This document shows, in pieces, positions 1 to 64,000 of a stretch of 64,000 nt of DNA. Both the position numbers and the translations under genes were made by a program. Position 1 is the stretch's first letter; each line of letters begins with the position of its first letter. Under the pieces are notes generated by a model. It searched no databases. It saw nothing but the letters and a program-made list of their open reading frames with translations, and was not told the DNA's origin. This DNA comes from Roseibium suaedae (GTDB lineage: Bacteria > Pseudomonadota > Alphaproteobacteria > Rhizobiales > Stappiaceae): positions 1,054,001-1,118,000 of the forward strand of contig NZ_FRBW01000001.1 of NCBI RefSeq assembly GCF_900142725.1, written 5' to 3'.

Positions 1-3000
1 CCGCATTGGGCAGGATGCCGGGGGCAAAGAGTGGCGCTTCGGGGGCCTGGGCCTGCGCTTCTTCACGCTCTCCCGTTCTCCAGACGATCTTCAGATGGTG
101 CTGCAGCCGTTCCAGCAGTTCCTTCAGGCGGAAGGGCTTGACCAGGTAATCGTCGTGGAAGATCCGGTGCACCGGGTCACGGCCGCGCTCATCGGCACTG
201 GCGGAGATCATGATGATGACGGCTGCACCGTGGCCGGACTGGCGCAGCCTGCGGGCCAGTTCCCAGCCGGACATGCCTGGCATGCTGATGTCCAGCAGGA
301 AGACCTCGGGCAATTCCTCTTCGGCCAGCTCAAGGCAGGCCTTGGCATTTGGCACAGTGACGACCTTGAAGCCGAGCGGCACAAGGAAATCCCGCAGCAA
401 GTTGCGCTGGGCCGGATCATCGTCGGCAACCATGATGGTCTGGGTTGCCCCTTCGTAGCCGTAGATCTGCTTTTCTGCCGGGGCAGGGCGGTCCGGCGTC
501 TGGGCTGCAGACAGGAGCAGGCGGACCCTGAAGGTGCTGCCGTTGCCGAGACTGCTTTGCACGCCAATGTCTCCGCCCATCACTTCGGTGAGAAGCTTGG
601 TGATGGCAAGCCCCAGCCCGGTACCGGGAATGGAGCTGCTTTCTGCCGTCTCCACCCGCTCGAAGGGAATGAAGATCCGCTCCAGGTCCCGCTCGGCAAT
701 GCCGATGCCCGTGTCGATCACGGAAAACTCCGCGACCTGGTTCTGATAGCCGACCTTCAGGGTGACGCTGCCGAAATGGGTCCACTTGATCGCGTTGGAC
801 AGGAGGTTGATCAGGACCTGGCGCAAGCGCTTCTCATCGCCATAGACATGGATCGGCAGGTTGCCGGAAGGCAGGAAGCGGAACTCGATGGACTTGGCAT
901 CCGCCTGCAGGCGGAACATGTCGACGATCTGGGTCAGAAAATCCTGCAGGTTGAACCTGTCGCGGTAGATGGTCAGATGGCCCGCCTCAATCTTGGAAAT
1001 GTCGAGCAACCCTTCGATCAGCCCGGCCAGATGATCGGAGGAATGGCGGATCACCTTGATCGCATCGCGCCTGCGGGCAGGAATATCCGGATCTCGCTGG
1101 ATCAGCTGGGCATAGCCGGAAATCGCATTCAGCGGCGAACGCAGCTCATGGGAGATGCCGATCAGATACCGGCTCTTGGCCTGATTGGCCGCTTCCGCGG
1201 CTTCCTTGGCCTTTTGCAGTTTCCGATCGGTACGGCTGTGGGCGCGGATTTCCCGCATCAACAGGCTGGTCTGACGCCGGGTTTCCTCATTGGCGACCTT
1301 GCGGCTCTCGTGAACCAGAACGAAAAGCCAGGCCATGACGCCGGAGATGATCAGGAGAATGAAGAAGACCTGTGTGAGGGCCTGGCCGATGCCAAGCCGT
1401 GAGCCTGCAAGCGTGCCTGGTTCCGTGTGGAAATAGACGAAGGAGAGGATGCCGCCGAGCGCCAGGGCGACAATCAGCATGATGCCGAGATAGAGCCCGA
1501 GCCGGGAGGCAAGCCTTACGGCGATGGTCTCCGGCAACACCGTCTTGAAGAAGACTTTCAACTGGTCGCCGAGGCGGGCTTCCTTCTTGCAATCATCCTC
1601 GCAGCGGGCATCGAGCGAACAGCAAAGCGAGCAGATCGGGCCCGTGTAGACCGGGCAATGGGCCATGTCCTCGGTCTCGAAACTGTGCTCGCATATGCAG
1701 CACTTGAGCATGGCCGGTGCCTTGCCTTCCGGGGTCAGGAACGGCTCTTCCTTGCGGGCCAGATAGTAGCGGCCCTTGGTGGCATAGGCGATCAGCGGCG
1801 CCAGAACGATGGCACCAGCAAGGGCGATATAGCTGGCAAAGGCGCGGGGGATATCCCCCAGAATGCCGGAATAGGCGACGAGGGCCAGCAGGCTGGCAAT
1901 GGTCATCGAGCCGAGGCCGACCGGATTGACGTCATAAAGATGCGCCCGCTTGAACTCGATATGAGGCGGGCTGAGCCCCAGCGGCTTGTTGATCACCAGA
2001 TCAGCGAAGATGGCGCCGATCCAGGCAACGGCCACGATGGAATAGAGCCCGAGGGTCCGGTCAAGCGCCTTGTAGACGCCGAGTTCCATCAGGAGCAGGG
2101 CAATCACCACATTGAACACCAGCCAGACCACGCGGCCCGGGTGGCTGTGGGTGAGCCGGGAGAAGAAGTTCGACCAGGCAATCGACCCGGCATAGGAATT
2201 GGTCACGTTGATCTTGATCTGGCAGACGATCACGAACACGCCGGTAAGGGCCATGGCCATTTCCGGTGAGGCCATCTGCTTGAAGGCGACCAGATACATA
2301 TGGGTCGGTTCGACGGCGAGATTGGGCGCCACGCCATTGGACAGGGCCAGCACGACCAGAAACGAGCCCAACAGCAGCTTCAAGGCACCGATCACGATCC
2401 AGCCCGGACCTGCCGCCAGCAGGGCCAGCCACCATTTGGCCCGCTTGCCCCGCCGCTCGCGCGGCAGGAAGCGCAGGAAGTCGACCTGCTCGCCGATCTG
2501 GGCAATCAGTGAGAACACCACGGCACTGGCCGAGCCGAAGAGAAGCACGTTGAAGGAGCCGCTCTCGTCTCCGAACCTGCCGGTGAAGGACTGCCATTCC
2601 TCGACCGGAGCGATGCCTTGCCAGGCGAGAAACAGGAACGGCAGAATCTGCAGAACCACCCAGAGCGGCTGGGTGTAGACCTGCAGCCGGCTGATCAGCG
2701 TGATGCCGTAGATCACCATGGGAATGATCACCAGGGCGCAGATCAGGTAGCCGATATTGAGCGGAATGCCGAGGAAGAGCTCCAGCGCCGTCGCCATGAT
2801 TGCGGCTTCCAGGGCGAAGAAGATGAAGGTGAAACTCGCGTAGATCAGCGAGGTGACCGTGGAGCCGATATAGCCGAAACCTGCTCCCCGGGTGAGGAGG
2901 TCGATATCGACCCCGTATTTGACGGCGTAATAGGAAATCGGCAGGCCGGTGAGGAAAATCAGCAGTCCGACGCAGAGGATGGCCGAGACGGCATTGGTGT

Positions 3001-3205
3001 AGCCGTAATTCAGGGTGATCGAGGCGCCGATGGCCTCCAGGGCGAGAAAGGAAATCGCGCCAAGGGCGGTGTTGGCCACCCGGATGGCTGACCATCTCCG
3101 CCCGCTCTTGGCGGTGAAGCGAAGTGCGTAGTCCTCAAGGGTCTGGTTTGCGACCCATTGATTGTATGTCCGGCGCAAGCGTACGACCCGCTGATGACCT
3201 GCCAT
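1..3205 (-). CDS. Hybrid sensor histidine kinase with N-terminal permease-like domain (3' end outside window)
   Basis: A large membrane-bound hybrid kinase of which 1068 codons lie in the window, with no stop before base 1. Residues about 40-470 are a multi-pass membrane domain resembling NCS1 (purine/cytosine permease) transporters. Residues about 497-540 form a Cys-rich cluster (CCIC, HCP, ICSLCCSLDARC, DDCK) that probably binds metal. A further one or two membrane helices follow (about 550-625). The kinase core has the H-box ISHELRSPLNAI with H686, an N-box (RQVLINLLSNAIKW, about 800) and a G-box (GTGLGLAI). It is followed by a receiver domain with phospho-acceptor D972 in LLDISMPGMSG. The start is the ATG at 3205. 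It is divergent from the urt/fmd transport operon, so it may sense urea, amides or nitrogen status; that role is inference. A further C-terminal domain beyond the window cannot be excluded. Confidence 0.9.
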   Translation of the reverse strand, partial: MAGHQRVVRLRRTYNQWVANQTLEDYALRFTAKSGRRWSAIRVANTALGAISFLALEAIGASITLNYGYTNAVSAILCVGLLIFLTGLPISYYAVKYGVDIDLLTRGAGFGYIGSTVTSLIYASFTFIFFALEAAIMATALELFLGIPLNIGYLICALVIIPMVIYGITLISRLQVYTQPLWVVLQILPFLFLAWQGIAPVEEWQSFTGRFGDESGSFNVLLFGSASAVVFSLIAQIGEQVDFLRFLPRERRGKRAKWWLALLAAGPGWIVIGALKLLLGSFLVVLALSNGVAPNLAVEPTHMYLVAFKQMASPEMAMALTGVFVIVCQIKINVTNSYAGSIAWSNFFSRLTHSHPGRVVWLVFNVVIALLLMELGVYKALDRTLGLYSIVAVAWIGAIFADLVINKPLGLSPPHIEFKRAHLYDVNPVGLGSMTIASLLALVAYSGILGDIPRAFASYIALAGAIVLAPLIAYATKGRYYLARKEEPFLTPEGKAPAMLKCCICEHSFETEDMAHCPVYTGPICSLCCSLDARCEDDCKKEARLGDQLKVFFKTVLPETIAVRLASRLGLYLGIMLIVALALGGILSFVYFHTEPGTLAGSRLGIGQALTQVFFILLIISGVMAWLFVLVHESRKVANEETRRQTSLLMREIRAHSRTDRKLQKAKEAAEAANQAKSRYLIGISHELRSPLNAISGYAQLIQRDPDIPARRRDAIKVIRHSSDHLAGLIEGLLDISKIEAGHLTIYRDRFNLQDFLTQIVDMFRLQADAKSIEFRFLPSGNLPIHVYGDEKRLRQVLINLLSNAIKWTHFGSVTLKVGYQNQVAEFSVIDTGIGIAERDLERIFIPFERVETAESSSIPGTGLGLAITKLLTEVMGGDIGVQSSLGNGSTFRVRLLLSAAQTPDRPAPAEKQIYGYEGATQTIMVADDDPAQRNLLRDFLVPLGFKVVTVPNAKACLELAEEELPEVFLLDISMPGMSGWELARRLRQSGHGAAVIIMISASADERGRDPVHRIFHDDYLVKPFRLKELLERLQHHLKIVWRTGEREEAQAQAPEAPLFAPGILPNA

Positions 3206-3641
3206 ATAACCCCAGCCCCAAGTCGATCCTGCCGTAGACGTTGCTTTTTGTGCGATGCCGCAGAAATGGCATCGCCATCGCCTAATTTCGAAGCAGATAT
3301 TGCGTGTAGTGCACCTGATTTCTGTTTTTGATTTGTAATAAGCAATTACCGTGCCGGTGTTTGTCTGTCTTTTGAACTGTTTCCAGAATGTAAGTTTTAG
3401 AAATATTCAAATGAAGATAGGCGGCTGAAATGATTTTCAGTCGCCGTTCAAACATGAATATTTATACGTTGTTCTGTCAGATTTCCGTAGTCTTGGACAT
3501 CGGTCGGAAAATTGGAATACGTCAATTAACCCACAGCAACTGACGCATTGCGGCACTGCACCATTTTCCGCGAGCCTCCTCTCATGCGGTGCGCCGATGC
3601 CGGCCCCGCACCTGCAGCTCACACAGGAGGTGGCGACATCC
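3206..3641. promoter_or_regulatory. Divergent intergenic region between sensor kinase and urtA
   Basis: This 436-bp region, clearly AT-richer than its flanks, separates the head-to-head sensor kinase and urtA and must carry both promoters. An imperfect hairpin is visible at 3419-3445 (GGCGGCTGAAA pairing with TTTCAGTCGCC around a short loop). No unambiguous -35/-10 pair or known riboswitch was recognised. The urtA Shine-Dalgarno AGGAGG lies at about 3626-3631. Confidence 0.5.
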
Positions 3642-4901
3642 ATGACTAACAACGGCAGAAAGACCGGCCTTGGCTCGACCAGGCGCGGCGTGATCCTCGG
3701 GGCAGCGACGGCTGTCGCTCTAACCGCTTTCTCTCAGTTCGGTGTCGGCAAGGCGCATGCGGACGATGCCAACACCACCGGTCTGGCGGTCACCGCTGAT
3801 ACGGTGAAGGTCGGTATCCTTCACTCGGTGACCGGCACGATGGCGATTTCCGAAACCGGCTCGGTGCAGGCGGAAAAGCTGGCCATCGAGCAGATCAACG
3901 CCATGGGCGGTGTTCTGGGCCGCAAGATCGAGTTCGTCCAGGAAGACGGCGCGTCCGATTGGCCGACCTTCGCCGAAAAGGCCAAGAAGCTGCTCGTGCA
4001 GGACAAGGTGGCGGCCGTGTTCGGGTGCTGGACGTCCGCATCGCGCAAGGCGGTTCTGCCGGTGTTCGAACAGTATAACGGCATGCTCTATTACCCGACC
4101 TTCTATGAGGGCCTGGAAGAGTCTCCCAACGTGATCTACACGGGCCAGGAAGCAACCCAGCAGATCCTCGCCGGCATTGACTGGGTGGTGAAGGAAAAGG
4201 GCGCCAAGAGCTTCTACCTGCTCGGCTCCGACTATATCTGGCCGCGCACGTCCAACAAGATTGCCCGCAAGCACATCGAGAAGCTGGGCCTCAGCGTCGT
4301 GGGCGAGGAGTATTATCCGCTCGGTCACACCCAGTTCAATTCGGTGATCAACAAGATCAAGCTGAAGAAGCCGGACGTGATCTATGCGATCGTCGTGGGG
4401 GGCTCCAACGTTGCCTTCTACAAGCAGCTCAAGGCTGCCGGCATCGACATGACCAAGGAAAAGCCGGTTCTCATGACGATCTCGGTGACCGAGGATGAAA
4501 TTCTCGGCATTGGCGGTGAGAATATCGCCGGCGCCTATGCCACGATGAAATACTTCCAGTCCCTCGACAACGACAACAACAAGGCATTTGTCGAAGCCTT
4601 CAAGGCCAAGTATGGCGATGAGATCGTCATCGGCGACGTGACCCAGGCCGCCTATCTCGGCCCCTGGCTCTGGAAGGCTGCGGTTGAAAAGGCCGGCAGT
4701 TTCGACATCGACAAGATCAAGGCCGCGTCTCCCGGCATCGAGCTGACCACAGCGCCGGAAGGCTACGTCAAGATCCACGAGAACCACCACCTGTGGTCCA
4801 AGACCCGTGTCGGGCACGCCAAGGCTGATGGCCAGTATGAAGTGGTCTACGAGACCAAGGACCTGATGGAGCCGAACCCCTTCCCGGAAGGCTACCAATA
4901 A
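3642..4901 (+). CDS. urtA: Urea/short-chain amide ABC transporter, substrate-binding protein (UrtA/FmdD)
   Basis: The periplasmic binding protein of a type I branched-chain-amino-acid-like ABC importer, family Peripla_BP_5, 419 residues. The N-terminus has a Tat-like signal (RRGVILGAA followed by a hydrophobic stretch and AHA). The mature region has UrtA/FmdD hallmarks: VGILHSVTGTMAISE, FVQEDGASDWPTFAEKA and VFGCWTSASRKAVLPVFE. The ATG at 3642 was chosen because AGGAGG precedes it by about ten bases; an upstream in-frame ATG at 3597 lacks such a site. It heads the urtABCDE-fmdA-fmdB unit. UrtA family members bind urea, while FmdD of Methylophilus binds short-chain amides and urea. The downstream formamidase favours formamide or short amides as at least one substrate. 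Confidence 0.92.
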   Translation: MTNNGRKTGLGSTRRGVILGAATAVALTAFSQFGVGKAHADDANTTGLAVTADTVKVGILHSVTGTMAISETGSVQAEKLAIEQINAMGGVLGRKIEFVQEDGASDWPTFAEKAKKLLVQDKVAAVFGCWTSASRKAVLPVFEQYNGMLYYPTFYEGLEESPNVIYTGQEATQQILAGIDWVVKEKGAKSFYLLGSDYIWPRTSNKIARKHIEKLGLSVVGEEYYPLGHTQFNSVINKIKLKKPDVIYAIVVGGSNVAFYKQLKAAGIDMTKEKPVLMTISVTEDEILGIGGENIAGAYATMKYFQSLDNDNNKAFVEAFKAKYGDEIVIGDVTQAAYLGPWLWKAAVEKAGSFDIDKIKAASPGIELTTAPEGYVKIHENHHLWSKTRVGHAKADGQYEVVYETKDLMEPNPFPEGYQ

Positions 4902-5038
4902 GTCCTGACCTCCCCTCCGGCAGCTCCGGCTGCCGGCCCCTCGGGTGCTGCAGGACGCAGCCATTGCGGCACCCGTCTTTCCGAACCTCCCCCTTTTGAC
5001 TGGAGCATGGACCTGCTCCTCGGCATGGAGACGTGCGC

Positions 5039-5965
5039 ATGTTCGCCGATTACACCTGGTCGGAACTTGGTTCCATCTTCGCCATGCAGGGCTTTGCCGG
5101 GCTCATCCTGTTCTCGGTCTTTGTCCTCATGGCGCTCGGTCTCGCCATCATCTTCGGCCAGATGGGGGTCATCAACATGGCCCATGGCGAGTTCATGATC
5201 CTCGGGGCCTATGTCACTTATCTGTGCTCGCACATTGTCGAGAATTACGTTCCCAGCCTCTTCGGCGTTTATTTCTTCGGCGCGATGATCCTGGCCTTTT
5301 TCGCTTCGGCGGCGCTGGGCGCGCTGGTCGAATGGGCCCTGATCCGGCATCTCTACAAGCGTCCGCTGGACACGCTGCTGGCCACCTGGGGCCTCAGCCT
5401 CATGCTGCAGCAGGCCTATCGCTCGATCTTCGGCGCCCGTGAAGTCGGCGTCACCCTGCCGGACTGGCTGCTCGGTTCCGTTGCCCTGACCGATACGATC
5501 GAAGTGCCGATCAACGGCCTCTTCGTCATGGCCCTGACCCTGGTGATCGCGGTCGCCGTCTATTTCCTGATGTTCCGTTCCAGAATGGGCATGCAGACCC
5601 GCGCCGTGGTTCAGAACCGCGTCATGGCAGGCGCCGTCGGCATCAACACCGAGCGGGTCGACCGCAAGACCTTTGCCCTTGGCTGCGGCATCGCCGGGAT
5701 CGCCGGCAGCGCCTTCACCATGATCGGGTCCACCGGTCCGACCGCCGGCCAGCTCTATATCGTCGACACGTTCCTGATCGTCGTCTTCGGCGGCGCCGCC
5801 AGCCTCCTTGGCACCATCGCCTCGTCCTTCGCCATCAGCCAGGCCCAGTCGACCATGGAGTTCTTCCTCTCCGGGTCCATGGCCAAGGTGCTCACGCTGC
5901 TGACGGTCGTCGGCATCCTGATGCTGCGCCCCGAAGGCCTGTTCTCTCTGAAAATCCGCCGCTGA
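5039..5965 (+). CDS. urtB: Urea/amide ABC transporter permease UrtB (FmdE-like)
   Basis: An inner-membrane permease of the LivH type, 308 residues with about eight to nine hydrophobic segments. The family signature is clear: FGQMGVINMAHGEFMILGAY near the N-terminus and a GIAGIAG/GGAASLLGT region near the C-terminus, ending MLRPEGLFSLKIRR. ATG 5039 is preferred over GTG 5033 because GGAG at 5027-5030 is eight bases upstream of the ATG but only two from the GTG. It lies about 137 bp after urtA and 11 bp before urtC, and presumably forms a heterodimeric channel with UrtC. Confidence 0.92.
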   Translation: MFADYTWSELGSIFAMQGFAGLILFSVFVLMALGLAIIFGQMGVINMAHGEFMILGAYVTYLCSHIVENYVPSLFGVYFFGAMILAFFASAALGALVEWALIRHLYKRPLDTLLATWGLSLMLQQAYRSIFGAREVGVTLPDWLLGSVALTDTIEVPINGLFVMALTLVIAVAVYFLMFRSRMGMQTRAVVQNRVMAGAVGINTERVDRKTFALGCGIAGIAGSAFTMIGSTGPTAGQLYIVDTFLIVVFGGAASLLGTIASSFAISQAQSTMEFFLSGSMAKVLTLLTVVGILMLRPEGLFSLKIRR

Positions 5966-5976
5966 AGGGGGCTCAT

Positions 5977-7110
5977 ATGACCAACGGAAAAAGCTTTCTC
6001 TCCCGGCAGGATCTTCTCGCACTCGCGGTTCTCGCTGCCCTGCTGTTCATCGTTCTGCCCGTCTCCGTCGATATCTTCCGGCTCAATCTGGTCGGCAAGT
6101 ATCTGACCTATGCCTTCGTCGCCATCGGACTGGTGCTGTGCTGGGGCATGGGCGGGATCCTGAGCCTCGGGCAGGGCGTGTTCTTCGGCCTTGGCGGCTA
6201 TTGCATGGCCATGTTCCTCAAGCTGGAGGCCTCCACGCCGGAGGCCACCAAGATCCAGTCCACCCCGGGCATTCCGGACTTCATGGACTGGAACCAGCTC
6301 ACCGAGCTGCCCTGGTTCTGGGAGCCTTTCAAGAGCTTCGGCTTCACGCTTGCCGCGATCCTTATCCTTCCCGCCATCTTTGCCTTCATCGTCGGGGCAG
6401 CCATGTTCAAGCGCCGGGTGGGCGGGGTCTATTTCGCCATCATCACCCAGGCCATCGCTGCCATCCTGACCATCCTGATCATCGGTCAGCAAGGCTACAC
6501 CGGCGGCGTCAACGGCATCACGGATCTGCGCACGCTCATGGGCTGGGACATCCGCACGGACAGCGCGAAATACGTCTTGTATTTCCTCAACGGCGGTCTG
6601 CTGATGGCTGTCCTCGTGCTGTGCCTCTTCGTGCTGAAAAGCAAGCTTGGACGTCTTCTGGTCGCCCTGCGCGACAAGGAGGACCGGGTGCGGTTCTCCG
6701 GATATGACGTGGCAAATTTCAAGATCTTCGTCTTCTGCTTTGCCGCTGTCCTTTCCGCCATCGGCGGGGCCATGTTCACCCTGCAGGTCGGCTTCATGTC
6801 GCCGTCCTTCGTCGGCATCGTGCCGTCGATCGAGATGGTGATCTACTGCGCGGTCGGCGGACGCCTGTCCATCTTCGGAGCTGTCTACGGCACTCTGCTC
6901 GTCAACTGGGCCAAGACCACCTTTTCCGAAACCTTCCCGGAACTCTGGCTCTTCGGTCTCGGCGCGCTGTTCATCGCGGTTGTTCTGGTCTTCCCCAACG
7001 GTCTTGCCGGTGTCTACCGGGCCCAGGTCGCGCCCCGCGTCAAGAAGTGGCTGCACACCCGCAAGAGCGGTCCGGATGCCCCGGTCCAGGATCCCCAGGC
7101 GGCCGAATGA
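5977..7110 (+). CDS. urtC: Urea/amide ABC transporter permease UrtC
   Basis: The second inner-membrane permease, LivM type, 377 residues. The motif GMGGILSLGQGVFFGLGGY near residue 55 and the C-terminal VGGRLSIFGAVYGTLLVNWAK identify the family. The C-terminal tail is hydrophilic (HTRKSGPDAPVQDPQAAE) and probably cytoplasmic. An AGGGGG-like ribosome site precedes the ATG. It is 11 bp after urtB and 23 bp before urtD, in the same transcription unit. The loop around residues 80-110, carrying PEATKIQSTPGIPDF, is a typical UrtC feature. Confidence 0.92.
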   Translation: MTNGKSFLSRQDLLALAVLAALLFIVLPVSVDIFRLNLVGKYLTYAFVAIGLVLCWGMGGILSLGQGVFFGLGGYCMAMFLKLEASTPEATKIQSTPGIPDFMDWNQLTELPWFWEPFKSFGFTLAAILILPAIFAFIVGAAMFKRRVGGVYFAIITQAIAAILTILIIGQQGYTGGVNGITDLRTLMGWDIRTDSAKYVLYFLNGGLLMAVLVLCLFVLKSKLGRLLVALRDKEDRVRFSGYDVANFKIFVFCFAAVLSAIGGAMFTLQVGFMSPSFVGIVPSIEMVIYCAVGGRLSIFGAVYGTLLVNWAKTTFSETFPELWLFGLGALFIAVVLVFPNGLAGVYRAQVAPRVKKWLHTRKSGPDAPVQDPQAAE

Positions 7111-7133
7111 GCCAGGCATAGGAGCAATCGTCC

Positions 7134-7889
7134 ATGAATACGCTAGCCAACAACACGGACTTCCTCCTGTCGATCGAGAACCTCACGGTGTCCTTCGACG
7201 GCTTCAAGGCGGTCAACGACCTCAACCTCTATGTGGATGAGAACGAGATCCACGTGATCATCGGTCCGAACGGGGCAGGCAAGACCACGGTTCTGGACCT
7301 GATCTGCGGGCGGACAAAAGCTACGGATGGGTCAGTCAAGTTTCGCAACCGTGAGTTGACTTCCATGAAGGAGCACGAGATCGTTCGGGAAGGAGTGGGA
7401 CGCAAGTTCCAGAATCCCTCCATCTACGAGGACCTGACCGTGTTCGAGAACCTGGAGATTTCCTTCCCGCGCGGCCGCAACGTTTTTGGCGCGCTAACCT
7501 TCAAGCGGGATGAAGAGGTGGTCTCACGGGTGCGGGAAATCGCCGAAATGGTCTTTCTCGACACACTGCTCGACATGCAGGCAGCCCTGCTCAGTCATGG
7601 CCAGAAGCAGTGGCTGGAGATCGGCATGCTGCTGATCCAGGACCCGGAACTGCTGATGCTCGACGAGCCGGTCGCCGGCATGAGCGTGTCGGAGCGCAAG
7701 CAGACCGCCAAACTTCTCAACGAGATCACCAAGGGCCGGTCCGTGCTCGTGGTTGAGCACGACATGAAGTTCGTCGAGGACATCGCCCACCGGGTCACCG
7801 TCCTGCACCAGGGCAAGATCCTGTCCGAAGGCTCCATGGCCAAGGTTCAGGCCGATCCCAAGGTCATCGACGTCTATCTGGGTCATTAG
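7134..7889 (+). CDS. urtD: Urea/amide ABC transporter ATPase UrtD
   Basis: A cytoplasmic ATP-binding subunit, LivG type, 251 residues. Visible motifs are Walker A GPNGAGKTT, the Q-loop in GRKFQNPSIYEDLTV, a variant signature LSHGQKQW, Walker B LLMLDEP and the switch VVEHDMKFV. The LSHGQ signature in place of LSGGQ is usual for UrtD. It is followed after 10 bp by urtE; the two ATPases are expected to pair beneath UrtBC. An AGGAGC ribosome site lies before the ATG. Confidence 0.93.
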   Translation: MNTLANNTDFLLSIENLTVSFDGFKAVNDLNLYVDENEIHVIIGPNGAGKTTVLDLICGRTKATDGSVKFRNRELTSMKEHEIVREGVGRKFQNPSIYEDLTVFENLEISFPRGRNVFGALTFKRDEEVVSRVREIAEMVFLDTLLDMQAALLSHGQKQWLEIGMLLIQDPELLMLDEPVAGMSVSERKQTAKLLNEITKGRSVLVVEHDMKFVEDIAHRVTVLHQGKILSEGSMAKVQADPKVIDVYLGH

Positions 7890-7899
7890 GAGGCAGACA

Positions 7900-8589
7900 A
7901 TGCTCACAGTGGATCAATATCATGTCGCCTATGGCCAGAGCGAGGTTCTCCACGGCCTGGACTTCACCGTCGCCCCCGGCGAGATCGTCGCCATCATGGG
8001 CCGCAACGGCATGGGCAAGACGACGCTGATGAAGTCGCTCATGGGGATCGTGCCGACCAGCCACGGCAAGGCGCAAGTCGATGGCATCGACGTCACCGCC
8101 CTGAAGAGTTTCGACCGGGTGGCCAAGGGCATTGCCTATGTGCCCCAGGGCCGGATGATCTTTCCGAGCATGACCGTGCAGGAGAACATCGAGACTGGCC
8201 TGACTGTCTCCGGCCGTTCCAAGGTGCCCGAAGGCATCTATGAGCTGTTCCCGGTACTCCTCGAAATGAAGGGCCGGCGGGGCGGCAATCTTTCGGGCGG
8301 TCAGCAGCAGCAGCTTGCCATTGCCCGGGCGCTGGCCACCAACCCCAAGGTCCTGCTGCTGGATGAGCCGACCGAAGGCATCCAGCCCTCCATCATCCGC
8401 GAAATGGCCCGTGTTCTCAAACGCATCCGCGACGAGCGCGGCCTGTCGATTGTCGTTTCCGAGCAGGTGCTGTCCTTCGCGCTCGATGTCGCGGACCGCA
8501 TCCTCGTGCTGGAGAACGGCCGTCTTGTCCATGACGAGCCCCGCGCTAGCGTCAATGAAGAGAAGGTGGCCGCCTTCCTTTCTGTCTGA
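7900..8589 (+). CDS. urtE: Urea/amide ABC transporter ATPase UrtE
   Basis: The second ATP-binding subunit, LivF type, 229 residues. It has Walker A GRNGMGKTT, signature NLSGGQQQQLAIARAL, Walker B VLLLDEPTEG and a late His-less switch region (VVSEQVLSFAL) as is common in UrtE. It starts 10 bp after urtD with AGGAGG upstream. The next gene, fmdA, begins 52 bp after its stop, with no terminator between them, so the transporter and amide hydrolase are likely co-transcribed. Confidence 0.93.
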   Translation: MLTVDQYHVAYGQSEVLHGLDFTVAPGEIVAIMGRNGMGKTTLMKSLMGIVPTSHGKAQVDGIDVTALKSFDRVAKGIAYVPQGRMIFPSMTVQENIETGLTVSGRSKVPEGIYELFPVLLEMKGRRGGNLSGGQQQQLAIARALATNPKVLLLDEPTEGIQPSIIREMARVLKRIRDERGLSIVVSEQVLSFALDVADRILVLENGRLVHDEPRASVNEEKVAAFLSV

Positions 8590-8641
8590 TCCCGAACAGT
8601 CCCTCCGCGCCATGGGATGGCGCCAACCACAGGAGCAAACG

Positions 8642-9871
8642 ATGGCCGATACCCTGATCTCGGTGGATCTCAAGGAGTCACCGCATACCAATGAGAAGAT
8701 CCACAACCGCTGGCATCCGGATATTCCGATGGCCGTGTGGGTCGAGCCGGGCGACGATTTCAAGATCGAGACCTATGACTGGACCGGCGGTCAGATCAAG
8801 AACGACGACGATGCAGCCGACGTGCGCGATGTGGAGCTGGAACAGGTCCACTATCTCTCCGGTCCCATCGGTGTGAAGGGCGCGGAACCTGGCGATCTTC
8901 TGGTGGTCGATATTCTTGATATCGGTGCCAAGGAAGAGATGCTCTGGGGTTTTAACGGCTTCTTCTCCAAGCAGAATGGCGGCGGCTTCCTGACCGAGCA
9001 TTTCCCGGAAGCGCAGAAGTCGATCTGGGACTTCCACGGCATGTTCACCAAGTCCCGCCATGTGCCGGGCGTGTCTTATGCCGGGCTGATCCATCCGGGT
9101 CTGATCGGCTGTCTGCCGGACCGCAAGATGCTGGACATGTGGAACGACCGGGAAAAGGCGCTGAAGGCCACCGATCCGACCCGCGTGCCGGCCCTGTGCG
9201 AATTGCCCAACACCAAGTCGGCCCATATGGGCGCACTGAAGGGAGAAGCGCGGGACAAGGCGGCAGCGGAAGGCGCCCGCACCGTGCCCCCGCGCGAACA
9301 TGGCGGCAATTGCGACATCAAGGATCTGTCGCGTGGCTCGAAGATCTACTTCCCGGTCTATGTGGACGGGGCAGGGCTCTCCATGGGCGATCTTCACTTC
9401 AGCCAGGGCGATGGCGAGATCACCTTCTGCGGCGCCATCGAAATGGCCGGCTGGCTGCACATCAAGGTCAGCCTGATCAAGGACGGCATGTCCAAATACG
9501 GCATCAAGAACCCGATCTTCAAGCCGTCGCCGATCACGCCGAAATACGATGACTACCTGATCTTCGAGGGGATCTCCGTCGATGAAGCCGGCAAGCAGCA
9601 TTATCTCGATGTGCATATCGCCTATCGTCAGGCCTGCCTGAACGCCATCGAGTATCTGAAGAAGTTCGGCTACTCGGGCGCTCAGGCCTACGCGATCCTG
9701 GGGACTGCCCCGGTTCAGGGGCATATTTCCGGCGTGGTGGACATTCCCAATGCCTGCGCAACCCTGTGGCTGCCGACGGATATCTTCGAGTTCGATCTGA
9801 TGCCGGGCGCTGCCGGGCCGACGAAGTTCCTCGACGGGTCCATCGACATCCCGCTCGCACCGGATCTCTAA
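8642..9871 (+). CDS. fmdA: Formamidase (acetamidase/formamidase family)
   Basis: A cytoplasmic amidohydrolase that hydrolyses formamide (and in some members other short aliphatic amides) to ammonia plus the acid. At 409 residues it matches the FmdA length of about 405. Family features include the N-terminal DTLISVDL...NRWHPDIPMAVWVEPGD, GPIGVKGAEPGDLLVVDILD, and the central PPREHGGNCDIKDLSRGSKI followed by FPVYVDGAGLSMGDLHFSQGD. The ATG at 8642 follows AGGAG by about six bases; reading frames continue upstream into urtE but that is not coding in this frame. Its position directly after urtE suggests the imported amide is hydrolysed for nitrogen. Confidence 0.94.
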   Translation: MADTLISVDLKESPHTNEKIHNRWHPDIPMAVWVEPGDDFKIETYDWTGGQIKNDDDAADVRDVELEQVHYLSGPIGVKGAEPGDLLVVDILDIGAKEEMLWGFNGFFSKQNGGGFLTEHFPEAQKSIWDFHGMFTKSRHVPGVSYAGLIHPGLIGCLPDRKMLDMWNDREKALKATDPTRVPALCELPNTKSAHMGALKGEARDKAAAEGARTVPPREHGGNCDIKDLSRGSKIYFPVYVDGAGLSMGDLHFSQGDGEITFCGAIEMAGWLHIKVSLIKDGMSKYGIKNPIFKPSPITPKYDDYLIFEGISVDEAGKQHYLDVHIAYRQACLNAIEYLKKFGYSGAQAYAILGTAPVQGHISGVVDIPNACATLWLPTDIFEFDLMPGAAGPTKFLDGSIDIPLAPDL

Positions 9872-9881
9872 GGAGGCATTC

Positions 9882-10253
9882 ATGCCGGTTTACGACTATC
9901 TGTGCGAGGACTGCGGCCCGATCCGGGCGCTCCGGCCCATGTCGGCGCATGCAGATCCGATCTCCTGTCCGGCCTGCAAGCAGGAGGCTCCAAGAGCCAT
10001 CCTTCAGGCTCCGCATATGTCGGGTCTGTCGACAGAGCGCCGGACGGCTCTTGAGACCAACGAACGGGCCCGGCATGAGCCTCGGCTCTCCACCAGGGAC
10101 AGCCGGGCTGCTGCCGCCGAAGGCCGCAAGAAGCGGCATCCTTCGGGCTGTTCCTGCTGCTCCGGCATCAGCACGGGCAAGTCGGGCACGGTCTTCACCG
10201 CCGATGGCGGCAAGACCTTCCCGTCCAAGCGCCCCTGGATGATCAGTCACTGA
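9882..10253 (+). CDS. fmdB: FmdB-family zinc-ribbon protein
   Basis: A 123-residue protein beginning MPVYDYLCEDCG, the FmdB/CxxC_CxxC zinc-ribbon signature, with a second CPAC knuckle about 20 residues later. The C-terminal half is longer than the minimal family (often 70-110 residues) and has an extra Cys cluster, SGCSCCSG. FmdB was proposed as a regulator of formamidase expression in Methylophilus; the molecular role is not settled. It is the last gene of the operon, 10 bp after fmdA, and is followed by a strong hairpin. Confidence 0.88.
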   Translation: MPVYDYLCEDCGPIRALRPMSAHADPISCPACKQEAPRAILQAPHMSGLSTERRTALETNERARHEPRLSTRDSRAAAAEGRKKRHPSGCSCCSGISTGKSGTVFTADGGKTFPSKRPWMISH

Positions 10254-10258
10254 AAATG

Positions 10259-10288
10259 CATCAGGCCCGGCAAATGCCGGGCCTGATG
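10259..10288. terminator. Perfect hairpin between convergent fmdB and lacI-type gene
   Basis: A perfect 13-bp inverted repeat (CATCAGGCCCGGC, 4-base AAAT loop, GCCGGGCCTGATG) starts six bases after the fmdB stop and lies in the gap to the convergent lacI-type gene. There is no long T run on either side, but position and stem strength suggest a bidirectional transcription terminator. Confidence 0.75.
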
Positions 10289-10344
10289 TGGCTCAGCTCA
10301 AATGGGTAACCGCCTGCTCAAAACAGCTTGAGCGCAAAACGGCT

Positions 10345-11349
10345 TTACGTCTCCCGAACGACCAGTTCCAGCGGGCAGATCAGCTCCTGGTGATCCAGCT
10401 CCGGGCTGTCGATCCGGCGGCAGAGGAGGTCGATTGCGAGGCGGGCGAGGGTTTCGCGGCTCTGGCGGATTGTCGTCATCGCGTAGCCATCCCATCCGGC
10501 TTCGGGAATGTCGTCAAAGCCGATCAGCCGCATGTCCTGCGGAAAGAGGACGCCATGCTTGCGGCGCAGTCCATCAAGGATACCGAGCGCGAAATAGTCC
10601 GCGACACAGAAAAGCCCCTCGATCCGGTGCTTCTGCGCGCCGACGAGATCCGCCGCGCCAAGACCGGACGTGTAGTCCTGGCCGCCATGACGGACTTCCG
10701 TCAGCTCAAGCCCTTCTTTCTCGCAGAGCCTGCGGAAGGCGTCGGCACGGCCAGCGATCGTGTAGGATGGCTGTTCCGGCAGGACGAGGCCCATTTTCCG
10801 GCAGCCAACGGCATGTAGATGCTCAAAGGCAATCCGGCCGCCGGCTTCAAAGTCACAGATCACCCGGTCCAGCGGTGCGCCCGTGTCCTGCTTGTTGATG
10901 GTTACCAGCGGAACGCCATAGCGCTGGCATTCCTCGCAGATTTCCTGGGGCGGGGTATCGGAGGTGATGATCACACCCGCCACCCGGTATTCCAGCAGCG
11001 AACCGATCATGTCGGACACATCCGTCTGGCGTTCCCCGCGCAGAAGGATCGGCTTGAAGCCCAATTCGCCGAGCAGCTTGGACAGCCAGTCGATCTGCTC
11101 GGCGCGGAAGGGATTGTGCATGTCCGCCGTGACTAGCCCCACCAGCTCCGAGCGCTTGTGCAGGGAGCGGGCAAGCGCATTGACCCGGTAGCCGAGCTGT
11201 TCCGCCGCTCGCATCACCTTGTTGCGGGTTTCTTCCGAAACGCTCGCTCCATCGGTGAAGGTTCTGGAAACGGCGGAGCGGGACACCCCGGCAAGGATGG
11301 CGACGTCGATGGAGTTCGCCTTGCGCTTTGGCGGCTTGGTGTCGCTCAT
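10345..11349 (-). CDS. LacI-family transcriptional regulator
   Basis: A 334-residue DNA-binding repressor. The N-terminal helix-turn-helix (SIDVAILAGVSRSAVSRTFTDG, then a hinge VNALARSLHKR) is typical of LacI/PurR. Residues about 65-334 form the sugar-binding-protein-like effector domain, with GVIITSD, the IGFDDIPEAGW motif and the final REL region. It is the last gene of the minus-strand ABC transporter/GDPD operon, nine bases after the GDPD stop, and so probably controls that operon. The palindrome upstream of the binding-protein gene is the likely operator. Confidence 0.92.
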   Translation of the reverse strand: MSDTKPPKRKANSIDVAILAGVSRSAVSRTFTDGASVSEETRNKVMRAAEQLGYRVNALARSLHKRSELVGLVTADMHNPFRAEQIDWLSKLLGELGFKPILLRGERQTDVSDMIGSLLEYRVAGVIITSDTPPQEICEECQRYGVPLVTINKQDTGAPLDRVICDFEAGGRIAFEHLHAVGCRKMGLVLPEQPSYTIAGRADAFRRLCEKEGLELTEVRHGGQDYTSGLGAADLVGAQKHRIEGLFCVADYFALGILDGLRRKHGVLFPQDMRLIGFDDIPEAGWDGYAMTTIRQSRETLARLAIDLLCRRIDSPELDHQELICPLELVVRET

Positions 11350-11358
11350 GCTGCCCTG

Positions 11359-12843
11359 TCAGTTTGCCGAGGCGGTTTCGATCAGTCTGGACCATCCGAA
11401 CAGATCGTTGATGTTCACAAGGTCCGGGCGAAGCTGCCGAATCCGCTCCTGAATCTCCCGGTCCCGGCCCATATAAGCAATCATGATCCTGGCGCCGCAA
11501 GCGCGCACCTTGTCTAGGTCGACAGGATCAAGGTTATCCTGATTGAACTCGACGATGACAGGAGACAGGTCCGCCAGGCAGGCTTCGATGCTGTCGTAAT
11601 CCTCCCGCCGCGCCATGAACCGGGCCCGGGGTTCCAGAGCCTTCATCTGCTGCAGATATTCGGCGTTGAAGGACCAGAAGAAGCAGTTGCCGAAGAAGTC
11701 ATGGCGTTCGACTTCCGAAAGGATGGCAGCCGGATCCGTTTCCTTGAGCTCGATATAGAGCTGTCCCGACCAGATGGTGGCGCAGGTCAGAAGTTCGGAC
11801 AGGAACGGCACCGGTTCGCCGGTGTAGTGCCGGGAGAACCAGGAACCTGCATCCAGATCCTGAAGACTATCGGCGGTTTGTGCCGCGACCGGGCCCGTGC
11901 CGTCGGTCGTGCGCTCCAGCTTATGGTCGTGAAAGACCGCCAGGCTGCCATCGGCAATCTGGCGCACATCCAGCTCCACCACATGAAAACCGGCTGCGAA
12001 GGCTGCATGAGCGGAGGCAAGCGTGTTTTCCGGCGCAATGGCACAGGCGCCACGGTGGCAGACAACTTCGGGGGCGTCCGGGAAGCGGTGCCGGTAAGAC
12101 TTCAACAGCTGCGGCGTGTCGGAGCAGATCCCGGCAACGGGCAGCTGAAGCAGGCTGGCTGCCACGTCCGGACGCTCTTCGTGCCATGTGACCACCGGCA
12201 GTCCGCGCCGCTGGGCCTCGGCAAAGAAGGCTGGGGTCAGGAGCCGGTCCGGCCGGTCGCCCGCCCGCTCCCAGCATGGATGAAGAATATCCGCGCCGGA
12301 AAGCTCCGCCATCTCGAACGGATCCTTGCCGATGCCGAAGAGGATAGAGACCGGGTAGGGGCAACCACCGTCCACCAGCTTGCGGCAAAAGGCCGGGTCG
12401 TTGATGCCGAAGACGGCACGTTCGAAGTTTGTGTCCTGAAGAACCCTCAGGGTTGCCTCATAAGCCGCGCTGTTCTTCACATCGAGATAGAGGGCTGCGC
12501 CTTTCGCCTGGGCCAGCTCCACCACCTGAGAGAACAGCGGGATCGGCTCGCCGGAAAGCGTGGCGAGTGTGGAAAGATCTTCCGCGCTCAGGGCCGAGAC
12601 AGGCTCATCCCGGCCGGCGACTGCATTAAGGTCGCTGTCATGGCAGACAACGGCAATGCCATCGGAAGACAACTGGATGTCTACTTCCCACATGTCCGCG
12701 CCCAGCACATCGGCAAGGGCGAAGGCCGCGAGCGTGTTGTCCGGCGCATAGGCGCTGGCGCCCCGGTGGGCGATGGCAAGCGGGCGGCCTGAGGTCAGCC
12801 AGGCCATGTCCACTCTGGATGTGGTCGGGGAGGGGCTTGTCAT
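11359..12843 (-). CDS. Tandem-domain glycerophosphodiester phosphodiesterase
   Basis: A 494-residue protein made of two complete GDPD (TIM-barrel) domains. The first (about 15-245) has AHRGASAYAPDNT, WEVDIQ and VCHDSD. The second (about 255-490) has CHRGACAIAPENT, VELDVRQ and VFHDHKLERTTDGTG. Each retains the HRG, E-x-D and HD residues of the family, so both could be active. GDPDs cleave glycerophosphodiesters to glycerol-3-phosphate and an alcohol. There is no signal peptide, so it is probably cytoplasmic and acts on an imported substrate. Its ATG overlaps the ABC ATPase stop (ATGA), which indicates translational coupling. Confidence 0.9.
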   Translation of the reverse strand: MTSPSPTTSRVDMAWLTSGRPLAIAHRGASAYAPDNTLAAFALADVLGADMWEVDIQLSSDGIAVVCHDSDLNAVAGRDEPVSALSAEDLSTLATLSGEPIPLFSQVVELAQAKGAALYLDVKNSAAYEATLRVLQDTNFERAVFGINDPAFCRKLVDGGCPYPVSILFGIGKDPFEMAELSGADILHPCWERAGDRPDRLLTPAFFAEAQRRGLPVVTWHEERPDVAASLLQLPVAGICSDTPQLLKSYRHRFPDAPEVVCHRGACAIAPENTLASAHAAFAAGFHVVELDVRQIADGSLAVFHDHKLERTTDGTGPVAAQTADSLQDLDAGSWFSRHYTGEPVPFLSELLTCATIWSGQLYIELKETDPAAILSEVERHDFFGNCFFWSFNAEYLQQMKALEPRARFMARREDYDSIEACLADLSPVIVEFNQDNLDPVDLDKVRACGARIMIAYMGRDREIQERIRQLRPDLVNINDLFGWSRLIETASAN

Positions 12844-13898
12844 AGCCGGGCACCGCTTTCGTCAAAGGCCAGCACGCGGCTGTGGTCGACACCCCAGCGG
12901 ACTGTGTCACCCAGCTTGTGGAGGGGGCCGGAACTCTGGATTGAGCGCAGAACCGCGCCGTTTTCTAGCGTCACGTCGTAAAGGGTCTCGCGGCCCTGGA
13001 TTTCGATGAAGCTGATCTTGCCCTCGACTTTGTCCGGGTTCTCTGGCTGGAAATATTCCGGACGGACCCCGAGCTTGACCCGGCTCGCCGGGCTTGCAGG
13101 CCGGCTGCTTTCCGGCAGAGGCAGGACGATGCTGGACTGGTCGAGACGCAGGGATGAACCCTCAACGGTGCCATCCAGGAAGCTGATCGGCGGGTTGCCC
13201 ATGAAGCCCGCCACGAAGGCAGAGGCAGGCTCGTTGTACATCTCGCTCGGCGATGACAACTGGACGATCTGGCCCTTGTTCATGATGGCGATCCGGTCGC
13301 ACATGGACATGGCTTCCACCTGGTCATGGGTGACCAGAATGGCGGTGATGCCGGTTTCCTGCTGAATGCGGCGGATTTCCGAGCGCATCTCCAGACGCAG
13401 CTTGGCGTCGAGGTTTGCGAGCGGCTCATCGAGCAGCAGGACGTCCGGCTTGCGGATCAGGGCGCGGGCAAGCGCGACGCGCTGCTGCTGGCCACCGGAG
13501 AGCTGGGCTGGCTTGCGCTCCATCAGGTCCTCGATATGGACCAGCTTGGCCATCTCGCGCACCTTGGCGTCAATGTCCGCCTTGCTTTCCTTCCGGATCT
13601 TGAGCGGGAAGGAAATGTTCTCAAAGACGTTCATATGCGGATAGAGCGCATAGTTCTGGAACACCACGCCAACGTTCCGGTCCTGAGAGGAGACGGTCGT
13701 CACGTCCCGGTCGCCGAACAGAAGCCGTCCGCCATTCATCCGGTGAATGCCGCAGACCGCGAACAGTGTCGTCGACTTGCCGCATCCCGAAGGGCCGAGA
13801 AGCGCAAGCATCTCACCACTTTCGATGTCCAGGGTCATGTCGCGGATGACTGTTGTGGTCCCGAATGTCTTCGTGAAATTGTCGATCAGGATACGCAT
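12840..13898 (-). CDS. Carbohydrate-type ABC transporter ATPase (UgpC/MalK family)
   Basis: A 352-residue ATPase with Walker A GPSGCGKSTT, signature QLSGGQQQRVALARAL, Walker B VLLLDEPLANLD, switch LVTHDQVEAMS and a C-terminal OB-fold/TOBE region (VKLGVRPEYF). Its start ATG overlaps the preceding permease stop by one base (TGATG). It energises uptake for the permease pair just upstream. The downstream GDPD makes a glycerophosphodiester or related phosphodiester the likely cargo, which is inference from context; MalK-type ATPases are shared across many sugar systems. Confidence 0.93.
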   Translation of the reverse strand: MRILIDNFTKTFGTTTVIRDMTLDIESGEMLALLGPSGCGKSTTLFAVCGIHRMNGGRLLFGDRDVTTVSSQDRNVGVVFQNYALYPHMNVFENISFPLKIRKESKADIDAKVREMAKLVHIEDLMERKPAQLSGGQQQRVALARALIRKPDVLLLDEPLANLDAKLRLEMRSEIRRIQQETGITAILVTHDQVEAMSMCDRIAIMNKGQIVQLSSPSEMYNEPASAFVAGFMGNPPISFLDGTVEGSSLRLDQSSIVLPLPESSRPASPASRVKLGVRPEYFQPENPDKVEGKISFIEIQGRETLYDVTLENGAVLRSIQSSGPLHKLGDTVRWGVDHSRVLAFDESGARL

Positions 13899-14725
13899 CA
13901 GCCCTTCGTGCCTCCGCCATAGATGTTCATGAGTTTCTTGTTGAAGATCAGATAGATGACGACCACGGGCAGGGTGTAGAAAAGCCCGATTGTCTTGAAC
14001 AGGGTGAAATCCATCTGAGTTTCGCTCTTCACCACGGCCTGCATGTAGACAGACAGGACCTGGGCGTTGGCGCCGGGAGCGAGGACCTGCGGCAGGATGA
14101 ATTCGCTCCAGGCCTGCAGGAAGGAAAAGATGCCGAGAGCCGCAAGGCCCGGCTGGATCTGCGGCAGGATCAACCGCCACCAGACGGTGAAACGGCTGGC
14201 CCCGTCTTGAACCCCGGCCATTTCGATCTCCCACGGCACGTTGTCGTAGAAACCCTTCATGATCCAGACGCCGAGCGGCAGGTCTAGGGCGGCACGCACC
14301 AGGATCACGCCGATCAACGTGTCATAGAGACCGATGATCTGCAGGATCAGGAAGACCGAGATGATCAGCGTCACGGTGGGAAACGCGTGCAGCATGATCA
14401 GGCCGGCGAGCATGAAGCTGCGCATCGGCATTCTGAGCCGGGACAGGGCGTAGCCCGCCGTGGCGGAGGTCATCAGCACGATCAACATCGTGCCGCCGGC
14501 AAACAGGAATGTGTTCAGGGTTGCCGCCCAGATCGAGGCCTGGCCTGGCTTGGCCGGTTCCCAGAGGAACCGCCAGTTATGCAGGGTGAAGGGGCCCGGA
14601 ACGAGGGAGCCGGGTGTGGTCACCGTGAATGTGTCTATCACCAGATAGGCATACATGATGACCAGCGGGAGCGAGAGAACGCTCAGGAGGATATAGACCG
14701 GCAGGGTCTTGAAGTTCTTGGTCAT
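13898..14725 (-). CDS. Carbohydrate-type ABC transporter permease (UgpE/MalG family)
   Basis: A 275-residue inner-membrane permease with six hydrophobic segments. The EAA loop appears as EIEMAGVQDGASRFTVWWR followed by LILPQIQPGL, the site that contacts the ATPase. The N-terminus begins with a short cytoplasmic segment and a first helix (LPVYILLSVLSLPLVIMYAYL). It lies nine bases after the larger permease, with GGAGG in the gap, and overlaps the ATPase gene. It forms the channel with the neighbouring UgpA-like subunit. Confidence 0.92.
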   Translation of the reverse strand: MTKNFKTLPVYILLSVLSLPLVIMYAYLVIDTFTVTTPGSLVPGPFTLHNWRFLWEPAKPGQASIWAATLNTFLFAGGTMLIVLMTSATAGYALSRLRMPMRSFMLAGLIMLHAFPTVTLIISVFLILQIIGLYDTLIGVILVRAALDLPLGVWIMKGFYDNVPWEIEMAGVQDGASRFTVWWRLILPQIQPGLAALGIFSFLQAWSEFILPQVLAPGANAQVLSVYMQAVVKSETQMDFTLFKTIGLFYTLPVVVIYLIFNKKLMNIYGGGTKG

Positions 14726-14734
14726 GAGAGCCTC

Positions 14735-16039
14735 CTACTGCTCGATCCGCGGAGCGGCGTTCATGCTCTTGAAGTCGAAGAGCCGCAGGTAGAGAACCGA
14801 GGCCAGAATGCCGATGCCGACCAGAACGAGCGCCAGCGCCGCGCCGAAGCCGTATTGCAGGTTGCCGCCATAATTGTTCAGCGCCGTCTTGAAGGCATAG
14901 AGCGCCCAGACCGTCGTGGAACTGCCGGGCCCGCCATCCGTCGCCAGGTAGATGTAGTCGAAGGAGGTCAGCAGGGAGAGCGTCTGGTAGATCGAAGTGA
15001 ACATGATCGGCCAGCGCAGTTGCGGCAGGATGATGTAGCGGACCTGCTGCAGGCGGGAGGCGCCGTCCACCTCGCTCGCATAGAGCATGGAAGACGGGAT
15101 TGCCTTGATCGCACTGGAGAACAGGATCATGCCCAAGGATGCGCCGACGAAGCCGTTGATCAAAACGATGCTGACCCAGGCGTTGATTTCCGTATCCATC
15201 ATCCAGTTGCGTGGGGCGACGCCAAAGGGCTCCAGAACCTGCGACAGGAAGCCGGTGTCCCAGGTGAACCACTTCCACAGGATCACGTAGAGCACGTGGG
15301 GCAGGATGCGCGGCAGGAACCAGATGGTCCGGAACGTCGAGGCGGCTGCTGAAGGCAGATAGAAGGTCGCAACCGCCAGGAACACGCCGAAGACAATGTT
15401 GAAGGTCAGCGTGAAGGCGATGTAGAGCACCGTGTTGAAGGCCGCCCGGTAGGTGGAGGGCATGGCCGCCATGTTGCTGAAATTCTCGGTCGTCCAGACC
15501 CAGCCCGTATAGGCAAAACGGGTGAGTTCCGCCTGTTCGCCGTCCTGAAGGGTGATGCCCAGGTTGCCCAGCCCGTTCAGGAAGGCGCTCTCGTCGTCGT
15601 AGCGCACATTCAGGATGGATTTCTGGAACAGGTCAGCCGCCTTGTTCAGGTCGCGGCTGGAACGGGGGCGCGACTTCAGGTCCTTGATGGCCCGGACGAG
15701 TTCACGGCGGTCCTTGAAGGTCTGGCCGTCATAGGCGCCCTTCATTTCCTCCGCGAGCTTCTTGCCAAAGTCCTTTTCCACCTGGGCCAGGCCAGCTGCG
15801 TCGATCTTGTAAAGGTTCTCTTCCAGATCTCCGATCAGGCCCTCGCGCAGGCCTGCATCCTTCATCAGACGGATGGAGCGCGGGTTGATCTCATAGGCAC
15901 CACCGGTGATGCCGGTCGATGTGCTCATGTTGGTGAAGGAGAAGACGCCGGTCAGAACGACCGGGATGATGAAGAGCGCGAGCGTGAGGAGGATGGCCGG
16001 CGTCATAAAGCCGAGCCCAAGCAGATGGGAGCGCCGCAT
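14735..16039 (-). CDS. Carbohydrate-type ABC transporter permease with large periplasmic insert (MalF-like)
   Basis: A 434-residue inner-membrane permease; ordinary UgpA proteins have about 290-300 residues. The extra length is a hydrophilic block of roughly 130-150 residues (about 40-185) between the first and second membrane helices, rich in Lys, Glu and Asp. It is comparable in position to the P2 loop of E. coli MalF that touches the binding protein, although sequence similarity to P2 was not tested. The EAA loop near the C-terminus reads ASEVDGASRLQQVRYIILPQL. The gene follows the binding-protein gene after a hairpin. Confidence 0.9.
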   Translation of the reverse strand: MRRSHLLGLGFMTPAILLTLALFIIPVVLTGVFSFTNMSTSTGITGGAYEINPRSIRLMKDAGLREGLIGDLEENLYKIDAAGLAQVEKDFGKKLAEEMKGAYDGQTFKDRRELVRAIKDLKSRPRSSRDLNKAADLFQKSILNVRYDDESAFLNGLGNLGITLQDGEQAELTRFAYTGWVWTTENFSNMAAMPSTYRAAFNTVLYIAFTLTFNIVFGVFLAVATFYLPSAAASTFRTIWFLPRILPHVLYVILWKWFTWDTGFLSQVLEPFGVAPRNWMMDTEINAWVSIVLINGFVGASLGMILFSSAIKAIPSSMLYASEVDGASRLQQVRYIILPQLRWPIMFTSIYQTLSLLTSFDYIYLATDGGPGSSTTVWALYAFKTALNNYGGNLQYGFGAALALVLVGIGILASVLYLRLFDFKSMNAAPRIEQ

Positions 16040-16065
16040 GAATTTTGCCCTTGTTAGAGGGTGAA

Positions 16066-16100
16066 TGGCGGACGGGAAAAAGGGAGTGACCCGTCCGCCA
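16066..16100 (-). terminator. Hairpin between binding-protein and permease genes
   Basis: A perfect 11-bp inverted repeat (TGGCGGACGGG and CCCGTCCGCCA) around a 13-base loop lies in the 74-bp gap after the binding-protein stop. Such hairpins often stabilise or attenuate the transcript so that the binding protein is made in excess over the membrane subunits. No long T run is seen, so read-through is expected. Confidence 0.6.
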
Positions 16101-16113
16101 TCAGGGGAGGCGG

Positions 16114-17484
16114 TTAGCGGACGATCAGATCGTCACCAAGAGCGGCCTTCATTTCGACTTCGACTTCAGCCACGGCGTCTTCAGCGGACTTCGTGCCGGT
16201 CCATGCGGTTTCCAGACCCTTGTACATCAGCTCGGAGAACTGACCGTACTTCAGGTGGTTCGGCTGGGCGTTTGCGAAGGGAAGCAGACGCTCGGTTGCT
16301 TCTGCGGCCCAGCGGTCGTTGGCGTAGAACTCGACGTTCGACTGCTGGCGGGAGATGCCCAGGTGCGACGACTTGATCGCGTGGTAGGAATTCAGGCGCG
16401 GTTCGGAAGCGATCTTCACCAGCTGGGCTGCGACTTCCACGGCCTCTTCGTCGTTCTGCTTGGTGATCATATAGGCCAGCGGCTGGGTGATCGTGTTGGC
16501 GTGGCCTTCTGCGTTGCCGGCCGGGATCAGCGAGAACTGGATGTTGCCGAAGAAGTCCGACAGGCCTTCCTTGCCGGTGTAGCGGGCATAATGCCAGGTG
16601 CCGCCGTGCCAGGTGGCTGCCTTGCCGGTTGCCACTTCGTTGTACCACTGGTTCCAGTCGGTGCCGAGGTGGTTCTTGCGGGTGAGGCCGGCGTTCACGC
16701 AGTCAACGAAGAACTGGTAGAACTCGGTCATGGCCTTCTTGTCGAGAACCAACTTGCCGCTGTCCTTGTCCATCAGGGTGCCGCCGAAGGACTGGTAGAA
16801 CTGGGCGTAGTCCGGGCCGTTGCTCGGGCGCGGGTAGAAGCCGTAGCCCTTTTCGACGATCTCCATGTCGACGGCCTTCTTGGCGTCTTCGAAGACGTTC
16901 TTCAGGGTGTATTCGCCGGACTGGATCTTTGCCGGCAGTTCGTCCAGCTGCTCGTCGGTGTAGCCGATCTTCTTGTAGGTCTCGCGCCAGAAGAAGAACG
17001 GACGGGATTCGGCGTCCTGCGGCAGGCCGACGACCTGGCCGTTGTAGGAGGTGATGTCGATCAGGTTTTCGTAGATGTCGTTCAGCGGCCATGCGTCCAG
17101 ATCGACATAGTCTTCGATCGGCACGATCAGGCCAGCCTGGCTCCACGGGGCCAGATCCAGGTGGGAGCTGACGACGATGTTCGGTGCGGTGCCGGCTTCA
17201 GCAGCCAGGGTCACAGCCTGCTTGAACTCGGCCCAGCCGGCGAAGTCGTACTTGCCTTCGACCTTGATGTTCAATTCTTCGCCACGCAGAGCATATTCGC
17301 GCTCGAGCAGGTCGGCTGCGATCGCGATGTTCTCGATGCGGTAGGATTCGGTTTCATTGGTGCCGCCGGACCACACGGTAATGGTCAGGTCCTTCGCAAG
17401 CGCTGCGCCGGAAACAGCAGTGGCAGTGAGGGCAAGAACGGCAGCGGCCGTCGATTGCCGAAGCTTCGCAGACAGAATGGTCAT
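16114..17484 (-). CDS. Extracellular solute-binding protein of carbohydrate-type ABC transporter
   Basis: A 456-residue periplasmic binding protein of the SBP_bac_1 family. The signal peptide is QSTAAAVLALTATAVSGAALA with cleavage before KDLTITVWSGG. The body has typical features: FAGWAEFKQAVTLAAEAGTAPNIVV near 75 and a C-terminal region with TITQPLAYMITKQND. The ATG at 17484 places a signal peptide correctly at the N-terminus; the reading frame continues upstream to 17640 but that part contains the promoter and operator. It is the first gene of the permease-GDPD-LacI operon. The substrate is not certain; a phosphodiester is inferred from the GDPD. Confidence 0.9.
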   Translation of the reverse strand: MTILSAKLRQSTAAAVLALTATAVSGAALAKDLTITVWSGGTNETESYRIENIAIAADLLEREYALRGEELNIKVEGKYDFAGWAEFKQAVTLAAEAGTAPNIVVSSHLDLAPWSQAGLIVPIEDYVDLDAWPLNDIYENLIDITSYNGQVVGLPQDAESRPFFFWRETYKKIGYTDEQLDELPAKIQSGEYTLKNVFEDAKKAVDMEIVEKGYGFYPRPSNGPDYAQFYQSFGGTLMDKDSGKLVLDKKAMTEFYQFFVDCVNAGLTRKNHLGTDWNQWYNEVATGKAATWHGGTWHYARYTGKEGLSDFFGNIQFSLIPAGNAEGHANTITQPLAYMITKQNDEEAVEVAAQLVKIASEPRLNSYHAIKSSHLGISRQQSNVEFYANDRWAAEATERLLPFANAQPNHLKYGQFSELMYKGLETAWTGTKSAEDAVAEVEVEMKAALGDDLIVR

Positions 17485-17546
17485 CAAGGTATCCCCGCTC
17501 GTTGAAAGCTGTCGCCGGAAGCCCGGAAACAGGCGGTAACTAGGCT

Positions 17547-17562
17547 TTGCACATATGTGCAA
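17547..17562. promoter_or_regulatory. Perfect 16-bp palindrome, candidate LacI-family operator
   Basis: TTGCACATATGTGCAA is a perfect palindrome with a central CATATG, 63 bp upstream of the binding-protein ATG. It overlaps the -10-like hexamer of the candidate promoter, the expected place for repression by the LacI-type protein encoded at the operon's end. A related looser inverted repeat, TGCAC-N9-GTGCA, lies at 17703-17721. Confidence 0.75.
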
Positions 17563-17587
17563 TACCTTTTGTACCCTGCTTTCACAA
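17559..17587 (-). promoter_or_regulatory. Candidate promoter of ABC/GDPD/LacI operon
   Basis: Read on the minus strand: TTGTGA, 17-base spacer, TATTGC, about 75 bp upstream of the first ATG. The -10-like hexamer overlaps the 16-bp palindrome, consistent with LacI-type repression. The hexamers are imperfect, so this is a prediction. Confidence 0.5.
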
Positions 17588-17702
17588 CGATCAGATGACA
17601 GTCCGGAACGCAGGGGGATCTGCGGAAAACGGAGCTGCAAGGCAGGATATTGCCTTGCAGCAATGACAGTCTTCTGCGGGGAACTACCCGTAATTTTTGC
17701 AA

Positions 17703-17721
17703 TGCACGACGATTTTGTGCA
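17703..17721. promoter_or_regulatory. Second, looser inverted repeat upstream of the operon
   Basis: TGCAC and GTGCA arms separated by nine bases, with the same core arm as the perfect palindrome about 150 bp away. It could be an auxiliary operator for the LacI-type regulator or chance. It lies between the sugar-transport operon and the adjacent hydratase-family gene. Confidence 0.35.
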
Positions 17722-17753
17722 GGAGCAATAAATTAGACTAAAGTATGAGTTGA

Positions 17754-18482
17754 TCAGCCTTCGATTTCAAGGTCAACGGCCGTCAGCCCCTTCCAGTTTG
17801 CGTGCCATTTTCCGGCAGCGGGTGACCGTTGCACACCGGTCATGGAGCCGGTCGTGACCCATTGTCCGGCCTTCAGGCCGCCGAACTGGTCGCCGCCGGT
17901 GCTGGCATAGGCGCGCAGGGATTCGACCGGATCGATCTCGTTGGGAACGTAAGGTTCCGCAACGCCGTTGCAGGTCAGGGTGATGTCGGCCAGGGGCGAG
18001 CTGATGTCGCCTTCGATCGGGATCGGCGTGCCGATGACGAGCCCGGCATTGGCGAAATAGTCAGCGGCCTTTTCGGTGGGGCTGAGGTCGGCAGAGGTCA
18101 GACGCCAGTCGACCAGTTCAAAGGCCATGGCCATGGCATCCACGTGGGCCAGGATCTCTTCACGGCTGTAGGGAGCATCCGGGCGGGACGGCAGATCCTT
18201 CGACACGCGCAGGGCGATTTCGGTTTCCAGTGCGGCAGCCTTCAAGCGTAGTGGCGCATTGTGAACCGTCCCTGCAAAAATCGGCGCTGCAACGGGACCG
18301 GTCGGCCCGGCGGCTGCAGTTTTCCATGCGGTAACAGTGAGACCGAGGCGGTCTGCGACTTCTTTCTGGATCCGGTAGGCTTCCGCATTGGTTTGCGGAC
18401 GGCAGCTTTCCGGCAGCCGGTCCAGGGTCTTGCCAGATTTGCGTGCTTCAACGAGCAGGGAAATCGCTTCTTCCAGATGCAT
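17754..18482 (-). CDS. 2-keto-4-pentenoate hydratase / fumarylacetoacetase-family protein
   Basis: A 242-residue cytoplasmic protein of the MhpD/HpcG-type hydratase branch of the FAA_hydrolase superfamily. Visible family motifs are EAYRIQKEVADRLG, TAWKTAAAGPTGPVAAPIF, LETEIALRVSKDLP, MAMAFELVDWR and QWVTTGSMTGV. The E-x-E motif (ETE) in the metal-binding region is present. Such enzymes hydrate 2-oxopent-4-enoates in aromatic meta-cleavage pathways, but no other pathway gene lies nearby, so the true substrate is unknown. The ATG at 18482 follows GGAG by about nine bases. It stands alone between the sugar-type operon and the siderophore cluster. Confidence 0.8.
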   Translation of the reverse strand: MHLEEAISLLVEARKSGKTLDRLPESCRPQTNAEAYRIQKEVADRLGLTVTAWKTAAAGPTGPVAAPIFAGTVHNAPLRLKAAALETEIALRVSKDLPSRPDAPYSREEILAHVDAMAMAFELVDWRLTSADLSPTEKAADYFANAGLVIGTPIPIEGDISSPLADITLTCNGVAEPYVPNEIDPVESLRAYASTGGDQFGGLKAGQWVTTGSMTGVQRSPAAGKWHANWKGLTAVDLEIEG

Positions 18483-18611
18483 GATGCTATCTCCAGGGCC
18501 GCACCGGTTTGGCGCTAGGCTAACGGCAACTGGGATAGGCTGCTTCGTTCGCGCACGCAAGGAAAGTCGTGCAATGGCAGCAGCTTGCGTCTTCTCCTTG
18601 CGAAAGGGTTC

Positions 18612-20618
18612 TCAGCTGCGCTTGCGGATCAGGTAGAGCAGCACAGGCCCTCCAAGCATGGCTGTGAGGAGACCTGCCGGTACCTGGTAGGGGAAGATCA
18701 CCGTCCGTCCAATCCAGTCCGCCGTCAGAAGCACCAGTCCGCCGGCAAGCGTTGCTCCAATTGCCTGCTCTCCGGAGCGCACGAGCCCCATATAGCGGGC
18801 GAAGTGGGGCGCCATGATGCCAATGAAGCTGAGCGGTCCGATGGTCAGCGTGGCGCTGGCGCTCAGGACGGCGACGATCAGAAGCAGCAACAGGTTGGCT
18901 CGTCCCGTCTGGACCCCGACGCTCCGGGGCAGGCTGGTGCCGAGCGGCATCAGGGTCAGCCAGCGGCTGATCAGGGGAAGGAGGGCAAGGGCGGCAAGGG
19001 CCAGAGCGAGGCCCATCAGCGCTTCGTTCAGGCTAGTGCCATAAACCGAGCCGGAAACCCAGGTCAGAAGCTGTCCGAGGCGGGGATCCTGAAACGTCTT
19101 CAGCACCGCCATGACGAGACCTGTGACCGATCCCATGGCAATGCCTGCCAGCAGCAGGCGGGTGCCGGAAAAGGCCTGCCTGCGGGTCAGAAGCACGATC
19201 ACCAGAAGGACTGCCAGGGCACCTGCCATGCCGCCCGCGATCTGATCGAGACGGTTGGGGGCGACCATCAGGATCATGACGGCAATGACGCCGAGAATGG
19301 CGCCTGAAGAGATGCCGAGCACTTCCGGTGAGGCAAGGGGATTGGCGGTCATGCGTTGAAGGATGACTCCCGCCAGGGCAAGTGACATGCCGCCGGACAG
19401 GGCGGCCAGGGCGCGGGGCAGACGGAATGCGGCAACTTCGTCCATATGGCCGAAGAGCAGCCCGGCATTGCTACCTGCGGAGGTCAGCGACAGGGCAAGC
19501 ATCAGACAGAGAGCCGCCGTCAGCAGGCCGAGGATCACGGCCGGGCGCCGCGCACGATAGGGCGTCCGGGCTGCCTGCTGGCGTGGCGGCTCCGCGGCCC
19601 TGAGCCTTGGCAGCAAGGCCAGCAGCATTGGAGCGCCGAGGATTGCGGTCATGGCCCCTGTCGGAAAGGCGCGGTAAGTCACCGGCAGAAGCAGGATCAG
19701 TTGATCGGTGATGAGCAGGATGAGCGCCCCCAGCACGGGTGCCAGAAGCAACTGGGGAAACAGCCGCCGAACGCCCAGCATCCGCACGGCGGCCGGAGCT
19801 GCCAGTCCGACAAAGCTGATTACGCCGACCGTGGCCACGATCACTGCTGTCAATGCGACGGCCAGGCCCAACACCAGAAAGCGGATCAGGCCGACGGGCA
19901 CGCCAAGGCTCTTGGCGGTGCTGTCTCCCAGGCTGAGAAGGGTGGCTGGGCGCACGAGAAGCAGGGCAGTGAAGGCCAGCGGTGGTACGGTCCAGAGCAG
20001 ATACAGCGTCTTGCTCCAGTCGGTCTGGTCGAGATAGCCAGCGCCCCACAGGAACAGGCCGATGAGGAGGTCGTGGTTGAAGAGCGTTACCACTGCTCCT
20101 GCCATGCCTGTGTAGAGCGAGACGATCAGCCCGGCGAGAGCGACGGAGACCGGCGACAGGCCCCGGCTCATGGAGATGGACAGGACACAGGTGAAGGCGA
20201 GCGCGGCGCCTGTCAGAGCCACCCATTCACGCCCGAAGGCGAAGAGCCAGGGCGCCCAAAGGGTTGCGATTGTCAGGGCGAGCTGCGCGCCGCCGGCGAT
20301 CCCGAGCGTTGCAGGTTCGGCAATCGGATTGCGGAGCACGTGCTGGAGCACCGCCCCGGCAAAGGCGAGGCCCGCTCCGGCCAGAAGCGCAACGGAGATG
20401 CGTGGCAGATAGCTGTAATGGGCGATCACTTCAGCCGTGTTGTCGAGGTCCGGGGCAAGGATCGTCTGCATCCAGCCTGTCACCGGGATCTGGCGGCTGA
20501 AGGTGATCCAGACGAGCGCTGCCGCCACAGCCGCAAGCGTGCCCAGAAACAGGCCCGGCAAGGCGGCGGAGCGCAGTCCGCCCGAAACGGCAGGAACAGC
20601 GGAGGTTTGGTCGCTCAT
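18612..20618 (-). CDS. fhuB: Fe3+-hydroxamate siderophore ABC permease FhuB (fused double permease)
   Basis: A 668-residue inner-membrane protein with two tandem FecCD/BtuC-type halves (about 1-340 and 360-668), as in E. coli FhuB (660 residues). Each half repeats the family features: PRISVALLAGAGLAFAGAVLQ and PRALAALSGGMSLALAGVILQ, then NPIAEPATLGIAGGAQLA and NPLASPEVLGISSGAILG. It follows the binding-protein gene by 21 bp. It imports ferric hydroxamates from the periplasm. No FhuC ATPase gene is present in the cluster, so the energising subunit must come from elsewhere. Confidence 0.93.
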   Translation of the reverse strand: MSDQTSAVPAVSGGLRSAALPGLFLGTLAAVAAALVWITFSRQIPVTGWMQTILAPDLDNTAEVIAHYSYLPRISVALLAGAGLAFAGAVLQHVLRNPIAEPATLGIAGGAQLALTIATLWAPWLFAFGREWVALTGAALAFTCVLSISMSRGLSPVSVALAGLIVSLYTGMAGAVVTLFNHDLLIGLFLWGAGYLDQTDWSKTLYLLWTVPPLAFTALLLVRPATLLSLGDSTAKSLGVPVGLIRFLVLGLAVALTAVIVATVGVISFVGLAAPAAVRMLGVRRLFPQLLLAPVLGALILLITDQLILLLPVTYRAFPTGAMTAILGAPMLLALLPRLRAAEPPRQQAARTPYRARRPAVILGLLTAALCLMLALSLTSAGSNAGLLFGHMDEVAAFRLPRALAALSGGMSLALAGVILQRMTANPLASPEVLGISSGAILGVIAVMILMVAPNRLDQIAGGMAGALAVLLVIVLLTRRQAFSGTRLLLAGIAMGSVTGLVMAVLKTFQDPRLGQLLTWVSGSVYGTSLNEALMGLALALAALALLPLISRWLTLMPLGTSLPRSVGVQTGRANLLLLLIVAVLSASATLTIGPLSFIGIMAPHFARYMGLVRSGEQAIGATLAGGLVLLTADWIGRTVIFPYQVPAGLLTAMLGGPVLLYLIRKRS

Positions 20619-20639
20619 CGACAGGCTCGCTTAAGAACG

Positions 20640-21581
20640 TCAGCCGGTGGTGCCAGGCGCGGTCAGCGCATCGGCCAGAAGCTGGCCAAAGCGCAGGGCC
20701 GCCGGGGCGCCGCCGTAAAAAAGGGATTGGGACAGGAAGGTCACGCGACCGGCGCGGACAGGGGCCAGACTGCTGAGGACGGGCAGCTTCATGGCAATTG
20801 CCCCGCGCACCAGGCGTTCGTCGCCGATTGTAACCAGACGCGCTTCAGGATCGGCGGTCAGTGCGTCAAGTGTCACCGTTCGATGGCCAAAGGCGGTGCC
20901 TCCGTCCTTCCAGGCATTGGCAATGCCGAACCGGTCGAGAATGGGCTGGTAGAGGCTGTTTTGTGCGAAGACGAGGCACCGGCGTGGGTCGACCAGGGTC
21001 ACCAGATAGACAGGCCTGCCGTCATATCCGCCAAGTCTTTGCGCGGCTTCGTCCAGCATGGCGAGTGAGGACTGCTTGTAAGCCTCGAATGCATCCTGCC
21101 GCCCTGTCGTGTCCGCTAGCGCTTCCAGCCGCTCAAAGCCGATGGACAGGGGATCGCCGCGGGTTGCGTCGGCTCCAAAGGGATGGGGCTGGAACAGCGT
21201 CACGGGGGCGATCCTGTCAAGCCGCTCGTGAAGGGCGGACAATTCGCCGTTGGTGACGATCAGATCCGGTTTCAGCCGTGCCAGCAGTTCCAGATTGGGT
21301 TCGGACCGGAGCCCCAGTTCCTCGGTGCTTTCGGGCAGGGCCGGGGCGACAACAAACTGGCCATAGCGCTGCTTTTCAGGAACCGCCACCGGCTCGATGC
21401 CGAGAGCGAGGAGATTGAGCGCGCTGGCCCAGTCGAGGGCCGCAACCCGTGCTGGGCTTGCCTCAGCGAAGGCCGTGCCGGGCGAAAGGCACAAACCCGC
21501 CAGTCCGCCAAGGACGGACCGCCGGGTCGGGCGAAGGCGGAGGGGGGAAAACCCCTCCGCAGTGCTGTTGGATTTGGTCAT
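20640..21581 (-). CDS. FhuD-like ferric siderophore-binding protein
   Basis: A 313-residue periplasmic binding protein of the helical-backbone class (Peripla_BP_2). The N-terminus has a Tat signal: RPTRRSVLGGLAGLCLSPG then AFA. Residues resembling FhuD include AALDWASALNLLALGIEPVAVPE near the N-terminus, LLARLKPDLIVTN, and LFQPHPFGAD. ATG 21581 is preferred over an upstream TTG at 21590. It lies between the TonB-dependent receptor and FhuB and delivers the siderophore to FhuB. Confidence 0.88.
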   Translation of the reverse strand: MTKSNSTAEGFSPLRLRPTRRSVLGGLAGLCLSPGTAFAEASPARVAALDWASALNLLALGIEPVAVPEKQRYGQFVVAPALPESTEELGLRSEPNLELLARLKPDLIVTNGELSALHERLDRIAPVTLFQPHPFGADATRGDPLSIGFERLEALADTTGRQDAFEAYKQSSLAMLDEAAQRLGGYDGRPVYLVTLVDPRRCLVFAQNSLYQPILDRFGIANAWKDGGTAFGHRTVTLDALTADPEARLVTIGDERLVRGAIAMKLPVLSSLAPVRAGRVTFLSQSLFYGGAPAALRFGQLLADALTAPGTTG

Positions 21582-21600
21582 GTCGGGCAAAGCCTGCGGA

Positions 21601-24120
21601 TCACCAGCGGTAGTTCAGCTTGGCCTTCACCGTCCGGCCGCGCCCTGCAATCACCGAGTTGGAATAGAACCCCGGAGAGTAATAATCCTCGTCGGTGAGG
21701 TTGGTGCCGCTCAGGGTGAGGGAGAGGCCAGCCAACTGGGGCATCTTTGCGCCGAAGTCATAGCTCAGCGATGCATCCAGAAGCGTATAGTCCGGCACTT
21801 CCAGCTGGGCTCCGGTGGAGGTGTCGACGAAGGTCAGGGAACTGTCGACATAACGAACGCCTGCGCCGACGCTCAAGCCCTCGAGTGCCGGCATCTGGAA
21901 GTCGTAGTTCAGCCAGACCGATGCGGTGTTGTAGGGCACGGCCTGCACGCGGGTCCCGGTCTTGTTGACCCCGTTTGCATTGGTGTTGTCCTTGGTCACC
22001 CGCGCATCGGTGTAGGTGTAGCTGGCGTGCAGGTTGAAGCCGTAGCCTAGCTCTCCGGACGCCTCCAGTTCGAAACCCTGGGATTGAACTTCACCGGTCT
22101 GAACCGAATAGCCGGAGTGATCCGGATCGGAAGAGGTGACGTTCTGCTGGGTAATGTGGAAGTAGGAGGCAGAAAAGAGACCGTTCCACCAGTCCGGCTT
22201 GAACCTCAGACCGGTTTCAAACTGCTGGCCGGTGGTCGGCTCGAAGTCGCTGCCATTATAGGCCGTGCCGGCCTGAGGCTCGAACGAAGTAGAGAAGCTG
22301 GCATAGGGCGTGATGCCATTGTCGAAGGAATAGGCAAGGCCCGCGCGATAGGTGAAGGCCTGATCCTGAACCGTGTCGACCGCATCACTTGCACCAAGAA
22401 GACCGCTCAGGGTCCGCGAGGCGTAGTTCTCGGTCTTGTTTTCCACCCAGTCATAGCGGCCCGACAGGGTCAGGGTGAAATTGTTCCAGTCGACCTGGTC
22501 CTGCGCGTAGACGCCGAACTGCTTCACGAACAGGGTCTTGTCGAACCAGGGCCGGCAATAGACGCCGAGATAGCACCAGTTGGGGGTGTAGGACGAATAG
22601 TCCGGATTGTTGATGTCGAGCGCCAAGGCGTTCGAGCTGTTGGTGCGCGATTCCCAAATGCGGGAATAGCCGAAGCCTGCGCCCAGCAGCACCTTGTGAT
22701 CCATCTGGCCGAACTGGAAGTCCTTCGACAGATTGCTGTCAAAGGAGAAGCTGTCGGAATCGCGCGGCCGGTCCTGCAGATAGACATTCAGGTAGCGGTT
22801 GCTGACCAGCGTGACCGGATCGGTCCAGGACGAGATGTAGTCCAGTTCCGTATGGGTGTAGCGGGCGCCATTGCGGAAGGTCCAGCCATTGTCGAACTGG
22901 TGCTCGAACTGATAGCCGACGGACTTGGTCTCGCCGTTCCATTCGGTCAGGCCCGGCACGCCGAGATAGAGGTCGGTCGGAATGGGGGCTGCCGTGCCGC
23001 CGATCGCGCTGTCCCAGGGAAGGCTCTGCTCGGAGCCGCCGGTGGTCCATTTCTGGTACTGAGCGAGCAGGGTGACCTGCGTGGCGTCATTCGGCGTCCA
23101 GGTGAAGGCCGGGGCGATATAGAGCATGTCGTCGGGCGAATGATCGACCTGGGTGTCGCTCTCCCGGTGCAGGACCGTCAGGCGGTAGCTGAACTTGCCT
23201 TCCGCATCGATCGGTCCGCCGAAGTCGCCTGTGACCTGGCGGCGGTTGTTGCTGCCATATTCGACGCCGAGTTCATGCAGAGGCTCGCTCGGCGGGCGCT
23301 TGGTGCGCATGTCGACGAGGCCGCCCGGCAGCGCGTCGCCATAAAGCACGGAGGAGGGGCCGCGCAGAACGTTCACCTGCTCCAGGCCATAGGGCTCAAG
23401 ATTGGAATCGTAAGGGTTGTAGCCATTGCGCAAACCGTCCAGATAGAAGGCGCGCTGGGACTGGTGGCGGAAGCCGCGCATGTAGAAGATCGCGCCGATG
23501 CCCTGGCCGCCCGGATAGTCCACGGCCCGCACGCCCGGCGTATAGGCGACAATGTCGTTGAGATCCGTGACCTGCCGGTCCTTGAGTTCCTTCTCCGTGA
23601 TCACGCTGACCGACTGAGGCACCTTGACCAGCGGCGTATCCGTCTTGGTGGCCGTCACCGTGTCGGTGGCAACATAGCCGGTGTCTTCATTGTTGACCGT
23701 CAGCTGTTCCAGCAGCGTGCCGTCACCGCCGACCGCAGCTGCCTGCGCTGCCGGGTCGTAGAGGGCAGCGGACCGCGGACCGCTGATCCGGACGCTGATG
23801 CCCGTACCGGCAACAAGCTGCTGCAGGGCGGCACTTGCAGACATGGTGCCGTTCACGGCTGCGGAACGCTTGCCGCGTACCAGATCCGAGGAATAGCTGA
23901 TCTGCCAGCCGGAGCGGCGGATGAAGCTGGTCAGCGCTGCCGGCAGCGGCTGGGCAGGGATGGCAAAGGCCGCCGTTTCATCGGCCTGCTGCGCCAGCAC
24001 GGGCAGGGCCGTACCGAGTGGAAGGGCCATCAGCCCGGTGGTCATCATCAGATGGACGAGCAGCGTGCGTCCAATCCTTGTCGAGTGTGTCTTCGTGTTG
24101 CGCTGCACGGTCGGAACCAT
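21601..24120 (-). CDS. TonB-dependent siderophore receptor with N-terminal STN signalling domain
   Basis: An outer-membrane receptor of 839 residues in the FhuA/FhuE/FpvA group. A signal peptide ends near PVLAQQAD. An STN (secretin/TonB N-terminal) domain follows at about 50-125 (FAIPAQPLPAALTSFIRRSG, ISYSSDLV, LQQLVAGTGISVRIS). The TonB box lies near DTVTATKTDTPLVKVPQSV. The plug has QVTDLNDIVAYTPGV and RGFRHQSQ, then LRGPSSVLYGDALPGGLVD. The barrel ends in YRW. A Cys pair sits in an extracellular loop (NWCYLGVYCRP). The STN domain plus adjacent FecR/FecI genes indicate surface signalling. Siderophore identity is inferred as hydroxamate from FhuB. Confidence 0.93.
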   Translation of the reverse strand: MVPTVQRNTKTHSTRIGRTLLVHLMMTTGLMALPLGTALPVLAQQADETAAFAIPAQPLPAALTSFIRRSGWQISYSSDLVRGKRSAAVNGTMSASAALQQLVAGTGISVRISGPRSAALYDPAAQAAAVGGDGTLLEQLTVNNEDTGYVATDTVTATKTDTPLVKVPQSVSVITEKELKDRQVTDLNDIVAYTPGVRAVDYPGGQGIGAIFYMRGFRHQSQRAFYLDGLRNGYNPYDSNLEPYGLEQVNVLRGPSSVLYGDALPGGLVDMRTKRPPSEPLHELGVEYGSNNRRQVTGDFGGPIDAEGKFSYRLTVLHRESDTQVDHSPDDMLYIAPAFTWTPNDATQVTLLAQYQKWTTGGSEQSLPWDSAIGGTAAPIPTDLYLGVPGLTEWNGETKSVGYQFEHQFDNGWTFRNGARYTHTELDYISSWTDPVTLVSNRYLNVYLQDRPRDSDSFSFDSNLSKDFQFGQMDHKVLLGAGFGYSRIWESRTNSSNALALDINNPDYSSYTPNWCYLGVYCRPWFDKTLFVKQFGVYAQDQVDWNNFTLTLSGRYDWVENKTENYASRTLSGLLGASDAVDTVQDQAFTYRAGLAYSFDNGITPYASFSTSFEPQAGTAYNGSDFEPTTGQQFETGLRFKPDWWNGLFSASYFHITQQNVTSSDPDHSGYSVQTGEVQSQGFELEASGELGYGFNLHASYTYTDARVTKDNTNANGVNKTGTRVQAVPYNTASVWLNYDFQMPALEGLSVGAGVRYVDSSLTFVDTSTGAQLEVPDYTLLDASLSYDFGAKMPQLAGLSLTLSGTNLTDEDYYSPGFYSNSVIAGRGRTVKAKLNYRW

Positions 24121-24232
24121 TGCGACTATACCCCTTGCCCCAATCAGAAATCCGCCCGGATCACTCGCGTTTTCCGGGCTCTCACTTGATTGGACGAACG
24201 GCTTTCGGAAACCGGCAAAAAAAGTTGAATAT

Positions 24233-25261
24233 TTATTGCAGGATTATCAGGCCGCCCGGCAGGCGCCACAAACCGACACCCGCGGCATCCGCCAGCGTCT
24301 GCAAGGCATTGTCCATGTCGCTGATCAGATAACTTCCGGAAATATGGAACTTGCGCACCCGCTCCATGGGCACGACGATGTTGCCGGGGATGTAGCGGTC
24401 GAGCTCCTTCGCCACGACTTCCAGCGGCTGGTCATCAAAGAACAGCCGCCCTTCGCGCCACGACAAGGCCAGCCCTGCGTCGGTTTCCCGAACATCTGTC
24501 AGTGCTGTCGCGGTGGCGGTCACGGCCTGACCTGCGACCAGGGAGACATTGTCTCCAATATCGGCGAGCCGCTCCACGGAAATGTGGCCGCGTTCCAGCA
24601 CGACGTCGTCACTGTCTTCGGCTGTGTCCACGGAGAAGGCGGTGCCATGCACGGTCACCCTCGCAAAGTGCCCTGTCACCTTGAAGGGATGGTCCTCATC
24701 GTGGGTCACGTCGAAATAGGCTTCCCCCTTGAGAACGGCCACCTCCCGGCGTCCCTGGTCAAAGTCGACGGAAACGGCCGAGCCGGAATTGAGCGTCATG
24801 GCTGAGCCATCGGGCAGGGTGATCTGGCCTGTCGCCCCTTCGGCTGTCTGATAGTCGGCAAGCCAATAGACCCGAATGTCTTCCAGCTTGAGGACCAGAC
24901 CTGCAGCCAGGCAGGCGGCCATGCCAAGCGGCGCCAGGGCTCTCTTTACACTCCGGCCGTTGAAGAGGGGAACCGGTTTGGAAAGTTCCGCCTGCCGCAG
25001 CCGCAAGGCACCTTCCAGAGCCGGGGCCTCCCAGAGGGCGGCAATCCGGTCAAAGGCCTGACTGTGACGGGGATCTTCAGCCAGCCAGGCATCGAAACCC
25101 TGCTGAAGCGCAACCCGCTCGCTCTGGTCCGCAGCCGCCTGAAACCTGAAAAACCAGTCGGCTGCCGCATCCGTCACGGATGGGGCGTCCTGCTCCCCTT
25201 GAGGGGAGGTTCGGGTTTCGGTCGGGCGGTGCTCCGGCATATCTGTCCGCTTCTCATCCAT
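24233..25261 (-). CDS. FecR-family anti-sigma/sigma regulator
   Basis: A 342-residue inner-membrane regulator. The cytoplasmic N-terminal DUF4880-type region (AADWFFRFQAAADQSERVAL...FDAWLAEDPRHSQAFDR) is followed by one membrane helix (about 112-128, ALAPLGMAACLAAGLVL). A periplasmic FecR domain (GQITLPDGSAMTLNSGSAVSVDF...VAVLKGEAYFDV) and a C-terminal STN-interacting region complete the protein. It relays occupancy of the TonB receptor to the FecI-like sigma factor encoded 66 bp upstream. It is one gene apart from the receptor in a minus-strand sigma-FecR-receptor-FhuD-FhuB order. Confidence 0.92.
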   Translation of the reverse strand: MDEKRTDMPEHRPTETRTSPQGEQDAPSVTDAAADWFFRFQAAADQSERVALQQGFDAWLAEDPRHSQAFDRIAALWEAPALEGALRLRQAELSKPVPLFNGRSVKRALAPLGMAACLAAGLVLKLEDIRVYWLADYQTAEGATGQITLPDGSAMTLNSGSAVSVDFDQGRREVAVLKGEAYFDVTHDEDHPFKVTGHFARVTVHGTAFSVDTAEDSDDVVLERGHISVERLADIGDNVSLVAGQAVTATATALTDVRETDAGLALSWREGRLFFDDQPLEVVAKELDRYIPGNIVVPMERVRKFHISGSYLISDMDNALQTLADAAGVGLWRLPGGLIILQ

Positions 25262-25327
25262 GGCTGCGACAACCGTTCAATAGGTCAGACGTTTGTCTCT
25301 GGCTCAGTCTGCAAATTTTGCGGTCCA

Positions 25328-25840
25328 TCAGCGCTTCCTTCCATAAAGCGCATCGTGGCAATGGCCGAGTGCCAGTTTGAGGTCGTTGAAAACCGTCCGC
25401 TCCGAAATGCCGAGTTGTCCGGCAATGCGGGCGTTGCTCCATCCCTCAAGACGACTGAGAATCAGCACCTTTTGTGCCCGCTCGGGCAGCAGGGAGAGGG
25501 CGGCTTCCAGACGTTTCAGATCTTCGCGGCCCGCAAGCATTTCATCAAGGGAGGGCTGGTTGCTGGCAATCGTCTCCGCGGTGCTGTCGTCGAGGGGCCG
25601 GGCTTCCACCCGGGCCTGCCGCTTGAGCCGGCGCTTGTAATCAAGGGCGAGGTTCTGGGCAGTCCGGTTCAGATAGGCTTCCGCATGCTCGATCGTCCCG
25701 GCCTCGCCAGCGGATCGGGACCGGATATAGGTCTCCTGCACCAGATCTTCGGCAATCCCCGGGTCCTGGACGATCCGCCGGATCCGTGATGTCAGGGACC
25801 GCCGGATTCTCAGATAGACCTCCTCCAGCGCGGACGTCAT
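25328..25840 (-). CDS. FecI-like ECF sigma factor
   Basis: A 170-residue RNA polymerase sigma factor of the ECF/FecI group. Region 2 holds LVQETYIRSRSAGEAGTIEH with FLNRTAQN-like LNRTAQNLALDYKRR. Region 4 holds LSLLPERAQKVLILSRLEGW and ARIAGQLGISERTVFNDLKLAL. The ATG at 25840 (MTSALEEVYLRIRRSL) gives normal family length. An in-frame upstream extension to 26011 lacks sigma similarity and overlaps a putative iron-regulatory box. It probably activates the TonB receptor gene downstream. Confidence 0.92.
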   Translation of the reverse strand: MTSALEEVYLRIRRSLTSRIRRIVQDPGIAEDLVQETYIRSRSAGEAGTIEHAEAYLNRTAQNLALDYKRRLKRQARVEARPLDDSTAETIASNQPSLDEMLAGREDLKRLEAALSLLPERAQKVLILSRLEGWSNARIAGQLGISERTVFNDLKLALGHCHDALYGRKR

Positions 25841-26179
25841 TGTCCGGACTGTCCTGAAACAGGGGAGGGGAGAAGAACCTTGTTCATCCGGCAGTCGAAG
25901 GGCTCGTGGTGAAAGACGTGCGCAAGCGCAGAATGCAGGACGGCAGATGACTGCCGCCGGACCAAGATGGATCCTGATTGCTGCACTAATAAATATGAAT
26001 TTTATAGTCAAGTATTATGAGCGAAACTTCCGCCAGACGCGGAGGAGTTGATCCGCTTGCCCTGAACCGCGCGGATCCATCGTGCCCATTGCCAAACCAG
26101 AAAGGCGGCAGATACGAGAATACCTGCGCCAACAGCGAAGCCTTGCAAAATGCCGGGTATTTTGAATGTCTTTGGAAAA
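25841..26179. other. Non-coding stretch between fecI-type gene and tRNA-Thr
   Basis: This 339-bp stretch contains the fecI leader and the IRO-like box. The part at about 26015-26150 contains codons readable on either strand, but nothing with recognisable homology or a signal; I see no supported gene. Confidence 0.4.
25996..26010. promoter_or_regulatory. IRO-like box upstream of fecI-type gene (candidate RirA site)
   Basis: TGAATTTTATAGTCA fits the rhizobial iron-responsive operator form TGA-N9-TCA. On the minus strand it overlaps a TTGACT -35-like hexamer (26006-26011) with a TAGTGC hexamer 17 bases on. It is about 156 bp upstream of the sigma gene start. Iron control of siderophore-uptake sigma genes by RirA is established in rhizobia; this site is a prediction. 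Confidence 0.5.
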
Positions 26180-26254
<75 letters not shown>

Positions 26255-26689
26255 ATCTGCGGTGCGTTTCCTCTGGTTTTGAACCAGCCTGTTGGTCAGG
26301 TGCGGAAGAACCGTCTGCTTGATCCCGGCGGCGATGCCGTCCGGAATGCGGTGGCTTTTGCCACAGTTGGCCGGGGGGCGCAAGCGTCCATCTTCGCTTT
26401 TTTTGGGAAGTTTTGTTTTGGACCTGTGGATGGGATGGCGAACTTGCAGGGGCGGGCTGAAAAATGGCACGAAACAAGGGCTTGGTCGCCTTTGGGAGGC
26501 GTCGTCAGGCCTGTGGAAAGCTTTGCCGGGCACGGGAGCCTGCCGGGGAATCTCCTGGTGGAAAGGCATCAAGGCTGCCCTTGCCCCTTGATCCTGCTTG
26601 ATGCAGGAAAGAGAGAGGGTCCGAACCGGTGAGCAGAAGCTTGTCCTGTTCGGGGCAAATTGACGGGACACTCTGCGGGATCACTTGAC
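26255..26689. other. Gap between tRNA-Thr and small gene upstream of murA
   Basis: This 435-bp stretch has no gene with a recognisable product. Reading frames cross it on both strands, but one runs through the tRNA and none has a ribosome site or protein signature. The murA-side promoter is expected in the last 100 bp. Confidence 0.35.
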
Positions 26690-26896
26690 ATGAGCGACGT
26701 GGACGCTGCCGGCGGCACAGGAAAAGATCGGGACGGCGTGGATGCGCCCGAAGCAGCTGACGCCTCCGAGGCGGCTGTCCCGAACCGGCGCGGCAAGGAG
26801 AAACCGGCAAAGCCGACGCGGGAAGAGCGTCTGGCTGAAGCCTTGCGGGCAAACTTGCGCCGGCGCAAGGCCGCTGCCAGAGAGCGGTCATCCTGA
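26690..26896 (+). CDS. Small conserved hypothetical protein upstream of murA
   Basis: A 68-residue hydrophilic protein. The N-terminal half is Ala/Asp/Glu/Gly-rich and disordered (MSDVDAAGGTGKDRDGVD), while the C-terminal half is strongly basic and helical (REERLAEALRANLRRRKAAA). Short proteins ending in REERLAxALRxNLRRRK upstream of murA recur in Hyphomicrobiales; this is from memory of the group and the function is unknown. ATG 26690 is chosen over an in-frame upstream start at 26660 because conserved similarity begins here. Basic C-terminus suggests nucleic-acid or membrane contact, but this is speculative. Confidence 0.6.
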   Translation: MSDVDAAGGTGKDRDGVDAPEAADASEAAVPNRRGKEKPAKPTREERLAEALRANLRRRKAAARERSS

Positions 26897-27107
26897 CGGT
26901 TCGACCGGCGTCTGCCGTTGGTAGAGCGGCGCGATCCTTGCTGTTGACCGGCACTCGCCCGGTTTAGGCCGGAAAACTCCCGGCTTCTGCCGGGTCTTCG
27001 CCTTGCGCGGGCCACATCTTGCGTGTAGACGGCGGTGCAATACATATATTTCCGCGCCAGGCGGGGCTTTCGCCGGGGCAAACAGACTTCTTGGGGGTTA
27101 TAGCGGT

Positions 27108-28397
27108 ATGGACAGCATCAAGGTCGTGGGCGGCTCTGCGCTGAATGGGGTGATCCCGATTTCCGGCGCGAAGAACGCAGCCCTTCCGCTGATGATCGCC
27201 TCGCTTCTGACGGATGAGACGCTGACGCTCAGCAACGTGCCGCGCCTGCGCGATGTCGCTCTGCTGACCCAGATCCTTCAGAACCATGGCGTCGATTATT
27301 CGGTCAACGGCAAGCGCAACGGTCAGGACGATCTGGAAGGCCAGACCCTGCATCTGACTGCCCGCGAGATCGTGGACACCACAGCGCCCTACGAGCTGGT
27401 CTCCAAGATGCGCGCCAGCTTCTGGGTCGTTGGCCCTCTGCTCGCCCGCATGCGCGAAGCCCGTGTATCGCTGCCCGGCGGCTGCGCCATCGGCACCCGT
27501 CCGGTCGATTTCTTCATCGACGGTCTCAAGGCGCTCGGCGCCGATATCGAGATTGAAGCTGGCTATGTGGTCGTGAAGGCTCCCAAGGGCCTGATCGGCA
27601 ACCGCGTCGTCTTCCCGAAAGTCTCGGTCGGGGCCACCCACACCATCATGATGGCGGCGACCCTTGCCGAAGGCGAGACGGAAATCGTCAACGCCGCCTG
27701 TGAGCCGGAAGTGGTGGATCTGGCCAATTGCCTGAAGGCCATGGGCGCACAGATCGAGGGCGCCGGCACGCCGACCATCCGCATTCAGGGCGTCAAGCGC
27801 CTGCATGGCGCGCATCACGCTGTGGTGGCCGACCGGATCGAAACCGGCACCTATGCCATGGCTGTCGCCATGACCGGGGGTGATGTGCTGCTGCAGGGCG
27901 CCCGTGCCGACCTGCTGGAAAGCGCCATCGAGATCCTGCGCCAGACCGGCGCGGATATCACGGAAACCCCGGAAGGCCTGCGCGTCTACCGCAATGGCAA
28001 CGGCATTCAGCCGGTGGATATCACCACCGCGCCGTTCCCGGGTTTCCCGACCGATCTTCAGGCCCAGTTCATGGCCCTGATGACCCGGGCAGGCGGCCGC
28101 AGCTGCATCACCGAGACCATCTTCGAGAACCGCTTCATGCATGTTCAGGAGCTGGCCCGCCTCGGCGCACAGATCCATATCGATGGCCGCACTGCTATCG
28201 TCGACGGGGTCAACACCCTGCGCGGCGCGCCGGTCATGGCAACGGACCTGCGCGCCTCCGTGTCGCTGGTCATTGCCGGTCTGGCCGCAGAAGGCGAGAC
28301 CCACGTCAGCCGCGTCTATCACCTCGACCGCGGTTTCGAGCGTCTTGAAGACAAGCTGACCCGCTGCGGCGCGCAGATCGAGCGCATCTCCGGCTGA
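27108..28397 (+). CDS. murA: UDP-N-acetylglucosamine 1-carboxyvinyltransferase MurA
   Basis: The cytoplasmic enzyme that transfers enolpyruvyl from PEP to UDP-GlcNAc, the first committed step of peptidoglycan synthesis. At 429 residues it has the usual length. It has [19 protein letters not shown] at the N-terminus with the conserved KN pair, the catalytic Cys (about residue 126) in [14 protein letters not shown], and [19 protein letters not shown] near the C-terminus. The Cys form is the fosfomycin-sensitive type. ATG 27108 (MDSIKVVGG) follows a GGGGG-rich site; upstream in-frame codons lack similarity. It starts the conserved murA-DUF2948-hisD block. Confidence 0.97.
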
Positions 28398-28452
28398 GCT
28401 GCCTCTTCTGGCGGATTGTCAAAGCCGGATTTAACAGCTAGGTCATGACTTT

Positions 28453-28474
28453 CGGGCAGCCTCCGGGCTGCCCG
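28453..28474 (+). terminator. Hairpin downstream of murA
   Basis: Perfect 9-bp stem CGGGCAGCC / GGCTGCCCG with loop TCCG, 56 bp after the murA stop. The run of T residues that would complete a classical intrinsic terminator is absent, so partial termination or transcript stabilisation is possible. Confidence 0.6.
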
Positions 28475-28563
28475 TCTGATTTGCGGCCGCAGCCCGGCCG
28501 CTCGACACCGGACTTCTACGAGACCTCTTCCGCCGGACCGCTCCGGTCCTGCCGCAATCAGGG

Positions 28564-29016
28564 ATGACGCCAAACGCCATGGACCGTCTGAGACTTACCG
28601 CTCTCGATGCCGAAGACCTTCAGGTCGTTTCCGCCCATGTTCAGGATGCCGTGATGATCGTCGGCGACATCCGCTATATGCCGCGCGAACAGAAGGCCGT
28701 GTTCGTCATGAACCGGTTCGTCTGGGACAAGGCTGCAGACAAGCGCAGCCGCCAGCATGAGCGCCGCCGGTCTGCCCTGTCCGTTTCCCGTGTTCTGGAT
28801 ATGAAGGTCTCGGGCATTCGTCAGGATGCGCGGGAAAACGTGCTCGAACTTCTGGCCGTGACCTTCGAGGAGCAGGATGCACCTGCCGGGCGCATCCGTC
28901 TGGATTTCGCCGGTGGCGCGGCCCTTGCGCTGACGGTCGAGTGCATCGAGGTTCAGATGTCGGATCTGGGCGCTGCCTGGTCCACGCCGAACCTGCCCAG
29001 CCACGATCTGGACTGA
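28564..29016 (+). CDS. DUF2948 family protein
   Basis: A 150-residue protein of the DUF2948 family, which sits between murA and hisD in many Hyphomicrobiales. Features include LRLTALDAEDLQVVSAHVQDAV, IRYMPREQKAVFVMNRFVWD, and a C-terminal IRLDFAGGAALALTVECIEV. The last motif looks like a small beta-sandwich core. No signal peptide or membrane helix is visible, so it is probably cytoplasmic. Two candidate ATGs exist (28564, 28579); homologues commonly begin near the second (MDRLRL). Function is unknown. Confidence 0.85.
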   Translation: MTPNAMDRLRLTALDAEDLQVVSAHVQDAVMIVGDIRYMPREQKAVFVMNRFVWDKAADKRSRQHERRRSALSVSRVLDMKVSGIRQDARENVLELLAVTFEEQDAPAGRIRLDFAGGAALALTVECIEVQMSDLGAAWSTPNLPSHDLD

Positions 29017-29105
29017 TTTTGGAGTGAAGGGCAGGCTTTAGATGCTGCCCTGTCAGAGAAACCGGAGGCACGGCCTCCCGGACATTGGACTTGAGGAGCC
29101 CCAGC

Positions 29106-30401
29106 GTGGCGATACGTCTTTCCACCCTTGATGCCGATTTTGAAACCCGCTTTGCCGAGCTGCTGTCCGGCAAGCGTGAGGTGTCGGAAGATGTCGATCA
29201 TGTGGTCCGGGATATTCTGGAAGATGTCCGCAAGCGCGGCGATGCCGCTGTCCTGGACTACACGGCCCGGTTTGACCGCCTGAGCGCCGCCAGCATGGCT
29301 GAGCTGCGGGTGACGGAAGCCGAGATCGAAGCGGCCATGAAGGCCGTGCCGCAAGAGGTTCTGGACGCCCTGTCCCTGGCACGTGACCGGATCGAAAGCC
29401 ACCACGCTCGTCAGATGCCCAAGGATGACCGCTATACTGATGCGGTTGGGGTTGAGCTTGGCTCACGCTGGACTGCGATCGAGGCTGTCGGCCTTTATGT
29501 GCCGGGCGGCAAGGCTTCCTACCCGAGCTCCGTGCTGATGAATGCTGTGCCGGCCAAGGTTGCCGGTGTGGAGCGCATCGTTATGGTGGTGCCGAGCCCG
29601 GACGGGGATCTGAACCCGCAGGTTCTGGCCGCTGCGCGTCTTGCCGGTGTGTCCGAGATCTACCGGATTGGCGGCGCGCAGGCTGTTGCCGCTCTGGCCT
29701 TCGGGACTGAAACCATTGCTCCGGTCAGCAAGATCGTCGGTCCCGGCAACGCCTTCGTGGCGGCTGCCAAGCGCCGTGTGTTCGGCACGGTCGGCATCGA
29801 CATGATCGCCGGTCCGTCCGAAGTTCTGGTCGTCGCCGATGCGGAAAATGATCCGGACTGGCTGGCTGCCGACCTTCTGGCCCAGGCGGAACATGATGAA
29901 GTCGCCCAGTCCATCCTGATCACCGACAGTGCAGACCTGGCCAGTGCCGTGGAACAGGCGGTCGAGCGTCAGCTGAAGACCCTGCCGAAGGCTGCAATTG
30001 CCGGTGCCAGCTGGCGCGATTTCGGTGCGGTCATTGTCACCAGGGACCTGGACGAGGCCATGCCTCTGGTCAACCGGATTGCCGCCGAACATCTCGAACT
30101 TGCCGTTGCCGATCCGGAGGCACTGCTCCTGAAGGTCCGCAGTGCTGGGGCCGTGTTCATGGGCCGTCACACGCCGGAAGCGGTGGGCGATTATGTTGGC
30201 GGCTCGAACCACGTTCTGCCGACGGCACGCTCTGCCCGGTTCTCTTCGGGGCTTTCCGTTCTCGACTTCGTCAAGCGGACGTCTATCCTCAAGTGTACGC
30301 CGCAGTCCTTGCGGGAGATCGGTCCGGCAGCCATTGTGCTGGGAGAGGCGGAAGGCCTTGCCGGTCACGCAAGATCGGTGGCGGTCCGTCTCAACCTCTA
30401 G
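29106..30401 (+). CDS. hisD: Histidinol dehydrogenase HisD
   Basis: The NAD-dependent zinc enzyme that oxidises L-histidinol to histidine in two steps. At 431 residues its length is normal. Motifs include VGLYVPGGKASYPSSVLMNAVPAKVAGV, GGAQAVAALAFGTETI, VGPGNAFVAAAKR, and zinc and catalytic residues in ADLLAQAEHDE and AAEHLEL. The GTG start at 29106 has GAGGAG about ten bases upstream; an in-frame upstream TTG lacks a site. It lies downstream of DUF2948 and upstream of the UPF0262 gene, a stable gene order in the group. Confidence 0.97.
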   Translation: MAIRLSTLDADFETRFAELLSGKREVSEDVDHVVRDILEDVRKRGDAAVLDYTARFDRLSAASMAELRVTEAEIEAAMKAVPQEVLDALSLARDRIESHHARQMPKDDRYTDAVGVELGSRWTAIEAVGLYVPGGKASYPSSVLMNAVPAKVAGVERIVMVVPSPDGDLNPQVLAAARLAGVSEIYRIGGAQAVAALAFGTETIAPVSKIVGPGNAFVAAAKRRVFGTVGIDMIAGPSEVLVVADAENDPDWLAADLLAQAEHDEVAQSILITDSADLASAVEQAVERQLKTLPKAAIAGASWRDFGAVIVTRDLDEAMPLVNRIAAEHLELAVADPEALLLKVRSAGAVFMGRHTPEAVGDYVGGSNHVLPTARSARFSSGLSVLDFVKRTSILKCTPQSLREIGPAAIVLGEAEGLAGHARSVAVRLNL

Positions 30402-30485
30402 GTCTCAACCCTTGAGGTGAGGCGCCAGGGTCTGGGAGGAGCGTTGCGCGCATGAGGACAGGTTCGGAACCAGGGAGTGTCAGGC

Positions 30486-30986
30486 ATGGATGAAGCGGCC
30501 GCTCTGAAGGCGGAGGATGTCGGCGGGAAACTGGTCGACGTCATTCTGGACGAGGAATCCATCGCCCGTTCAACGCCGGACGTCGAACATGACCGCGCTG
30601 TCGCCATTTATGACCTGATCGAGGAAAACCGTTTTCAGCCGATCGGGCTTCCCGCAGCCAATTATGTTCTGCGGCTGTCGGTGGTCGAAAAGCGTCTGGT
30701 GCTGGAGATCCGCACCGAAGGCGGCGAGGTTCTGGTCACCCATGTCCTGTCCCTGTCGCCGCTGCGCAAGGTGGTGAAGGATTATGACCTCATCTGCCAG
30801 AGCTACTATGAAGCGATCCGCCATGCCTCCCCGAGCCAGATCGAGGCGATCGACATGGGGCGGCGCGGTGTTCACAACGAAGGCTCATCCATCCTGATGG
30901 AGCGCCTGGAGGGCAAGATCACGGTCGACATGCTGACGGCCCGGCGTCTTTTCACCCTCGTCTACGCTCTGCACTGGAAAGGGTGA
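30486..30986 (+). CDS. UPF0262 family protein
   Basis: A 166-residue cytoplasmic protein of the UPF0262 family, found mainly in Alphaproteobacteria. Conserved segments are [59 protein letters not shown] and [11 protein letters not shown] near the C-terminus. No enzymatic function is established. Its stop codon overlaps the GTG start of the next gene (GTGA), indicating translational coupling with the phosphatase-like protein. The ATG at 30486 is nine bases after an alternative GTG. Confidence 0.9.
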
Positions 30987-31444
30987 GCGCGTTGACCGGG
31001 CCGGGCGTCCGTCCGACTGCGGTGCTGTTTGCATGCGGCATGAATGCCGTGCGCTCGCCCATGGCAGCAGCGATCACCCGCAACCTGTTTCCCAACCAGA
31101 TCTATGTGCGCTCCGCCGGCGTACGCAAGGGCGAGCGCGATCCCTTTGTCGATGCGGTGATGGCCGAGATCGGCATGGACACCAGCAAGCATCTGCCCAA
31201 GACATTCGAGGAACTGGATGAGTCGGGCTTCGATCTCGTCGTCACGCTGGCTCCGGAGGCTCATCACAAGGCACTGGAGCTGACCCGTACCGAGGCGGTG
31301 GACGTGGAATACTGGCCAACGATGGACCCGACCCTTGCGACCGGCAGCCGCGAGCAGATCATGGACGCGTACCGGGGCATCCGCGACCAGCTCCTCATGC
31401 GGATCAAGAAACGCCTCGCATGGACCCCGCCGCCGAGCGGTTAG
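30983..31444 (+). CDS. Low-molecular-weight phosphotyrosine phosphatase family protein
   Basis: A 153-residue protein with the P-loop [12 protein letters not shown], which fits the C-x5-R catalytic loop of low-Mr protein tyrosine phosphatases and arsenate reductases (C GMNAV R S). A YWPTMDPT segment supplies the conserved acid near residue 110 (DP). It begins with GTG at 30983, overlapping UPF0262. It is conserved upstream of infA in Hyphomicrobiales. Substrate is unknown; the conserved context makes arsenate-only function unlikely. Confidence 0.88.
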
Positions 31445-31641
31445 GGGAGGAGGAACCCTCTACTTTGCACTGCGCCTTTCGATGGCGGAAGAAGGACTTA
31501 ACGGTCCTGCTTTGCAGTCAAAATGCGTAAGGCTTGATGTATCGGCGCTTTTGTGGGAAAGAGCGCCGAAACAACGGTTCACTTTCAAGCCGCGATCCGT
31601 TAGGTTCGCCGCTCATCTGAACGCCTTAATCAGGATACCAT

Positions 31642-31860
31642 ATGGCCAAGGAAGAAGCTCTGGAGTTCCCGGGCGTCGTCACGGAACTGCTGCCCAACGC
31701 GACCTTTCGCGTGAAACTTGAAAATGATCATGAAATCATTGCCCACACGGCTGGACGCATGCGCAAGAACCGCATCCGCGTTCTGGCTGGCGACAAGGTT
31801 CTTGTCGAAATGACTCCGTACGACCTGACCAAGGGTCGTATCACCTACCGTTTCAAGTAG
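31642..31860 (+). CDS. infA: Translation initiation factor IF-1
   Basis: A 72-residue OB-fold protein that binds the ribosomal A-site region of the 30S subunit during initiation. The sequence carries all family features: [51 protein letters not shown] and ending [15 protein letters not shown]. Length equals the family norm of 72. It is 197 bp downstream of the phosphatase gene and 37 bp upstream of maf, so it probably has its own promoter in that 197-bp gap. Confidence 0.98.
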
Positions 31861-31897
31861 ACCCTCGCAGCGTCACCGAAACAAGGCCCTGGCAGGC

Positions 31898-32527
31898 ATG
31901 ACAATGACACCTTCATTGATCCTGGCGTCCGCATCTCCGCGCCGCCTGGCTCTGCTGCAGCAGATCGGTATCGAACCCGATCACCTGCTGCCTGCCGATA
32001 TTGACGAGGCACCGCGCAAGCTGGAAACTCCGCGCGCGCTGGCTCTGCGCCTTGCGAAGGAAAAGGCGGCTGCCGTACGGGCCGTCGCCGATGCCTCCGA
32101 AGACCTCAAGACGGCACTGGTTCTTGCTGCCGATACGGTCGTGGCCGTCGGCCGCCGCAATCTGCCCAAGACCGAGTTGACCGATCAGGCCCTGGCCTGC
32201 CTGTCTCTTCTGTCCGGTCGCGGACATCGCGTCTTTACCGGCGTTTGCGTGCATGGTCCTGATGGCCGCGTGCGAACGAAGGTGGTGGAGAGCCGTGTGC
32301 GCTTCAAGCGCATTGGCCGCCGCGAAATGGACAGCTACATCGCCTCCGGAGAATGGCGCGGCAAGGCTGGTGGCTATGCCATCCAGGGTCTCGCCGGCAG
32401 CTTCGTGACCAAGCTCACTGGATCCTATCCGAATGTGGTGGGCCTGCCGCTGACCGAGACCATGGCGCTTCTTGCCGCTGCCGGCTATCCGGTCCATGGC
32501 AACTGGGCGGCCTCCGCGGCCGGCTGA
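31898..32527 (+). CDS. maf: Maf-family nucleotide pyrophosphatase
   Basis: A 209-residue cytoplasmic nucleoside triphosphate pyrophosphatase of the Maf/HAM1-like fold that removes non-canonical or excess nucleotides (dTTP/UTP or m7GTP types). The N-terminal motif LASASPRRLALLQQIGI, the DTVV motif within LAADTVVAVG, and GEWRGKAGGYAIQGLAGSF are all present. The start is ATG at 31898 or 31904. It is 37 bp after infA and 64 bp before yacG, consistent with the infA-maf-yacG operon common in the group. Confidence 0.94.
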   Translation: MTMTPSLILASASPRRLALLQQIGIEPDHLLPADIDEAPRKLETPRALALRLAKEKAAAVRAVADASEDLKTALVLAADTVVAVGRRNLPKTELTDQALACLSLLSGRGHRVFTGVCVHGPDGRVRTKVVESRVRFKRIGRREMDSYIASGEWRGKAGGYAIQGLAGSFVTKLTGSYPNVVGLPLTETMALLAAAGYPVHGNWAASAAG

Positions 32528-32591
32528 TCCGGACTTGCCGCCTGCAAGGTCCCTGTTGCAAGCTGCAAACCCTGAAAAGAGAGAGGGCCCC

Positions 32592-32807
32592 ATGTCCCAG
32601 AACCCGGATAAGACACCGGCAGACACCCCGCGCCGCATGCGCCCTTGCCCGATCTGTTCCAAGCTCTCGACGACAGAAGACTATCCGTTCTGCTCACCCC
32701 GCTGCGCCAAGGTCGATCTGCACCGCTGGCTGTCCGAGGGCTATTCCATCCCGGTCGTCGAGACCGATGATATTGACGATCCGGACACGGATACCTTCAC
32801 CGGCTAA
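32592..32807 (+). CDS. yacG: DNA gyrase inhibitor YacG
   Basis: A 71-residue zinc protein. The motif CPICSKLSTTEDYPFCSPRCAKVDL has two CxxC-type pairs (CPIC and CSPRC) that hold one Zn. It is followed by LHRWLSEGYSIP, a hallmark of YacG. In E. coli YacG binds GyrB and inhibits DNA supercoiling. The ATG at 32592 is chosen because a GAGAGGG site precedes it; in-frame codons upstream overlap maf. Acidic C-terminus (DDIDDPDTDTFTG) is typical. Confidence 0.93.
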   Translation: MSQNPDKTPADTPRRMRPCPICSKLSTTEDYPFCSPRCAKVDLHRWLSEGYSIPVVETDDIDDPDTDTFTG

Positions 32808-32821
32808 TAATTTCAGTAGGA

Positions 32822-32841
32822 TGCCGTCATTTAGGACGGCA
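32822..32841 (+). terminator. Short hairpin after yacG
   Basis: TGCCGTC and GACGGCA separated by a six-base loop, 14 bp after the yacG stop. There is no T run following, so only a weak candidate terminator. Confidence 0.45.
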
Positions 32842-33101
32842 GAGCATCTGATTTGCCGACTGTTTGGGCAAGCTTGTAAAAAATATCGCTTGTCGTGAAA
32901 AATTCTGCACTGTCATAATGGCAATCGTAGACCCGTGTCATAGACGGGTCCGATGGCTGAGAGTGCAGGGTCGTCAGCTCCTGAGGCTGACGGAATTTCG
33001 TTCCGGCCGTTGAGGATCGCTGTTCTTCCGGCCCGACATTTCCAGGCCGGCAGGAGCAGTACGCATACCGGGCAACGACCCGGATCAAAGGCGAGGCTCT
33101 G

Positions 33102-34703
33102 ATGAAAAAGTTTCTGTTTGGCGCTTCGGCGCTGGTACTTTCCACGGCGTTTTCCGGTGCCGCATTCGCGGACTATACCCTGACCATCCTGCACACCAAC
33201 GACCTGCATTCGCGCATCGAGTCGATCAACAAGTATGATTCGACCTGTGGCGCTGAAGACGAAGGCGAGGGCAAGTGCTTTGGTGGCGTCGCCCGTGTGA
33301 AGGCGAAGGTTGACGAGATGCGCAAGGCTCTCGAAGGCAAGAACTATCTGCTGCTCGATGCCGGTGACCAGTTCCAGGGCTCGCTGTTCTACACCACCTA
33401 CAAGGGCGCGGCGGCTGCCGAGTTCATGAACCTGATCGGCTATGATGGCATGGCTGTCGGCAACCATGAATTCGATGACGGCCCGGCCGGTCTTGCCGGT
33501 TTCCTCGACAAGGTGAAGTTCCCGGTCATCTCCAGCAACCTGGACATGGCAAACGAGCCGCTTCTGAAGGACCGGGTTGCCGAAACCCTGGTGTTCGAGC
33601 GTGGCGGCGAAAAGATCGGCGTGATCTCTTCCCTGGCCGAAGACACGGTTGAAACCTCCTCTCCGGGCGCTGGCGTCGGCTTCATCAATTCCGAAAACGC
33701 CCTGAAGGCAGCTGTTGCCAAGCTTCAGGCTGAAGGCGTCAACAAGATCATCGCGCTGACCCATGAGGGTTACGTCAAGGACAAGGAAATTGCGGCGAAT
33801 GTGCCGGGCATCGACGTAATCGTCGGCGGTCACTCGCACACCCTCCTGTCCAACACCCAGGAAAAGGCCGAAGGCCCGTACCCGACCGTGGTGAAGAACG
33901 CGGAAGGCAAGGACGTGCCGATCGTGACGGCCTATGCCTACAGCAAGTTCCTTGGCGATATCGAGATCACCTTTGATGACGAAGGCAATGTGATCAAGGC
34001 TGAAGGCGAGCCGATCCTGCTCGATGCATCCGTGAAGCCGGATGAAGCTGTTCTGGCGCGCGTTGCTGAGCTCGCCAAGCCGCTTGACGAAGTGCGCAAC
34101 CAGGTGATCGCCGAAAGCACCGGCGTGATCGAAGCTGACCGCACCATCTGCCGTGCGCAGGAATGCGAGATGGGCAATCTGGTGGCTGATGCCATGCTCG
34201 ACCGTGTGAAGGCACAGGGCATCCAGATCGCAATCCAGAACGGTGGCGGTCTTCGTGCATCCATCGACGCTGGTCCGGTGACCAAGGGTGAGGTTCTGAC
34301 GGTTCTGCCATTCCAGAACACGCTGGCAACCTTCCGGCTCAAGGGTGCCGATGTGGTTGCTGCTCTCGAGAATGGTGCAAGCCAGATCGAAGAAGGCGCA
34401 GGCCGCTTCTCCCAGGTTGCAGGTCTGAAGTACACTTTCGACAAGTCCAAGCCGGCAGGCGAGCGCATCTCGGACGTCATGGTCGAGGAAAACGGTGCCT
34501 TCGCTCCGCTGGAAGCTGACAAGGTCTATGGTGTTGTTTCCAACAACTACATGCGTGCTGGTGGCGACGGCTACAAGGTCTTCGCTTCTGGCGGCATGAA
34601 TGCCTATGACTTCGGTCCGGACCTTGCTGATGTTGTCGCTGACTATCTGGCAGCGAAGAACGGTTACACTCCCTACACGGATGGCCGCATCACCGCGAAG
34701 TAA
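33102..34703 (+). CDS. Periplasmic 5'-nucleotidase / 2',3'-cyclic phosphodiesterase (UshA-type)
   Basis: A 533-residue exported metallophosphoesterase. The signal peptide is MKKFLFGASALVLSTAFSGAAFA. The catalytic domain (about 25-320) has all metal motifs: TILHTNDLHSR, DAGDQFQGSLFYT, VGNHEFDDG, THEGYVKDKE and GGHSHT. The C-terminal 5'-nucleotidase domain (about 340-533) has NGGGLRASIDAGPVTKGEV and NNYMRAGGDGY, which bind the nucleotide base. It hydrolyses periplasmic nucleotides to nucleosides and phosphate. The gene is single, bounded by hairpins. An AGGCGAGG ribosome site precedes the ATG. Confidence 0.93.
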   Translation: MKKFLFGASALVLSTAFSGAAFADYTLTILHTNDLHSRIESINKYDSTCGAEDEGEGKCFGGVARVKAKVDEMRKALEGKNYLLLDAGDQFQGSLFYTTYKGAAAAEFMNLIGYDGMAVGNHEFDDGPAGLAGFLDKVKFPVISSNLDMANEPLLKDRVAETLVFERGGEKIGVISSLAEDTVETSSPGAGVGFINSENALKAAVAKLQAEGVNKIIALTHEGYVKDKEIAANVPGIDVIVGGHSHTLLSNTQEKAEGPYPTVVKNAEGKDVPIVTAYAYSKFLGDIEITFDDEGNVIKAEGEPILLDASVKPDEAVLARVAELAKPLDEVRNQVIAESTGVIEADRTICRAQECEMGNLVADAMLDRVKAQGIQIAIQNGGGLRASIDAGPVTKGEVLTVLPFQNTLATFRLKGADVVAALENGASQIEEGAGRFSQVAGLKYTFDKSKPAGERISDVMVEENGAFAPLEADKVYGVVSNNYMRAGGDGYKVFASGGMNAYDFGPDLADVVADYLAAKNGYTPYTDGRITAK

Positions 34704-34734
34704 AAGCTGACATTTTTCAGTCAGTCAGAATCGG

Positions 34735-34763
34735 AAGGCGCTCCGTTGCACGGGGCGCCTTTT
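34735..34763 (+). terminator. Intrinsic terminator of the 5'-nucleotidase gene
   Basis: AAGGCGCTCC pairs with GGGGCGCCTT (one wobble) around a short loop, then TTT, 32 bp after the stop. Confidence 0.8.
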
Positions 34764-34998
34764 GCATTTCTATTTGCGAGTTTTCTGAAATAGAGCATGC
34801 CGAATTACATGTGGAGACTAGAAATCAAGGCCGTTCTATTCCCCATTTGGGGGATGTGAGCAGCTTTAACTCTGGGCTTCTGTGGCATTTGAGTTACGCG
34901 CGGCAACTTTACGATACGAAAGGGACAGCGCAAGCTGGCCGGGTGTCTGGAAGTTTTGTAGGCTAGATAGTTGTGAATTTGAGAGGAGCGGCGGGGGC

Positions 34999-36363
34999 AT
35001 GCCGGTCAAGTTTAATCATTTATTTAACATATTGATTTGCGCGGGGCTTTGCCTCGGCGCTGTCGAAAGCATTTCACCAGTCTATGCCCAGGGGGCAAAT
35101 CCTCAGGCCAGCAACGAGCTGAAAGCCCGTCAGGCGCATCTTCTGACCATTCTTCTGAAGCAGCCGGACAATCTGGATGTTTCTTTCGAATATGCGATGA
35201 TCTCCGCCCAGATCGGCGACTATGAAGCCGCGATCGGCACGTTTGAACGCATGCTGATTTATTCTCCGGGTCTGCCGCGTGTGCAACTGGAGCTGGGCGT
35301 GCTCTATTTCCGTCTCGGCAGCACGGACGCCGCGCGCAGCTATTTTGAATCTGCAATTTCCGGCCCAGAAGTGCCGCCGGAAGTTCAGGCACGCGTTGAG
35401 GAATATCTGGCAGCCATCGGCAACAATGAGAACCCGGCCAAGTTCCGCGCGACGGTGCTTGCCGGTGCCCGTTATCAGAGCAATGCCAACGCCGGCCCGG
35501 GCGATCGCAGCATCAATCTGAACGGTGTGAACTTCCTGCTGAACCAGACCTCCACCGGCCAGTCCGATGTGAACGGCTTCGTCGCTGCCACCCTGCATGG
35601 CGGCTATGATCTGGGCACCCAGGGTGATCTGCTAGAAGCCGATCTGCTGCTCTTTGGAGCGCGTTATGCGGATCTGTCCAAGCTGGACACAGGCCTTGCG
35701 GAACTGACCTTCGGTCCGTCCTTCAATATGCGGCGCTTCAACGTCGACAATGCCCGGCTTGGCTTCTACGGCATTTTGTCCGGCGTGCGTCTGGATACGT
35801 CCAACTATCTTGGCGCCATGGGTCTCGGTTCCAGGTTCGCATGGCGTCTGGATCCGGCAACGACCCTCTCGGGCAAGTTCGAGTTCCGGTACCGCTGGTA
35901 TCATGACACGGTCACCTATTCGACCGTCTCTGACCGCAATGGCCATTTCTACAAGGGTGGCCTGACCCTGATTCACCAGTTCTCCCAGAACTGGGCAGGC
36001 CGCACGCTGATCTTTGGTGACTATGAAGAAACCGCCAAGGCCTGGGAACAGAGCTATGAAATCGGGGGCGGCGTCGGTGCGACCTACAAGTTCGCTTCGC
36101 CGTTTGAAGCCCTTCCGGAGCGCTGGTCGATTGATCTGGAGGCCGGTTATATCCGCCGCCTCTACGACAGCCCGGATCCGCTGATCAACAAGAACGACAG
36201 CCAGAATGACCATGAAGGCTGGGTTCGTGCGGCGTTGAATGTTCCGCTGAAGAACGATTTCTCGATCGGTCTGACCGGCGAATTCCGGCGCGTTTATTCC
36301 AACTATGATCTGGCAACCTACAGCAACGCTTCGGCGATGGTGTCTGTTGCGAAGAACTTTTAA
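34999..36363 (+). CDS. Slam-like (DUF560) outer-membrane translocon with TPR domain
   Basis: A 454-residue outer-membrane protein candidate. A signal peptide (about 1-31, ending VYAQ) precedes TPR-like helices at about 40-155 (LLTILLKQPDNLDVSFEYAMISAQIGDY, PGLPRVQLELGVLYFRLG, AARSYFES). Residues about 165-454 are alternating hydrophobic strands (ARYQSNANAGP; FGARYADLSKL; SGKFEFRYRWYHD) ending with VAKNF, a C-terminal aromatic as in Omp85/Slam-like barrels. This TPR-plus-14-strand plan matches the surface lipoprotein assembly modifier family (type XI secretion). ATG 34999 is chosen since a signal peptide follows. The gene 12 bp downstream is the likely substrate. Confidence 0.82.
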   Translation: MPVKFNHLFNILICAGLCLGAVESISPVYAQGANPQASNELKARQAHLLTILLKQPDNLDVSFEYAMISAQIGDYEAAIGTFERMLIYSPGLPRVQLELGVLYFRLGSTDAARSYFESAISGPEVPPEVQARVEEYLAAIGNNENPAKFRATVLAGARYQSNANAGPGDRSINLNGVNFLLNQTSTGQSDVNGFVAATLHGGYDLGTQGDLLEADLLLFGARYADLSKLDTGLAELTFGPSFNMRRFNVDNARLGFYGILSGVRLDTSNYLGAMGLGSRFAWRLDPATTLSGKFEFRYRWYHDTVTYSTVSDRNGHFYKGGLTLIHQFSQNWAGRTLIFGDYEETAKAWEQSYEIGGGVGATYKFASPFEALPERWSIDLEAGYIRRLYDSPDPLINKNDSQNDHEGWVRAALNVPLKNDFSIGLTGEFRRVYSNYDLATYSNASAMVSVAKNF

Positions 36364-36375
36364 AGGGGGCTTCTC

Positions 36376-39342
36376 ATGACCAGCCGCCATCTTCAGAAAC
36401 TTCGTTATTTCGGCCTTCTGGCTGCTATTCTTCCCGTGACCGCCACGAGCGTGATCCCCGCGCCGGCATTGGCCGCGTCGCAGGTTGGTGTGGCCGCCGC
36501 GGTCAACACGTCTGCTTTCGGCACCGCGCCGGGACTCAACCGCAAGACCAAGGTTCTTGGCGACAACGTCATCTACCGTGAGCGGATCGAGACCACCGGC
36601 TCCGGTCTGGTTCAGGTGCTGCTCGTTGACGGGTCCACCTTCACGGTCGGACCGAATTCCGATCTGGTGATCGATGAGTTCGTCTATGATCCGAACACGG
36701 GTCAGGGCAAGCTGGTCGCAAGCCTTGGCAAGGGCGTTGCCCGTTTCGTCGGCGGCAAGCTGTCGAAGAACAAGGCCGGGGTCAACGTCAATACGCCGGT
36801 CGGCACCATCGGGATCCGTGGCGGCATCGCCAACATGGATCTGACCTCCGGCGGCGGCGTCTTCTCTCTCCTCTTCGGCGAGGAACTGACGTTCACCGGC
36901 CGCAACGGCGATACCAACCGGGTTTATGAGGCCGGCTACACGCTGCAGGTCAGCGGCGGCGGGGCAAACTCCGAGGTTCGCCGGACCACCCAGGCGGATC
37001 TTGGCGGCGTTCAGCAGGGCCTTTCCGGCAAGCCGGGGCAGAGCGGCGGTGCAACGCAGAAGCCGACCGAAGCATCCGTCACGGATTCCGGTTTCAGTCA
37101 GGCAAACTCCGATCTCGGGGTGACCAACACCTTGCCGACACCGAAGCCTGAAGTTGTTCAGTCGACGGAAGTGACCGAGACTGACGAAACGCTGGTCCAG
37201 ATCCAGGAAACCACCCAGAACGAGAACACGGAAGAGATCGCGGAAGAAACGCCGCCCCCTCAGCCGGAGCCTGAGGTTGAAATCGTCAACGTCCGGATCT
37301 TGCGGGCAGGGGATGGCTATACCCCGGCGGGCAGCACAGTTGTTGTTTCCAATCCGGGCGCCCAGGGGCTTCTGGGCGGTTCGAACGGAACTGACGAAGA
37401 TGTCGAGTTCGAAGGCGGTGAAATCACTGCTGGATCCGCGACCGCGCTCTATTATGGCGAAGTGGACGGCAACCCGCTCTATCAGTTTGTTTTCGACACT
37501 GAGCCGAATGTCTATTTCTACACTCAGACCCTCAGCTCTGACGGCGACTACGTTTCCCAGCAGGGCGACAGTCAAGTGGTTCCTGATGCGGAAATAGACA
37601 TTGATACCGCTACATATGGCGACATCAGCGGCTTCGCGCGCGGCGTTCAGGTGAGCAACGAGGACTTCGTTGCCTTCGCCCATTTCCCGGCTCTGTCCTT
37701 CGACGAGACCGGTCCGGTCTATGATCCCGACGGCGCAAACATGATCCTCGGCCTATACGGGGTTGGCACCGACTGGACCCAGTTCAACAAGACCGAGACC
37801 CAGGTCCGGACCTATGAGCTGTCTTCCGATCCGCTGACGACCTTTGTCATGGGCACTGAGACCGGCGATGGTGGTCTGATTCCGCTTGAAACCGACGCTC
37901 TGTACATGAACCCGCTGGTTGCCCAGTTGATGGGCGAAAGCTTCATGAACGAGATCGAGTCCACGGAATTGCTCATGATCCAGAGCGATCCCTCCACGCT
38001 GCTAGGGTCTCAGGTTCTGGCGAGCTCTTTCCTCATCCAGGGAACCGGGGAAGACCAGAAGTCCTTCCTGTCTCTGTCCGTCGGCAGCATCTTTGATGAT
38101 GCTGGTGAGCTGACCTATGACACGGGCCGCCGCGGCAGCCACCGGATGGATTCTTCGGAAACTGCAGGCCGCTATGGCGGCACGATCCAGACCGTTTCAG
38201 CGTCTGACGGCTCCAATTTCTTTGGGTCGGATGCGCAGAGTCTCGTGATCAGCGGCGGCGTTGATATTGATGAGCCGTTCAGCGATGGCTATATCATTCG
38301 CCCGGATACGCTTGACTACACCGATCCGCTCAGCATGACCGTCCATGTCGGCATCCTGTCGGAAGAAACGCCCGTTTCCTCCTTCGAGCGGACACAGCGG
38401 ACTCTCGCGGGCTTTGCGACCGGCGTGTTTGAATCGTCCAACAATGTCACCGGTGGTGTTCTTGAGCCGAAGCTCTTTGCAAGCACCGACACGGATGATT
38501 TCAGCATCACCTTCCTGCCGGGCAGCAACACTTTGACGGCGCTCGTCAGTGTCGAGGATGTGCTGGATGCTGACAGCGAAATCGATAGCTACAGCTTCGG
38601 TTTTGGCCAGAACACGGACGGCAGCGGCGGCAGTGGCCGTGCGACCTTTATCGATGACGATACCTATGCCGCGCGCGAGATGCGGGACACGAGCGAAGCA
38701 TTCGTCGTGACCGACAGCAGTGCAATCGTCACACAGCCGGACGGGGACAACCCGAACAGCTACCTCATTCCCGATACTCTGATGCCGGGTGCGGATGCAG
38801 ACATCTTCGTTGGCGTCAACCGCTGCACCTGTGCCTTCCTGGAGTGGGGCTACTGGGGGGCGTCGGTTCAGCTTAATGGTGAGGATGCTGCGGCAAACCT
38901 GACCAATGGCGAGCGCTACGACAACATGCATCTGGGCACCTGGGTTGCCGGGAATGCCACGGCCAGCGCTGATCTGCCCACCAGCGGCACGGCAACCTAT
39001 GCCGGTCATGCGGTCGGCAGTGTCGTGAACAACGGCGCGCAGTATCTGGCAGCTGGCAATTTCGGACTGGAAGTCGATTTTGCGGCCCGCAACGCGACGG
39101 CTGCGATCACCAACTTCGATGGTCACACCTTCGGTTCGAACATGTCCGAAGTGACGACCGGTGCTGATACCAACCTGTTCAGCGGCGGCATTGCCGATCC
39201 CAACGAGATCATGCAAGGCCAGATCAATGCGGCGATCGTGACCGGTCCGGATAGTCTCATCGACGGGGTGATGGGGAATTTCACCATCGACGATGGCACA
39301 GGATGGCAGGCGACGGGCATCGTCGCTGGTCAGCTCCAGTAA
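36376..39342 (+). CDS. Large secreted protein: FecR domain plus TbpB-like C-terminal barrel (candidate Slam substrate)
   Basis: A 988-residue exported protein. The signal peptide ends ALAAS near residue 35, with no lipobox Cys after it. A FecR domain follows at about 55-190 (VLLVDGSTFTVGPNSDLVIDEF; NVNTPVGTIGIRGG). Then comes a low-complexity linker (about 200-300, Thr/Glu/Pro-rich, with PPPQPEPEVEIV). The middle region, about 300-800, is a beta-rich domain with no recognised family. The last 110 residues look like the TbpB/Slam-substrate barrel: SGTATYAGHAVGSVVNNG, AGNFGLEVDFAARNATAAITNFDG, GQINAAIV and GWQATGIVAGQ. Two Cys lie close together (NRCTCAFLEWGYWG, about 817-819). It is 12 bp after the Slam-like gene with AAAGGGGG ahead of the ATG. 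Function is unknown. Confidence 0.75.
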   Translation: MTSRHLQKLRYFGLLAAILPVTATSVIPAPALAASQVGVAAAVNTSAFGTAPGLNRKTKVLGDNVIYRERIETTGSGLVQVLLVDGSTFTVGPNSDLVIDEFVYDPNTGQGKLVASLGKGVARFVGGKLSKNKAGVNVNTPVGTIGIRGGIANMDLTSGGGVFSLLFGEELTFTGRNGDTNRVYEAGYTLQVSGGGANSEVRRTTQADLGGVQQGLSGKPGQSGGATQKPTEASVTDSGFSQANSDLGVTNTLPTPKPEVVQSTEVTETDETLVQIQETTQNENTEEIAEETPPPQPEPEVEIVNVRILRAGDGYTPAGSTVVVSNPGAQGLLGGSNGTDEDVEFEGGEITAGSATALYYGEVDGNPLYQFVFDTEPNVYFYTQTLSSDGDYVSQQGDSQVVPDAEIDIDTATYGDISGFARGVQVSNEDFVAFAHFPALSFDETGPVYDPDGANMILGLYGVGTDWTQFNKTETQVRTYELSSDPLTTFVMGTETGDGGLIPLETDALYMNPLVAQLMGESFMNEIESTELLMIQSDPSTLLGSQVLASSFLIQGTGEDQKSFLSLSVGSIFDDAGELTYDTGRRGSHRMDSSETAGRYGGTIQTVSASDGSNFFGSDAQSLVISGGVDIDEPFSDGYIIRPDTLDYTDPLSMTVHVGILSEETPVSSFERTQRTLAGFATGVFESSNNVTGGVLEPKLFASTDTDDFSITFLPGSNTLTALVSVEDVLDADSEIDSYSFGFGQNTDGSGGSGRATFIDDDTYAAREMRDTSEAFVVTDSSAIVTQPDGDNPNSYLIPDTLMPGADADIFVGVNRCTCAFLEWGYWGASVQLNGEDAAANLTNGERYDNMHLGTWVAGNATASADLPTSGTATYAGHAVGSVVNNGAQYLAAGNFGLEVDFAARNATAAITNFDGHTFGSNMSEVTTGADTNLFSGGIADPNEIMQGQINAAIVTGPDSLIDGVMGNFTIDDGTGWQATGIVAGQLQ

Positions 39343-39350
39343 GACTTGAA

Positions 39351-39376
39351 AAGGCCGCCCTCGAGGCGGCCTTTTT
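39351..39376 (+). terminator. Intrinsic terminator after the Slam-unit cargo gene
   Basis: AAGGCCGCC pairs with GGCGGCCTT around a CTCGA loop, followed by TTTTT, 8 bp after the stop. This closes the Slam-cargo transcription unit. Confidence 0.88.
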
Positions 39377-39716
39377 GCTGGGAACCATCGCCGCGCTTTC
39401 GACCTGCGGGCATGCACCGGACAGACGCAAAGCGTGAATGGCGCGAGAGGCTCTTTCCGGTCTCCGGGCGCCTCTAGCCCCGGGGGAGGGGCTTCGGCTC
39501 CAATTGGGGTGGCTGGAACCAGAGGTCAGAGGTTTTCCCCAGGCTGTTGTGTCTGGGTAAGAGACTGAAACTTAAGGATTTCTGCGGTTTCTTTGGGCTT
39601 TTTGCAGCGTCCGGAAAACGGCGCTGAAAAAAGTCCTGGAGGTGCTGGACAAGCGCTTTGCCAGCTTCTATAAGACCCAAGCTTTCAGCGCGGCGGAACA
39701 CTCCGCTGACAGAGAC
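39377..39716. other. Non-coding stretch before tRNA-Phe
   Basis: About 340 bp with no recognisable gene. A putative tRNA promoter lies near the end (39646-39674). Confidence 0.4.
39646..39674 (+). promoter_or_regulatory. Candidate promoter of tRNA-Phe
   Basis: TGGACA, a 17-base spacer and TATAAG, 42 bp before the tRNA 5' end. Position and hexamers fit a sigma-70 promoter; unverified. Confidence 0.5.
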
Positions 39717-39792
39717 GCCCGGATAGCTCAGTTGGTAGAGCAGCGGATTGAAAATCCGCGTGTCGGCGGTTCAAATCCGTCTCCGGGCACCA
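39717..39792 (+). tRNA. tRNA-Phe (anticodon GAA)
   Basis: Acceptor GCCCGGA pairs with TCCGGGC, D-arm GCTCAGTTGGTAGAGC, anticodon stem GCGGA/TCCGC around loop TTGAAAA (anticodon GAA), T-arm GGCGGTTCAAATCCGTC, and encoded CCA at 39790-39792. It lies between the Slam-like unit and an AT-richer orphan gene. Confidence 0.97.
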
Positions 39793-40095
39793 TCTCCTTC
39801 CCCCTCTCAAAAATCAGTTGCCTATCACTGCTCCCTGCTTGAGCATTGGACGTCTCGCGACCATCTGCCTGAATTCTCTTCGGCAGCATTGTCGCAGAGC
39901 TCCAAATGCAATTTGAAACTCCGCAATCGTTTTTTCCCGCTTGAAATCTTTGGGGAGACGACTGCGGATGCTGCAAGGCGCTAGTGGAATTGGGGAGAGA
40001 GCTCCCGGTGCCTGAATGTCTTACCCTGTTTATTGTGTTTTTTCTTGCCGCCTTCTGTCTGGTTGCTATGATCTTCAAGGTACTATTTTTAGTTG
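39793..40095. other. Non-coding stretch between tRNA-Phe and orphan secreted-protein gene
   Basis: About 303 bp, AT-rich towards its 3' half, with no recognisable gene or tRNA-derived direct repeat by eye. The promoter for the next gene is expected here. Confidence 0.4.
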
Positions 40096-41259
40096 ATGGG
40101 GGGTAAGGTGCGTATAATTCGATTTGCTTTTCTGTATTTGATTTTCAGTTCCGCTGCCGCAAGCGCCCAGTATTTGGAGTACATCAAGGTTGACCAAACA
40201 TCTGAGAACAAGGCGGTTTATCCATGGAATGAGGTCTATGGACGCGTTTCTTATGCTGTGGAATTTTCTGTCGTTCCGGATGATGCGAAACGTAGTCTTG
40301 AAAGTTTTTTGAAATCCGTCGTTTCCAAGTCCTTTGGCAATGAGGATGGAAACTATGTTCTGACCCTCATTCTGGAGAATGGCGTGAGGGAAGTCTCCAA
40401 GAGAGCCGTTGTTTCTTTTACCTGGTCAGAGAAACGCTTCTTGTTCTTCACGACCTCATCAGACATTTCCAGCAACATATCTTTCAAAGGCCGGCTGACC
40501 GACCATTTCCCGATCAATTCAAACAACAATCACCTTCAGGTCAGACTTGAGCTGCAGAAAACCGAGAACGCGGCCGTAAATACCGACACTTATAATGATT
40601 TCAGCGACCAGGTCGGGCTCCTGAGCTTTAAGGCGCTCGTGCCTGCGGTGAATGTGGCGCAGTCCCTTGAAGTGCCGCTTGGCATTATGGCCAAGGCGTT
40701 GAACTCTTCTCGCAAAGCAGAGCTGGCTACTGACGTCTCAATGTCATTCATTGATGATGGCAGCGATGATCCCAACAAAGTCGTTTATTCCATCCGAGGT
40801 CCGCGCGGAGGTGGAGACCTCTATAACAATGGTATCTATATTACAGTCTCATTTGACGTGGATCCGTCACTGGTAGGTGTCTTTGAGGCGGAAAAGTTCA
40901 AAAATCTCAATCTGGATCTGATCTTGAGAAATGCATTGGTCGGAGCGTCTGGGGCAGGAATTCCCTTTGAAGAGGCCATTTCCGGGAAAGAATATGAGGG
41001 TATTCGCGGATATCTCTCTTCGCTTGATCAGAGAAAGCGGCCTGATGGGGTGCCTTCCTCCTATGTCTGTCGTGAGCTCTGGGACACGCTGTTGGGGTTC
41101 TTTTCCAATAGGGACGCACCGGTTATCTACGCGGCTTATCTGAAAAAATATGGCTATTGGCTCGATGCTTCCGGAGCGAGATCCGGGTGCATCGATGCGT
41201 TCAAGCAGTCGTTCGAGGGGCTTTCCGTCGACACCACGTCCATTCCGATAAGCCAATAG
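40096..41259 (+). CDS. Orphan AT-richer gene encoding a secreted hypothetical protein
   Basis: A 387-residue protein from the ATG (40096); a GTG at 40108 with a GGGGG site just ahead is an alternative start. A signal peptide (IIRFAFLYLIFSSAAASA, cleavage before QYLEY) is clear. The mature part is about 360 residues, with few Cys (C-terminal CRELW and GC). It contains a repeated beta-like pattern (VSYAVEFSVVP, FKGRLTDHFPIN, VSFDVDP, VYSIRGPRGG). I recognise no family. Base and codon use is clearly AT-richer than its neighbours, suggesting transfer. It is the only gene between tRNA-Phe and the TRAP cluster, and there is no integrase beside it. Confidence 0.7.
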   Translation: MGGKVRIIRFAFLYLIFSSAAASAQYLEYIKVDQTSENKAVYPWNEVYGRVSYAVEFSVVPDDAKRSLESFLKSVVSKSFGNEDGNYVLTLILENGVREVSKRAVVSFTWSEKRFLFFTTSSDISSNISFKGRLTDHFPINSNNNHLQVRLELQKTENAAVNTDTYNDFSDQVGLLSFKALVPAVNVAQSLEVPLGIMAKALNSSRKAELATDVSMSFIDDGSDDPNKVVYSIRGPRGGGDLYNNGIYITVSFDVDPSLVGVFEAEKFKNLNLDLILRNALVGASGAGIPFEEAISGKEYEGIRGYLSSLDQRKRPDGVPSSYVCRELWDTLLGFFSNRDAPVIYAAYLKKYGYWLDASGARSGCIDAFKQSFEGLSVDTTSIPISQ

Positions 41260-41818
41260 GTCCTCGCTTCTATCGCTTTCAGAGCCTCCGCGGTTTTCGC
41301 GAGGCAGGGGGGTGAATCTTCCCCAGGGGAGATTTTGCAGGCCGAGAGTGGGGAAGAGGAGTCTTCTCTATTGACCTAAAAGGCTTTTTTGTCTTGGATA
41401 GGTCATCGGGCAAGCTGCAAGATGTTGTCTGGGGGCGGGCTGTGATGAGAGCCAGAGCCTTGTCGCTATGCCAGGGCGAAAGCGTGGACCAGGTCTGATG
41501 TGAGTGCCAGGTGCCGCAATCGTCCGTGGGGCGTTGGCAAGCGCATTGGTGGGCTCATTCCGCCGCTGGGGGCCAGGGCAGCATTTAGGGTTTTGCGGAA
41601 GCCGCTCTCTGTTCGGGTCGAGCCACATAGAGCTGATCCGGGCAACGAGAGGGAGAAGTCCTTGCCCGGTGCCATTGACTGCGGAAGACCTTTCCGCATG
41701 TTCACGTCAACAAGGGGGCGGCCAAGTCCCCGGCCAAGTCTTAGGGGCTTGCGGCCAGCAGGTCGAAGCCCGGAGCGAGCTGAGAAAACCCATACCTTCC
41801 AACAGAGAGGAAGTCCGA
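41260..41818. other. Long non-coding stretch upstream of TAXI-TRAP genes
   Basis: About 559 bp that follows the AT-rich orphan gene. Reading frames are present on both strands but without ribosome sites or recognisable protein signatures, so I call no gene. The first 50 bp hold an imperfect GCCTC/GAGGC hairpin. The 3' end must carry the promoter and leader for the TAXI gene. Confidence 0.4.
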
Positions 41819-42826
41819 ATGACCTTTTTCAAGTCCATGAGAGCTGTGGCAGCTGCAGGTGCTCTGCTGCTGGCCGGCGGCGCCGCGCAGGCGCAGGACA
41901 TCAATTTCTTCACCATCGGCACCGGCGGCACCGGCGCGACCTACTATCCGATCGGCGGCGTTATCGCCAACGCCATCTCCAATCCCCCGGGCTCGCGTCC
42001 GTGTGATGAAGGCGGCAGCTGCGGCGTGCCGGGCCTGATCGCTTCGGCCGTGTCTTCGCGCGGTTCCGTTGACAACCTCAACGCCATTTCCTCGGGCCTG
42101 CGCAACTCCGGTTTCGCCCAGTCCGACACGGCCTTTTGGGCCTACACCGGCACCGGCACCATGGAAGGCAAGCCGGCCGCAGAAGACCTGCGCGCTATTG
42201 CTGCCCTGTTCCCGGAGCATATCCACCTGGTCACCCTGGCAGACAGCGGCATCAACTCTGTTGCTGACCTGGCCGGCAAGCGCGTGTCCCTGGATGAGCC
42301 GGGCTCGGGCACCTATGTGGATGCCAAGCTGATCCTGGAATCCTTCGGCCTCGGCGTCGACAAGGTGACTGCGGAAGCCCTGAAGCCGAACGCTGCCGGT
42401 GACGCACTGCGCAACGGCCAGATTGATGCGTTCTTCTTCGTTGGCGGCTATCCGACCGGCGCGATCGTGGAACTGGCTTCTGCCGTGAAGGTCAAGCTTG
42501 TCCCGATCGATGGCGAAGGCGCAGCTGCCCTGACCGAGAAGTACGGCTTCTTCTCCCAGTCCGACATTCCGGCAAGTGCCTATGAAGGCGTTGGCGACAC
42601 CGCGACTGTTGCCGTTGGCGCTCAGTGGATCACGTCCGCCAAGGAATCCGATGACCTGATCTACAACATCACCAAGGCACTTTGGAACGACAAGACCCGC
42701 GTCCTGCTGGATGTTGGTCATGCCAAGGGCAAGGTGATCACCCTCGAAACCGCTCTGGACGGCATCGGCATTCCGCTGCATCCGGGCGCAGAACGCTTCT
42801 ACAAGGAAGCTGGTCTGATCAAGTAA
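41819..42826 (+). CDS. TAXI-family TRAP transporter solute receptor
   Basis: A 335-residue periplasmic receptor. The signal peptide is KSMRAVAAAGALLLAGGAAQA. The mature part starts DINFFTIGTGGTGATYYPIGGVIANAI, the TAXI signature. A Cys pair (PCDEGGSCGVPG) could form a disulphide near residue 60, in the ligand pocket. Typical elements VDAFFFVGGYPT-like (IDAFFFVGGYPTGAI) and a C-terminal PLHPGAERFYKEAGL are present. The ATG at 41819 gives the signal peptide; in-frame sequence upstream is not TAXI-like. It delivers a small organic acid or amino acid to the TRAP permease encoded next, but the substrate is unknown. Confidence 0.92.
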   Translation: MTFFKSMRAVAAAGALLLAGGAAQAQDINFFTIGTGGTGATYYPIGGVIANAISNPPGSRPCDEGGSCGVPGLIASAVSSRGSVDNLNAISSGLRNSGFAQSDTAFWAYTGTGTMEGKPAAEDLRAIAALFPEHIHLVTLADSGINSVADLAGKRVSLDEPGSGTYVDAKLILESFGLGVDKVTAEALKPNAAGDALRNGQIDAFFFVGGYPTGAIVELASAVKVKLVPIDGEGAAALTEKYGFFSQSDIPASAYEGVGDTATVAVGAQWITSAKESDDLIYNITKALWNDKTRVLLDVGHAKGKVITLETALDGIGIPLHPGAERFYKEAGLIK

Positions 42827-42840
42827 GGCCGAAAAGCTGG

Positions 42841-42870
42841 AAAAGCGGGCTCCCCGGAGCCCGCTTTTCC
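42841..42870 (+). terminator. Hairpin between TAXI receptor and TRAP permease
   Basis: AAAAGCGGGCTCC pairs with GGAGCCCGCTTTT, 13 bp perfect with a two-base loop, ending in TTTT, 14 bp after the TAXI stop. A strong intrinsic terminator/attenuator that would reduce but not abolish permease expression. Confidence 0.8.
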
Positions 42871-42911
42871 TGTTTCTGACCCAACGAGACTTTCCAAAAC
42901 GGGGGCGGGCG

Positions 42912-44936
42912 ATGAGCAGCACCGAACTGACGCCGGAAGAACTGGCGGAGATCGAGCGCAAATATGATCCGGAGCTGGCGTTCCGGCCGACCGGGCCGAA
43001 GGCTGGCCATGTGATTGGCGCCATTCTGGCAGCCATGTCGATCTATCATTTCTATGCAGGCGGTTTCGCCTTGATCCCGGAGCTTTTGCACCGGGGCATT
43101 CACCTGGCCTTCGTGCTCTGCCTGGCTTTTCTGCTGTTTTCCTGGCGGCGCAGCCCGGTGGATCAGGCTCAGGCCAAGGTCTGGTGGCGTCTGGATGGCC
43201 TTCCGTTCCTTGACATTCTCTGGGCTGTGCTCGGGGTTGGCGCGGCACTCTATCTGCCCCTGTTGCCACCCGAGGCGCTTGCCTCGCGGGTGGGCAATCC
43301 GTCCCAGATGGATGTCTTCATGGGCAGCGCTCTCATTCTGCTGACCCTTGAAGTCTGCCGCCGGTCGGTTGGTCCAACTCTGCCGATCATTGCCATCGTC
43401 TTCATGCTCTTCGCGCTGTTCGGGCCCTATGCGCCCGGTCCGTTGAAGCATGGCGGGGCAAGCTGGCTGGCGCTGGTCAACCACCTCTACATGACCAACC
43501 AGGGCATCTATGGCATCGCCATCGGCGTGATGGCCAAATATGTGTTCCTGTTCATTCTCTTCGGCGTTCTGGCAACGCGTATCGGCCTCGGTCAGCTCTT
43601 CATCGATCTGGCCATGGTCATCGCCGGCCGCTATGCGGGTGGCCCGGCGAAGGTTGCGATCTTCTCCTCCGCCTTCATGGGCACGATCTCCGGCTCCTCC
43701 ATTGCCAACACGGTGACGACAGGGGCCCTGACCATCCCGGCTATGAAGCGCGTCGGCTATCCGGCGCATTTCGCAGGCGCCGTGGAAGCGACCTCTTCGA
43801 CCGGCGGGCAGATCACACCGCCGATCCTGGGGGCTGCCGCCTTCATCATGGTGGAATATCTGGAGATCCCGCTGCGCGATGTTCTGGCCGCGGCGCTGTT
43901 CCCGGCCATGCTGCATTACTTCGGCATCTTCATCATGGTGCATCTGGAAGCCAAGCGCCTGGGCCTGCGCGGTCTGACGGCTGCCGAACTGCCCAAGCTC
44001 GGCATCGTGCTGAAGCAGCATTGGCTCTCGATCATCCCGCTGATCATTCTGGTCTACATGATCCTGACCGGACGCACGCCTGACTATGCTGCGGTCTACG
44101 GCATCATTGCGTGCGTCATCGTCGGGGTGCTCAACCCGGTCAATCGTCTCTCCATCCGCGACCTGTGGGAAGCGCTTGGGGACGGGGCACGCAACACCAT
44201 CGCCGTTGGCGCTGCCGCCGCAACAGTCGGCATCGTCGTTGGCGTTGTGACACTGACCGGCGTCGGCTTCCGTCTCGGCTATGTGGTGGTGCAGACCGCC
44301 AATGACCTTGGCGCCATACTCGGCTCCATCTGGCCACTGTCCTATGCGACGGTGGCTCAGTGGTCGCTGTTCATGTCCCTGGTCCTCATCGCCTTTGCCT
44401 GTATCATCATGGGCGCGGGCATTCCGACGACGGCCACCTACATCATCCTGGTGGCCGTGGCAGCTCCCGCTCTTGCGGTCCAGCAGGTTCAGCCGCTGGT
44501 CGCCCATTTCTTCGTGTTCTACTACGGGGTTCTGGCCGACATCACGCCGCCGGTGGCCCTCGCGGCCTATGCGGCGGCAGGCATTGCAGGGGCGAACCCG
44601 TTCCAGACCGGCAACACGGCCTTCAGGCTCGGCATTGCCAAGGCGCTGGTGCCCTTCGTCTTCGTCTATTCCCCATCGCTGCTGATCGTTGCCGAAGGCT
44701 TCACGTGGTCGGCCTTCGCCATCACGCTGGCGGGCGCTGCGATGGGCATCGCAGGTCTTGGGGTGGCCTTCTCCGGCTTCTTCCTGGCCCCCATGCCGAA
44801 GTGGCAGCGCTGGTGGGTGGGGCTTGTATCCCTGCTCTTCATCGCACCGGGTCTGCCGACCATGGCACTGGGCCTTTTGCTCTGGACACCGGTCGTGCTG
44901 CTGCAGGTCAAGGACCGGAAGGCGCTGGCAGCCTGA
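42912..44936 (+). CDS. TRAP transporter permease, fused small (4TM) and large (12TM) subunits
   Basis: A 674-residue inner-membrane protein that fuses the DctQ-like four-helix part (about 30-170) to the DctM-like twelve-helix part (about 180-650). Motifs include ATRIGLGQLFIDLAM, SGSSIANTVTTGALTIPAMKR, GGQITPPILGAAAFIM, and GIPTTATYIILVAVAAPAL near the C-terminus. These occur in TAXI-type TRAP fusions. It uses a sodium or proton gradient, not ATP. Partner receptor is the gene upstream, separated by an attenuator. Confidence 0.93.
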   Translation: MSSTELTPEELAEIERKYDPELAFRPTGPKAGHVIGAILAAMSIYHFYAGGFALIPELLHRGIHLAFVLCLAFLLFSWRRSPVDQAQAKVWWRLDGLPFLDILWAVLGVGAALYLPLLPPEALASRVGNPSQMDVFMGSALILLTLEVCRRSVGPTLPIIAIVFMLFALFGPYAPGPLKHGGASWLALVNHLYMTNQGIYGIAIGVMAKYVFLFILFGVLATRIGLGQLFIDLAMVIAGRYAGGPAKVAIFSSAFMGTISGSSIANTVTTGALTIPAMKRVGYPAHFAGAVEATSSTGGQITPPILGAAAFIMVEYLEIPLRDVLAAALFPAMLHYFGIFIMVHLEAKRLGLRGLTAAELPKLGIVLKQHWLSIIPLIILVYMILTGRTPDYAAVYGIIACVIVGVLNPVNRLSIRDLWEALGDGARNTIAVGAAAATVGIVVGVVTLTGVGFRLGYVVVQTANDLGAILGSIWPLSYATVAQWSLFMSLVLIAFACIIMGAGIPTTATYIILVAVAAPALAVQQVQPLVAHFFVFYYGVLADITPPVALAAYAAAGIAGANPFQTGNTAFRLGIAKALVPFVFVYSPSLLIVAEGFTWSAFAITLAGAAMGIAGLGVAFSGFFLAPMPKWQRWWVGLVSLLFIAPGLPTMALGLLLWTPVVLLQVKDRKALAA

Positions 44937-44963
44937 GGGCCGGAAACAATCTCTGAAAACAGT

Positions 44964-44993
44964 GAAGGCGGCCCAATGTGGCCGCCTTCTTTA
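44964..44993 (+). terminator. Intrinsic terminator of TRAP permease
   Basis: GAAGGCGGC pairs with GCCGCCTTC around an eight-base loop, followed by TTTATTT, 27 bp after the stop. The convergent EamA gene ends 30 bp beyond. Confidence 0.85.
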
Positions 44994-45020
44994 TTTGGTC
45001 TCTGGATTGAGAGGTGAGCG

Positions 45021-45896
45021 TCAGCCTTTCGCGGGGCCGCTGTTGCGCAGGGAGTAAAGACCGGCGCAGACGATCATCACCGCGCCGAGCAGGGTGGACC
45101 AGAGCGGGAAGGTGCCGAAGACCAGAAGGCCGATCGGGATGGACCAGACGATCTGGAGGTAGGTGAAGGGCTGGATGGCACTTGCCTGGGTCAGGGACAG
45201 GGCCTTCATCACGCTGAAATGGGCAGCCGTGCTGAAGATACAGATCCCGACGACCAGCAGCCAGTTGATCTGGTCAAGCGGCGGCATGTGGGTGAGGCCC
45301 ATGTAGGTGGTCAGGACCACACCCGTCAGTCCAGCATAGAAGAACGAGGTCATTACATTGTCATAGGCGCTGACCATCCGGGTGAAGAGCTGATAGAGCG
45401 CAAAGGTGGTGGTGGCCGCAAGCGCCACAACGCCGCCATAGCTCCACATGTTGCTGCCCGGCTGCATGATGATTGCGAGGCCGACAAGCCCCAGCACAAG
45501 CGCCATGACCCGGCGCAGGCTGACATATTCACCCAGGAACAGCACGGCCAGACCGGTCACGATCAGCGGATGAACCATGATGATGGTCGTCACATCCGCA
45601 AGGCCCAGCATGCTGTAGGCATAGATGATCAGGGCAATCTCGCTGACCAGCAGAAAACCGCGGATGAGCTGGAGTGCAGGGCGCTTGGTTGCCATGGCAC
45701 CGCGCAGTCCCTGCTTGCTGAGACTGGCCCAGATGATGGCGACAACCAGATGGAACCAGTAGCGGACCATCAGGATGAACCAGACCGAGTGGGTCACCAC
45801 CAGTGATTTGGACATGGCGTCCATCACCGAGAAGAAGAGCGTCGCGAGCACGGCAAACAGAATGCCGGTGTTGCGCGGTGTCAAAAGCGTAGTCAT
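45021..45896 (-). CDS. EamA-family (DMT superfamily) transporter
   Basis: A 291-residue inner-membrane protein with ten predicted helices in two EamA repeats. Motifs: LATLFFSVMDAMSKSL at the N-terminus, the second helix pair IWSIPIGLLVFGTFPLWSTLLGAVMIV near the C-terminus, and LADVTTIIMVHPLIVTGLAVLFLGE. DMT proteins of this type transport amino acids, metabolites or drugs; the substrate here is not inferable. It is convergent with the TRAP permease gene and ends near its terminator. Confidence 0.88.
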   Translation of the reverse strand: MTTLLTPRNTGILFAVLATLFFSVMDAMSKSLVVTHSVWFILMVRYWFHLVVAIIWASLSKQGLRGAMATKRPALQLIRGFLLVSEIALIIYAYSMLGLADVTTIIMVHPLIVTGLAVLFLGEYVSLRRVMALVLGLVGLAIIMQPGSNMWSYGGVVALAATTTFALYQLFTRMVSAYDNVMTSFFYAGLTGVVLTTYMGLTHMPPLDQINWLLVVGICIFSTAAHFSVMKALSLTQASAIQPFTYLQIVWSIPIGLLVFGTFPLWSTLLGAVMIVCAGLYSLRNSGPAKG

Positions 45897-46150
45897 GGAT
45901 ATGGCTCACAGAAGGGGCCACGGAGTTCCTCGCTCGGGATCTCGGCCGCAATCAGCCTCGCATCTGAAGGCGATGGGACGCCTTGATGGGCCGGGACGGT
46001 GATCTGGTCGAGGAAACGGACCGTGGGCCCGGAGAATCAAGACGTCATCTGGAAGCTTGTATAGCAGCTATTCAACCGATGCGCGTCCGGGACGTGCATT
46101 GCAGCGTCCCGGATGGCTCAGCGGGGAAGGAGCGGCCAATGGCGCCTGGT

Positions 46151-47551
46151 CTAGGCCTCAACCCTCAGATATCCGGTCAGGCCGGTCTTCTGATGTTCGA
46201 TGACATGGCAATGGAAGGCCCAGTTGCCGGGATTGTCCGCCACAAGCGCCACGTCCATCGTTTCCTTGGACTGCAGCAGGGCCGTGTCCGTGACGAGGGG
46301 CGGGAGTTCGCGCTTGTTGGAGCGCAGCAGCCGGAAGGACAGCCCATGCAGATGGATCGGGTGATCGTTCTGGGTCTCGTTGCGCAGGCGCAGGATGTAG
46401 GACTTGCCCTGCTTCATCACCGCCAGTGGATCGACCGGGTCGGGGCTGTCGCCTTCCCATGCCACCCGGTTGATGGACCAGAACGTGTAGCCCAGCGTTC
46501 CGCAGAAGCTCGGCTTGGGAGCGTCCCCACCCGGAGACCAGCCGAAGACGAACTCCAGCACTTCCGCATTGGCAAGATCGGCTTCCGGCACCGGATTGGG
46601 TGTCAGCGGCCGCAGCTCCTTCAGGTCCCGGTTCAGGCTGGTTCCGACGGAGCGGAATTTCGCAAGGAGGCGAGGCCCCTTGGCCGTCTGGAGGGTCAGC
46701 AGAACTTCCTGTCCCTCGGTGTCGGGTACCCGCAGGGCAATGTCGGCACGCTGGCCCGGTGCCAGCAGGATGTTCTCCGGAGCCTGAGGGGCGGGCAGGG
46801 GATTGGAATCGAGCGCGATGAGCTGCGCCGCACCCTTGCCGGTGTCAAAGCCGGTCAGGTCATAGGTGCCGACCCGGGTGACGTCGGTTACGGCCAGCCG
46901 CAAGCGCACCAGGCTTCCCGCGGGAAGGTCGTGGGTCTCGTCCGTCTTCCAGTTGACGGTCGAAACCGTGCCAAGCGTTCCGCCCCGGGCTGCAAGCCTC
47001 GGCTTGTAGAAATCGATGAACTGGCCGTCCCCGCCCAGCCGGAAATCGCGGATGTTGAGCGGGATGTCCTGATCGAAGCCCGGATCTTCCTGGTCTTCGA
47101 CGACCAGAATGCCGGTCATGCCGCGGGCCATCTGTTCCAGCGTGTTGCAATGGGGGTGATACCAGAAGGTTCCCGCATCCGGTGCGGTGATCGTGTAGCG
47201 GAAGGTCTCGCCTGCCTCGATCGGCATTTGGGTCAGATAGGGCACGCCGTCCATGGCATTGCTAAGGCGCAGGCCATGCCAGTGAACGCTGGTCGGCTCC
47301 TTCAGATTGTTGATGACGTCCACCACAAAAGGCTTGCCCTGCTTCATGCGCAGCACAGGCGGCGGGCCGCCCGCGCCAAAGCCCATCATGTTGCGGGTGA
47401 CCGTCTCGGGCAGAAGCGTGTGGTCCAGAGAAGTGATGGGAAGGGTGAAATTGGCTGCATTGGCCTGCCGTGCAATCAGGCCGCCGCCCAGAAACGCTGC
47501 GCCTGCACCGGCTGTGCCGAGCAGAAACTCCCGGCGCGACACCCCCAACAT
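46151..47551 (-). CDS. Tat-exported multicopper oxidase
   Basis: A 466-residue periplasmic copper oxidase. The Tat motif SRREFLLGTAGAGAAFLGG is followed by a signal peptide ending ANA. All four copper motifs are present: HWHGLRL, WYHPHCNT, HPIHLHG and HCHVIEHQKTG. These supply ligands for T1, T2 and T3 sites. The axial position after the last His is not Met (KTGL), which fits a lower or higher potential laccase-like group. ATG 47551 follows AAGGAG by seven bases; an upstream TTG is less likely. Similar proteins oxidise Cu(I), Mn(II) or phenols. The neighbours do not decide which. Confidence 0.92.
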   Translation of the reverse strand: MLGVSRREFLLGTAGAGAAFLGGGLIARQANAANFTLPITSLDHTLLPETVTRNMMGFGAGGPPPVLRMKQGKPFVVDVINNLKEPTSVHWHGLRLSNAMDGVPYLTQMPIEAGETFRYTITAPDAGTFWYHPHCNTLEQMARGMTGILVVEDQEDPGFDQDIPLNIRDFRLGGDGQFIDFYKPRLAARGGTLGTVSTVNWKTDETHDLPAGSLVRLRLAVTDVTRVGTYDLTGFDTGKGAAQLIALDSNPLPAPQAPENILLAPGQRADIALRVPDTEGQEVLLTLQTAKGPRLLAKFRSVGTSLNRDLKELRPLTPNPVPEADLANAEVLEFVFGWSPGGDAPKPSFCGTLGYTFWSINRVAWEGDSPDPVDPLAVMKQGKSYILRLRNETQNDHPIHLHGLSFRLLRSNKRELPPLVTDTALLQSKETMDVALVADNPGNWAFHCHVIEHQKTGLTGYLRVEA

Positions 47552-47760
47552 CCTCAAACTCCTTCAATTCTGATGAAAACGAGACTATCAGGCTCAGGTT
47601 TGTCCGCAAGCTCTCGCCAACGGGCTGATTGCCGCACCCCGTGTTCCTCCGGATTGTGGCACAGGCCTTGCTGCGCGATAGAGCATTTGCGGGAAATCGG
47701 CCAGAACGGGATGGTTGGCCGTGATGGCATCGCGAAAGACACAGGCAACGGGATAGGCAC

Positions 47761-48378
47761 ATGCACAGGGAACAGACATTGCAGCTTCCAGCTCACAGCC
47801 GGATCGACAACCTGCAAGGTCAGGTGTTCGGGATCGTCATGGCCGCCTTCGGCATCACGATCCTCAAGGCCGCAGGGCTGATCACAGGCCAGACCGCCGG
47901 CCTTTCGATCCTGATTTCCTATGCAAGCGGCTGGAGCTTCGGCGTCGTCTTCTTTCTGGTCAATCTGCCGTTCTACGTTTTTGCCTGGCAGCGCATGGGA
48001 GTGGCCTTCACCGTCCGCTCCTTCATTTCGGCAACGGCGATCTCCCTGATGGCCGATTTCATGCCCCACTATATCCAGTTCGGTGACCTGAACATGTTCG
48101 CGGCGGCCGCAGTGGCGAGCTGCACGGCCAGCGTCGGGCTGATTGCCCTGTTCCGCCACGGGGCGAGCGCCGGCGGTCTTGGCATGCTGGCGCTCTATAT
48201 TCAGGACAAGACCGGCTTCAAGGCGGGCTGGTTCCAGCTCGCCGTTGATCTTTGCATCTTCGCCGTCAGCTTTGCGGTGATCGACAGCCTGGCGGTTATC
48301 GCCTCGCTGTTCGGGGCCATCATCCTGAACACCCTGATTGCGCTCAACCACCGCAAGGACTGGTACGTGGCCCAGTAA
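47761..48378 (+). CDS. YitT-family (DUF161) membrane protein
   Basis: A 205-residue inner-membrane protein with about five to six helices. Family features include GIVMAAFGITILKAAGLITGQTAGLSILISYASG at the start and GGLGMLALYIQDKTGFKAGWFQLAVDL later. Function of YitT proteins is unknown; transport of a metabolite has been suggested for some. The gene is divergent from the multicopper oxidase with a 209-bp gap and convergent with the YbaK gene. The upstream ribosome site is weak. Confidence 0.85.
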   Translation: MHREQTLQLPAHSRIDNLQGQVFGIVMAAFGITILKAAGLITGQTAGLSILISYASGWSFGVVFFLVNLPFYVFAWQRMGVAFTVRSFISATAISLMADFMPHYIQFGDLNMFAAAAVASCTASVGLIALFRHGASAGGLGMLALYIQDKTGFKAGWFQLAVDLCIFAVSFAVIDSLAVIASLFGAIILNTLIALNHRKDWYVAQ

Positions 48379-48390
48379 AAGCCGTGAGTG

Positions 48391-48861
48391 TCAGCCCTGC
48401 GGATCCTGACAGGCATCCACCCATGTGGCGGAGGTGATGTGTGCCATGCGGTCCGGCGTGATGCGCACGGCGGCATTGGTCGCCCCTGCGGCCGGGATCA
48501 CTTCCTCATAGGTCTTCAGCGAGACATCGCAAAAGACCCGCAGGGGCTGGGACAGTCCGAAGGGGCAGACGCCGCCAACCGGATGGCCGGTCAGTTCCTC
48601 GACCTCATCCAGTCCCAGCATCTTGATCTTCACGCCGAAAGCCGCCTTGGCCTTCTTGTTGTCGAGGCGGGCATCGCCCCGTGCAACCAGCAGGCAGACT
48701 TCATCCTTGATGCGGAAGGACAGCGTCTTGGCGATCTGTCCCGGCTCCACCCCATGGGCTGCGGCGGCCAGGTCCACGGTGGCGCTGCTGGCTTCCGTCA
48801 CCATGACGGTCAGGTCCGGGGCCGCTTCGCCCAAATGGTTGCGCACGCTCTCAAGGCTCAT
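48391..48861 (-). CDS. YbaK/EbsC-family aminoacyl-tRNA deacylase-like protein
   Basis: A 156-residue YbaK/ProX-like domain protein. Family motifs include IAKTLSFRIKDEVCLLVARGDARLD with the conserved K, VGGVCPFGLSQPLRVFCDVSL and AGATNAAVRITPDRM. Members hydrolyse mischarged aminoacyl-tRNA, such as Cys-tRNAPro. Length fits the free-standing group. The gene ends 12 bp from the convergent YitT stop. No signal peptide; cytoplasmic. Confidence 0.88.
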   Translation of the reverse strand: MSLESVRNHLGEAAPDLTVMVTEASSATVDLAAAAHGVEPGQIAKTLSFRIKDEVCLLVARGDARLDNKKAKAAFGVKIKMLGLDEVEELTGHPVGGVCPFGLSQPLRVFCDVSLKTYEEVIPAAGATNAAVRITPDRMAHITSATWVDACQDPQG

Positions 48862-48979
48862 GAATATCTCCGGAGGGTCGGGAGGAATTGGTCTGGCGCA
48901 AACTTAGGGAGTGAAGCGCCTTTGGCCAAGGACGGTTTGACGCAAATCCGTCCGGTCAGGCTGGCCTTTTCAAACCCAC

Positions 48980-50119
48980 TCACTCGAAATGCGCGGCGGG
49001 GCGGAAGCTGCCGGGCAGGGGTGTTGCCGGCGTTTGGTCGGTCAGCTCCGCCACCAGGCATTCGGCCACCAAATGGGCGATGCCGAAGGAGATCTTGAAT
49101 CCGCCCGTCGCCGCGTAGGTCTTCTTGTGGCCGGGCAGCAGCCCGACAAGCGGATCGCGCCGGTTGCAGCGGGGCCGGATCCCGGCCCAGACATTCACCA
49201 CCTCCCGGCCTGCGAGGCTGGGGCAGAAGGCGGTCGCCCGCTCCACCAGTTCCCGTGTGCGCTCCGGGTCAACGGCAGCGTCCGTGAAGGACCGGTCAGA
49301 GGTCGAGCCGACGGCCACCGTGCCATTGCCATGAGGGACAACATAGAGACCGTCGCAATAGATCGCGGGCCGGTCCTCCAGGCCCTTGCCCTCCATCAGG
49401 AGGGCCTGTCCCTTTTCCCCACGGCCGATCATCTGTCCGGTCAGCTCCGCGATCATCGGGAAGGCGTGATGGCCGGTGGCAACCACCAGCCGCCCGGCCA
49501 CGATCTCTTCCGCCCCCTCTGCCAGCAAAATGCGGCCGGAAGCTTCGTCGAAACCGGTCACATCCGCGCCTTCGATCAGGCGGCCCCTGTCCGACAGGGA
49601 GAGAGAGCGGGCGAGTGCTTCCAGGCATCCGCGCGGCGACATGCGGGCCGCAAGGGTTTCATGAACCAGTCCGAAGGGGGCGGATTGCGCCGAAATCCAG
49701 TCTGTCCGGCTGCCGCTTGGCTCTACGTGATAGCGGAAGCCGGTTTCTTCCGGATGCCAGCGTTCCAGCGCTTCCTCCGCCCGCTCCAGATGATGGTCGA
49801 GCTTGTCCTGGGTGGTCAGCGGCAGGATGCGCCCGCAGCGCAGATAGCCGGTGGAGACGCCGGTCTCCTCTTCCAGCGCCTGCGCATGGGCGGCAAGGCT
49901 GGAAAGGGCGGCAAACTGAAAGGCCTTCTTCGGGTTCCAGCGGGCCGGCATGTGGGGCATCAAGGCGCCCAGCAACCCGCCACTGGACCCTGCGCCCACC
50001 TTGTCCTTTTCCAGAACCACGACGCTCAATCCCTGGCGCATCGCTTCCCGGGCGATGGCAAGGCCGAAGACACCAGCGCCGACTACGGCCAGATCGAAGG
50101 TGGAGCGGGAGGAGGCCAT
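48980..50119 (-). CDS. FAD-dependent oxidoreductase (MnmC2/DadA-like)
   Basis: A 379-residue FAD enzyme of the DAO family. The Rossmann motif is FDLAVVGAGVFGLAIAREAMRQG at residues 8-30, with GAGSSGGLLGALMPHMPARWNPKKAF, and the C-terminal ATGGFKISFGIAH. Proteins of this form, divergent from mnmD, are taken as the oxidoreductase half of MnmC, which converts cmnm5s2U to nm5s2U in tRNA. It may instead act on a small amino acid. ATG 50119 follows AGGAC; in-frame sequence upstream to 51091 spans repeat elements and the divergent gene. The 5' gap to mnmD is 642 bp. Confidence 0.85.
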   Translation of the reverse strand: MASSRSTFDLAVVGAGVFGLAIAREAMRQGLSVVVLEKDKVGAGSSGGLLGALMPHMPARWNPKKAFQFAALSSLAAHAQALEEETGVSTGYLRCGRILPLTTQDKLDHHLERAEEALERWHPEETGFRYHVEPSGSRTDWISAQSAPFGLVHETLAARMSPRGCLEALARSLSLSDRGRLIEGADVTGFDEASGRILLAEGAEEIVAGRLVVATGHHAFPMIAELTGQMIGRGEKGQALLMEGKGLEDRPAIYCDGLYVVPHGNGTVAVGSTSDRSFTDAAVDPERTRELVERATAFCPSLAGREVVNVWAGIRPRCNRRDPLVGLLPGHKKTYAATGGFKISFGIAHLVAECLVAELTDQTPATPLPGSFRPAAHFE

Positions 50120-50302
50120 GAAAGTCCTTTGGTCCGAAGAGGGATCTCCCGGGAGGCAGGCAGAGCGATTGCCGCGGCCTGGGGAGCAGCGTAGAAGAGC
50201 GCTGAGACCCCGGACATACCGCCAAGGCCGCAGGACCGCAAAGGGAAATGGCAGACTTGAAGCCCACTGAGACAAGACGCCTCGACCAGACGGACCTTTT
50301 CC

Positions 50303-50493
50303 GCCCTCACCCCACCCCTCTTCCTGAAGGGAGAGGGAGCTGCGCTCAGGCCAGCGGCGGGTTTCTGCTTCTTTCAAGCCTTCAGAAAAACTCACTCGGC
50401 AAGGAAACGCTTTCGAGCAACCACCTCTCCTTTTGCCTGAGCATGACTCCTTCTCGCCTTGGGAAGAGGGCAGGGGTGAGGGGGAGACGCACG
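50303..50493. repeat. MITE-like element 1 with imperfect inverted termini
   Basis: Left end CCCTCACCCCACCCCTCTTCC... at 50304, and the right end (about 50455-50493) is its imperfect reverse complement (GGAAGAGGGCAGGGGTGAGGG). About 190 bp in all, with no coding capacity. Confidence 0.65.
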
Positions 50494-50530
50494 ATGAGCA
50501 AGAGTGCATGCAACCTGCCGAAAGCCTTCG

Positions 50531-50729
50531 CCCCCCTCTGTCAGCTGGCGCTGACATCTCCCCCGCAAGGGGGGAGACGGGTGCAAGTGTCGAGGTTTCA
50601 GTCTGACTTGCAGGCTCTGCGGAGGCGGGTTTCCCGCGTCCTTTCAGATTCGCCGTTGCTCCTGAGCCTCTCCCCACGGCTGTCTCCCCCCTTGCGGGGG
50701 AGATGCCCCCGTATGGGGGCAGAGGGGGG
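50531..50729. repeat. MITE-like element 2 with about 49-bp inverted termini that each fold
   Basis: The left end (50531-50579) and the right end (50681-50729) are near-perfect reverse complements. Each arm has CCCCCCTCTG, then a small stem-loop whose bases differ between arms (TCAG/CTGA versus GCCCCC/GGGGGC) yet remain paired, then ATCTCCCCCGC. Compensatory changes suggest selection on folding. Confidence 0.75.
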
Positions 50730-50761
50730 TAAAACCTCTCAACACAGGGAGCGTCGCGCCG

Positions 50762-51532
50762 ATGTCTGATCACCTGACCCCGAAAGCACCAGAACTGGAA
50801 TGGCTGGATGATGGTGTGCCGCGGGCACCGGAGTTCGGGGATACTTACTTTTCCCGCGCTGGCGGACTGGAAGAGACGCGCCATGTGTTCCTTGCCGGCA
50901 ATGGCCTGCCGGAGCGCTGGGTGGGGCGGGAGCGGTTCACCATCGCCGAATTCGGCTTCGGCACCGGCCTCAATTTCCTGACCACCCTTGCGGCGATCGA
51001 AGCCTTTGCCAGGGAACGGCCTGCACCGAAACTCACCTTCCTTTCCTTCGAACTCTATCCCATGACGGCGGAGCAGCTCGAAAAAGCCCATTCGGCCTTT
51101 CCGGATCAGTCAGACCTCTCCGCCCGTCTGCGGGCGCTCTGGAACCCTCAGCCCGGCTGGACCCGGCTGAGCTTCGGGCAGGCAGATCTTGTCATCGGCA
51201 TTGGCGACGCACGAAAGTTGATCGGCGGCCTTGCCTATGGGGAGGGGGAGACACCGCCGCAGATCGCCATTGATGCCTGGTTCCTGGACGGGTTCTCGCC
51301 GTCAAAGAACCCGGAACTCTGGGAAGCCGGGCTTCTGTCCCGCGCCCATGACCTCACCCGTCCCGGCGGCACCCTTGCCACCTACACCAGCGCCGGCTGG
51401 GTCCGCCGCAACCTGCAAGCCGCCGGCTTCGAGATCGCCAAGCAAAAGGGCTTCGCCGGCAAGCGGGAGATGGTGGCAGGACGGAAAGATGAGGGGCAAA
51501 CTCAGGAAAAGCTTGAGACAATTAAAGGTTGA
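50762..51532 (+). CDS. mnmD: tRNA (5-methylaminomethyl-2-thiouridine) methyltransferase MnmD
   Basis: A 256-residue SAM-dependent methyltransferase that forms mnm5s2U34 in tRNA. The SAM motif is IAEFGFGTGLNFLTTLAAI at about 62-80, with ELYPMTAEQLEKAHSAFP (family-specific) and DAWFLDGFSPSKNPELWEAG with catalytic residues. The final FAGKREMVAGRK is the usual MnmD end. In E. coli this is the N-terminal half of MnmC; here it is a separate gene divergent from the FAD half. A GGGAG site precedes the ATG. Confidence 0.93.
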   Translation: MSDHLTPKAPELEWLDDGVPRAPEFGDTYFSRAGGLEETRHVFLAGNGLPERWVGRERFTIAEFGFGTGLNFLTTLAAIEAFARERPAPKLTFLSFELYPMTAEQLEKAHSAFPDQSDLSARLRALWNPQPGWTRLSFGQADLVIGIGDARKLIGGLAYGEGETPPQIAIDAWFLDGFSPSKNPELWEAGLLSRAHDLTRPGGTLATYTSAGWVRRNLQAAGFEIAKQKGFAGKREMVAGRKDEGQTQEKLETIKG

Positions 51533-51605
51533 GGGGTAACTTGGCGCAGCTTGCAATGATGCGTGCCGGGAAGACTGGCCGCTGATCCATTCTCAGGAGC
51601 CCCCG

Positions 51606-51950
51606 ATGCTGATCCTTCTTTCCATTCTGGCGAATGTGGCGGTTGCGTTTGCACTCGTCCAATTGGGGCAGCCGGATGCAGCCTTACCCTTGTTGATGGC
51701 CCTGAACGGTGCAGCTGCGGCGGCCTTGCGATTTTCCGGCGGGCGGTTCCGGACCTGGCTTGACGCGCGCAGCCGGAAGGAGACGGTCTACCGCCTGGGC
51801 GCATCGCTTGCCGGCATTCCCGCATGGCTTGCGCTCGACCTTGTGCTCGGTGCACAGCCAGCCATCGCCCTCGGATTTCTCTGCGTTTCCTTCTTCTGGG
51901 CTGTGGCTTCAGGGCTTGCCCTGTACCGGCCTGAGGCAGAGAAGGCCTGA
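51606..51950 (+). CDS. Small hypothetical membrane protein
   Basis: A 114-residue protein with three to four hydrophobic segments (LLSILANVAVAFALVQLG; LLMALNGAAAAALRF; LAGIPAWLALDLVLG; ALGFLCVSFFWAVASGLAL). A basic loop (RTWLDARSRKETVYR) lies in the middle. I do not recognise a family. An AGGAG ribosome site lies five to six bases upstream of the ATG. It is 73 bp after mnmD and ends at a bidirectional hairpin. Confidence 0.7.
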   Translation: MLILLSILANVAVAFALVQLGQPDAALPLLMALNGAAAAALRFSGGRFRTWLDARSRKETVYRLGASLAGIPAWLALDLVLGAQPAIALGFLCVSFFWAVASGLALYRPEAEKA

Positions 51951-51958
51951 AGTGATTT

Positions 51959-51987
51959 CCGCCAGAGGCGTTTGGCGTCTCTGGCGG
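51959..51987. terminator. Bidirectional hairpin between small membrane protein and SDR
   Basis: CCGCCAGAG pairs with CTCTGGCGG around an 11-base loop in the gap between two convergent genes. Confidence 0.7.
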
Positions 51988-52020
51988 GCTGTCATGGCAA
52001 AATCCACTCCAACGGAGTGG

Positions 52021-52779
52021 TTACCCACGGCCGATATAGGGCATTGAACTTGCCATAATGGTCATGAACTGGACATTGGCCGACAGGGGCAGGGAAGACA
52101 TGTTCAGAACGGCATCGGCTACATTCTGAACATCCATCACCGGTTCGGGCATCTTGGTGCCATTGGCCTGCGGCAGGCCTTGGGAGAAATTGGCCGTCAT
52201 TTCCGAGGCTGCATTGCCGATGTCGATCTGGCCGCAGGCAATGTCGAACGCGCGGCCATCCAGCGAGAGCGTTCTGGTGAGGCCCGTGATCGCGTGTTTC
52301 GTGGTGGTGTAGGGCACGGAGCCGGGGCGGGGCACATGGGCCGAGATGGAGCCGTTGTTGATGATCCGCCCGCCGCGCGGGTCCTGATGGCGCATCATGC
52401 CAAAGGCGCCCCGGGCAATCAGAAAGGCCCCATGCAGGTTGACGTTCAGCACCTTCAGCCAGTCGTCGACGGAGATCTCGTCGATCGGCGCGGGCGGAAC
52501 GTTGTTGCCGGCATTGTTGAAGCACACGTCCAGGCGGCCGAACCGGTCCTTGATGGCTCCGAAAAGATCATCGACCTGCGCTGCGTCCGATACGTCGCAG
52601 GGCACGCATAAGGCTTCGCCGCCAGCACTTGCCGCAACTTCCTGCAGCCTGTCCTCGCGCCGTCCCGTCAGGATGACCTTCGCGCCATTCTTTAGAAAGG
52701 TCGCTGCTGTCGCCTTGCCGATGCCGGAGCTTGCGCCGGTGACCAGAACCACCTTGTCCGTTACTTTGCCTGATGCCAT
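52021..52779 (-). CDS. Short-chain dehydrogenase/reductase (SDR family)
   Basis: A 252-residue cytoplasmic NAD(P) oxidoreductase. Motifs: the nucleotide-binding TGASSGIG at residues 14-21, NNAGNN, catalytic Ser in NNGSISAHV, and YTTTK (Y-x3-K). The substrate-binding loop (EMTANFSQGLPQANGTKM) is not diagnostic. An Arg in LTGRRED after the first beta-alpha-beta suggests preference for NADP. The ATG at 52779 precedes MASGKVTDKVVLVTG; an earlier ATG at 52833 would add residues with no family match. Substrate unknown. Confidence 0.9.
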   Translation of the reverse strand: MASGKVTDKVVLVTGASSGIGKATAATFLKNGAKVILTGRREDRLQEVAASAGGEALCVPCDVSDAAQVDDLFGAIKDRFGRLDVCFNNAGNNVPPAPIDEISVDDWLKVLNVNLHGAFLIARGAFGMMRHQDPRGGRIINNGSISAHVPRPGSVPYTTTKHAITGLTRTLSLDGRAFDIACGQIDIGNAASEMTANFSQGLPQANGTKMPEPVMDVQNVADAVLNMSSLPLSANVQFMTIMASSMPYIGRG

Positions 52780-52998
52780 GTCCGTCCCATTCCCGTTTAT
52801 CGCCGGAGCGGGATTGGCCCCGCTCGCTTCCATCGAAGCCTAGGGTTGAGAATTTGCCGCTGCAAGCACCGGATCGGGGAAAGCGGTACGCACGCTGCTT
52901 TCATCAAATTTATGGGGCCGAAGCCTAAGCCACCGGTTCCCTTGGGGGAGAAGGCGCTATATGGATCGATGACAGAGTGAGGACGGGAGGAGACAGAC

Positions 52999-53556
52999 AT
53001 GAAGATGGCCGATAGCCAGCGCATCCAGGCGCCGCGGGACACGGTGTGGGCTGCGCTCAATGATCCGGAGGTTCTGCGCCAGTCCATTCCCGGCTGCCAG
53101 GAACTGGTCAAGAGTTCCGACACGGACATGGAAGCCAAGGTCCAGCTCAAGATCGGGCCTGTGAAGGCGACCTTCAACGGCAAGGTCAGGCTGGAGGATC
53201 TGAACCCGCCGGAAAGCTACCGGATCGCAGGCGAGGGATCCGGGGGTGTTGCGGGCTTTGCCAAGGGCGGCGCGACTGTGCGTCTCGAGGCTGATGGCGA
53301 GGATGCGACCATCCTGCATTACGATGTGGACGCCCAGATCGGCGGCAAGATCGCCCAGCTTGGCGCGCGGCTGATCGATTCCACCGCTAAACGGCTTGCC
53401 GGTGAGTTTTTCACCACCTTCGGCAATGTGGTCGCCCCGCAGACCGATCAGGCAGGCGGTGAGGAAGACAGTGCCGAACCGGAAGAGGCCAAAAAAGGCT
53501 GGTTCGGTGGTCTGCTCAAGGGCAAGAAGGACGGCGCTGCTGAAGGCGAGGGCTGA
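52999..53556 (+). CDS. CoxG-like protein (carbon monoxide dehydrogenase subunit G family)
   Basis: A 185-residue protein with an SRPBCC (START-like) domain over about 1-150: WAALNDPEVLRQSIPGCQELV, VKATFNGKVRLEDLNPP, YRIAGEGSGGVAGFAKGGA, and a final acidic and Gly/Lys-rich tail (GGEEDSAEPEEAKKGWFGG). CoxG in carboxydotrophs recruits CO dehydrogenase to the membrane. No coxMSL genes are nearby, so the role here is open. Possible starts are ATG 52999 or 53005. Gap to the divergent SDR is 219 bp. Confidence 0.87.
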   Translation: MKMADSQRIQAPRDTVWAALNDPEVLRQSIPGCQELVKSSDTDMEAKVQLKIGPVKATFNGKVRLEDLNPPESYRIAGEGSGGVAGFAKGGATVRLEADGEDATILHYDVDAQIGGKIAQLGARLIDSTAKRLAGEFFTTFGNVVAPQTDQAGGEEDSAEPEEAKKGWFGGLLKGKKDGAAEGEG

Positions 53557-53609
53557 CAGCCTCCGGCGCCTCGTCTGAGGTCAAGGCTTTCCGCTTTTGG
53601 AAGCAAACG

Positions 53610-53642
53610 AACGGCTGCAGGCGTTCAGTGCCTGCGGCCGTT
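53610..53642. terminator. Bidirectional hairpin between coxG-like gene and convergent antiporter
   Basis: AACGGCTGCAGGC pairs with GCCTGCGGCCGTT (one wobble), loop GTTCAGT. The loop contains the antiporter stop codon, so the stem overlaps the 3' end of that gene. Confidence 0.75.
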
Positions 53643-56636
53643 GTCATTTGCAACGCCGGCAGCCGGCATGGGCTCGGCGGTCTCTTCCGCTTTTGTCTCG
53701 TCTTCCGGCTGAGCGGGCATGTCTTCTGAAGGGGCAAGCTCCGCAGACAGCGCAGGGGCGTCCTGAGGGGCTGCCAGCTCTTCCACTTCGACAGCTTCCG
53801 TTTCAGGCACTGGTTCTTGCCCGTCCTCTCCGGAAGTGAGCAAGGGGCTGACATCTTCCTGCGTGTCCAGGGCCGCTTCGGTGATCACCTCGGGCTCGAT
53901 CAACTCGCCTTGTGCGATCAATTCCGGATCGATGACCGGCTCGTCCAGCTTGACCGGTTCTCCTTCAGCGTTTTCGCCGGCTTCAAACAGGTCGTCGTCG
54001 AGCGCCGTTTGACCATCCTCGGCACTGCCGGAGGCTGCGCTTTCCGTCTCTGCAGCAGCTTCGGCAGCTTCCGTGTCCAGAGGCGCAGTCTCAGCCGGAG
54101 GAGTTTCAGGCGACGTATCTTCGAGCAGGTCGTCTTCGGGCTCTGGCAGCAGTCCTGCCGCATTCATCATCTGGCGCTGCTCGGCCACTTCCATCATGGT
54201 CTCGCGGATTTCCGGAGCCTTGGCGACCAGCTGGCGGTAATCGGCAAGAGACAGGATCAGCAACTGGCAATAGCCGAGGGCGACGACATCCGCCGTGCGC
54301 GGCTTGCCGGTGATCAGGGCGATCTCGCCGAACATGTCTCCGCGGCCAAGGCGGAAGGTGCCGGAGGGCGAGTTCACTTCCACAGCGCCAGAAGAAATGA
54401 AAAAGGCGCTGTCGCCCCGGTCGCCGCGCCGGATCAGCACTTCGCCGGGCACGGCAAAGCGCGAGCGCATCAGCTTGGCGATGGTCTTGCGCTGGGCATC
54501 ATCCAGACAGGCAAACAGGGCATGGCGGGTCAGGAGGTCCTTGGTGGCCATGCCAAGGTCCAGCTTCGGGCGCTTGCCAGCGGCAATGCGGCCCTTGACC
54601 AGTTCGCCTTGCAGGTCGTTGTAGAGCTCCTGCCCGATCAGGGCACTGGAGGCGGCTTCCGCATAGGCGGTTTCTTCAAGACGCAGAGCCGTGCGGCGCA
54701 GGAACAGAAGCTCCAGCGCATCTGCATAGTCCGGATACTGCAGGCGCAGGGCCTCGATCGCTCGGCAGATTTCCTCGTGGCGGTTCGTCAGCGTATCGCC
54801 CAGGATGTCGCCCACACGCTGTCCCACCAGCGGCGTGATGCGCCGGTGGTTGAAGCCGATCAACTCGCCGGAAATGATCCGGTCGACCAGCAGCAACTCG
54901 AACCGGTCCGCAATGCGGCGCAGCAGGAACCGCTCGATCTTCAGGTGCTTGTGCAGGCGCTGGGCCACGCGGAAGCGCCAGTCGAAACGCAAGGGTTCGC
55001 GGATCGCCTTGTTATAGCCCGCACGGCCTTCGGTGCGCGTCAGGTCGCCGATCCGGCCGGCCAGGGCCAGGTGGCGGGCAGCAAAGCGCGAGGAAATCGT
55101 GCGCTCGTGAAAGTGCTTCAGCACCAGCGAGCGTTCCTTGTCGGCCAGAGCGATCAGGCCGATGGTGACGCGCTCGCGGTCCTTCAGGTCCTCCAGCTGG
55201 TTCGAGGCTTCCGCCACTTCGCTGGCCCGGTGATCGTAGGTTTCGCTGACGATTTCCACCAGCCGGTTGTCGATGCCGTAGCCTTTTGCCGTCTCGGCCA
55301 CTTCCTGGCGCACGTCCGAGAGAACCAGCGCCTGGAATTGGTTGCGCATCGCCTTGTCGCGGGCAGAGAGCTGATCGAGTTTCAGGAAGTGGATCAGCTG
55401 CTTGAGGCTTGTGCCATAGACCAGCAGTGTGAAAAGCACGAAGGCCGTGGCCAGCTTGGTCACGAAGCTGGAGACTTCCGGCGTGAGCGCCGCGTGTTCG
55501 GACACGCTGAGCGCCAGGGTCAGTGTCGCTGCCCCGCGCATGCCGCCCCACAGGATGACGGTCTTGAACGGGGTGCTGACGGCCTCGCCGACTTTCAGGA
55601 AGCTGAGCAGGGGCAAGAGCCCGAAGATCACCACCGCGCGGGCAAGAAGGGCCGCGGCAACGAGGATGAGCAGCAACACGATGTCCAGCGGTGTGAAGCC
55701 GTCGACAAGGCGCGGGATCAGGATCGCGACCAGCAGAAAGATGAGGGACGAGGCCCAGAAGGCGATCTGTTCCCACACGGTCTGGAGAAAATTCCAGCTT
55801 TCCGGGGCAATCTTGGCTGGGCCATAGAGATTGAAGACCAGCCCGGCGGACACGACTGCGACCACGGCGGAGACCGAGAAGGCCTGATCGGAGACCACGT
55901 AGATCAGGTAGGGCAGGGCGAGGCTGAAGGTTACCTGTGCCAGGGGCAGATCGCGCATTGTAGGCAGGATGAAGACGGCAATGCGCCCGCCCACGATACC
56001 GGCCAGAACGCCGCCTGCGAAGGCACGCAGGAACTCGGCTGCAGCTTCGCCGAGGTCCGGCGACTGGGTGCCGGTCAGGATGCCGAGCAGCAGCACGAAC
56101 AGCACGATGGCGGCGGCGTCATTCAGAAGGCTTTCGCCTTCGACGATACGGCCAAGCCGCGCCGGTGCGCCAATGTCCCGGAAGATGGCGACAACGGCCA
56201 CGGGGTCTGTGGTGGCAACAATCGCGCCGAGCAGCAGGCAGGCGATCAGCGGCATTCCGGAGAAGGGCTGCAGCGCAAAGCCGATGAAGAAGGTGGCGAA
56301 GAACACCGCAACCACGGCCATCAGCAGGATCGGGCCGATGTCCTCGAAAATCCGCCGGACGTCCATCGTCAGGGTCGTCTGGAACAGGAGGATCGGCAGG
56401 AAGATGTAGAGGATCTGCTCGGAATTGATCGGCAGATGCACGAAGACATTTGCCAGTTCGTTGAACACGTCCGTATGGGGCGTGTAGAGCAGATAGGTGG
56501 CGCCAATTCCGATCAATGTGCCGACCATGGCAACGACCACGCTCGGAGCCAGTCCGAGGCGGCGGGCGAGGGGCTGGATCAGCGCGATTATGACGAGCAG
56601 TCCGGCAAATGCGGCGATAATGATCGGTGTATGCAT
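53625..56636 (-). CDS. CPA1-type Na+/H+ antiporter with cyclic-nucleotide-binding domain and acidic tail
   Basis: A 1003-residue inner-membrane protein. Residues about 1-410 form an NhaP/CPA1 sodium-proton antiporter domain with 11-12 helices and the NDAAAIVLFVLL motif (ESLLNDAA; Asn-Asp ion site). A cytoplasmic helical region (about 415-700) leads to a cNMP-binding (CAP_ED) domain at about 705-815 (AKLMRSRFAVPGEVLIRRGDRGDSAFFISSG; FGEIALITGKPRTADV, with the conserved GE and R-T-A). A long acidic Glu/Ala/Pro-rich tail (about 830-1003) follows. Fusion to cNMP binding implies gating by cAMP or cGMP. Confidence 0.93.
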   Translation of the reverse strand: MHTPIIIAAFAGLLVIIALIQPLARRLGLAPSVVVAMVGTLIGIGATYLLYTPHTDVFNELANVFVHLPINSEQILYIFLPILLFQTTLTMDVRRIFEDIGPILLMAVVAVFFATFFIGFALQPFSGMPLIACLLLGAIVATTDPVAVVAIFRDIGAPARLGRIVEGESLLNDAAAIVLFVLLLGILTGTQSPDLGEAAAEFLRAFAGGVLAGIVGGRIAVFILPTMRDLPLAQVTFSLALPYLIYVVSDQAFSVSAVVAVVSAGLVFNLYGPAKIAPESWNFLQTVWEQIAFWASSLIFLLVAILIPRLVDGFTPLDIVLLLILVAAALLARAVVIFGLLPLLSFLKVGEAVSTPFKTVILWGGMRGAATLTLALSVSEHAALTPEVSSFVTKLATAFVLFTLLVYGTSLKQLIHFLKLDQLSARDKAMRNQFQALVLSDVRQEVAETAKGYGIDNRLVEIVSETYDHRASEVAEASNQLEDLKDRERVTIGLIALADKERSLVLKHFHERTISSRFAARHLALAGRIGDLTRTEGRAGYNKAIREPLRFDWRFRVAQRLHKHLKIERFLLRRIADRFELLLVDRIISGELIGFNHRRITPLVGQRVGDILGDTLTNRHEEICRAIEALRLQYPDYADALELLFLRRTALRLEETAYAEAASSALIGQELYNDLQGELVKGRIAAGKRPKLDLGMATKDLLTRHALFACLDDAQRKTIAKLMRSRFAVPGEVLIRRGDRGDSAFFISSGAVEVNSPSGTFRLGRGDMFGEIALITGKPRTADVVALGYCQLLILSLADYRQLVAKAPEIRETMMEVAEQRQMMNAAGLLPEPEDDLLEDTSPETPPAETAPLDTEAAEAAAETESAASGSAEDGQTALDDDLFEAGENAEGEPVKLDEPVIDPELIAQGELIEPEVITEAALDTQEDVSPLLTSGEDGQEPVPETEAVEVEELAAPQDAPALSAELAPSEDMPAQPEDETKAEETAEPMPAAGVANDNGRRH

Positions 56637-56729
56637 GATATCACCAATGTGCCCCGCCCTTATGGCAATTCCAAGCCTCTAAGGTGATCATTTTTCAGAT
56701 GTTTTGAGCAAATATTGCCGCAGGGGCCG

Positions 56730-57653
56730 TTAACCTTGGACTTGGGTTGCTGCCTTGCTGCGCCGCTCGGAAAGCCAGATGCCGCCCAGAACGAGGGTCA
56801 AGGCGAGGGCGTGGTGCATGCGGAAGTCCTCGCCAAGGATCAGAACCGCCAGGATGGCCGCAAAAATGGGCACCAGATTGATGAAAATTCCGGCCCGCGC
56901 CGGACCGATCAGCTCGACGCCGCGCATGAAGAAGATTTGCGACAGGCAGGACGGCCCCAGGGCGACATAAAGAATGATCAGCCAGCCCTTGAAGGTCGGC
57001 ACCTGCAGGATGCCAGCCGCCGATTCATAAAGGATGCCCGGAATGGAAGTGATGGCCGCGACGATGGACAGCACCGTGAAGAAGACGAGGCCGGAAATCT
57101 GCGGGCGGCTGCGCAGGGCGAGCGTGTAGCCCGCATAGAAAACGCAGGCGATCAGCATCAGCCCATCGCCCGGATTGATCGTCAGCTTCAGCAAGGTCTC
57201 GAGGCTCCCCTGTGCTGCAATCATTGCGACACCGGTCATGGTGGCAAAGATCCCGAGGATCTGCAGCGGGCGCACGGGCACCCGGTAGAACAGCAGCGCG
57301 CCCAGAAGCACCAGCATGGGCATGGAGCCCTGCAGAATGCCCAGGTTCACCGCTGTCGTGTAATGGGCAGCGGCATAGAACAGGGAATTGAAGCCGGTGA
57401 AGCCGAAGACCGCCATCAGCACGATCTTGCCCATGGAGGCCCGGATCAGAGGCCACTCCGCTCGAATTCTCGACCACATCGTCACCGTCATCACCGAGCT
57501 CACGATCACCCAGCGCAAGGCGACCACCATCATCGGGGATACTTCGCCAATCGCCAGTCGGCCCGCGATCGTATTGCCGCCCCACATCAGGGTGGTCAGC
57601 ATGAGAAGCAGGATGGCATTGCCATAGACGAGAGTGCGGAAGGCGGCCGACAT
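56730..57653 (-). CDS. EamA-family (DMT superfamily) transporter
   Basis: A 307-residue inner-membrane protein with about ten helices in two EamA repeats. Motifs: LTTLMWGGNTIAGRLAIGEVSPMMVVALRW at the start, GFNSLFYAAAHYTTAVNLGILQGSMPMLVLLGA, LGPSCLSQIFFMRGVELIGPARAGIFINLVPIFAAILAVLILGE near the end. Distinct from the other EamA gene in this window. ATG 57653 (MSAAFRTLVYGNAILL) is preferred over upstream in-frame starts without membrane similarity. It is divergent from malate synthase. Substrate unknown. Confidence 0.87.
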   Translation of the reverse strand: MSAAFRTLVYGNAILLLMLTTLMWGGNTIAGRLAIGEVSPMMVVALRWVIVSSVMTVTMWSRIRAEWPLIRASMGKIVLMAVFGFTGFNSLFYAAAHYTTAVNLGILQGSMPMLVLLGALLFYRVPVRPLQILGIFATMTGVAMIAAQGSLETLLKLTINPGDGLMLIACVFYAGYTLALRSRPQISGLVFFTVLSIVAAITSIPGILYESAAGILQVPTFKGWLIILYVALGPSCLSQIFFMRGVELIGPARAGIFINLVPIFAAILAVLILGEDFRMHHALALTLVLGGIWLSERRSKAATQVQG

Positions 57654-58034
57654 TGGGAAACTCTTGGATGACGCGGGCGGTCCGCGGAAGGATGGGGAGC
57701 AGCGGGAGATCCTGATGAGACGGCCTGCATGTGAGGCTGTCACCGCGAGCCCCGGCGGTCCAGCCTTCTTGGTTGCAGATATTTCTGCCCGGTGCAAGGC
57801 CGTTGCAGTCTGGCCGAGAGCTTCTGGCGGGGCGCGGCGAAATCCGGTTGGCGAAAATGAAGCCGATTTGTTCCCTCAGGGAAAAAGTCATTCAGGCCGG
57901 ACACAGATTGACCTTGACCCTCTGCAGACCCAAAACAGGGGCATATGGTGGAGACCGCTGTGCAACACAGCCTGCGTCCTCACGCTGCCAGACATTGGGC
58001 TGCTTCCGGGCGGCCACCGCAACAGGAGATACAC
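57654..58034. promoter_or_regulatory. Divergent gap between EamA transporter and glcB
   Basis: About 381 bp without a gene; contains both promoters and a GGAG ribosome site for glcB at about 58025. No palindromic operator was recognised. Confidence 0.4.
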
Positions 58035-60197
58035 ATGACCAGCCGTGTCGATGCCTTTGGCCTGAAGGTTGCGAGCAACCTCTATGACTTCGTCAATGAC
58101 AAGGCCCTGCCGGGGACTGGCGTGGATCAGCAGCGCTTCTGGCAGGAGCTGTCGAAGATCGTGCATGATCTGGCGCCGAAGAACCGCGCCCTTCTGGCCA
58201 AGCGTGACGACCTGCAGGCAAAGATCGACGCCTGGCATCAGGCCCAGCCGGGCGTTCCTGATCTGGGCGCCTATAAGGCGTTTCTGACGGAGATCGGCTA
58301 TCTGGTTCCGGAAGGTGAAAGCTTCACGGTCGGCACCCGGAATGTCGATCCGGAAATCGGCCAGGTCGCAGGCGCGCAGCTCGTCGTTCCGGTCATGAAC
58401 GCCCGCTACGCGCTGAATGCAGCCAATGCCCGCTGGGGATCTCTCTATGATGCGCTCTATGGCACCGATGCCATGGGCTCCAAGCCAGCTGGCGGTGGGT
58501 TTGATGCTGCCCGCGGCGCAGAAGTCATCGCCTATGCCCGCAAGGTCCTGGATGAAGCTACCCCGCTGGCAAGCGGTTCCTGGTCGGATGTCACGGGCCT
58601 GAGCATCGACGGCGGCGTCCTGAAGATCGCCACCGGCTCCAGCTCCACGGTTCTGGCAGATGGGGCACAGTTTGCGGGCTACACTGGAGAGGCGGCAAGT
58701 CCGGCTTCCGTTCTCCTGTCCAGAAACGGCCTTCACCTCGACATCCTGATCGATGCCAACCACCCGATCGGCAAGACTGACAAGGCGCATATCGCCGACG
58801 TGGTTCTGGAATCGGCCATGTCCACCATCATGGACTGCGAAGACTCCGTTGCGGCCGTCGATGCGGACGACAAGGTGGTTGTCTATTCCAATTGGCTGGG
58901 CCTCCTGAAGGGCGATCTGGAAGAGACCTTCGAAAAGGGCGGCAAGACCATGACCCGCCGCATGAACGGCGACCGGGTCTATACGGCACCGGACGGGTCT
59001 TCCCTGTCGCTTCATGGCCGCTCGCTGCTGCTGGTGCGCAATGTCGGTCACCTGATGACCATCGACGCGGTGCTGGACCAGGATGGCAACGAAGTGCCCG
59101 AAGGCATCCTTGACGGCATGGTCACGGCGCTGATCGGTCTGCATGACATCGGCGCATCCGGCAAGCATCTGAATTCGCGCGCCGGTTCGGTCTATATCGT
59201 CAAGCCGAAGATGCATGGCCCGGAAGAAGTCGCCTTCGCGTCCGAACTGTTCGACCGGATCGAGGATGCGCTGGGAATGGCCCGCAACACCCTCAAGATG
59301 GGCATCATGGATGAGGAACGCCGCACCACGGTGAACCTGAAGGAGTGTATCCGCCAGGCCAGGGACCGGGTGTTCTTCATCAACACCGGCTTCCTCGACC
59401 GCACCGGCGACGAGATGCACACGTCCATGGAAGCCGGCCCGATGATCCGCAAGGGCGACATGAAGGCCGCCAGCTGGATTGGTGCCTATGAGAACAACAA
59501 CGTGGATGTCGGCCTTGCCTGCGGCCTGCCGGGTCATGCCCAGATCGGCAAGGGCATGTGGGCCATGCCCGACCTGATGCAGGCCATGCTGGAGCAGAAG
59601 ATTGGCCACCCGCAGGCTGGTGCCAACACGGCCTGGGTTCCGTCCCCGACCGCCGCGACCCTTCATGCGCTGCACTACCACAAGGTCAATGTGGCCAAGC
59701 GCCAGGGCGAATTGAAGACCCGTACACCCGCGAAGCTGGACGACATCCTGTCCATTCCGGTCGCCACCCGTCCGAACTGGTCCGCTGAGGATATCCAGGC
59801 GGAGCTGGACAACAATGCGCAGGGTATCCTCGGCTATGTGGTCCGCTGGGTCGAGCAGGGCGTCGGCTGCTCCAAGGTGCCGGACATCAACAATGTCGGC
59901 CTGATGGAAGACCGCGCCACCTTGCGCATTTCCTCCCAGCATATCGCCAACTGGCTGCGCCACGGTGTCTGCACGCAAGCGCAGGTGATGGAAACCATGA
60001 AGCGTATGGCCGCCCTGGTGGACAAGCAGAACGAAGGCGACCCGGCTTATCGCCCGATGGCGGCAGACTTCGACGCCTCCATCGGCTTCCAGGCCGCCTG
60101 CGACCTGGTCTTCAAGGGCACGGCCCAGCCCAACGGCTACACCGAACCGGTGCTGCACAGACGCCGGATCGAGTTCAAGGCGAAAAACGCAGGCTAA
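58035..60197 (+). CDS. glcB: Malate synthase G
   Basis: A 720-residue cytoplasmic enzyme that condenses glyoxylate and acetyl-CoA to malate; the length matches E. coli GlcB (723). Motifs include [44 protein letters not shown], the Mg site in [16 protein letters not shown], and [13 protein letters not shown] near the C-terminus. The ATG at 58035 follows AGGAG; the in-frame stretch upstream is not family-like. It lies as a single gene, ended by a hairpin. No isocitrate lyase is in the window; glycolate or glyoxylate metabolism is the likely context. Confidence 0.97.
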
Positions 60198-60217
60198 GGC
60201 CTCGCCCGTAACAACAC

Positions 60218-60240
60218 TGTCCCGGCCTCGTGCCGGGACA
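60218..60240 (+). terminator. Hairpin after glcB
   Basis: TGTCCCGGC pairs with GCCGGGACA around CTCGT, 21 bp after the stop. No clear T run. Confidence 0.7.
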
Positions 60241-60270
60241 GGAGAGGCTGGTGACAGACCTATCAATTCG

Positions 60271-60443
60271 TCATCCCGGAAGCAGCGAAGCGGAGATCCG
60301 GGGCCTATTCATTGCCAGAGCCTTGCAGTGCTTTGTGAAAGGAGTGCGAGCTTCTCCTGAGAGGGGATCTCTGCGTTTCCGGCCAGCCTCTCTGCGAACG
60401 AGCGGGCCCCGGATCTCCGCTTCGCTGCGTCCGGGGTGACATT
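60271..60443. repeat. MITE-like element, copy 1
   Basis: Inverted termini: GTCATCCCGGA...GCGAAGCGGAGATCCGGGG at the left pair with CCCCGGATCTCCGCTTCGC...GGGGTGAC at the right. The interior (about 60298-60443) matches copy 2 almost base for base. No reading frame of note. Confidence 0.8.
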
Positions 60444-60613
60444 CGGGGAGGGGCCTGCTTTCGAAAGTCGCGGCATGTTTGGTCAAAGCTGGGCACGTTG
60501 CTTCTGAATGTTTGGCTTGCCTGCACCTCGTTAACCCGTTGAAGAAAAAGTCTTTTGAAGTCTCCTGACTTCGAGCAGCGCTTTTGTCCCTCCTCCCCTA
60601 GGCGACACTTAGG

Positions 60614-60788
60614 CGTCACCCCGGGCGAGTGAAGCGAGACCCGGGGCCTACTCATTGCCAGAGCCTTGCAGTTCTTTGTGAAAGGAGTGCGAGCTTCTCC
60701 TGAGAGGGGATCTCTGCGTTTCCGGTCAGCCTCTCTCTGCGAACGAGTAGGCCCCATATCTCCGCTTCGCTGCGTCCAGGGTGACATT
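60614..60788. repeat. MITE-like element, copy 2
   Basis: About 148 bp (60641-60788) are a direct repeat of copy 1 with few substitutions and a two-base CT insertion. The left terminus (GCGTCACCCCGGGCGAGTGAAGCG) is a more diverged inverted copy of the right terminus (GCTTCGCTGCGTCCAGGGTGACA). Confidence 0.78.
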
Positions 60789-60939
60789 TGAGCGATTTGG
60801 ACGGTTTCATCCCGCCGCAGCCCGATGGCCTGGCGGCCTTGATGATGGGATGCTCAGATGTTCTGTGCCCCTCACAATTTCCCCCCTTGCTCTCTGCCTC
60901 CACCTTCCCGAAACTCCCCAAAGGTGAGGAGGAATATCC

Positions 60940-61287
60940 ATGATCGCGGTCATCTTTGAAGTGATGCCCCATGCGGAGCACAAGGCTGCCTATCTGGAGA
61001 TGGCAGCGAGCCTGAAGCCGGTGCTGGAGGAGATCGACGGGTTCATTTCCGTAGAGAGGTTCCAGAGCCTGACCAATCCGGACAAGCTGCTCTCGCTCTC
61101 CGTCTTCCGGGATGAGGAAGCGCTGGCGGAGTGGCGCAAGGTGATGGCCCACCGCAAGGCGCAGACGGCCGGACGCAATGTCTTTTTCAAGGACTACCGG
61201 CTTCGGGTCGCGGGCGTCATCCGCGATTATGGCATGGAAGAGCGGGACGAGGCGCCCGTGGACAGCCGCAGTCTGCATGACAAATAA
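60940..61287 (+). CDS. Antibiotic biosynthesis monooxygenase (ABM)-domain protein
   Basis: A 115-residue cytoplasmic protein with a ferredoxin-like ABM fold: MIAVIFEVMPHAEHKAAYLEMAASLKPVLEEIDGFISVERF, then SLSVFRDEEALAEWRKVMAHRKAQTAGRN, FKDYRLRVAGVIRDYGM. Family members act as small monooxygenases or as stress-related accessory proteins; none of the family's specific partners are near. A strong GAGGAGG lies eight bases before the ATG. It is about 149 bp upstream of the GAF regulator. Confidence 0.87.
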   Translation: MIAVIFEVMPHAEHKAAYLEMAASLKPVLEEIDGFISVERFQSLTNPDKLLSLSVFRDEEALAEWRKVMAHRKAQTAGRNVFFKDYRLRVAGVIRDYGMEERDEAPVDSRSLHDK

Positions 61288-61435
61288 AGGGCTCGTTGCG
61301 GGCACTTGCACGAAGGCCGCTCTCCACAAGGGGAAGGGGCCGTGATTGTCACAATCTTTCCCGCAGGCGGCGTATCCGCTAACATCCCTCCAGAGGCCGC
61401 CGCAAAGGCGCCTCGGGAGGATGGAAGCTTTGGCA

Positions 61436-62383
61436 ATGAAATCGCGTCATGCGGAACGAGTGGTGGAGGTTGCGAGCCACCCGAGCGCGGCGGCTCAATC
61501 GCGGCTTGCCGCGTCCTGGCGCCGCTCTCTTGACCATCATGGTCTTGATCCCGCGCAGAGCCTGCGTCTGGAGCGCATTTCCGGCGCTGCCCTGAGCGAG
61601 CGCCGCGAGCTGATGGACGCCATGCTGCGCGTGGCCGCCCCCAAACTGGATGCCCTGTTTCTCCTCGTCGGCAATGCGGGCTGCGGCGTGCTATTGAGTG
61701 ATGCGCAAGGCGTCGTTCTGGATGCGCGCATGTCCGACGGCGATGCGTCCGCTTTCGAGGCCTGGGGTCTGGCTCCTGGCTCCAACTGGTCGGAAGCTGC
61801 CGAAGGCACCAATGGCATCGGCACCTGCATTGCCGAAGGGCGCCGGGTGATCATTCACCGGGACGAGCATTTCCACGCCCGCAACACCGGCATGAGCTGC
61901 ATGGATGCTCCGATCTTCGGCGCGGAGGGCGAGCTGATCGGGGCTCTGGATGTCTCATCTGCCAGAGCCGACCAGACGGTTGCCTTCAACCAGCTCATTG
62001 CCGCGATGGTGACCCAGACCGCGCGGCAGATCGAGGCGGATACGTTCCGCGCCGCCTTTCCTCAGGCCCGCATCATCGCGGCGGGGGCGGACGACAGCGA
62101 AGCGGCCATGCTGCTTGCCGTCGATCAGGATGATATCCTGCTAGGCGCGACCCGCGGCGCGCGCAAGGCCTTCCGGCTCAACGCCACCGGTCCGGTCACA
62201 GCAATTCCCGCCTCCGATCTCTTCGGCCGTGAGGATGGCCCGGGCGGCTTCGATACGGCGGAGCGGGCGGCGGTGAACCGGGCGCTGGCCCGGGCAGGCG
62301 GCAATGTATCTGCCGCAGCACGAACCCTCGGCGTTGGCAGGGCAACACTCTACCGGCGGATGAAGCGGCTGGGGATCAACTGA
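61436..62383 (+). CDS. GAF-domain transcriptional regulator with Fis-type HTH (AcoR-like N-terminus, no AAA+ domain)
   Basis: A 315-residue regulator. The N-terminal region has SRLAASWRRSLDHHGLDPA and ISGAALSERRELMDAMLRVA, typical of AcoR. A GAF domain follows at about 55-195 (GNAGCGVLLSDAQGVVLDAR; EGTNGIGTCIAEGRRVIIHRDEHFH; MDAPIFGAEGELIGALDVSS). The C-terminal Fis-type HTH is GNVSAAARTLGVGRATLYRRMKRLG. The sigma-54 AAA+ domain of full AcoR is absent. Start uncertain: ATG 61436 matches homologues (MKSRHAERV); GGGAGG ends at 61420, so a TTG at 61430 or ATG 61421 are alternatives. It likely controls the aldehyde dehydrogenase gene downstream. Confidence 0.85.
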   Translation: MKSRHAERVVEVASHPSAAAQSRLAASWRRSLDHHGLDPAQSLRLERISGAALSERRELMDAMLRVAAPKLDALFLLVGNAGCGVLLSDAQGVVLDARMSDGDASAFEAWGLAPGSNWSEAAEGTNGIGTCIAEGRRVIIHRDEHFHARNTGMSCMDAPIFGAEGELIGALDVSSARADQTVAFNQLIAAMVTQTARQIEADTFRAAFPQARIIAAGADDSEAAMLLAVDQDDILLGATRGARKAFRLNATGPVTAIPASDLFGREDGPGGFDTAERAAVNRALARAGGNVSAAARTLGVGRATLYRRMKRLGIN

Positions 62384-62516
62384 AATCTGCAGGACCTGTC
62401 TCGCTAGTGGGACAGGTGCCGCGTGCGAGCAGGTCCGGACGGGGTGACGGGCGCGAAAGTTCGGAGCAGCCTCTGAAGTGTCTGGTGGAGGCCGGATCAC
62501 AGAGGAGGAAATTCCA

Positions 62517-64000
62517 TGAACCAAATGACTCAGATTGCGCGCGAATACACCTCGCCGTTCAAGACCCGCTATGACAACTTCATTGGCGGCAAGTTCGTCG
62601 CGCCGGTCAATGGCGTCTATTTCGACAATATCACGCCGATCACCGGCGCAAAGATCTGCGAAGTGGCCCGGTCGGATGCAGCCGATGTTGAGCTGGCGCT
62701 GGATGCAGCCCATGCCGCAAAGGATGCCTGGGGCCGCACGTCCGCAGCCGAGCGCTCCAACATTCTCCTGAAGATCGCCGATGTGATCGACGCCAATCTT
62801 GATCTCCTGGCTCGCTGTGAGACCTGGGACAACGGCAAGCCGATCCGCGAAACCACTGCTGCCGACGTGCCGCTGTCGTCCGACCACTTCCGCTATTATG
62901 CGGGTGTGCTGCGGGCCCAGGAAGGCACGATGAGCGAGATTGATGGCGACACCATCGCCTATCACTTCCACGAGCCGCTGGGCGTTGTCGGCCAGATCAT
63001 TCCCTGGAACTTCCCGCTGCTGATGGCTGCCTGGAAGCTGGCTCCGGCTCTGGCTGCCGGTAACTGCGTTGTGCTGAAGCCTGCGGAGCAGACCCCGGCT
63101 GCCATCATGGTTCTGGCCGAGCTGATCGGCGACCTGCTGCCGGCCGGTGTGCTGAACATCGTCAACGGCTATGGCGCGGAAGTCGGCGCACCGCTGGCCA
63201 AGAGCCCGCGCATTGCCAAGATCGCCTTCACCGGTTCCACGGCCACCGGCCGCATGATCATGCAATATGCGACCGAAAACCTGATCCCGGTGACGCTGGA
63301 GCTGGGCGGCAAGAGCCCGAACATCTTCTTCAGTGACGTGATGGCCAAGGACGACGCTTTCCTCGACAAGGCCGTAGAAGGCTTCGTGCTCTTTGCCTTT
63401 AATCAGGGTGAAGTCTGCACCTGCCCGAGCCGCGCGCTGATCCAGGAAGACATCTATGATGCCTTCATCGAACGGGCGATTGCCCGGGTCAAGGCGATCA
63501 AGCAGGGCGATCCGCGCGACATGGAAACCATGGTTGGCGCCCAGGCTTCCCGCCAGCAGCAGGACAAGATCCTGAGCTATCTGAACATCGGCCGTGAAGA
63601 AGGCGCGGAAGTTCTGGTGGGCGGCGATGCAGCCGTCTTCGGCGGCGATCTGGCAAACGGCTTCTATGTTCAGCCGACCATCCTGAAGGGCCACAACAAG
63701 ATGCGCGTCTTCCAGGAAGAGATCTTTGGCCCGGTTGTCTCCGTGACCACTTTCAAGGATGAGGCTGACGCGCTGCAGATCGCCAATGACACCATGTATG
63801 GCCTTGGCGCCGGCGTGTGGTCGCGCGATGCCAACACCTGCTACCGCTTTGGCCGTGAAATCCAGGCGGGCCGCGTGTGGGTCAACAATTACCACGCCTA
63901 TCCGGCCCATGCGGCCTTCGGCGGTTACAAGCAGTCCGGTATCGGCCGCGAGACCCACAAGATGATGCTGGATCACTACCAGCAGACCAAGAACATCCTG
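62517..64000 (+). CDS. NAD+-dependent aldehyde dehydrogenase (AldA/ExaC group), C-terminus truncated by window edge
   Basis: The first 494 residues of a tetrameric aldehyde dehydrogenase of about 506 residues. The fold has [24 protein letters not shown] (with catalytic Asn), the glutamate motif LELGGKSPN, and the Gly-rich FTGSTATGR. The nucleophilic Cys region reads [12 protein letters not shown]-terminal [15 protein letters not shown] identifies the ExaC/AcoD group (acetaldehyde or chloroacetaldehyde). GAGGAGGA precedes the ATG. It lies 133 bp after the GAF regulator, which fits the AcoR-AcoD arrangement. Confidence 0.95.

Follow-up and report, generated by a model that had tools for sequence, protein, structure and literature searches.

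A divergent DUF560/Slam-family outer-membrane protein paired with a FecR-bearing candidate cargo in Roseibium suaedae, and its association with CHASE2 cyclases

The gene pair and its flanks

The window analysed in this study is a stretch of 64,000 nucleotides of the Roseibium suaedae genome (contig NZ_FRBW01000001.1), and two neighbouring genes on its forward strand form its subject. The first (34999-36363) codes for an outer-membrane protein (OMP) of 454 amino acids and the second (36376-39342) for a protein of 988 amino acids with a FecR domain and a C-terminal lobe. They are separated by 12 bp, exactly as the first-pass annotation had given them, and each is present in a single copy in the genome. 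The closest named locus found was that of Roseibium litorale, in which the OMP is 93% identical. A terminator-like hairpin identified by pattern scan (34732-34764, + strand) follows the upstream 5'-nucleotidase gene and sets the pair apart from it. Behind the pair, the terminator proposed earlier can be read in the sequence as a hairpin with a T run (39350-39376, + strand), although it was not among the hairpins given by the pattern scan. A sigma-70 scan gave no promoter specific to the pair.

The 5'-nucleotidase-like gene (window 33102-34703) lies ahead of the pair in most loci of the family and was considered as a third partner. This was dropped, since it is found at none of the 55 class loci and hence is a feature of the chromosomal site and not of the system. 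On the far side of this gene from the pair, short FecR proteins are encoded in L068, L091, L098 and other family loci, and they often end in a C-x(2-4)-C motif such as CYYGC or CTYGC. The window also holds, on the reverse strand at 21601-25261, a TonB-dependent receptor with an STN domain (839 amino acids) adjoining a DUF4880-FecR-FecR_C protein (342 amino acids), which is an ordinary FecR-type cell-surface signalling set with an architecture unrelated to that of the pair.

Family membership and fold of the two proteins

The OMP carries a predicted Sec-type signal peptide (residues 1-30; 34999-35088, read from the sequence), a TPR domain (residues 35-143; 35101-35427) supported by Pfam TPR matches and by the helices of the AF2 model, and a 14-stranded outer-membrane barrel (residues 147-453; 35437-36357). 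In the model (pLDDT 82), helices occupy residues 35-143 and exactly 14 strands occupy residues 147-453, and the terminal residue is F, in agreement with the exported protein with TPR-like helices and an aromatic-ended barrel that had been described from the letters alone. In single-sequence searches against Pfam, NCBIfam and PDB the OMP stays under the cut-off. The sub-threshold Pfam matches were SlipAM (4.6e-3; 17.0 bits against a cut-off of 22 bits) and TPR_Slam (2.9e-3), and in the whole genome this protein was the sole SlipAM match of whatever strength. Profile-profile comparison was therefore required. A profile of 44 aligned family homologues, all 44 of which showed TPR matches, was compared by hhalign with Slam proteins gathered by PF04575 alone. 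It gave 99.3-99.9% for the complete proteins and 96.2-99.4% when the TPR part was removed to leave the barrel, whereas the BcsC control gave 0.2%. The check on DUF560 suggested at first pass has thus come out weak by single-sequence Pfam and strong by profile-profile comparison, and the OMP is a divergent member of the DUF560/Slam family of type XI secretion (T11SS).

The 988-residue protein, the predicted T11SS cargo, begins with a predicted Sec signal peptide without lipobox (residues 1-33; 36376-36474), followed by the FecR domain core (residues 70-168; 36583-36879), a disordered Thr/Glu/Pro-rich linker (residues 216-302; 37021-37281; pLDDT < 50), a middle beta-rich domain of partly assigned fold (residues 303-669; 37282-38382; pLDDT ~80-95) and a TbpB-like handle-plus-barrel lobe (residues 670-988; 38383-39339). 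The FecR match (PF04773, 1.3e-7) exceeds its Pfam cut-off and stands by itself, DUF4880 and FecR_C being absent around it in the Pfam search. This domain is the best conserved region across the protein family, and the length of the linker varies widely among the homologues. In the AF2 model, residues ~300-988 have a pLDDT of ~90, and the FecR domain and the linker are of low confidence.

At the C-terminus, FHBP_C (4.7e-4) and TbpB_B_D (9e-4) were sub-threshold Pfam matches, and NCBIfam slam_lipo was matched at 3.4e-7. The C-terminal motifs quoted in the annotation are present, and the domain order that it gave (FecR, linker, TbpB-like end) holds. The best 50 PDB chains in the Foldseek search of the lobe were all TbpB, LbpB, fHbp or NHBA, which are known or proposed Slam substrates. 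Residues 676-988 aligned with the TbpB C-lobe at Z 12.1 (rmsd 4.1, 195 aligned) and the lobe with NHBA at Z 11.2 (rmsd 2.7, 147 aligned), and HpuA, fHbp and LbpB were also among its structural matches. A profile search of PDB sequences with the cargo returned fHbp and NHBA; its other rows were weak (E of at least 0.08) and unrelated. By structure comparison the cargo has a C-terminal barrel with a preceding handle, as defined for Slam cargo with its eight-stranded barrel, and the TbpB-type fold that had been anticipated is confirmed. A lipobox cysteine after the signal peptide, the mark of a Slam-dependent surface lipoprotein, was not found in the cargo, and a lipobox-like motif was seen in just one of 34 homologues, at a doubtful position.

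The mature cargo has two cysteines in all, C817 and C819, which form a CxC motif (38824-38832) just ahead of EWGYWG. Comparison of homologues showed the motif to be retained in all 34 family proteins and in 18 of 27 FecR-barrel proteins at class level. For the middle domain, one TbpB chain aligns over cargo residues 306-988 at an rmsd of 18.6, and a self-comparison of the cargo for a second TbpB lobe in residues 303-669 gave nothing; such a lobe may possibly be present there. A homologue of 1632 amino acids (L144:4921-9819) has a tandem double middle-plus-barrel module behind a single FecR domain.

Co-occurrence with FecR proteins and CHASE2 cyclases

The OMP was found in 46 of the 87 genomes of the family sample. 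The barrel occurs in 36 of these 46, each time adjoining the OMP, and in none of the 41 genomes without OMP (Fisher 1e-15, with the kinship of the genomes ignored), so that the expected linkage of the two genes in relatives is borne out. The FecR-barrel proteins share ~45% mutual identity across the family while the pair is kept together, which argues against a chance pairing. In the class sample (337 genomes), the OMP was present in 24 of 26 genomes with the barrel and in 33 of 311 without it. The genomes are related, and therefore these and the other tabulated counts are not independent.

The tight linkage notwithstanding, the constant neighbour of the OMP is the FecR domain and not the barrel. 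Ten family genomes have the OMP with the barrel protein nowhere in the genome; nine of these code for a short FecR protein (~280-320 amino acids) close by, and in the tenth (G076) a contig end cuts the locus. At class level, the gene that directly follows the OMP codes for a FecR protein in 33 of the 55 alphaproteobacterial loci, and in some it overlaps the OMP gene. Some of these partners have the lobe, some have a compact C-terminal domain bearing a DFGART-type motif, which may be a diverged barrel missed by the profile, and some have a Pro- or Gly-rich tail only. Among 30 Slams gathered by PF04575 without reference to the window, five had a FecR gene within ~1.5 kb, and all five belong to other classes of the phylum. 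A search of 72,556 plasmid records gave three matches, from Shinella sp. H4-D48, Paracoccus aminophilus and Azospirillum thermophilum, and all were OMP-FecR pairs. FecR matches were found in 91 of 190 class genomes, with five in the genome of the window, and at that frequency adjacency to the OMP by chance would be rare. The FECR3 and CTD3 profiles were built iteratively from their own matches, so their E-values are optimistic; Pfam supports FecR in all submitted proteins, including two of the plasmid proteins. No OMP-FecR gene fusion was found. The first-pass annotation had regarded the joining of FecR with the barrel as an oddity. This is not upheld, as FecR adjoins the OMP clade throughout Alphaproteobacteria and some Slams elsewhere, often without any barrel.

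In a quick OMP tree, with unsure root and long branches, the FecR-paired OMPs fell in several well-separated groups. Cargo genes are unlinked and multiple in some class genomes. One of these, G367, carries six FecR-barrel genes on six contigs (L153-L157 and L168) and a single OMP on a further contig, which gives the impression of one translocon shared by many cargoes.

A further association was found with adenylate/guanylate cyclases bearing the CHASE2 domain. Such a cyclase follows directly after OMP-FecR on the Shinella and Paracoccus plasmids. Among the 55 class loci, 23 have one close to the OMP, on either side of it and in either orientation; this variable arrangement speaks for function over inherited order. 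Neither in the window nor in Stappiaceae does the cyclase lie near the pair. A strong CHASE2 cyclase match (E < 1e-50, a threshold chosen after inspection of the data) was present in 44 of the 46 OMP-bearing family genomes, the exceptions being G077 (89% complete, 7% contaminated) and G003. In the latter, the OMP and FecR-barrel genes at L105 (G003:C36) are both in pieces. Twelve of the 44 cyclase loci were read, that of the genome of the window among them, and none had a FecR neighbour. Strong cyclases also occur in 12 of the 41 OMP-less family genomes. Nine of these loci were read and each cyclase had a FecR partner of its own, as was deduced from coordinates for the other three. A solo (unlinked) cyclase was accordingly counted in 44 of 46 OMP-bearing and 0 of 41 OMP-less genomes, partly from coordinates.

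The FecR partners in the OMP-less genomes are either short or 1076-1789 amino acids long; the long ones have cadherin/Ig-like repeats, usually end in a serralysin/RTX region and adjoin the cyclases at L300, L301, L302, L303, L304 and L306. Three of the long proteins were scanned, and the repeats were found in all three and a serralysin/RTX C-terminus in two, so that an earlier idea that they might be barrels like NsrA of Sinorhizobium meliloti was wrong. The cyclase tree groups the solo cyclases in a single clade that lies within the OMP-linked cyclases of other families, and a supported branch parts this clade from cyclases of the same genus that are linked to RTX-FecR proteins. Taken from gene content, these patterns suggest that a functional link between the pair and the CHASE2 cyclase is likely.

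Proposed mechanism and its alternatives

The OMP and the FecR-lobe protein are very probably a T11SS translocon and its cargo. The explanation that we favour overall, and hold to be reasonably probable, adds that this system exports the lobe, with a periplasmic FecR domain coupled to the CHASE2 cyclase. The DUF560/Slam-family barrel (TPR plus 14 strands) would export the handle-barrel lobe at the C-terminus of the FecR protein. The barrel of the lobe would be the targeting domain, as is presumed for T11SS cargo (PMC12282271), and TbpB is known to pass through Slam unfolded (PMC9090332). The N-terminal FecR domain would remain in the periplasm, where FecR domains are taken to act (PMC5498481), tethered through the disordered linker. 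There it may couple to the inner-membrane cyclase encoded elsewhere in the genome, with its CHASE2 domain at about 1278400-1280700 of G000:C6. CHASE2 is a domain with which inner-membrane proteins sense signals outside the cytoplasm (PMC5192318), and ligand binding outside or the state of export could be relayed inward as cAMP or cGMP.

An N-terminal FecR domain, a flexible linker, an exported lobe and a co-evolving cyclase together suggest FecR inside and the lobe outside, and a role of FecR as periplasmic anchor and signalling domain is somewhat favoured on these grounds. LapA-type adhesins show N-terminal periplasmic retention, and the RTX-FecR proteins fit the same layout for this reason. 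We know of no precedent for prolonged occupancy of a T11SS translocon by a tethered cargo. The annotation had proposed a cognate Slam-like pair whose cargo is secreted. The pair and the absence of lipidation stand, and free secretion is less well supported, because the co-inheritance of the CHASE2 cyclase and the comparison with the FecR-RTX proteins fit better with FecR held in the periplasm.

The rival explanations differ in how much of this they retain. A plain T11SS pair, in which the whole FecR-lobe protein is exported and then released or bound at the surface, is supported by the lobe fold and the linkage to the OMP, and among the known cargo there are soluble proteins that carry no lipid and vary in their N-terminal domains (PMC12282271). 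FecR would then be an N-terminal passenger or a surface-binding domain, and the cyclase would just control expression of the pair. This is rather unlikely, as it does not lead one to expect FecR as constant partner even where no exportable lobe was found, nor the pairing of FecR proteins with CHASE2 cyclases also where an OMP of the Slam-like kind is absent. The same barrel-less loci speak for another possibility, that targeting or an adaptor function lies with FecR and not with the barrel; FecR would then bind the TPR domain of the OMP and be itself cargo or gate. This would account for the OMP-FecR pairs without barrel, in which FecR-only proteins ending in disordered Pro- or Gly-rich tails are encoded directly 3' of the OMP, some overlapping it; where the barrel is missing, it cannot act as targeting signal. 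Yet the lobe, where present, is clearly related to known Slam substrates, in which the barrel is the presumed signal, and part of the compact C-terminal domains may be overlooked barrels, so that we consider this adaptor role improbable.

The partnership itself would be dissolved if the OMP were a TPR-barrel exporter of exopolysaccharide of the BcsC/PelB type and its neighbour had nothing to do with export. BcsC and PelB do top the Foldseek ranking of PDB matches listed for the OMP, which also includes CymA and OmpG, the nearest solved barrels (Z 20-22). No Slam structure is among the matches listed, and the BcsC and PelB rows therefore reflect a common arrangement and tell nothing on membership beyond the 14-strand barrel. 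The BcsC control in hhalign (0.2%, against 96-99% for Slam) speaks against this identity for the OMP, and the partner has the fold of a Slam substrate, which leaves such a reading extremely improbable. Our preferred reading remains export of the lobe with FecR retained inside; the export itself, this retention, the contact of FecR with CHASE2 and the direction of signalling are what we infer.

Parts of this scheme are known from other systems. The pair resembles Slam/T11SS (DUF560, PF04575; TbpB, fHbp, HpuA, hemophilin) in its TPR plus 14-strand OMP, handle-barrel partner and tight linkage. It differs in an OMP that falls under the Pfam cut-off, in a cargo that is not lipidated and bears an N-terminal FecR domain, and in the constant association with FecR and a CHASE2 cyclase. 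Ten T11SS cargo architectures have been described, and FecR is not named among them (PMC12282271). The cluster 3 marine T11SS of Rhodobacteraceae/Roseobacteraceae are likewise alphaproteobacterial DUF560 OMPs, often without adjoining barrel cargo; the neighbours given for them are DUF1194, thymidylate synthase and glyoxalase, without mention of FecR (PMC12282271). In the OMP tree, the barrel-paired alphaproteobacterial Slams that were sampled (family f14) were placed apart from cluster 3.

A FecR domain together with an outer-membrane barrel recalls FecA-FecR-FecI, in which FecR relays a signal inward from the barrel. In the present pair, by contrast, the FecR-bearing protein is exported and lacks both the anti-sigma and the FecR_C parts; its outer-membrane partner does not depend on TonB, and a cyclase is proposed as the output. 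In S. meliloti, CHASE2 adenylate cyclases (CyaD1/CyaD2/CyaK) require the outer-membrane beta-barrel protein NsrA to perceive their signal; NsrA is one long protein, of which residues 600-1200 are described as the barrel (PMC7529298, PMC13001267). The Burkholderia operon of a LysM-FecR protein and a CHASE2 histidine kinase also places an exported FecR protein beside a CHASE2 sensor, but has no outer-membrane translocon and a histidine kinase output (PMC5192318). CHASE2 cyclases of Campylobacterota cluster with a FecR outer-membrane protein, a TPR protein and a phosphodiesterase, for which one pathway was proposed (PMC9239204). The gene set described here very probably belongs to this kind, whereas in the available portion of that report the TPR protein is not identified as a T11SS OMP and a Slam-type lobe is not reported. 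T11SS cargo, the FecR/CHASE2/TPR cluster and NsrA were thus known already, and what appears to be new is the joining of T11SS, FecR and CHASE2, for which no paper was found in the open-licence literature.

This study bears on a question already posed in the field. Marine cluster 3 DUF560 proteins seldom adjoin barrel-bearing cargo, and the authors who noted this asked what the cargo might be (PMC12282271). For the alphaproteobacterial DUF560 family at large, FecR proteins, whether or not they carry a barrel, offer a specific answer that can be tested. We tentatively suggest that this T11SS branch may be a trans-envelope sensor, with the lobe displayed outside and the periplasmic FecR controlling a CHASE2 cyclase, and that FecR pairing may extend across DUF560, with the lipoprotein-only Slams as a specialised branch. 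If the link to the cyclase is true, a secretion channel would also serve as a sensor, the Campylobacterota cluster (PMC9239204) would gain an outer-membrane component, and the finding would bear on how outer-membrane proteins feed CHASE2 cyclases.
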